NCBI RefSeq assembly: GCF_028435365.1
Contig: NZ_JAGTJJ010000105.1
Location: 1 to 24,122 of the forward strand
DNA: 24,122 nt
Reading direction: 5' to 3'
Origin: Polyangium jinanense
Lineage (GTDB): Bacteria; Myxococcota; Polyangia; Polyangiales; Polyangiaceae
The translations under genes were made by a program, and so were the position numbers. Shown piece after piece: positions 1 through 24,122 of this stretch. The notes beneath the pieces were generated by a model, which saw nothing but the letters and a program-made list of their open reading frames with translations, was not told where the DNA came from and made no database searches. Positions within the stretch are counted from its first letter, which is position 1. Each line of letters opens with the position of its first letter.

Positions 1-304
1 GCTGTTCGCCCCTCGACCCGAACCAGGGCAAGCCCTGGACCATTTGGGGAAGAACTGCGCGATGCGCAGTTCTTCCCACAGGCCGGTGGCAAGACCAGGA
101 AGGTGCGTTGCACGCTGGCGACGGGCACGTTGCCCGTTGAACCGTCAGCGTTGGTTGGCAGGATCGTCGTTGGTCTTGACCTGGCCTGTTCGATGAACTG
201 CGCATCGCGCAGTTCATCGACCCCGGGTCCAGCGCTTGCGCAGGCCCCGCGTCCAGGGGCGGATAGCCCCGGTGGGGCCTGGGGCAAAGCCCCAGCGAAG
301 CGCC
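1..304 (-). repeat. Dispersed four-hairpin repeat, copy 1 (cut by window start)
   Basis: This is the reverse-oriented form of the element seen complete at 18687-19047. The B-arm is at 1-76 and is truncated by the window edge. The spacer is at about 77-182 and the A-arm at about 183-304. The A-arm contains the stem GATGAACTGCGC / GCGCAGTTCATC, and the B-arm contains a related stem with AAGAACTGCGC / GCGCAGTTCTT. The A-arm hairpin next to it reads CCAGCGC...GCGC and is slightly damaged in this copy. The spacer matches the spacer of the 18687 copy when reverse-complemented, with small indels. The element lies beyond the 3' end of the lipoprotein gene at 328-1830. Confidence 0.85.
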
Positions 305-327
305 TACCAGATGCTGCTCCGCGCCCC

Positions 328-1830
328 TCACTCCGCGACGAGAATCCCCCGCACGGTGGACGCCTGCCCGACGCCGCTCGTCGCGATCAAAATTGGATAC
401 CCATTGTCTGCGGGCATGACGAAGCTCTTGCTCTCGCCGTCACCCAGGCTCCCGGTCTCGAGGATCGTCTTGTACATGCCGTCCTTGAACTGCATGTTGA
501 GCTTTGCCCCGCCGCTCGCGACCACGGTCAGCCGATAGCTCGCTCCGGCCGTCCACGGGGCCCAGCTCACCCGATAGTCCCACGTCGCGTTCGTGTGCTC
601 CAGCTTGATCATCGTGTCCGTGCTCTCGAACACGAGCGCTTGCTGCCAGGAGTCGAAGGCTCCACCGGCGCCGTTCCAGGGCCCGCGCATCGACATGCGA
701 TTGAGGTTCGTGTTCGGCACGAACTCCTTGCCGTCGCCGTCGATGAAACCGTCGGAGCTCGTCATCACGCGCAACGCGTGGGCAACGTCGAACAACTGAT
801 TCGCCACCACGCTGTCCCACTCGCCGGGCGGCTTCGTCGAGACCGTGAACTTGCTCCCGTTCTCCACGTAGATCGCGAACGGCGTATCGGTATTCCTGTC
901 GACGAGACGGGCCCCGTAGACCTGGAGCGTCTTGATGACCTTCAGCAAACCCGGCGACGTCACCTTCGACGTATCGAAGTCCGGCGGCAGCATCAGCAGC
1001 GAGCCCATGGGGATCTGCCCCTTGTAGCCCGAGGCGCTATCGCCGTCCTCCAGGGTCGCCGGGAAGACGAAGCCGGTCTTCATTGCGGTGCCATCCAGCG
1101 ACAGGGCCAGCGCGTGGTGGAACATCTCTTCCCCGTCGTCGGCTTCGTGCACGCGGATGAGACCGGCGGCGGTGCACACGCCGGACGCGCGCGCCCCCTG
1201 GGAGTAATGCGCGGGATCGCCCCAGCCCGAGCCGCCAAGGGGGGACCATGAATACATCGCCGCGGTCCAGGCGCCCGCTGCGTCTTTCTTGAGCTGCCAG
1301 AACGAATGAATGATGCCCGCCTTCTCGTCGACGATGTCCGCGTGCCCATCGCTCCCCGACGCGCCCTCGACCGAGGCGGGCCAGTGGGGGATCACCACCT
1401 CGCACGATCCGCCGACGTCGGGGCAGCTCGGGCCCGCGGCGCCGCCTTTGCCGAGCACCTGCATCGACGGGTCGCTCTCCGACGCGCGGAAGATGGTCGT
1501 CGAGAAAGCGCCTCCGCCCACCAAGGGATAGAAGGCGGGATTGGGCGTCGGCGGGATCTGGTAGTCTCCCAGGACGGGGTTCTTGGGATGGCTGTTCCAC
1601 AGCGAATCGGCCGCGAAGGGTTTTTCAAAGGTCCCCCACACGCTGCCCGCGCCGGCTTCGCCGCCGGCGCCGCCCGCGCCGCCGGCTCCGCCTTCGCCCA
1701 CGGAGCCCCCCGCGCCCCCATTCCCCCCGCTTCCCTCCGTCGACGAAGGTGGATTCTCGTTCGAGCTGCCGCATCCGGCGATCAAGGCATAAAGAAGGAT
1801 CGAAATGGCAAACGAGCCGATGTTGCGCAT
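328..1830 (-). CDS. Secreted lipoprotein of unknown function
   Basis: The protein has 500 residues from the ATG at 1830. The N-terminus MRNIGSFAISILLYALIAGC is a lipoprotein signal peptide with lipobox IAGC, so lipidation is expected at Cys20. A glycine-rich tether (about residues 25-65, repeated GGAGG) leads to a globular domain of some 430 residues. That domain is rich in Trp, His and Asp and carries the segments SDGHADIVD and IIHSFWQL and a later PMGSLLMLPPDFD. I do not recognise the family; the His/Asp-rich segments would suit a carbohydrate-active or metal-binding extracellular domain, but that is a guess. An in-frame ATG 12 codons upstream (1866) would put extra residues before the signal peptide. 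Neither start has a clear Shine-Dalgarno sequence, so I chose the signal-peptide start. It follows the DppA gene on the same strand with a 190-nt gap. Confidence 0.85.
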   Translation of the reverse strand: MRNIGSFAISILLYALIAGCGSSNENPPSSTEGSGGNGGAGGSVGEGGAGGAGGAGGEAGAGSVWGTFEKPFAADSLWNSHPKNPVLGDYQIPPTPNPAFYPLVGGGAFSTTIFRASESDPSMQVLGKGGAAGPSCPDVGGSCEVVIPHWPASVEGASGSDGHADIVDEKAGIIHSFWQLKKDAAGAWTAAMYSWSPLGGSGWGDPAHYSQGARASGVCTAAGLIRVHEADDGEEMFHHALALSLDGTAMKTGFVFPATLEDGDSASGYKGQIPMGSLLMLPPDFDTSKVTSPGLLKVIKTLQVYGARLVDRNTDTPFAIYVENGSKFTVSTKPPGEWDSVVANQLFDVAHALRVMTSSDGFIDGDGKEFVPNTNLNRMSMRGPWNGAGGAFDSWQQALVFESTDTMIKLEHTNATWDYRVSWAPWTAGASYRLTVVASGGAKLNMQFKDGMYKTILETGSLGDGESKSFVMPADNGYPILIATSGVGQASTVRGILVAE

Positions 1831-1922
1831 GGGGGTTTGAATACCCAGCGACAAGAGGCGGGTCAACCGCGGCGCGCGACGTGAAGTGGCTCGAGGTCGA
1901 GAATCAGTAACCAGGGCCGCCT

Positions 1923-1968
1923 CCGCATTGCACCACCGCCGTCATACCGCAGCGGAGGTGGAATGCGG
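1923..1968 (-). other. Imperfect hairpin between the DppA and lipoprotein genes
   Basis: Arms 1923-1939 and 1952-1968 (CCGCATTGCACCACCGC against GCGGAGGTGGAATGCGG) pair over about 15 of 17 positions around a 12-nt loop. The hairpin lies between the DppA stop and the start of the downstream lipoprotein gene. It could end or protect the DppA transcript. No T-run follows it on the minus strand, so I do not call it an intrinsic terminator. Confidence 0.35.
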
Positions 1969-2021
1969 AAGCGAAGGCTGCTTGCAGCTTGACTTTCGGC
2001 GTCGCGCGGCGATCCCGCCCG

Positions 2022-2852
2022 TCAAACCATCGTCGACGCCGCCAGAATCGTCCACGCCTCGATCACCTGCACCACCGTGGCCGCATCCGGCGCCCGATAC
2101 CCGCAAGCCGTACCGGACCGCCGTTCCGTGAACGGCACGAGCTCCGCCGCGTCCGCGCACGCCGAATTGACGAAATCAATCTCCAGGTCGAGCGGCAAAG
2201 CCGGGCGAAACGGCGAAAACGCCCCCTCGCGCGCCCGCCGCACCGCCCGCGCCGCCCCTTCACGAACACGCTCCCGCGCAGCAACCGGGGACAAGCTCCG
2301 CGCCGCATACCGGGTGATCGCCTCCTTCACCTGCACCGTCTCCACCTCGCCCAGGATCTCCCGCGCCTGCGCGCACACCGTCTGATCCCCCGTGACGAGC
2401 GCCACGGGGATCCCGAGCGCGCCGCACACGGCCGCATTGATGGCCGTCTCGTTGAAATCGCGTCCACCGACGCGGCAGCGCGCCACCACCCGACCAAAAA
2501 ACGTATGGTCCAGAATGCCCGCGCGACTCCCAGCGCCCGCGTGGTACCCAACGAAAAGCGCGCAGCCGAAGCCGGGCGCGATGCCCTGCACCATCGAGAG
2601 CGGCTTCAACGAGCCCGTGACGATCTCCGCCCGCGGATCAAGCTCATCGAGCAGGAGGTTCCGCATGTCGCCATGCGAATCGTTCACGAGCACGCTCGTC
2701 GCGCCGCCTTCGAATGCGCCCGTCACGGCAGCGTTCGCCTCGTACGTCATCCACCGGCGCGCCCGCTCATAATCAGCCCCCGTCCGCCGCGTCTGGTCCA
2801 CATGGACCACCCCGGCGACCCCTTCCATGTCGACGCTGATGTAGACCTGCAT
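2022..2852 (-). CDS. dppA: D-aminopeptidase, DppA family (peptidase M55)
   Basis: The protein has 276 residues, close to the roughly 274 of Bacillus subtilis DppA. This family is a zinc-dependent D-amino-acid-specific aminopeptidase that releases N-terminal D-Ala from short peptides and forms a decameric ring. From the ATG at 2852 the family's metal ligands fall in register: Asp8 and Glu10 (SVDMEG), His60 (NDSHGD), His104 (GYHAG) and a Glu at 135 in FNETAIN. The catalytic-site His lies at about 116 (LDHTF). There is no signal peptide, so it is probably cytoplasmic, where it could recycle D-Ala peptides from cell-wall turnover; the role is inferred. The longer frame upstream runs into a dispersed repeat and is rejected. 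No dpp transporter genes are adjacent. The start codon lies directly downstream of a TATAGG motif. Confidence 0.92.
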   Translation of the reverse strand: MQVYISVDMEGVAGVVHVDQTRRTGADYERARRWMTYEANAAVTGAFEGGATSVLVNDSHGDMRNLLLDELDPRAEIVTGSLKPLSMVQGIAPGFGCALFVGYHAGAGSRAGILDHTFFGRVVARCRVGGRDFNETAINAAVCGALGIPVALVTGDQTVCAQAREILGEVETVQVKEAITRYAARSLSPVAARERVREGAARAVRRAREGAFSPFRPALPLDLEIDFVNSACADAAELVPFTERRSGTACGYRAPDAATVVQVIEAWTILAASTMV

Positions 2853-2869
2853 GCGCGGGCCTATAGCAT
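2851..2869 (-). promoter_or_regulatory. Promoter-like TATAG motif at the dppA start
   Basis: On the minus strand this reads ATGCTATAGGCCCGCGCAT, and its last two bases are the first two of the dppA start codon. TATAGG sits 7 nt before the ATG, the distance expected of a -10 element for a leaderless mRNA. There is no recognisable -35. The identical 19-mer recurs at 14438-14456 just upstream of the histidine kinase gene, which is why I record it. Confidence 0.4.
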
Positions 2870-2890
2870 GGGTGTCTTGTTTCTTGGGGG

Positions 2891-3010
2891 CCGCTGCGCT
2901 GGGGCTTTGCCCCAGGCCCCACCGGGGCTGTCCGCCCCTGGACCCGGACCAGCGCAAGCGCTGGACTCGGGGTCGATGAACTGCGCGATGCGCAGTTCAT
3001 CGAACAGGCC
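2891..3010 (+). repeat. Dispersed four-hairpin repeat, copy 2 (A-arm only)
   Basis: A single A-arm with all four hairpins: CTGGGGC/GCCCCAG, a GGGGC...GCCCC hairpin, CCAGCGC/GCGCTGG, and GATGAACTGCGC/GCGCAGTTCATC with loop GAT. The spacer and B-arm present at 18687-19047 are missing or too diverged to recognise after 3010. The element lies between the divergent dppA and the lipoprotein gene at 3161. Confidence 0.85.
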
Positions 3011-3160
3011 GGTGGACTCGTTTCCGTGGAGACGTCAGCGCCGCCGGCCCGTTCGATGGCGTGGGCCGTTCAAGCGGGAAGAGCCAGTCGAGGCTCGGCG
3101 TTGCTCGCCGCCCCGACGAACCGGAGAGGGGCGTATTGCTACGGAGCGAAGGAGTACGGA

Positions 3161-3598
3161 ATGCGTTTTGGCGAGAAGGCAAGGTTTGCTGTTTGTCTCT
3201 TGTTGACGGTCACGGCCTGTGGAACGTCGTCGCCTCCTGCCGGAGGAGGAGGCGGCGGTGGAGAAGGAAGCCAAGAGAACGGGCCCGCGAGCTCAGGCAC
3301 CGGTTCGTCAACGAGCAGCGGGTCAGGCGGCCATGGCGGAGCAGGAGGCGGGGATGCGGCGTGTGTAGAAGCTTGTAACAAAGCGGCGGCGCTGATAGCC
3401 GAGTTCGGGTGCAACAGTGATCCCGGCGAATGCGACTGCAGTCCCGATTGCGCGGACGAGCTCGCGGCGTGGGTCGATTGCATGCCGCACCCCCAGGACA
3501 CCTCCGCGTGCTCGTGCAACGCCGCCAATGAGCTCGACTGCGACAGCACAGTGTGCGCGGCAGAGCAACAAGCCTTCTCGGCCTGCTACTACAAGTAG
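3161..3598 (+). CDS. Small cysteine-rich lipoprotein
   Basis: The protein has 145 residues. Its signal peptide ends in the lipobox VTAC, giving lipid attachment at Cys20. A Gly/Ser-rich linker (about residues 21-68) follows. The C-terminal domain of about 80 residues has 12 cysteines, including CVEAC, ECDC and ACSCN spacings, and probably forms a disulfide-stabilised fold outside the cytoplasm. The ATG at 3161 is chosen because it starts the signal peptide and has a GGAG sequence about 7 nt upstream. I do not recognise the domain. Short lipoproteins of this form, with a glycine linker followed by paired cysteines, are common in myxobacteria. Repeat copies 2 and 3 flank the gene on both sides. 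Confidence 0.85.
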   Translation: MRFGEKARFAVCLLLTVTACGTSSPPAGGGGGGGEGSQENGPASSGTGSSTSSGSGGHGGAGGGDAACVEACNKAAALIAEFGCNSDPGECDCSPDCADELAAWVDCMPHPQDTSACSCNAANELDCDSTVCAAEQQAFSACYYK

Positions 3599-3616
3599 GA
3601 TCTCCTGCCGTAAAGG

Positions 3617-3874
3617 CGTTTCGCTGGGGCGTTGCCCCAGGCCCCACCAGGGGCTATCCGCCCCTGGACCTGGACCAGCGCAAGCGCTGGACTCGGGGTC
3701 GATGAACTGCGCGATGCGCAGTTCATCGAACAGCCGCACCTCCGTGGTCTTGTCACGGGCCCGTTGGAAGAACTGCGCGCAGCGCAGTTCTTCCACCAAA
3801 GGTCCAGGGCTTGCCCTGGTTCGGGTCGAGGGGCGAACAGCCCCCGCGGGGTCCGGGGCGGCGCCCCGGCGCGA
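3617..3874 (+). repeat. Dispersed four-hairpin repeat, copy 3 (short spacer)
   Basis: The A-arm is at about 3617-3733, followed by a spacer of only about 30 nt and then a B-arm at about 3764-3874. The A-arm stems are CTGGGGC/GCCCCAG, CCAGGGGC/GCCCCTGG, CCAGCGC/GCGCTGG and GATGAACTGCGC/GCGCAGTTCATC. The B-arm is the inverted, diverged counterpart, with GGAAGAACTGCGC/GCGCAGTTCTTCC, CCAGGGC/GCCCTGG and GGGGC/GCCCC stems. It begins about 20 nt after the stop of the gene at 3161-3598 and fills the gap before the gene at 3936. Confidence 0.85.
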
Positions 3875-3935
3875 TGGCCCAGCGGAGATCGATAGGTGTC
3901 CTTTTTGCGTGTGCCGTGCTACCCATGGCGCCGCC

Positions 3936-4751
3936 ATGACGAACAGCCTTTTCTACGGCTTCTTTCATCGCTTCTGTCGGCGAACGCTCGGGAGGTTCCT
4001 TTCGTGTGTCCTCGTGCTCCCCGCGGCGTTTGGTGCGTGCGGCGGCGCTGCGCCCCCTCCCTCCGCGGACGCCACGGATGCGACGGGCGGTCCCACAGCC
4101 GAAACGCCTGGCCCCCAGAAGGTATGTGAGCACCTGCATTCCGTCATTTCGCAGGAGCTCTCGACCGCCGGGCGCGGGGGGCACGAAGGCAAAGAGCAAG
4201 AGTTCATTCGGGAGTGTCTGGAGGAGGAGTCTGCTGGACGGGCTGATGGCGAGAAGCGCTGGGCAGGCCGTGCGGCCTGCTTCCTCGCCGCGAAGACGGG
4301 CGACGACGTCCTCGCCTGCGAAGAAAGCCACCCCTTTCCGAGCGTTCCCCTCGATTGCGATCGATTGCTCACGCCGGAGGATATCCAAGCGGACCTCGGC
4401 ATTTCGATGAGGCCGTCAGTCGACGACGAAGAGCCGCCCTCGACGGAGAACAACTGCAGTCGAGACTTCCACGCGGAGGATGGGCGGTTCGTGATGGTTT
4501 ACCTTCGATCGCACCGGACCGCGACGGAAGCCACGGCCATGGTCAGAAGGCCTCATGAGCAGGCGACGCAGGTGAAACTCCTGTCCGGCCTGGGCGACGC
4601 GGCACAACGTCTCGTGACGGACTCGTTGTGCAATGTGGCGGTGGCGAAGGGCCGCGTCACCATGGTCGTGACCCTCAATGCGCGGCAGCAGGCGTGCGCG
4701 TTCGACGCACTCGAGCGCCTGGCGGCCAAGGCGACGGCGCGTTTGCCCTGA
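3936..4751 (+). CDS. Probable secreted lipoprotein of unknown function
   Basis: The protein has 271 residues. The N-terminus has a long basic region (HRFCRRTLGRF), a short hydrophobic stretch (VLVLPAAFGAC) and a Gly/Ala/Pro-rich segment, which suggests a lipoprotein signal with Cys at about 34; the lipobox FGAC is weak. The mature part starts with a helical, Glu-rich section (QELSTAGRGGHEGKEQEFIRECLEEE) and continues with a region containing LLTPEDIQADLGI and LLSGLGDAAQ. It has several conserved-looking cysteines (VCEHL, RECLEE, AACFLA, ACEES, LDCDRL, NNCSRD, LCNVAV, ACAFDAL). I do not recognise the family. The ATG at 3936 is chosen as the first Met before the signal-like segment. Repeat copy 3 lies immediately upstream, and the stop is a few bases before the 43-bp tandem array. 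Confidence 0.8.
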   Translation: MTNSLFYGFFHRFCRRTLGRFLSCVLVLPAAFGACGGAAPPPSADATDATGGPTAETPGPQKVCEHLHSVISQELSTAGRGGHEGKEQEFIRECLEEESAGRADGEKRWAGRAACFLAAKTGDDVLACEESHPFPSVPLDCDRLLTPEDIQADLGISMRPSVDDEEPPSTENNCSRDFHAEDGRFVMVYLRSHRTATEATAMVRRPHEQATQVKLLSGLGDAAQRLVTDSLCNVAVAKGRVTMVVTLNARQQACAFDALERLAAKATARLP

Positions 4752-4755
4752 CGTC

Positions 4756-5150
4756 CTGCGCCCCTTCCGAGCCTACCTCCCCGCGCGCCGACCTGTCTTC
4801 GCGCCCCTTCCAAGCTCACCTCCCCGCTCGCCGACCTGTCTTCGCTCCCCTTCCAAGCTCACCTCCCCGCGCGCCGACCTGTCTCCGCGCCCCTTCCAAG
4901 CTCACCTCCCCGCTTGGGGACCTGCCTTCGCTCCCCTTCCAAGCTCACCTCCCCGCGCGCCGACCTGTCTTCGCGCCCCTTCCAAGCTCACCTCCCCGTT
5001 CGCCGACCTGTCTTCGCGCCCCTTCCAAGACCACCTCCCCGCTTGGGGACCTGCCTTCGCTCCCCTTCCAAGCTCACCTCCCCGCGCGCCGACCTGTCTT
5101 CGCGCCCCTTCCAAGCTCACCTCCCCGCTCGCCGACCCCTCGTCGCGCCC
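4756..5150 (+). repeat. 43-bp minisatellite, nine units
   Basis: Unit starts (ACCTCCCC) fall at 4775, 4818, 4861, 4904, 4947, 4990, 5033, 5076 and 5119, exactly 43 bp apart. The first is preceded by a partial unit from about 4756 and the last is incomplete. Units differ mainly after CCCCGC: the common form has GCGCC or CTCGCC before GACCTGTCTTCG, and a variant has TTGGGGACCTGCCTTCG. The variant starts units 4 and 7, so units 4-6 and 7-9 form a duplicated 129-bp higher-order block. The plus strand is strongly pyrimidine-rich. The period is not a multiple of three, so open frames across it are artefacts. From 5150 to 5348 the sequence is pyrimidine-rich without a recognisable gene. Confidence 0.95.
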
Positions 5151-5348
5151 TCTCCGCGGGCACACCGCTTCATTCCGGATCGCCTCCGCTCCATTCCGGA
5201 GCGTCCTCGCCTCCGTGCCCATGTGCGTTTTGCCCTTTTCACGCGCATTTCCCGGCATTCTCCCGCTGGCATTCCCCTTGCTGGGTCTGCCTCCCGAACC
5301 CGCGGCGCGACATCCCGTCGCGTCCGTTTCCAGCGAGGTGTCTCTCCC

Positions 5349-5728
5349 ATGTCGACGACCACCACCCCGCCAAGCTCTCCCGCGCCGAAAAAGCGACCAT
5401 CTGCCGCAAGATCCACGACAACCTCGTCACCCGCGCCCAGACGGGCCCCGCCGAGCCTGCGCTCGACGCGTTCATCCTGCAGCTCGACGGCCATCACGTG
5501 AACCTCGGCAAGAACGCGGAGGCCCATTGGCTCGATGTGGTGGGTCGGCTGCGCAAGTACGTGGAGAGCCGCGCGTCCGCGGGGGACGTCAAGCGGTCGC
5601 TCGAAGGTCGGGCGCTCCTCGCTCCGCTGTTGGACGCCATGGCGCACGCGAAAGCCGTGGCCGCCGCCCGCGCGACGCGACGGTCGAAAAAGGCGGGAGA
5701 GCCGACGGCCGAGATGCCGACGGGCTAG
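5349..5728 (+). CDS. Small conserved-looking protein, apparent frameshift near the start
   Basis: The ATG at 5349 has a good Shine-Dalgarno sequence (GCGAGG, 10 nt upstream). Its frame reads MSTTTTP and then becomes low-complexity and stops at 5501. The neighbouring frame carries a protein-like sequence, AKLSRAEKATICRKIHDNLV, on to the stop at 5728 but has no start codon of its own. One extra C in the run of four at 5365-5368 joins the two as MSTTTTPAKLSRAEKA, giving 126 residues. The joined protein is helical, has no signal peptide, contains LDAFILQLDGHH and a basic tail (TRRSKKAG), and is probably cytoplasmic. The function is unknown. The break may be a sequencing or assembly error, a real mutation or, less likely, programmed -1 frameshifting. 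Confidence 0.65.
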
Positions 5729-5800
5729 AGCGCCCTCGGCAGCGTGCTCGCGGTTCCATGGTCTCGCCGAGGGAGAATCTCCCCGAACCGCCCCCCGGTC

Positions 5801-6366
5801 TCACAGCTTGCAGTAATACAAACTGATATTGTCGCAGTAGCTTCCACTACACGCCATGCCCCTGCCACTGCATAACCCGCAGGCACGATCGCGGGCGGAT
5901 TCTCCTCGGAGAAGGCGCCGCCCCAGTAACACGGCCACAGCGGGGAACCATACACGGTCATGCACTCCAGATACATGTTGTCGCACCAGCCGCCGTTGCA
6001 TTTCAGGCCGGTCACGAAGCCATTCGGGCAGATACGATAGTAGGTGCCCTCTTCCGAGAAAGAAGTCGTCCACGAATAGTTGTGGGCCGCGTTGGAAACC
6101 GTCTCGCAGAGAAGGGCCACGTTGTCGCAGTAGGCTCCCTGGCAACTCACGCCGGTGACCACCGTATTGCCCGGACAATAGGCCGGCGCCGTCTCTTCCG
6201 AGATCGCCGCCGTCCACGTGACCAGCGCCTCCTCGCTCACGCCAACCTGCTCCTCGCTCTCACACGCGACGTCACCGCTGCATTCCGGCTGCTCCGTCGC
6301 CACGCAACCCACACCCAGGAGGCCAGCGACGAGGACGAAACCAAGATGACCCACTCGAATACCCAT
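5801..6366 (-). CDS. Three-repeat cysteine lipoprotein, frameshifted near the C-terminus
   Basis: From the ATG at 6366 (AAAGG about 8 nt upstream) a signal peptide ends in lipobox GVGC. Three repeats of about 45 residues follow, with the pattern SEE...CP...VTG..C.G.YCDN..L.C: GVSCQGAYCDNVALLC, GLKCNGGWCDNMYLEC, and a third. The third is broken. The frame reads YAVAG and then drifts to nonsense ending at 5725, while an adjacent frame continues MACSGSYCDNISLYYCKL and stops at 5801. The switch lies in a run of four C's (plus strand 5859-5862); one extra base, or two fewer, restores an intact third repeat and about 187-188 residues. The third repeat lacks the first cysteine (VPAG for CPGN). Probably an outer-membrane-anchored extracellular protein; the family is not recognised. 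Confidence 0.75.
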
Positions 6367-6697
6367 GTATTTCACCTTTCGGTCAACGTTCGGGCGCTTC
6401 CGATGCGGTGGTCTGGACCATGGTTTCGTTCTTTTCCCACGCCGTCTACTTCGGCGTCGATGACAGACCCCATGGCGAGCAGTTCCGTACCATGTCCGCA
6501 ACGGCGGCAGCGGAGCGAAGGCGGAGGCGGGAGCGGCAAGCGGGAGCGGGAGCGGCGAGCGAAATCCGGTTGTCTACCGTTTCTGAGCAAGGGGGTAGGT
6601 CGTGCGCCGGAGGCGCCTTATGGGTGTTGCCAGGCGCGGCGACCGCACTTGCTACGGATCCTTGCTCATTCTTCGGCGTAGCAGGTACGCTCTCGGG
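6367..6697. other. Divergent intergenic region with short GGGAGC-type repeats
   Basis: No gene seen. It holds the divergent control regions of the lipoproteins at 6366 (minus) and 6698 (plus). At about 6509-6562 it carries purine-rich short repeats built on GGGAGCGG. At 6576-6615 it carries the left copy of a 40-nt direct repeat whose right copy is at 7390-7429. An inverted repeat TGCTACG / CGTAGCA (6650-6656 and 6677-6683) lies 15 nt upstream of the ATG at 6698 and could be an operator or leader hairpin. Confidence 0.5.
6576..6615 (+). repeat. Left copy of a direct repeat flanking a Cys-rich gene
   Basis: This shares a perfect 14-mer, AAGGGGGTAGGTCG (6589-6602), with 7403-7416, and weaker matches extend about 13 nt on each side. 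The copies are 814 bp apart and bracket the gene at 6698-7381. Confidence 0.6.
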
Positions 6698-7381
6698 ATG
6701 CGCATTCACACTTTCCTTGTCCATGTCTTCCTCGTCCACGCCTCGATCCTCGCCCTCTTCGGCTGCAGCGGCGACCCGGCCCCCACGAGCACCGGAGATT
6801 GCGGCGGGCTCGACTGCCCGTCTTGCGACGAGGTGAACCTCTTCGGCCCCAAAACCGATATTTGCCAATCGTCCGTCACCTGCGCCGCGGATGCCGATTG
6901 CGCGACCACGCTCGACGGCCAATGCGTGGTGGATCTCGGCACCTACACGGCCGATTTCTTCGCTGCCGGTTGCGTGGGCGGGGCATGCGCTTATCACGTC
7001 GTCACGGCTGGCTGCCCCGATCTCACCACGTGCAGCGATTGCACCGAGCAGGGCAAATCGCAGGCTTGCTACCTCAAGGGCTCGGCTGCCGCCTGCGCCG
7101 ATTGCTGCAGGGGTTCGTCCGGGGGCACCTATGCCGTGCCCTTCTTCCAAGCCTGCGCCTGCGGTGCGGGCATGCCGTGTGAATCCGCGTGCAGCAATAG
7201 CAGGTACTGCGGCGGCCAAGGCCCCGAGACGGACACTTGCGTCGCTTGCCTCAAGGGAACGCTGCGCGACGAGGGCGCATGCGTTGCAAGCAGCGATTTC
7301 CAATCCGCGTGCATTCACGTGGAGGGAAACAGCGCGTGCAAAAGCTTGTCGCAATGCTTGGCGACGTGCCCCACGCCTTGA
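6698..7381 (+). CDS. Cysteine-rich lipoprotein (29 Cys in 227 residues)
   Basis: The ATG at 6698 begins a signal peptide (MRIHTFLVHVFLVHASILAL) with lipobox LFGC and lipid Cys23. The rest of the protein has 28 more cysteines, many in paired spacings: CPSC, CAADADC, CSDC, CADCC, CACG, CESAC, CVAC. The last 75 residues (FQACACGAGMPCESACSNSRYCGG ending in QCLATCPTP) resemble a Cys-rich C-terminal module I associate with many myxobacterial lipoproteins; that is memory, not a search. It is expected to be a disulfide-rich protein displayed in the periplasm or on the outer membrane, function unknown. The gene sits between two copies of a direct repeat, which may mean it arrived as a unit. Confidence 0.88.
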   Translation: MRIHTFLVHVFLVHASILALFGCSGDPAPTSTGDCGGLDCPSCDEVNLFGPKTDICQSSVTCAADADCATTLDGQCVVDLGTYTADFFAAGCVGGACAYHVVTAGCPDLTTCSDCTEQGKSQACYLKGSAAACADCCRGSSGGTYAVPFFQACACGAGMPCESACSNSRYCGGQGPETDTCVACLKGTLRDEGACVASSDFQSACIHVEGNSACKSLSQCLATCPTP

Positions 7382-7650
7382 GCGCTCGGACCGCTGTTGA
7401 GGAAGGGGGTAGGTCGAGTGCCTGAAGCGAACGGTCGCCGCAAGCCGTGGGCGTGGCTTCTGCGGCATGTATTTCCATCGACGTGACGGTGTGTCCGATA
7501 GGTGTGCTCGCCGTGCAAAGATACTGCCGCGGCGGTGGCGTCGCGGTGGCGGTGTTCGTGCGCGAGGTCAAATGGGCGGGTTGTTCACCCCAAGCGCGCC
7601 GAGCCTGTGGTGGAGAGGCGGATCAGCCCGGCGAGGCTCAGGGGCCCTGC
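7382..7650. other. Convergent intergenic region with a hairpin and a direct repeat
   Basis: This lies between the stop of the Cys-rich lipoprotein and the stop of rodA. No gene is supported. It has the right copy of the flanking direct repeat (7390-7429) and then a hairpin at 7437-7466 (GCCGCAAGCC / GGCTTCTGCGGC, one 2-nt bulge). The hairpin may act as a transcription end for the plus-strand gene. No T-run follows closely. Confidence 0.4.
7390..7429 (+). repeat. Right copy of a direct repeat flanking a Cys-rich gene
   Basis: The partner of 6576-6615. The exact 14-mer AAGGGGGTAGGTCG is at 7403-7416, 22 nt after the stop codon of the gene at 6698-7381. Confidence 0.6.
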
Positions 7651-8730
7651 CTACGCCGCGGTGGGCCGCCGGGCCACGCTCGCGAGCAGCCCGACGCCCA
7701 CGAGGCACGTGAACGCGCTCGAGCCGCCGTACGAGATCAGCGGCAGCGTGACGCCCACCACGGGGAGCAGGCCCATCACCATGCCGGCGTTGATCACCGC
7801 CTGCCAGAACACGATCGCCGCGACGCCCACAGCGACGCGGGCCTCGAAGCGGTCGCGCGCGCCCGCGGCGATCCGCAGCGCGGCGAGCACCAGCGCGAGG
7901 TAGAGCGCGAGCACCAGCGCCGTGCCGGCGAAGCCGTGCTCGTGCGCCCAGACCGCGAAGGCGAAGTCGCCGTGGGCCTCGGGCAGCGGGTAGGGCTCGC
8001 TCCCCGCGAAGCTCTTGGCGCCGAGGAGGCGGCCGGCGCCGACGAGCCGCAACGCGTGGTCGCTCTGGTAGCCGGTGGTCATCGGATCGGCGCCGTGAAC
8101 GAACGCAGCGAGGCGCGCGCGCTGGTAGTCGTGCAGGGTGAGCCACACGGTCGCGAGGCTGCCGATCGCGCCGATGGCCAGGGTGACCCGAGCGCCGCGC
8201 GAAAAGCGCTCGAGCGAAAGAGCCGACGCGGCGATCAGCGCGAGCACCACCGCGGTCCCGAGATCCGGCTGGAGCAGCACGGGGATCAGCGTGCAGGCGA
8301 CGAGCCCCGCCGGGAGCGCGAGATCGCGGAGCGGTCGCGGGCCTTCGGCGGGACGAGAAAAGCAGCTCGCGAGCGCGAGCACGAGGCCGAGCTTGAGGGG
8401 CTCGGACGGCTGCACGTTGAGGCGCCCGAGGTGCAGCCAGCGGTGCGCGTCGTTGACCCCCGACGCGGCGAACGTGGCGATGGTGGCGAGGATCAGCGCG
8501 CCGTGAATCAAGAGCGCTCGGCGGTCCTTATGCCGGCGGAGATCCGCGGGCGCAACGAGGAGCGCCGCGGCCGAACCGACGATGAGCCACGCGAGCTGCC
8601 GGGGCCAGAGTGCGCTTTGCTCGGGGAGGGCGAGCCCCGCCGAGCGCACCGTCGCGAGCCCGATGGCGGCGAGCGCGACGGCGGCGCCGACAACGACGAG
8701 GAGGGGACGGTTTCGCACGGCGCGGATCAT
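7651..8730 (-). CDS. rodA: Rod-shape SEDS peptidoglycan glycosyltransferase RodA
   Basis: The protein has 359 residues and about ten hydrophobic segments, the size and form of RodA/FtsW/SpoVE (SEDS) proteins, which polymerise lipid II into glycan strands in the inner membrane with a partner class B PBP. Recognisable parts are LQPDLGTAVV, FAVWAHEHGFAGT (the region of RodA's FAVIGEEFG) and the family signature near the C-terminus, PVVGVTLPLISYGGSS. I call RodA rather than FtsW because of the adjoining PBP2-type gene. The ATG at 8730 overlaps the mrdA stop in an ATGA arrangement and has GAGG about 7 nt upstream, so the two are co-translated. No mreBCD genes lie in this window. The lack of 5' extension and the match in length support this start. 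Confidence 0.92.
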   Translation of the reverse strand: MIRAVRNRPLLVVVGAAVALAAIGLATVRSAGLALPEQSALWPRQLAWLIVGSAAALLVAPADLRRHKDRRALLIHGALILATIATFAASGVNDAHRWLHLGRLNVQPSEPLKLGLVLALASCFSRPAEGPRPLRDLALPAGLVACTLIPVLLQPDLGTAVVLALIAASALSLERFSRGARVTLAIGAIGSLATVWLTLHDYQRARLAAFVHGADPMTTGYQSDHALRLVGAGRLLGAKSFAGSEPYPLPEAHGDFAFAVWAHEHGFAGTALVLALYLALVLAALRIAAGARDRFEARVAVGVAAIVFWQAVINAGMVMGLLPVVGVTLPLISYGGSSAFTCLVGVGLLASVARRPTAA

Positions 8731-10559
8731 CGGGAGCCTCTTTCCTTGCCGGCGAAGTAGGCGCGCAGCGTGTCGTCCGCGATGGCGGTCGCGACGCGGT
8801 GATCCGCGAAGGACCGGCCCTGGACGAGGACGACGATGGCCACCTCGGGGGCGTCCGCAGGCGCGAAGCCCGCGAACCAGCCGTTCGTCTCCGGCATGCG
8901 GATGGGGCGCGCGGGCGGCTCGTCGTCCGGTGGAGCGTCCTCCGCTTCGATGTAGGCCGTGGGCATCAGGAAGAGCTCGCGCGAGTCGGACGCGCCTAGA
9001 GTGCCGGCCACGCTGGCTTGCAACCCGCGAAGCTCGCTCGCACGGGCGCGCAGCGCGGCGCGGACCCGCGCGAGATCCGCGGCCGGAACGTCCACCTGCC
9101 GCGCGGGCGCTGGCACGTCGCTCACGACGATCTGCGGCGTGCGCACGGTGCCGCCGTTCGCGAGGGCCGCGTAGGCCACCGCGAGCTGGATCGGCGTCAC
9201 CCGCACGACGCCTATCCCGATCGCGGCGTTGAGGCTGTGGCCCGCGCGAAAGGGGCCCGGATCGGCGCGCTCGAACCAGGCGCGGCTCGGGACGAGCCCG
9301 GCGAGCTCTCGGCCCATCTCGATGCCGGTGGGCGCGCCGAGGCCGAATCGCCTGGCCTTGCCGACGATGGCGTCGAGCCCGAGGCGCGCGGCTTGATCGT
9401 AGAGCCACACGGAACAGTTCTCGACGAGAGCGTGATCCAGATCGACCCGACCGTGGGTGTGCGTGCAGCGGAACAACCGGAGCCCGAGGGGGTAATAACC
9501 CTTGCACTCGACCGAATGCTCGGCGGCAGCGCGATCCGAGGCGAGCGCCGCCAGCGCCGTGAAGGGCTTGATGGTCGAGCCCGGCGGCTCACTCTCCAGA
9601 AGCGCGCGGTTGAGCTCGGAGCCCGCCGGGACGGCCACGCCGCGATCGAGCAGGTTGGGATCGAACGCGGGGCGTGACGTGATCGCGAGCACGCGGCCGG
9701 TGTGCACGTCGATCAGCACCGCGGCGCCTTTGCGCTGCTCGTGGCGAGTGAACGACTCGTCGAGCGCGCGCTCGAGATCCATGTCGAGCGTCAGCGTCAC
9801 GTCGTGCCCGGCGCGCGGCGCCTCGCCCGTGGGCGCCACCGGGCCGACGATCCGCCGCGACGCGGCCACGAACGCGTGGCCCGGCGAGCCGCGCAAGGTG
9901 CGATCTCGCGCGCGCTCGACGCCGGTGCGGCCGACGCGATCCCCCGGCAATTTGCCTGGATCTTTCGCGATGTCGGCCGGCGAGACCTCGTTCATGTACC
10001 CGATCGCGTGCGCGCCGAGGGGGCCGAACGGGTAGCGCCGCCCCGCTCGTTCGACGAGCTTGATCCAGGAGAGCGCGCGGTCGTCGCGGATCGCCTGAAG
10101 TCGCTCGGGATGGACGTCGCGGCGCACGAGGAGCAACTGGTCGCGCTTCGCTGCGGGCACAGCGTCGAGCTTCTGGCGGAGGCGGCTCTGCTCGTCATCG
10201 CTGAGGCCGAGCGCGGCGGCGAGGCGGGGCACCTTCTCCTCCGGTCGGGCGAGCATCCGATCGGGGACGACGTAGGCGTCGACGGCGACGCGATCCTCGG
10301 CGACGACGCGGCCGCGCGCGTCGCGGATCACCCCGCGGCTCGGCGCGAGGCGCACTCGTTTCACGCTGGCAGCTTCGAGGCGGGCCGCGTGCTCTGCGCC
10401 GTGCACGATCTGCAGGTGGACGCCGCGAGCCGCGAGGCCGAGGAGCGCCGCGCCGACGAACCACGACATGCCTCGCACGCGGCGTCCGAGGTGGGTGTGT
10501 GCGTCAGGGGCGCTCGTCGCCTCGTGGACATCGGGGATCGGGGCGGTGTCGTCGGGCAT
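8727..10559 (-). CDS. mrdA: Penicillin-binding protein 2 (MrdA-like) with altered active-site motifs
   Basis: A class B PBP of 610 residues, paired with RodA for cell elongation. It has a short cytoplasmic N-terminus, one membrane segment (about 32-52), the pedestal domain with GRTGVERARDRTLRG (about 210-224), and a transpeptidase domain from about 275. Motif 1 is intact: PPGSTIKPF, Ser328 and Lys331. Motif 2 (SxN or SxD in the family) reads NCS at 381-383 in VENCSVWLYD. Motif 3 (KTG in AGKTGTA) reads TLG at 520-522 in VAGTLGAS. The frame is intact on both sides, including NGWFAGFAPAD after it, so this is divergence rather than a frameshift. The protein may be inactive or weak as a transpeptidase yet still support RodA. 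A GTG lies one codon before the ATG at 10559; GGAGG with a 6-nt gap favours the ATG. Confidence 0.9.
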   Translation of the reverse strand: MPDDTAPIPDVHEATSAPDAHTHLGRRVRGMSWFVGAALLGLAARGVHLQIVHGAEHAARLEAASVKRVRLAPSRGVIRDARGRVVAEDRVAVDAYVVPDRMLARPEEKVPRLAAALGLSDDEQSRLRQKLDAVPAAKRDQLLLVRRDVHPERLQAIRDDRALSWIKLVERAGRRYPFGPLGAHAIGYMNEVSPADIAKDPGKLPGDRVGRTGVERARDRTLRGSPGHAFVAASRRIVGPVAPTGEAPRAGHDVTLTLDMDLERALDESFTRHEQRKGAAVLIDVHTGRVLAITSRPAFDPNLLDRGVAVPAGSELNRALLESEPPGSTIKPFTALAALASDRAAAEHSVECKGYYPLGLRLFRCTHTHGRVDLDHALVENCSVWLYDQAARLGLDAIVGKARRFGLGAPTGIEMGRELAGLVPSRAWFERADPGPFRAGHSLNAAIGIGVVRVTPIQLAVAYAALANGGTVRTPQIVVSDVPAPARQVDVPAADLARVRAALRARASELRGLQASVAGTLGASDSRELFLMPTAYIEAEDAPPDDEPPARPIRMPETNGWFAGFAPADAPEVAIVVLVQGRSFADHRVATAIADDTLRAYFAGKERGSR

Positions 10560-10708
10560 CACGGTCCTCCGTACATCGAGGGGTCAGCACGCGTCGTGAG
10601 AGCAAAGAGGAACGCGGCGAGGGCCCGCCGGTCTTCCCCTTCGTAGCGGGCGAGCGACGCGTCAATTCCGCGAATCGGACGGTGTCCGACACGTGGACGA
10701 CTGGGGGT

Positions 10709-10806
10709 GCGGAGGCGGAGGCGGAGGCGCGTGCGCTTGCGCGTGCGGAGGCGGAGGCGGAGGCGGAGGCGGAGGCGCAAACGCAAACGCAAACGCAAAC
10801 GCAAAC
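10709..10806 (+). repeat. Hexanucleotide microsatellite, (GCGGAG)n then (GCAAAC)5
   Basis: There are GCGGAG units from 10709, interrupted by a GCGCGTGCGCTTGCGCGT stretch, and then more GCGGAG units from 10745. Five perfect GCAAAC units at 10777-10806 end the tract. It lies in the 590-nt gap between mrdA (minus) and the first tandem lipoprotein (plus), in the mrdA upstream region. A six-base period keeps frames open in every direction, so the apparent reading frames here are not genes. Confidence 0.9.
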
Positions 10807-10976
10807 GGGGGCGGGGTCAGGCGAGCGAAAACTCAACGACCAAATGTGGAATTGGTTCGTCGAGGGAAAACCCACGATCCACCCCGAATGGGGCAAGGGG
10901 GGTTGGAATGGGAGCCGTGATCCTGGGGTGAGAAGGTGTTCCACAGGCGTCGCCGGCCTCCGCTCCCCAGAACCAA

Positions 10977-11089
10977 CCTCACCCCCAACCCCCTCTCCGC
11001 GCGGCGGAGAGGGGGCGAAAGGCGCTGGCTCAAGCCGAAAACTCCCTCCCTCTCCACTGTGTGGAGAGGGAGGGTTGGGGTGGGTGAGG
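10977..11089. repeat. Nested inverted repeat with two strong hairpins
   Basis: The outer arms CCTCACCCCCAA and TTGGGGTGGGTGAGG enclose two perfect hairpins. The first, at 10989-11015, has a 12-bp stem CCCCCTCTCCGC / GCGGAGAGGGGG with a 3-nt loop. The second, at 11044-11074, has a 14-bp stem CCCTCCCTCTCCAC / GTGGAGAGGGAGGG with a 3-nt loop. Elements beginning CCTCACCCC(C)AACCCC are, as I recall, scattered in many bacterial genomes. This one lies just upstream of the lipoprotein gene at 11152. Confidence 0.85.
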
Positions 11090-11151
11090 CCTCCTGCGCA
11101 CTCGAATGACCAGCCCCCCCGCGGCAACTCATGGCTCCGTGGAGGTGCCGC

Positions 11152-12717
11152 ATGGTGCACGGACGAACGGTGCGAGACTTCTGGTGTGGTGCGTCGGGGG
11201 AAAAGCGGACACGTGGCGTTCTCGCCGCCCTTGGCTTCTTTTCCGCGGCGCTGCTCCCTGCGTGCAGCGGTTGCCAGGTCGAGATCGAGCGCAGCACCGC
11301 GACGCATGCGGACGGCCTCTATCGCCACCTCCTCGTCGGAGGAACGGAGCCCGACGGCGCGTTCGTCCTGGCGCTGCACGAGCGCGCGCCGGGGGATGAA
11401 GAGCTGGTCCTGGTCTCGCTTGCAGAGGGCGAAAAGCGCACCTGCTCGCTGGGCAAGGCAGCCTGGTACACCACGCTCCAGCCGCAACCCCCCTGGTACG
11501 GCGATGACGAGCCGTCCGTCGACCCTCGCCCGGCACGTATCCTGACGCTCGAAGGAGACATCGGGGCCAAGAGCGGGGACCTGCTCATCTTCGATGCGTC
11601 CTGCGTGGAGCGCATGCGCGTGCCCTCGGTCGAGGGCTGGTTGTGGCCGCTCTACGGCGCCCAGGGCAAACACGTGGGCTACGCCGCGCGGACGACGTCC
11701 GGGAAGGTCGTGACGATCGATCCCTGGGCCGGCTCGGTGCACACGATCGCCGAGAACGTGAGCTTCTCGACCTACATGCTCGACAAATTCTGGCTGATCG
11801 AGGGCGGGAGCGTGGTCGTGCGCGATCGCGATGGGAAAACGTTGCAAACTGCAGGCTCGGGCGTCACCGAGCTCGCGACGTATTCCGGAGACCAGGTGGC
11901 TTATGTGGATGCGAAAGGCCTCTGGGTGCTGAAACTGGGCGATCCCGAGCCCACGGCCATCCCCACGGCGGCCGCGCCGTGCAAACCCGAGTACTTCTAC
12001 ACGGGCTCGATACAGCTCGCCTACCGGGACGACTGCGCGGCCGGCGTGCTCGCGGTCCGGGACCTGACGACCGGGGACACACGCGTCCTCTCCGATAAGG
12101 TCACGTCCACGCGTTTCCGCTACGACCCTTCGATGTCGTGGATCTTCTTCGAGCGCGAGGAGCCTGGGAAGAAGCGCGAACTATGGGCCGTCCCGGGGGC
12201 TGGCGAGCCCGTGCTCGTCGGGACGAATCCGAGGCCCAACTGGTATCCTGGGCGGTCCGCGGCGGGCTTTTTGTTCGACCTCGATCACGACGGCGCGGCC
12301 GGCACGCTGGGAACCTGGACGCTGGAGGGCGGTTTTTCTCCGCTCCTCGAGAACTCCGCGGGGTCATGGGGAGGGTACACCGACCATTTCGCCGCGTTCG
12401 CGGACGTGCAGGAGGATGTCGGGACGCTCGTCGTGTACGACAGGAACACGCTGGCCGAAGCTCTCCGGATCCCGCGCGTCCACAGCTCGACCCCGACCTT
12501 TGCCCGCCAGGTGGCCGCTCTCGGCTACGTTCACGACTGGGACGACGCGCTCGGGGAAGGCACCCTCGGGGTCTGGATCCCCTACAACGGACAGCAGATC
12601 GACGTCGATACGGGCGTCACCGAATTCACCGAGATCTTCTGGCCCGAGCCCGGCATCCTCTACGCCGTGCGCGCGCCCGAACGCGCGGGCCTCTGGACAG
12701 CCTATCCGGACCTCTAG
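11152..12717 (+). CDS. Secreted lipoprotein, tandem copy 1 (propeller-like, unknown function)
   Basis: The protein has 521 residues from the ATG at 11152, which follows GTGGAGGTGCCGC with a strong GGAGG. The same start context recurs in copy 2, so an ATG seven codons upstream is rejected. The N-terminus has a basic stretch (EKRTRG), a hydrophobic core and an LPAC lipobox (Cys about 38). The mature protein is a series of short strand-rich units with recurring G-D-x-V/L and W/Y patterns (SGDQVAYVDAKGLWVL, SGDLLIFDASC, VGTLVVYDRNTL), suggestive of a beta-propeller of the TolB/WD40 sort. No signature proves this. Four cysteines (RTCSLG, ASCVER, APCKPE, DDCAAG) are kept in copy 2 and may pair. The C-terminus FWPEPGILYAVRAPERAGLWTAYPDL is also closely matched. 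Confidence 0.88.
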   Translation: MVHGRTVRDFWCGASGEKRTRGVLAALGFFSAALLPACSGCQVEIERSTATHADGLYRHLLVGGTEPDGAFVLALHERAPGDEELVLVSLAEGEKRTCSLGKAAWYTTLQPQPPWYGDDEPSVDPRPARILTLEGDIGAKSGDLLIFDASCVERMRVPSVEGWLWPLYGAQGKHVGYAARTTSGKVVTIDPWAGSVHTIAENVSFSTYMLDKFWLIEGGSVVVRDRDGKTLQTAGSGVTELATYSGDQVAYVDAKGLWVLKLGDPEPTAIPTAAAPCKPEYFYTGSIQLAYRDDCAAGVLAVRDLTTGDTRVLSDKVTSTRFRYDPSMSWIFFEREEPGKKRELWAVPGAGEPVLVGTNPRPNWYPGRSAAGFLFDLDHDGAAGTLGTWTLEGGFSPLLENSAGSWGGYTDHFAAFADVQEDVGTLVVYDRNTLAEALRIPRVHSSTPTFARQVAALGYVHDWDDALGEGTLGVWIPYNGQQIDVDTGVTEFTEIFWPEPGILYAVRAPERAGLWTAYPDL

Positions 12718-12843
12718 GCATCGGCCCGCGCGCGCCACGTCGGGGCCACGACCCCGTGGCCCCCCGAAAGCACACCCCCGCCTCCTGCGCACTCGAATGA
12801 CCACCCTCCCCGCGGCAACTCATGGCTCCCGTGGAGGTTTCGC

Positions 12844-14409
12844 ATGGTGAACGGACGAACGGCGCGAGGGTTCTGGTGTGGTGCGTCGGGAGAAACGCGG
12901 AGACGGGGCGCGCTCGCCGCCTTCGGCTTCTTGGCCGCGGCGCTGCTCCCTGCGTGCAGCGCTGAGGTCGAGATCGAGCGCAGCCCCGCGATGCACGCGG
13001 ACGGCCTCTATCGCGGGCTCTTCGTCGGAGGATCGAAGCCCGACGGGACGTTCGTCCTGGCGCAGCACGAGCTCGCGCCGGGGGATGAGGAGCTCGTCCT
13101 GGTCTCGCTCGCAGAGGGCGAAAAGCGCACCTGCTCGCTGGGCAAGGCATTCTTTTACCACACGGCCCAGCCGCAACCCCCTCCCGAGTTCGGCGTGAGC
13201 GAGCCGTTCGTCGACCCTCGCCCGACACGTATCCTGACGCTCGAAGGAGAGCTCGGGGCCGAGAGCGGGGACCTGCGCGTCTTCGACGCGTCCTGCGTGG
13301 AGCGCATGCGCGTGCCCTCGGTCGAAGCGCCGGTGCAGATCATCGGCGGGTCCACGCCCCGCGCCTACACCGCGCAGACGACGTCCGGGGAGGTCGTGGT
13401 GATCGATCCCTGGGCCGACTCGGTGCGCACGATCGCCGAGAGCGCGAGCTTCTGGCAATACCGGCAGGACAAGTTCTGGTTGATCGAGGGCGGGCGCCTG
13501 GTCGTGCGTGATCTCGATGGGAACATCTTGCAAACCGCGGGCGAGGGCGTCACCGAGGTCGCGGTCCCGTATTCCGGAGACGAGGCGGCTTATGTGGATG
13601 CGACGGGCCTCTGGGTGCTCGAGTCGGGGGACCCCGGGCCCATCGCCATCCCCACGACGGCCGCGCCGTGCAAACCCCAATACGGCTTGGGGGGGGCCCC
13701 GCTGAAGCTCATATACCGGGACGACTGCGCGGCCGGCGTGCTCGCGGTTCTGGACCGGGAGACGGGGGACACACGCCTCTTCTCCAGCGGGGTCACGTCC
13801 GCGTATGCCGCGAACCACATTACGATGTCGTGGGTCTTCTTCGAGCGCGAGGAGCCTGGGAAGAAGCGCGAGCTCTGGGCCATCCAGGGGGCCGGCGAGC
13901 CCATGCTCGTCGGGACGAATCCGAGCCCCACCTGGTTTGCTTGGCCGCGCAAGGAGGACTTTCTGGTCGAGCTCGATCACGACGGCGCGACCGCCACGCT
14001 TGGAAACTGGACGCCGGAGGGCGGTTTTGCTCCGCTCCTCGAGAACTTCTGGGATGGATGGGCAGGGATGAAGGGCTATTTCCCCACGCTCACGGACCCC
14101 GAGGAGGATCTCGGGACGCTCGTCGTGCTCGACACGACGACGCTGACCGAAGCGCTCCGGATCCCGGGCGTCCACCGCATGACCCCGGACTTTGTCACCC
14201 AGGGGCGCACCCTCCGCTACATTCACGACTGGGACGACGCGCTCGGCGCAGGCACCTTCGGGGCCTGGGTCCCCGCCACCGGAAAGCAGCTCGACGTCGA
14301 TACCGGCGTCACCGAATCCGGCGAGCTCTTCTGGCCCGAGCCCGGCGTCGTCTACGCCGTGCGCACGCCCGAACGCGTGGGCATCTGGACAGCCTATCCG
14401 AAGCTTTAG
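12844..14409 (+). CDS. Secreted lipoprotein, tandem copy 2 (propeller-like, unknown function)
   Basis: The protein has 521 residues, the same length as its upstream paralogue and alignable over the full length with a few compensating indels. The signal region (ETRRRGALAAFGFLAAALLPAC) is more clearly hydrophobic than in copy 1 and also ends in LPAC. Conserved blocks include HADGLYR, LVSLAEGEKRTCSLG, PTRILTLEGELG, DASCVERMRVPSVE, FFEREEPGKKREL, LDHDGA and HDWDDALG. The regions that differ most are the segment after CSLGKA, the residues around 330-350, and the central WDGWAGMKGYFP block; these may be surface loops free to vary. GGAGG precedes the ATG. The gene lies 66 nt before the histidine kinase gene on the same strand. 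Confidence 0.88.
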   Translation: MVNGRTARGFWCGASGETRRRGALAAFGFLAAALLPACSAEVEIERSPAMHADGLYRGLFVGGSKPDGTFVLAQHELAPGDEELVLVSLAEGEKRTCSLGKAFFYHTAQPQPPPEFGVSEPFVDPRPTRILTLEGELGAESGDLRVFDASCVERMRVPSVEAPVQIIGGSTPRAYTAQTTSGEVVVIDPWADSVRTIAESASFWQYRQDKFWLIEGGRLVVRDLDGNILQTAGEGVTEVAVPYSGDEAAYVDATGLWVLESGDPGPIAIPTTAAPCKPQYGLGGAPLKLIYRDDCAAGVLAVLDRETGDTRLFSSGVTSAYAANHITMSWVFFEREEPGKKRELWAIQGAGEPMLVGTNPSPTWFAWPRKEDFLVELDHDGATATLGNWTPEGGFAPLLENFWDGWAGMKGYFPTLTDPEEDLGTLVVLDTTTLTEALRIPGVHRMTPDFVTQGRTLRYIHDWDDALGAGTFGAWVPATGKQLDVDTGVTESGELFWPEPGVVYAVRTPERVGIWTAYPKL

Positions 14410-14437
14410 GCATCGGCCCCCGGCGCCCCCTTCCATG

Positions 14438-14456
14438 ATGCGCGGGCCTATAGCAT
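14438..14456 (+). promoter_or_regulatory. Promoter-like CTATAG motif upstream of the histidine kinase
   Basis: The plus strand reads ATGCGCGGGCCTATAGCAT, identical over 19 nt to 2851-2869 at dppA but in the opposite orientation to its gene. TATAG is nearly palindromic, so it could serve as a -10 in either direction; here TATAGC lies about 22 nt before the ATG at 14476. No -35 is evident. Confidence 0.35.
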
Positions 14457-14475
14457 CGTCCGGCCCCCGCCCCCC

Positions 14476-16104
14476 ATGAGCGCCCTCTCCGCCTTCGCCT
14501 TCTACCCCGTCTGGGCCCTCGCCCTCCTCGTCGGGTTCGTCTCGCTCCGCCTCGGCCGCTCGCGTGGCTACGCGCTCCCGCTCCTCTGCTTCGCGCAAGG
14601 CGTCTGGGTGACCGGCCTCGTGCTGTTCGCGACCCCGAACACGAGCCACATCGCCGAGCGCGTGCTGCCGTCGGGCATCGTCCAGGGTGCGGGCTTCCTC
14701 CACGCCGCCGAGGCCCTCGCGGGGAAGCCCCGGCGCAAGCTCGTCGCGGGCGCCTGGATGGCCACCGGCGCGTTCGCAACACTCGGCGCCGCGGCCCCTC
14801 GCCTCTTCTACGGCCCCGGCGCACGCGGCATGGGGCCGGCCTTCGTCCCCTTCGCCGCCCTCGGCGTCGCGGCGGCCGTGGCGATGCTCGCCTACCTCGC
14901 GGCCCGCGCGCAGAGCGCTGCCGGCGATGAGCGACGCGCCCTCGTCACGCTGCTCGGCGCGGCGGTCCTCGGCTGCCTCGGCGGCGGCGGGGCCATCAGC
15001 GCCTTCATCCTCGGCATCGGCCCCCTCTGGATCGCCGCCCCGCTCATGCTCGGCTCGACCTTGCTCGCCGCGCACGCGACGCTCGGCCGCGAGCAGGGCA
15101 AAGCAAGAGCCCTCGTGCGGAGCGGCATCGTCTACGCCGTCATCACAGCGAGCGTCTCCACGGTCTTCGTCACGGCGTACGCGTTCGCGCTGCCGTACCT
15201 CGTGCCGGCGCAGGGATCGACGTTCACGTTCGTCGCCGGCGCGCTCGCCGTCACCTTCTTCGCGGCGCTCCCGGTCGATCCGCTGCGGCAGATCGTCGTC
15301 GACGGGATCGGCCGGCGCGTCGCCGAAAACCCCATCGGCGTGCGTGACCTCGCCGAGGCCGTCGATCGCAGCGAAGCACGCGCGGATCAGGCCGAGCGGC
15401 TCGCCGAGATGGGTCGTATCGTCAGCGCCGTCGCCCACGAAATCCGCAATCCCCTCGGCGTCATGCTCGCGCAGGCCAAGATCCTCGAGCGCCGCGGCGC
15501 CGACCCCGAGACCCTCGCCGGGCTCCGGCAAGAAATCGCGAACGCCCGGCGCTTCCTCGACGATCTGCTGCGCTACGGCAAGCCCCGCCCGCTCGATCTC
15601 GCCGTCGCCCCGGTGCTCGCCGAGGTCACACGCGCTGCCGAGGCCGCGCGCGCCGCGTTCGGCGACCTCGCCGCGCCCGTCGACGTCACCGGCGACGCCA
15701 CGCTCAGCGCCGAGCTCGACCGCGCGGCGCTCGGCGACGTGGTGAAGGTGCTCGTCCACAACGCGCTCGTCGCCCTGTCGACCGCGGACGCCGGCGGTCG
15801 CGTCACGATCGAGGTCGCAAGCGAGGGCGACGAGGCCGTCGTGCGCGTGACCGACGACGGCCCCGGCGTCCCCGTCGAGATCGAGCCGCGCCTCTTCGAG
15901 CCCTTCGTCACGGGGCGCGGCCGCGACGCCTCGCACCCCGGCACGGGCCTCGGCCTCGCGATCGCGGCGCGCTGGACCGAGCGCCACGGCGGCTCGCTCC
16001 GCCACGAGCGTCCCGGCGCCGGGGGCGCGCGCTTCATCGCCCGGTTTCCGAGGACGGCGCGCGTGGTCAACGCCGCCCCGATGGACCAGACTCGCGCCCG
16101 ATGA
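14476..16104 (+). CDS. Membrane sensor histidine kinase
   Basis: The protein has 542 residues. The first 270 form about seven or eight hydrophobic segments with short loops, a membrane-embedded sensor without a large periplasmic domain. The kinase core follows: H-box VAHEIRNPLG with phosphoacceptor His321, N-box LVHNALVAL (Asn429), G1 DDGPGV (460-465), F-box LFEPFVTGR and G2 GTGLGLAIA (489-497). It should autophosphorylate at His321 and pass the phosphate to Asp56 of the regulator encoded next. The stop overlaps the regulator's ATG (ATGA), so the two form an operon. The ATG at 14476 starts directly with the first hydrophobic segment. The signal sensed cannot be read from the sequence; the many membrane spans suggest a lipid, envelope or small hydrophobic cue. 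Confidence 0.93.
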   Translation: MSALSAFAFYPVWALALLVGFVSLRLGRSRGYALPLLCFAQGVWVTGLVLFATPNTSHIAERVLPSGIVQGAGFLHAAEALAGKPRRKLVAGAWMATGAFATLGAAAPRLFYGPGARGMGPAFVPFAALGVAAAVAMLAYLAARAQSAAGDERRALVTLLGAAVLGCLGGGGAISAFILGIGPLWIAAPLMLGSTLLAAHATLGREQGKARALVRSGIVYAVITASVSTVFVTAYAFALPYLVPAQGSTFTFVAGALAVTFFAALPVDPLRQIVVDGIGRRVAENPIGVRDLAEAVDRSEARADQAERLAEMGRIVSAVAHEIRNPLGVMLAQAKILERRGADPETLAGLRQEIANARRFLDDLLRYGKPRPLDLAVAPVLAEVTRAAEAARAAFGDLAAPVDVTGDATLSAELDRAALGDVVKVLVHNALVALSTADAGGRVTIEVASEGDEAVVRVTDDGPGVPVEIEPRLFEPFVTGRGRDASHPGTGLGLAIAARWTERHGGSLRHERPGAGGARFIARFPRTARVVNAAPMDQTRAR

Positions 16105-17492
16105 ACCGATCCTCCGCCTCGATTCTCGTGGTCGACGACGACGCCGGCTTCCGGCGCGCCTGGCGCACCCTCCTCGAAGCGGAGGGCCTCGTGGTGCTGG
16201 AGGCCGGCGCCGCCGAGCCGGCCCGCGCGACGTTCCTCGCGAAGCGCCCGCGCCTCGTCCTGCTCGACCTGATGCTGCCGCCCTCGGGCCTGCCGAAGGA
16301 GGGCGCCGCGCTGCTCGATGTGTTCCTCGCGGCCGAGCCACGCGTGAAGGTCGTGGTGGTGTCGGGGACGGGCGAGACGCAACTCGCGCTGGATCTCGTG
16401 CGGCGGGGGGCCTACGACTTCATCGAGAAGCCGGTCGACCCCGACGTCCTGCTCGCCGTCCTCGCGCGGGCCCGGGCGCGGCTCGATCTGGAGGATCGCG
16501 TCACCGAGCTCGAAGACCGGCTCGCGGCGACGGGTGAAGCCGGCCTGCTCGGCAGCTCCCCGGCCTTCCTCGAAGCGCTTTCCATTGCCGAGCGCGCCGC
16601 GCCGGCCGATCTGCCCGTGCTCGTCACGGGCGCGTCGGGCACCGGGAAAGAGCTCTTCGCCCGGCGCGTGCATGCGCGGAGCCGCCGCCGCGAGGGGCCG
16701 TTCGTGGCCGTCAATTGCGGGGCGCTCACGCCTTCGCTGCTCGAATCGACGCTCTTCGGCCACAAGAAAGGCGCGTTCACGGGCGCCATCGCGGACGGGC
16801 GTGGCCTCTTCGTCGAGGCGGACGGCGGAACGCTGTTCCTCGACGAGATCGGCGACCTCGAGCTCGCGCTCCAGGTCAAACTCCTCCGCGCGCTCGAATC
16901 GGGCGAGGTGTTGCCCGTGGGCGCCGGAAAACCGGTCCGCGTCGACGTCCGTATCGTGTCGGCGACGCATCGGCCGCTGGAACAGATGGTCCGGAGCAGC
17001 ACCTTCCGCGAGGACCTCTACTGGCGCATCCGGGGGATCGAAATCACGCTGCCGAGCCTCGTCGATCGGACCGGGGATCTCGCGGTCCTGGCGCAACACT
17101 TCCTCAACGAGGCGCGGGCGCTCGTGCCGGGCGCCGGGCCCACGACGCTGTCGAAAGAGGCCCTTCGGCGGCTCGAAGACCACGATTGGCCGGGCAACCT
17201 GCGCGAGCTGCGGCACGAGATGCAGCGGGCCCTCGTGATGGCGGCCGGCCGCTCGGAGATCCTCGAAGCGGACCTCTCCCCGGCGCTCCGTCGCTCACGG
17301 TCGGCGGCGGCCGTCGAGGCGCCCGCGGAGGACACGTCGCTCACGCTGGAGCAGAAGATCGAGCGCCTGGAGCGCGCGGAGATCACGCGCGCCCTCGCGG
17401 AATGCCAGGGCAACCGGAGCCAGGCCGCGCAGCGGCTCGGGCTGTCACGCCAGGGCCTCTTGAACAAGCTGGATCGGTACGGCTTGCGCTGA
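16101..17492 (+). CDS. NtrC-family sigma-54 activator (response regulator)
   Basis: The protein has 463 residues in REC, AAA+ and Fis-type HTH order. The receiver has the acidic pocket VVDDDAG (12-14), phosphoacceptor Asp56 (LVLLDLMLPP), Thr/Ser in VVSGTGE and Lys110 in FIEKPV. The AAA+ domain has Walker A GASGTGKE (177-184), the sigma-54 contact loop GAFTGA (224-229), Walker B GGTLFLDEIGD (242-252) and later FREDLYWRI and WPGNLREL. The C-terminal helix-turn-helix is LAECQGNRSQAAQRLGLSRQGLLNKL. The exact GAFTGA loop means it should remodel the sigma-54 holoenzyme. It shares an ATGA overlap with the kinase. Its likely targets are the two sigma-54 promoters 500-700 bp downstream, which have paired dyads suited to a dimeric Fis-type DNA-binding domain. 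Confidence 0.95.
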   Translation: MNRSSASILVVDDDAGFRRAWRTLLEAEGLVVLEAGAAEPARATFLAKRPRLVLLDLMLPPSGLPKEGAALLDVFLAAEPRVKVVVVSGTGETQLALDLVRRGAYDFIEKPVDPDVLLAVLARARARLDLEDRVTELEDRLAATGEAGLLGSSPAFLEALSIAERAAPADLPVLVTGASGTGKELFARRVHARSRRREGPFVAVNCGALTPSLLESTLFGHKKGAFTGAIADGRGLFVEADGGTLFLDEIGDLELALQVKLLRALESGEVLPVGAGKPVRVDVRIVSATHRPLEQMVRSSTFREDLYWRIRGIEITLPSLVDRTGDLAVLAQHFLNEARALVPGAGPTTLSKEALRRLEDHDWPGNLRELRHEMQRALVMAAGRSEILEADLSPALRRSRSAAAVEAPAEDTSLTLEQKIERLERAEITRALAECQGNRSQAAQRLGLSRQGLLNKLDRYGLR

Positions 17493-17500
17493 CGGAGGCG

Positions 17501-17968
17501 CTATCCGCGCGCTCCCCTCGGCCGGCCGGGGCGGGTCCAGCGCTCGAGGATCACCGCCGCGACGAGCGCGAACGGTGCGAGGGACGGGGTGAGCACGAGG
17601 CCCATCACGAACCCGAACCACGCCCCCTGCAGGGGCTCGCCCTCCCACAGGAACAGGAGCGCGAACGTCACGGCCATCACCCCGAAGTAGCCGAAAACCG
17701 CAGCCCCGGCGAGCGTGAGGGTGCGTGCCTTGCGGAGGTCTCGGGCCAGCGCGCCGAGCAGCCCTCCGACGAGCGCCGCGGGCAGGAGTGCGGCCAGCAG
17801 GATGCGCCCCAGGAACGAGACCGTCTGCTGGTGCTCAGCCCTATCCGCGCCGACGGTGTCTCCGTACGAGAAGGTCCACAGGGCATAAAAGACGAGGTAG
17901 GCCACGAGCGTCGCCACGCCGAGCGCGACTCCCTTCCAGACCTCCGACGTGACACGAATTCGTCCCAC
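17501..17968 (-). CDS. Small multi-pass membrane protein, predicted sigma-54 target
   Basis: The protein has 155 residues from a GTG at 17968, chosen because GGGAGG lies 4-5 nt upstream and the hydrophobic part starts soon after; the frame is open further, to an ATG at 18043, but that would begin upstream of the predicted transcription start. About four membrane segments are seen: GVALGVATLVAYLVFYALW, ILLAALLPAALVGGLLGAL, LTLAGAAVFGYFGVMAVTFALLFLW and GFVMGLVLTPSLAPFALVAAVI. The tail is basic (ERWTRPGRPRG). There is no family I recognise. It ends 8 bp from the convergent stop of the regulator gene. A consensus sigma-54 promoter (18005-18019) places the mRNA start at about 17993, a 25-nt leader containing the Shine-Dalgarno sequence. 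Confidence 0.82.
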   Translation of the reverse strand: MGRIRVTSEVWKGVALGVATLVAYLVFYALWTFSYGDTVGADRAEHQQTVSFLGRILLAALLPAALVGGLLGALARDLRKARTLTLAGAAVFGYFGVMAVTFALLFLWEGEPLQGAWFGFVMGLVLTPSLAPFALVAAVILERWTRPGRPRGARG

Positions 17969-18004
17969 GGTTCCTCCCAGGTTCCTTTTGCCCCGCGGCG
18001 CATC

Positions 18005-18019
18005 GCAAAGGCAGTGCCA
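18005..18019 (-). promoter_or_regulatory. Sigma-54 promoter (-24/-12), toward 17968
   Basis: The minus strand reads TGGCACTGCCTTTGC. The -24 box TGGCAC and -12 box TTGC match the consensus at every core position with exactly ten bases between GG and GC. The expected start is about 17993, upstream of the Shine-Dalgarno sequence and GTG at 17968. An NtrC-family activator gene is adjacent and dyads lie 40-80 bp upstream. Confidence 0.8.
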
Positions 18020-18059
18020 CGCCGGTTCTTCCGAGATTCGCAAGCGAGCCGGGCCGCGA

Positions 18060-18097
18060 TGTCCAGCCGTTGGAGGGAGGTGTCCACGCGCTGGACA
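18060..18097. promoter_or_regulatory. Predicted enhancer: two tandem TGTCCA-N5-TGGACA dyads
   Basis: Site 2 (18081-18097) is TGTCCACGCGCTGGACA, with perfect 6-bp arms around five bases. Site 1 (18060-18076) is TGTCCAGCCGTTGGAGG, with the same left arm and four of six right-arm bases. The centres are 21 bp apart, two helical turns, so both sites face the same side of the DNA. The pair lies between the two outward-facing sigma-54 promoters. It is the best candidate binding site for the regulator encoded at 16101-17492; that link is inferred. Confidence 0.6.
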
Positions 18098-18161
18098 GTC
18101 GAGCTTGACGGCAGGTCGCGTGGAGAGCGGCTGGGCCGCGGCGCGCGGCCTCGGAGCGGGT

Positions 18162-18176
18162 TGGCATCACGCTTGC
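18162..18176 (+). promoter_or_regulatory. Sigma-54 promoter (-24/-12), toward 18191
   Basis: The sequence reads TGGCATCACGCTTGC, with TGGCAT at -24 and TTGC at -12, again with ten bases between GG and GC. The predicted start is about 18188, only 3 nt before the ATG at 18191, so the message would be essentially leaderless. No Shine-Dalgarno sequence is seen, which fits. The match is slightly weaker than the minus-strand promoter (T for C in the -24 box). Confidence 0.65.
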
Positions 18177-18190
18177 GATGTCGACGCGGC

Positions 18191-18685
18191 ATGACGTCCA
18201 CGAAGCCCCACGACGCTCTCCCCCTCGGAACCCTTCTCGGCCGCGCCGTCACGGTGGTCTTCGCCGTGGCGACGCTCCTCCTCGTGCTCGTGATGTTCGA
18301 CTTCCGCATCCCGTACAAGCCCGGCTTCGGCCTGATCATCGTGGCCACGCTGCTCGGCCTCGGGGCCTCGGTATGGTGGCTCGGGGGACTCGCGGGGCGC
18401 GCCATCGAGCAGCGCGGGGGCGCGGCCGTGGCATGGGGTCCACTCGCCGGCCTCGCAACCCTCGCGATCACCGCATTTTCACTCGCGTTGGCGAGCGCCG
18501 CGCAGATCGAGCACGACCGCGGATTCAGCCTGGCGCAGGCGGCGTGGGATTATTTCGGCAAGCCGTTCGTGTTCACGATGGCCTACGGAGCCATTCCGGC
18601 CGCGCTGATCGGGCTTCTCTGCGCCGGCGCGATTCACGGCGCCATCACCCTGATGCGCAGGGCGCCCCTCGAGGACGCGCCCTGA
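18191..18685 (+). CDS. Small multi-pass membrane protein, predicted sigma-54 target
   Basis: The protein has 164 residues from the ATG at 18191 with about four membrane segments: AVTVVFAVATLLLVLVMFDF, FGLIIVATLLGLGASVWWLGG, GPLAGLATLAITAFSLALASA and AYGAIPAALIGLLCAGAIHGAI. A soluble-looking loop of some 30 residues between segments 3 and 4 (AQIEHDRGFSLAQAAWDYFGKPF) holds most of the charged and aromatic residues. There is no family I recognise and no obvious sequence relation to its divergent neighbour at 17501-17968, although the size and topology are alike. An overlapping ATG at 18178 opens only another frame without a membrane pattern. Repeat copy 4 begins 2 nt after its stop. Confidence 0.82.
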   Translation: MTSTKPHDALPLGTLLGRAVTVVFAVATLLLVLVMFDFRIPYKPGFGLIIVATLLGLGASVWWLGGLAGRAIEQRGGAAVAWGPLAGLATLAITAFSLALASAAQIEHDRGFSLAQAAWDYFGKPFVFTMAYGAIPAALIGLLCAGAIHGAITLMRRAPLEDAP

Positions 18686-18686
18686 G

Positions 18687-19047
18687 AGGCGCTTCGCTGG
18701 GGCGTTGCCCCAGGCCCCACCAGGGGCTATCCGCCCCTGGACCCGGACCAGCGCAAGCGCTGGACCCGGGGTCGATGAACTGCGCAACGCGCAGTTCATC
18801 GAACAGGCCGAGTCAAGACCAGCGACGACCCTGCCCATCAAGACCGCGGCGCTGACGATTCAACGGGCCACGTGCCCGTCGCCAGCGTGCAACGCACCTC
18901 CATGGTCTTGCCACCGGCCTGTGGGAAGAACTGCGCATCGCGCAGTTCTTCCACCACGAGTCCAGGGCTTGCCCTGGTTTGGGTCGAGGGGCGAACAGCC
19001 CCCGCGGGGCCCGGGGCAGCGCCCCGGCGCAGCGCCCCGGCGCGGCG
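18687..19047 (+). repeat. Dispersed four-hairpin repeat, copy 4 (full-length reference copy)
   Basis: The A-arm (about 18690-18806) has four perfect hairpins: 18697-18713 (CTGGGGC/GCCCCAG), 18720-18740 (CCAGGGGC/GCCCCTGG), 18748-18763 (CCAGCGC/GCGCTGG) and 18774-18800 (GATGAACTGCGC/GCGCAGTTCATC). A spacer of about 120 nt follows. The B-arm (about 18928-19047) is the A-arm inverted and diverged: GGAAGAACTGCGC/GCGCAGTTCTTCC, CCAGGGC/GCCCTGG, GGGGCG...CAGCCCC and GGGGC/GCCCC. The element exactly fills the gap between two convergent genes (stops at 18685 and 19058), where it could end transcription from both sides. Confidence 0.92.
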
Positions 19048-19057
19048 AGGTGATGAA

Positions 19058-20353
19058 TCAGAAGCCGCTGGGAACGGCCACGCACTGGCCGGGGACCAGC
19101 AGGTTCGGCACCGTGCCTGCCGGGCAATTGCCGACCGGCGGCAGACTGCTCGGCGGAGGGATCGCGCCGGGCGCAGGAACCGCGCCGCCGCTCGGGAGAG
19201 GCAGGCATACTCCGAACACGGCCGTTTGCCCCTGGGGGCAGCTCGCGACGGGTACGTTCGGGGCTGGCGGCATCGAGGGCGGCACGTACGGCGCGCCTGC
19301 TGCGTCCGTCACGCGGACGCGATACGCGTGGAGCAGATGCGTTCGCATCATCGACTCGGGGATCCACAGATATCCGCCGAGCCCCCACTGCGTCCCCCAG
19401 CTATTCTGGAACAGGAACTCCCGCCCCGTCGGCCCCATGCGATAGCCCTGCAGCACCACCGCGTGGCCGATGCCGTCCTGGCGCGGATAGTACGGCAGGT
19501 ATCCCGATCGCACGCTGTTCCAGTCCCACGCTTGCCGATCGAACGCGAGCGCGACCCACACGGCCTCCCCCTCCGCGAGCAGGAGCGCCATCTGGTCGAT
19601 GTCCTTTGCCTCCATGTATTCGAGCGCGTCGATGCGGTAGGCGCCCATCGAGTCGGCGCGCGCTCGCTCCGACAGCAGCATCGGGTCGTTCGCGCCGGAG
19701 CCCGGGACGACGCCCGCGTCGGACTGACAATATCCGCCATGCGCCGGCGACGAGATGCGGCACGCCTTCACCTTGTCGAAGGGCCACACCGGATCGACGG
19801 CGAGCGGTCGGCCCTTGAGGACGCCGAGATCGTTCGGCTGCGTGTAGGTCGCGAAGATGTGCAGGGGCGACACCACGTCGTAGCGCCCCCGCCGCCGGAT
19901 CGCGTTGTCCATCACGGACGACATCGCGAACCCCGAGCACGCCCCGACCGGGTTTTGATCCTTCACCGGGCCCGTCAGCCCCTGCGCGCGATGGTCCACC
20001 TGGGCCGGCAGCGAGCCTGCCGCGATCGCCCTCGGCACGTACGCGACGGCGTTCGTGGCCGTCCGGATCGCTGCACAATCGATGAGCCGCGTCACCTCGG
20101 GCGGCAGCCCCGGGAGCGGGCACGGCATCGTCTTCTGCGCCGCGATGATCATGTCCAGCATCGCCGAGCCCAGCGCCGGCTGCGCGGGTTGCGCCTGCGG
20201 CATGGGCTGCGTCGGATACGGCTGCGCCACGTAGGGCTGCTGCGGCGGCGCGGGTGGCGGGCTCTTGGAGCAGGCCGCGAGTAGCGAGGCCGTGAGCACG
20301 AGCGCCCGCGGTGCGAGGCGGGGGTGGCGGTCGGAGCGAGGCGAGCTTGGCAT
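19058..20353 (-). CDS. Papain-family (C1) cysteine peptidase lipoprotein
   Basis: The protein has 431 residues. The signal peptide ends in lipobox LAAC (Cys28). A Pro/Gln-rich tether follows (about 31-62, repeated QPYxxQP), then the peptidase domain at about 115-350. Catalytic residues are in papain order and spacing: oxyanion Gln133 and nucleophile Cys139 in DQNPVGACSGFA (six apart, as Gln19 and Cys25 in papain), His297 in GIGHAVVLQGY and Asn317 in NSWGTQWGLGGY. There is no clear propeptide. The C-terminal 80 residues have two CPxG...C modules (CPQGQTAVFGVC and CPAGTVPNLLVPGQC) separated by Pro-rich linkers. It probably sits in the periplasm or on the outer surface and degrades proteins, perhaps prey or debris; that role is inferred. 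The ATG at 20353 starts about 20 residues before the signal core. Confidence 0.92.
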   Translation of the reverse strand: MPSSPRSDRHPRLAPRALVLTASLLAACSKSPPPAPPQQPYVAQPYPTQPMPQAQPAQPALGSAMLDMIIAAQKTMPCPLPGLPPEVTRLIDCAAIRTATNAVAYVPRAIAAGSLPAQVDHRAQGLTGPVKDQNPVGACSGFAMSSVMDNAIRRRGRYDVVSPLHIFATYTQPNDLGVLKGRPLAVDPVWPFDKVKACRISSPAHGGYCQSDAGVVPGSGANDPMLLSERARADSMGAYRIDALEYMEAKDIDQMALLLAEGEAVWVALAFDRQAWDWNSVRSGYLPYYPRQDGIGHAVVLQGYRMGPTGREFLFQNSWGTQWGLGGYLWIPESMMRTHLLHAYRVRVTDAAGAPYVPPSMPPAPNVPVASCPQGQTAVFGVCLPLPSGGAVPAPGAIPPPSSLPPVGNCPAGTVPNLLVPGQCVAVPSGF

Positions 20354-20464
20354 ACGTACGGATGAACGCAGCGGGTCGGCGGATGTTACACGACTGTACG
20401 ACGCCCGAGCACGATCCTGCTCCCGCCTTCGCCCTCCGCCCTGGGTGGCTATGGCCGGGCGCCC

Positions 20465-20494
20465 TTGAACCCCTCGCCTTCCCTCCCGTAGAGT
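20465..20494 (+). promoter_or_regulatory. Housekeeping-type promoter for the gene at 20529
   Basis: TTGAAC (20465-20470) and TAGAGT (20489-20494) are separated by 18 nt. The expected start is near 20501, giving a leader of about 28 nt. The match was found by eye and is moderately good for a GC-rich genome. Confidence 0.45.
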
Positions 20495-20528
20495 GCCCGT
20501 CTCGATCGGCGCACGCCGTGACATCGCC

Positions 20529-21224
20529 ATGAATCCGCGTTCGAAAACCTTCGTCGCCACCTTCCTCGGCCTCACCGCTTCCCTCCCCGGCTGCACGAGA
20601 GACGCCGTTCCGCAAGGCTCGCCGCCCCTTCTGCCGGCGAGCGCGTCGATGGCCGAAGCGCCCGCGCCTCCGGCGGTGAACCACGCCTCGGAGCGGCTTG
20701 ATTGCGAATGGGTCCGCAAAAAGGACAACTGCTGGCAGACGATGAAGCGTGAGATCCGCGCCTGCCTCGGCCCTCTCCCGATCGAGGGCATGCTCGCGCG
20801 TGACGGAAAAATCTGCACGGCCTCGAATGCGGAGGTGCTCTTTCGACCCGAGACGCCGAAAGCGCCCACCTGGGTCCTCGACATCGAGGTGCGCGTCGCG
20901 AACAAGACCTGCTTCCGCTATCGCGACACGGGCCCGGAGACAGGGACGAGGACGGACACGCCTCGGGTACACGTCCTCGAGGGGCCGACCGGCGCGACGA
21001 TTTCGTTCACGTCGGGCATGCCCCCCACGCTCGTGTGCCCCGACGGATCGACCTTCCGCGCGGGCCCTGCGGACCTGGGCCTCGAGGGATGCACCACGGA
21101 GCGTGTCTGGGAGGGCGCGCTTCCGCTGGGTGTAGGAAACTTCCACCCCGACACGTCTCCGATCTGGCTGTCGCTCGATCCACGCTGGGGGCACGTCTTC
21201 GATTGCGAGCGTCCGCGCGACTGA
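20529..21224 (+). CDS. Putative lipoprotein of unknown function
   Basis: The protein has 231 residues from the ATG at 20529. The N-terminus MNPRSKTFVATFLGLTASLPGC has a basic start, a hydrophobic stretch and an LPGC lipobox-like site (Cys22), followed by a Pro/Ala-rich linker. The mature region has paired cysteines (LDCEWVRKKDNCW, RACLG, KICTAS, KTCFRY, LVCPDG, EGCTTE, FDCERP), suggesting several disulfides, and a beta-rich middle with VLDIEVRVANKTCFRYR. No family is recognised. An in-frame ATG 12 codons upstream would put the start close to the predicted mRNA 5' end and add residues before the signal, so it is less likely. It is transcribed divergently from the papain-like gene; an intrinsic terminator follows at 21292. 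Confidence 0.82.
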   Translation: MNPRSKTFVATFLGLTASLPGCTRDAVPQGSPPLLPASASMAEAPAPPAVNHASERLDCEWVRKKDNCWQTMKREIRACLGPLPIEGMLARDGKICTASNAEVLFRPETPKAPTWVLDIEVRVANKTCFRYRDTGPETGTRTDTPRVHVLEGPTGATISFTSGMPPTLVCPDGSTFRAGPADLGLEGCTTERVWEGALPLGVGNFHPDTSPIWLSLDPRWGHVFDCERPRD

Positions 21225-21291
21225 AGCGTCGGACGCCCGACGAGAACGCCGGCAGGTCACGCGAGCAACAGCCGACTGGCGGCTGAGCGGG

Positions 21292-21316
21292 GGGCCCCGC
21301 ACAGGCGGGGCCCTTT
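21292..21316 (+). terminator. Intrinsic terminator after the gene at 20529
   Basis: A 9-bp perfect stem GGGCCCCGC / GCGGGGCCC (21292-21300 and 21305-21313) with loop ACAG is followed by TTTG. The stem is strong and the T-run short. It lies 68 nt after the stop codon and just before the promoter of the protease gene. Confidence 0.7.
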
Positions 21317-21322
21317 GACACC

Positions 21323-21351
21323 TTGGCGCGCCCGTAAGGCTCGGCTACCTT
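21323..21351 (+). promoter_or_regulatory. Possible housekeeping promoter for the M4 protease gene
   Basis: TTGGCG (21323-21328) and TACCTT (21346-21351) are separated by 17 nt, with a start predicted near 21358. A better -35 match, TTGACA at 21315-21320, has no -10 at a usable distance. The leader would be about 175 nt and contains no clear gene. Confidence 0.4.
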
Positions 21352-21521
21352 CGCGTACGTGTGACGTAACCGCTCGTAACCGGCGGCGCTCCTCTCCTCA
21401 ACGCATACTGCCTCCGTCAGCTCGATGCGCTCGTGGGATGGCGCTCGAGACCCGGTCCAGTGCATTGCGGCGCGGAGGCCACGGCAATCATGCGTCCATC
21501 GAGCACGGCTCGACGGATACA

Positions 21522-21527
21522 AAGGAG
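21522..21527 (+). promoter_or_regulatory. Ribosome-binding site fixing a TTG start
   Basis: AAGGAG with a 6-nt gap precedes the TTG at 21534. Starting there places the lipoprotein signal peptide at the very N-terminus, whereas upstream in-frame ATGs would bury it behind up to 70 residues. Confidence 0.8.
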
Positions 21528-21533
21528 ACGGCA

Positions 21534-23969
21534 TTGACTCGCAATAAACTCATTCGGGGTCTTGGTCTGGCTACGGTGATCCTTGCCGCGGCGGCATGCC
21601 AAGGTACGGACGCGGAGGTGGACGATTTGCGCGACAGGCACAGCTCGGACATCCCAGCGCATCTGGCAGCGCTGCCAGATGCGGAGGTGGTGCAGCTCGA
21701 CGACGACGCGATCCCGCGGTTCGTCACAGGGAACCTGGGCCGACTCGCGACGGCGGCTCACGTCGAAAAGACCGATTTCGGCGCGGTTCTCTCGGACATC
21801 GCCCCGGTGTTCCGCGCGGACGCGAGCGAGCTCTCGCTCCGGCGTGCCCGGATCGACGAGCAGGGGGACCAACACTTCCGCTTCTCGCAGACCAAGAACG
21901 GCTTGCCCGTCATCGGCGCGGAGCTCGTGCTTCATGTGCGGGACGGGGTGATCATCGCGGCAAACGGCGGCGCGCGGAGCGACCTACCGGCGGACGAGCT
22001 GCCCTCCATCGAGCTTTCGGACGCGCTCGGCGCGGCCCGGGACAGCTCCGAGGCGGCGGACGTCTTTGTGGAGGACGAGGCGCCGCTCGCCTATTACGCT
22101 GCCAGAAAGCGGCTCGCGCTCGTGTATCGAGTCGAGGTTCGCGGCCGGCTCGAGGACGGGACTCCGGTGCGGGACACCGTGCTCGTGGACGCGGCGGACG
22201 GCTCGATCGCGCTCCGGATACCGCACATCCACACCGCCAAGAACCGGCAGGTGTATACGGCCAGCAATTTGCCCGAACTCCCGGGGTTCCCCGTCCTCCC
22301 GGGCACGCTGGTGCGGAGCGAGGGGCAGGCAGCGAGCAGCGATACCACCGTCAACGTCAACTATGACTGGCTCGGCAAGACCTACGACTGTTACAAGAAC
22401 CTGTTCGGCCGCGACTCCTACAACAACGCGGGCGCCGCGCTCGTCAGCACCGTTCATTACGACATCAACTACGTCAACGCGTACTGGGACGGGACGCAAA
22501 TGGTGTTCGGCGACGGGGACGGCGTGAACTCCTCGAGCCTGGCTCATTCGATGGATGTGACGGCCCACGAGCTCACCCACGCTGTCACCGGCAGCGAATC
22601 GAACCTCACCTATTCAGGCGAGTCCGGCGGCCTGAACGAGGCGATGAGCGACATCTTCGGCGCGGTCTGCGAATGGTACCGCGATGGCCAGGTGGTGAAT
22701 GGCAAGACGTGGATCGTGGGCGATGAGGTATGGACGCCGGCGACTCCGGGCGACGGCCTGCGCTACATGGCGAACCCTGCCCAGGACGGCGAATCCCTCG
22801 ATTTCTACAACAGCAGCGCCGGCTCCGCCGACGTCCACCTGAGCTCGGGTATCGCCAATCTGGCGTTTTACCTTCTCTCGCAGGGCGGCACCCACCCGCA
22901 GGGCAAGTCTTCCGTCAACGTGACCGGCATCGGCATCCTCAAGGCGGCCCGGGTCTTCTACAAGGCGAACGTCGACATCCTGACCTCGAGCGCAAGCTTC
23001 CTCGACGCCAAGAACGCGACGGTGCAGGCGGCGACGCAGCTCGGGTTCACCCAGGCGGAGATCGACGCGGTCGCCAAGGCCTGGGACGCCGTCGGCGTCG
23101 TCCCGCCGCCGCCGCCCCCGGCCACCCCGCTCCAGAACAATGTGCCGCTGACCAACCTGAGCGGGAACTTCGAAGGCGCAAAGTATTACACGCTCGACGT
23201 CCCCGCGGGCGCCACGAATCTGGTCTTCACGACCAGCGGCGGCACCGGCAACGTCTTCATGGACGTCCAGTTCGGCTGGCCTTCGTTGGGCCAGGCTTGC
23301 GTGCCGACCGGCAGCGGAACCTCGCTGACCTGCACCGTTTCCAGCATTCAGGCGGGTACCTATTACGTGATGCTCCTCGGCTTCCTCCCCTATTCGGGCG
23401 TCACCCTGAAGGGCTCGTTCACCGCGCCTGCGGCCACCACCGCCGACCTCGTGATCAACGAGATCGACTATGACACCGTCGGCACGGATAGCAGCGAATA
23501 CGTCGAGATCTACAACCCGGCCGGCGGCGCCGTCAGCCTCTCCGGGTGCGCGCTGGTCCTCGTCAACGGCGCGAACGGCGCTGTTTACAGCACAGTGGAC
23601 CTGAGCCCGGCCGGCTCCCTCGCCGCCGGGCAATACCTCGTGGTCGGGGCGAGCGCGGTGGTGGTGCCCGCCGGCGCGAAGAGGATCAATGTCCCCACGT
23701 CGACGAACATCCTTCAGAACGACACGGAGGGCGTGGCGCTGGTGTGCGGCTCGAGCGTCGTCGACAAGCTCTCCTACGAGGGCAACGTCACCGCGGCGAC
23801 CATTCCGGGCGTGGGCACCGTGAGCTTGGTGGAGGGGACGGCGTTCGCCACCGCGGATAGCAACACCTTGACCCGCTCGCTTTGCCGCCTGCCAAACGGC
23901 GCCGATACGGACAACGCCTCGGTCGACTGGGGCACCTGCTCGAGCCTCACCCCGGGCGCTCCCAACTGA
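21534..23969 (+). CDS. Thermolysin-family (M4) metalloprotease lipoprotein with PPC and lamin-tail domains
   Basis: The protein has 811 residues from a TTG start with AAGGAG upstream. The signal MTRNKLIRGLGLATVILAAA ends in an AAAC lipobox (Cys22). The N-terminal part (about 55-230) looks like the FTP/PepSY propeptide of M4 enzymes (FRFSQTKNGLPVIGAELVLH). The catalytic domain (about 235-610) has zinc ligands and catalytic base in HELTH (His345, Glu346, His349), third ligand Glu369 in GGLNEAMSD, and the thermolysin His231 counterpart His435 (DVHLSSGIANLAFYLL). After a poly-Pro linker a PPC-type beta domain (about 530-635; FEGAKYYTLDVPAGATNLVFT) is followed by a lamin-tail domain (ADLVINEIDYDTVGTDSSEYVEIYNP). 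It is probably exported, self-processed and used to digest external protein. The lamin-tail domain is less usual in M4 enzymes. Confidence 0.95.
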   Translation: MTRNKLIRGLGLATVILAAAACQGTDAEVDDLRDRHSSDIPAHLAALPDAEVVQLDDDAIPRFVTGNLGRLATAAHVEKTDFGAVLSDIAPVFRADASELSLRRARIDEQGDQHFRFSQTKNGLPVIGAELVLHVRDGVIIAANGGARSDLPADELPSIELSDALGAARDSSEAADVFVEDEAPLAYYAARKRLALVYRVEVRGRLEDGTPVRDTVLVDAADGSIALRIPHIHTAKNRQVYTASNLPELPGFPVLPGTLVRSEGQAASSDTTVNVNYDWLGKTYDCYKNLFGRDSYNNAGAALVSTVHYDINYVNAYWDGTQMVFGDGDGVNSSSLAHSMDVTAHELTHAVTGSESNLTYSGESGGLNEAMSDIFGAVCEWYRDGQVVNGKTWIVGDEVWTPATPGDGLRYMANPAQDGESLDFYNSSAGSADVHLSSGIANLAFYLLSQGGTHPQGKSSVNVTGIGILKAARVFYKANVDILTSSASFLDAKNATVQAATQLGFTQAEIDAVAKAWDAVGVVPPPPPPATPLQNNVPLTNLSGNFEGAKYYTLDVPAGATNLVFTTSGGTGNVFMDVQFGWPSLGQACVPTGSGTSLTCTVSSIQAGTYYVMLLGFLPYSGVTLKGSFTAPAATTADLVINEIDYDTVGTDSSEYVEIYNPAGGAVSLSGCALVLVNGANGAVYSTVDLSPAGSLAAGQYLVVGASAVVVPAGAKRINVPTSTNILQNDTEGVALVCGSSVVDKLSYEGNVTAATIPGVGTVSLVEGTAFATADSNTLTRSLCRLPNGADTDNASVDWGTCSSLTPGAPN

Positions 23970-23990
23970 AGCAATTGGTCTCATCTGGGA

Positions 23991-24122
23991 GCCGCTTCGC
24001 TGGGGCTTTGCCCCAGGCCCCACCGGGGCTATCCGCCCCTGGACCCGGACCAGCGCAAGCGCTGGACCCGGGGTCGATGAACTGCGCGATGCGCAGTTCA
24101 TCGAACAGGCCGAGTCAAGACC
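23991..24122 (+). repeat. Dispersed four-hairpin repeat, copy 5 (cut by window end)
   Basis: A complete A-arm with the four stems (CTGGGGC/GCCCCAG, GGGGC/GCCCC, CCAGCGC/GCGCTGG, GATGAACTGCGC/GCGCAGTTCATC) and the start of the spacer, AGGCCGAGTCAAGACC, identical to copy 4. It starts 21 nt after the stop of the M4 protease gene. Confidence 0.9.

Follow-up and report, generated by a model that had tools for sequence, protein, structure and literature searches.

A probable two-component sigma-54 switch of divergent membrane-protein genes in Polyangium jinanense, with an operator shared with relatives

Promoters of the sigma-54 class are silent without an ATP-driven activator, and control of a desaturase by a two-component system is already well known from DesK-DesR, which pairs a HisKA_3-type kinase with a NarL-type regulator. 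DesK of Bacillus subtilis, a kinase with five transmembrane helices, controls the gene of a fatty-acid desaturase, and the abstracts describing it name no sigma-54 (PMC8301901, PMC3996569). NmpRSTU of Myxococcus xanthus is a multi-component relay, headed by a heme-binding kinase, with targets that serve oxygen utilisation; its NtrC-like regulator is associated with paired GCGCA-N5-TGCGC dyads and with sigma-54 promoters of few target operons (PMC11841059). In the same species, the enhancer-binding protein Nla28 recognizes repeats of the half site CT(C/G)CG(C/G)AG upstream of the sigma-54 promoters of development and natural-product genes (PMC7910581).

We compared these systems with a locus of Polyangium jinanense lying in a window of 24,122 nt, by which we mean the whole stretch of DNA that was analysed. 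The plus-strand gene at positions 14476 to 16104 codes for a sensor histidine kinase with HisKA (PF00512) and HATPase as its only Pfam families, no heme or PAS domain being detected by Pfam, and with a hydrophobic N-terminal region in which hydropathy predicts about 7-8 membrane segments. It overlaps by 4 nt the gene of an NtrC-type response regulator (16101 to 17492, plus strand), whose product contains a receiver (PF00072), a sigma-54 interaction AAA+ domain (PF00158) with the GAFTGA loop, and a Fis-type helix-turn-helix (PF02954), each scoring over its Pfam cut-off. The pair resembles DesK-DesR, as the latter is described in those abstracts, in its polytopic membrane kinase; a desaturase gene, such as DesK controls, here adjoins the operator in relatives of the window. 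It differs from that architecture in its HisKA kinase of about 7-8 segments, its NtrC-type regulator and its sigma-54-like promoters, and the membrane signal is one that we infer. With NmpRSTU the system shares a myxobacterial host, an NtrC-like regulator, sigma-54-type promoters, few target operons and paired dyads with a 5-nt centre; however, the dyads of the window read TGTCCA-N5-TGGACA (TGTCCAC-N3-GTGGACA in the strict form) and not GCGCA-N5-TGCGC, there is one polytopic kinase, and the targets are membrane proteins. Nla28 likewise acts at repeat sites upstream of sigma-54 promoters, and its half site and its targets set it apart from the window system. We also considered PrsK-PrsR of the XrtA/PEP-CTERM system, the best NCBIfam match of the regulator over its full length, and rejected it because both proteins fall below the cut-offs (383.4 bits against 502.6 for the regulator and 54.2 against 300 for the kinase; TIGR02916, TIGR02915).

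Beside this pair lie two divergent membrane-protein genes, target A (17501 to 17968, minus strand) and target B (18191 to 18685, plus strand), and the gap between them holds two outward-facing candidate -24/-12 boxes and two candidate activator dyads, all of them where the earlier note had placed them together with the kinase and the activator. The box of target A, TGGCACTGCCTTTGC, occupies 18005 to 18019 on the minus strand and aligns with both copies at locus L001 and with L070, and that of target B, TGGCATCACGCTTGC, lies at 18162 to 18176 on the plus strand, 14 nt upstream of the ATG; compared with TGGCAC-N5-TTGC in the GG-N10-GC spacing, the two match at 10/10 and 9/10 fixed letters. Dyad 1 (18060 to 18076) is imperfect, TGTCCA-N5-TGGAGG with 2 mismatches, a form that recurs in both L001 copies and in L070; dyad 2 (18081 to 18097) is the perfect TGTCCACGCGCTGGACA, at a distance of 21 bp. 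A search of both strands of the window that kept GG and GC constant and demanded at least 9/10 consensus letters gave three sigma-54-like sites, the two gap boxes and one at 5267. In the shuffling test the box pattern had 3 matches, compared with a mean of 1.26 in shuffled sequences, of which 13/100 reached 3, so that the box count by itself is not beyond chance in the window. The dyads are rarer: when as many as 2 mismatches are allowed, the window has 4 matches, against a shuffle mean of 0.48 and 0/100 shuffles reaching 4. It is because of their arrangement and conservation that boxes and dyads together stand above chance, and we rejected chance as the origin of the arrangement despite the non-significant box count of the window.

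Target A is a 155-aa protein with four predicted membrane helices, most likely started by the GTG at 17968 behind GGGAGG, and target B a membrane protein of 164 aa. Neither has a family above its cut-off in the libraries searched, which bears out, for those libraries, the earlier statement that neither belongs to a nameable family. No homology between the two was found (probability 1.5%). The analyses of target A used 17504-17974, with an N-terminus two codons too long; its best Foldseek hit had an E-value of 0.28, which gives no fold match, and the predicted model of target B was poor (mean pLDDT 53.6). An acyltransferase-like Pfam match was found in 7/13 members of the target A family at E-values up to 0.05 (best 4.9e-5), and was rejected for the window protein, which scored 14.5 bits against a cut-off of 31.

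From these parts we propose that the polytopic kinase would phosphorylate the co-encoded activator, which would bind the two dyads, spaced by about two helical turns at the centre of the divergent gap, and loop to the two outward sigma-54 promoters. Target A would be switched on through an mRNA with a leader and a Shine-Dalgarno sequence, and target B through one with a predicted leader of about 3 nt; their shared task would be membrane or envelope adjustment, the kinase presumably acting as a sensor of the lipid bilayer's condition. Judging from sequence, we put at roughly 0.78 the probability that this locus represents a two-component sigma-54 switch of divergent targets with an envelope-adjusting task and an operator shared with relatives.

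The earlier note had proposed looking for the boxes and dyads in relatives that keep the genes. Polyangium sp. 15x6 retains the kinase, the activator, the targets, the boxes and the dyads, and its divergent block is duplicated with boxes and dyads kept in both copies, so that the loss of these elements, which by the note's own terms would have refuted its reading, is not seen there. Counterparts of the kinase (P0003) and of target A (P0129) were also met with in P. aurulentum. Across the family, an orthologue of the kinase was found in 15/108 genomes; this search, like several others including that for YR, was limited to scoring the top first-look candidates (13 per genome for the kinase), and an absence in it is no proof. 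The strict dyad occurs in 10/15 kinase-bearing genomes and in 0/15 kinase-free genomes, the latter picked by hand from 93 so as to comprise the 5 remaining genus members and 10 further genomes, and with at most one mismatch it lies no more than about 2.7 kb from the kinase gene in 13/15, the exceptions being G052 and G101, which have no dyad near the kinase. The dyad thus tracks the kinase across genera, supporting the activator-operator core of the earlier reading. A loose form of the dyad is also present in 5/15 kinase-free genomes, and a reversed control pattern in 5/30 genomes. Among 14 aligned regulators the helix-turn-helix segment GLSRQG(L/F)LNK is conserved in all, and GAFTGA is replaced by GAFTSA in five, all of the Sorangium clade. 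The sigma-54 gene (PF04552) was present in 20/20 relatives' genomes searched.

We then scored sigma-54-like boxes beside 23 dyad sites from related genomes, which were picked after the dyads had been seen, so that the resulting counts do not amount to independent tests. Outward boxes of at least 8/10 were found at 29/46 flanks, compared with 3/46 inward and 3.6% at random places, and those of at least 9/10 at 16/46, compared with none inward and 0.44% at random places. This count leaves out nine loose-pattern loci (L071-L079), at which a box of at least 8, with TGG required and 400 bp searched in either direction, was found in 2/9 (L073 and L078), both at most 30 bp from the dyad. Further sites with up to one mismatch, sampled in part and with four outgroup loci set aside, yielded 3/16 with an outward box scoring 8 or more, each before a YR gene. 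At L069 a strict dyad is not accompanied by sigma-54-like boxes. Of the four kinase outgroup loci, one has a dyad with 2 mismatches, and the other three have none within that limit.

The genes behind the operator change from lineage to lineage. An SRPBCC-like gene (E-values up to 1.1e-58) is found in 10/15 kinase-bearing and 0/93 other family genomes, and in 9 of those 10 the dyad separates a fatty-acid desaturase from the SRPBCC-like membrane protein, the arrangement of most of the lineages found. No desaturase was seen beside the dyad in Polyangium, where the operator-linked genes are targets A and B and a lipoprotein; those of the Sorangium clade are other membrane proteins and also a DCC1-like thiol-disulfide protein. 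In G001, no SRPBCC-like gene was reported at an E-value of at most 1e-20 and, among the scored candidates, no YR protein at one of at most 1e-10; an IEGY homologue is present, on a contig that carries neither of the two dyad sites of that genome. As far as sequence comparison goes, the regulator and its putative operator are common to part of the Polyangiaceae and the outputs differ, Polyangium having its own. What had been called a self-contained sigma-54 circuit therefore keeps its core of activator, dyads and two promoters; "self-contained" is too strong because this operator and regulator family have other targets elsewhere and because, just upstream of the kinase in the window, no dyad is better than 4 mismatches.

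Such output swapping would leave regulator and operator in place while targets change, and its likely steps (duplication, promoter capture and decay by repeats) can be seen in present-day genomes. In G003 the dyads and the minus-strand box are retained, the plus-strand box is gone, target A is interrupted by a repeat after a few codons, and no orthologous kinase or activator was found among the scored candidates; this locus may represent a relic.

In relatives, the desaturase next to the operator suggests membrane-lipid control, and it lends indirect support to the earlier note's idea that the kinase may sense a membrane-related cue. We tentatively envisage, as a possibility, an undescribed form of membrane homeostasis in Polyangiaceae, in which the kinase would read the bilayer and the NtrC-type activator and sigma-54 would drive the desaturase through near-leaderless mRNAs. 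In Polyangium the operator would have lost its desaturase and come to serve a lipoprotein and two new 4-helix membrane-protein families, all of which would take the place of desaturation or add to it. A sigma-54 version of desaturase control, if true, would place membrane remodelling under a promoter that stays off until its activator acts. It is rather unlikely, in our estimate, that this is an ordinary NtrC-type circuit whose Polyangium targets are unrelated to lipids, the desaturase link reflecting common descent of the regulator only. That explanation draws on the absence of a family above cut-off for either target and of a fold match for target A, and on IEGY and YR, operator-linked in other genomes, whose homologues lie in genomes without the kinase in 17/23 matches and, among best first-look candidates, 10/18 matches; because both also occur in kinase-free genomes, they are not marks of the system. 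It sits less well with the operator-linked genes as a whole, most of which code for membrane proteins, a desaturase or lipoprotein-like products, apart from the DCC1-like protein and, next to the L064 site, an esterase-like one. We consider it unlikely that oxygen or redox state is sensed rather than the bilayer, the desaturase being induced as an oxygen-requiring enzyme. The analogy with NmpR, an NtrC-like regulator with paired sites at sigma-54 promoters in a myxobacterium, and the DCC1-like protein of the Sorangium clade would fit it, but the kinase has no heme or PAS domain by Pfam, the operator is unlike that of NmpR, and the word "desaturase" is absent from the main text of PMC11841059. 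That an unlinked regulator binds the dyads while the adjoining pair acts elsewhere is very improbable, since the loose dyads of kinase-free genomes and the dyads of G003, readable as a relic, are outweighed by the tracking of the kinase by the strict dyad, the near-strict dyads close to it, the nearly invariant helix-turn-helix segment and the outward sigma-54-like boxes, which require an enhancer-binding activator.

The proposed two-component sigma-54 switch also has a feature on which the earlier note was silent: the plus-strand ATG at 18191 lies 3 nt past the predicted transcription start at 18188, so that the mRNA of target B is predicted to be near-leaderless. An in-frame ATG falls 12-15 nt after the -12 GC in 18/21 desaturase, SRPBCC and Polyangium plus-strand genes, from which near-leaderless sigma-54 mRNAs are predicted more widely; with start codons at predicted +2 to +5, these genes could serve to test leaderless translation of sigma-54 transcripts.

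All the parts claimed in the earlier note, namely a kinase, an activator, two divergent genes, two outward-facing −24/−12 boxes and two dyads, were found as described when checked against the sequence. The kinase gene (14476-16104) codes for HisKA and HATPase domains (Pfam), and our reading of its hydropathy suggests about 7-8 membrane segments N-terminal to the kinase core. The activator gene (16101-17492) codes for a receiver, a sigma-54 interaction domain and a Fis-type helix-turn-helix (Pfam). With an imperfect dyad 1 (18060-18076) and a perfect dyad 2 (18081-18097) between target A (minus strand) and target B (plus strand), the parts and geometry of the locus are consistent with classical NtrC-type enhancer action. 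A protein database search returned Polyangium jinanense proteins 99% identical to the kinase and to target A. At E ≤0.001, target A had 12 matches and target B 6, counting in each case the protein of the window itself or one nearly identical to it, all from Polyangium or unnamed sources. Neither target scored above the cut-off of any Pfam or NCBIfam family, in agreement with the proposal that they fit no nameable family, and no relatedness was detectable when the two were compared. Both are predicted to fold into four helices, with a mean pLDDT of 83.8 for target A and a low-confidence 53.6 for target B. Upstream of the kinase lies a similar-looking tandem gene pair (11131-12717 and 12844-14409), the second member of which had no Pfam match at E ≤0.1, and a short repeat tract at about 10600-10800 gives, by eye, SASASA and CVCVCV reading frames.

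A relative, Polyangium sp. 15x6, codes for a kinase and an activator 94% and 96% identical to those of the window and carries the divergent block as a tandem duplicate. Copy 1 reads target A1, box, dyads, box and lipoprotein-like gene (assigned from a signal-like start judged by eye), and copy 2 reads target A2, box, dyads, box and target B. Both copies retain both boxes and both dyads, with dyad 1 imperfect in the same form, so that the check proposed earlier, for promoter elements in relatives that keep the genes, came out in favor of the circuit. In the three plus-strand genes of the window and this relative, the promoter and first codons align as one homologous stretch even though the lipoprotein and target B genes differ, making promoter capture likely.

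Among 108 genomes of the family, 15 code for a kinase orthologue (E ≤1e-80), one per genome, including Minicystis rosea (G073), Pendulispora (G089 and G090) and Sorangium cellulosum (G103). In a phylum sample of 377 genomes, 6 had a kinase match, of which 4 were new and only 37-42% identical. Of the 15 kinase-bearing genomes, 10 contained the strict dyad TGTCCAC-N3-GTGGACA, with 12 occurrences in total, 6 of them near the kinase; it was absent from 15 kinase-free family genomes that we chose from 93 (Fisher's test, 2e-4, uncorrected for kinship), and the reversed control pattern was missing from all 30. With one mismatch allowed, 48 sites were found in the kinase-bearing and 19 in the kinase-free genomes; since the reversed control gave 12 and 8, this pattern has a true background. 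Nevertheless, 13 of the 15 kinase-bearing genomes (all but G052 and G101) carry a dyad with at most one mismatch no more than about 2.7 kb from the kinase gene. The looser TGTCCA-N5-TGGACA was present in 14/15 kinase-bearing and 5/15 kinase-free genomes (reversed control, 4 and 1).

We then surveyed 23 dyad sites at 22 loci (window included), picked by strict match or by position beside a kinase or target, for sigma-54-like boxes at distances of 20-160 nt in both directions, requiring GG and GC and scoring the match over 10 consensus letters. Boxes scoring at least 8/10 were found outward in 29 of 46 flanks and inward in 3 of 46, compared to 3.6% of 8000 random-position flanks from the same loci; at 9/10 or more, the counts were 16, 0 and 0.44%. 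One strict dyad site, L069, had no such box. A second dyad-like element (≤4 mismatches) lay 20-24 bp away at 14 of 21 sites examined and 33 bp away at one, and was absent from the other 6. The GAFTGA loop reads GAFTSA in five Sorangium-clade regulators (L031, L032, L035, L036 and L037).

The genes flanking the operator vary. In 9 genomes the dyad is flanked on one side by a desaturase-like gene (PF00487 above cut-off in both tested, E 3.5e-18 and 2.8e-14; the rest identified by tblastn) and on the other by a gene whose membrane-protein product has an SRPBCC-like domain (PF10604, 26.8 bits, slightly below the cut-off of 27.4). In 7 of these 9 the kinase gene follows the SRPBCC-like gene in the same direction, mostly with overlapping or nearly touching ends, suggesting that the system may regulate itself there. 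A Tn5-like transposase gene (L034:4732-6165) sets the dyad about 1.6 kb apart from the SRPBCC-like gene in G089; the sister genome G090 is without it. The SRPBCC-like protein (E ≤1.1e-58) is found in 10 of the 15 kinase-bearing and 0 of the 93 other genomes, with three partial matches (4.6e-22 to 9.0e-21) in kinase-free genomes. In four Sorangium-clade genomes the kinase-adjacent operator faces the gene for IEGY, a small membrane protein, with a DCC1-like gene after it, and in six genomes a different operator faces the gene for another membrane protein, YR (278 aa in L113). IEGY and YR are not tied to the kinase, occurring in 23 and 18 of the 108 genomes, 17 and 10 of them, respectively, kinase-free. 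In the kinase tree, the desaturase-linked genomes spread across several branches and the two Polyangium kinases form one strong clade whose placement among the others is open; in our reading, the tree permits, without proving, that desaturase linkage is the older state. In G100, a loose dyad without a detectable sigma-54-like box lies about 0.3 kb upstream of a gene with distant desaturase homology (L071:6872-7989, 31% identity). G389, a genome not among the 15, has IEGY and DCC1-like genes (L121:6668-7478) directly before a kinase homologue of 42% identity, without a dyad.

Sigma-54 initiates transcription 12 nt after the GC of the −12 element. Among desaturase, SRPBCC-like and Polyangium plus-strand genes, 18 of 21 have an in-frame ATG 12-15 nt after this GC, a set drawn from related and hence non-independent genomes and including a box scoring only 7 (L027). 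The distance is 12-14 nt in 9/9 desaturase genes, whose ATGs we picked from the sequence because their start coordinates were approximate, 12-15 nt in 6/9 SRPBCC-like genes, whose starts were fixed via homology (the remaining three being at 19, 66 and 102 nt), and exactly 14 nt in the three Polyangium genes. The predicted leader at these promoters would thus be 1-4 nt. Leaders are longer for target A and IEGY and carry GGAGG or GAGGAG. PMC3616915 mentions both leaderless mRNA and sigma54 promoters, and the passages covered hold no statement joining the two.

Unusual features are the sharing of one operator by varying membrane outputs, the connection of a desaturase to sigma-54 and the placing of start codons relative to the promoter; the functional roles of circuit, operator and outputs are predictions from sequence. 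In literature mostly excluding subscription papers, no title on sigma54 enhancer binding proteins and fatty acid desaturase, or on Polyangium two-component systems and sigma-54, described such a system, and nothing matched desaturase, membrane fluidity, histidine kinase and sigma54-dependent combined. The word desaturase is absent from the main text, the part covered, of the sigma-54 regulon survey PMC12316311.

A third genome of the genus, G003, retains the minus box and both dyads. Its target A is interrupted a few codons in by a dispersed repeat (85-90% identity to the window and Polyangium sp. 15x6 copies), and its plus box has been lost beside a weaker match to the repeat and a reverse-transcriptase frame (L070:6099-7043; PF00078, 30.5 bits versus a cut-off of 29.6). 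The genome also has a lipoprotein homologue, at a distance of about 1.8 kb. Since neither a kinase (E ≤1e-80) nor an activator (E ≤1e-120) orthologue was reported in this genome, the locus looks like the relic of a lost circuit. The repeat, which has an internal inverted segment, lies at 18685-19038 of the window, with further matches at 1-305, 2892-3011, 3614-3874 and 23989-24122, and was found neither in the 14 other kinase loci nor in L041. In Polyangium sp. 15x6, the gap between activator and target A1 holds two matches, as does the one separating the lipoprotein-like gene from target A2, and copies also flank the relic operator of G003; the repeat may have aided both duplication and decay of the block.
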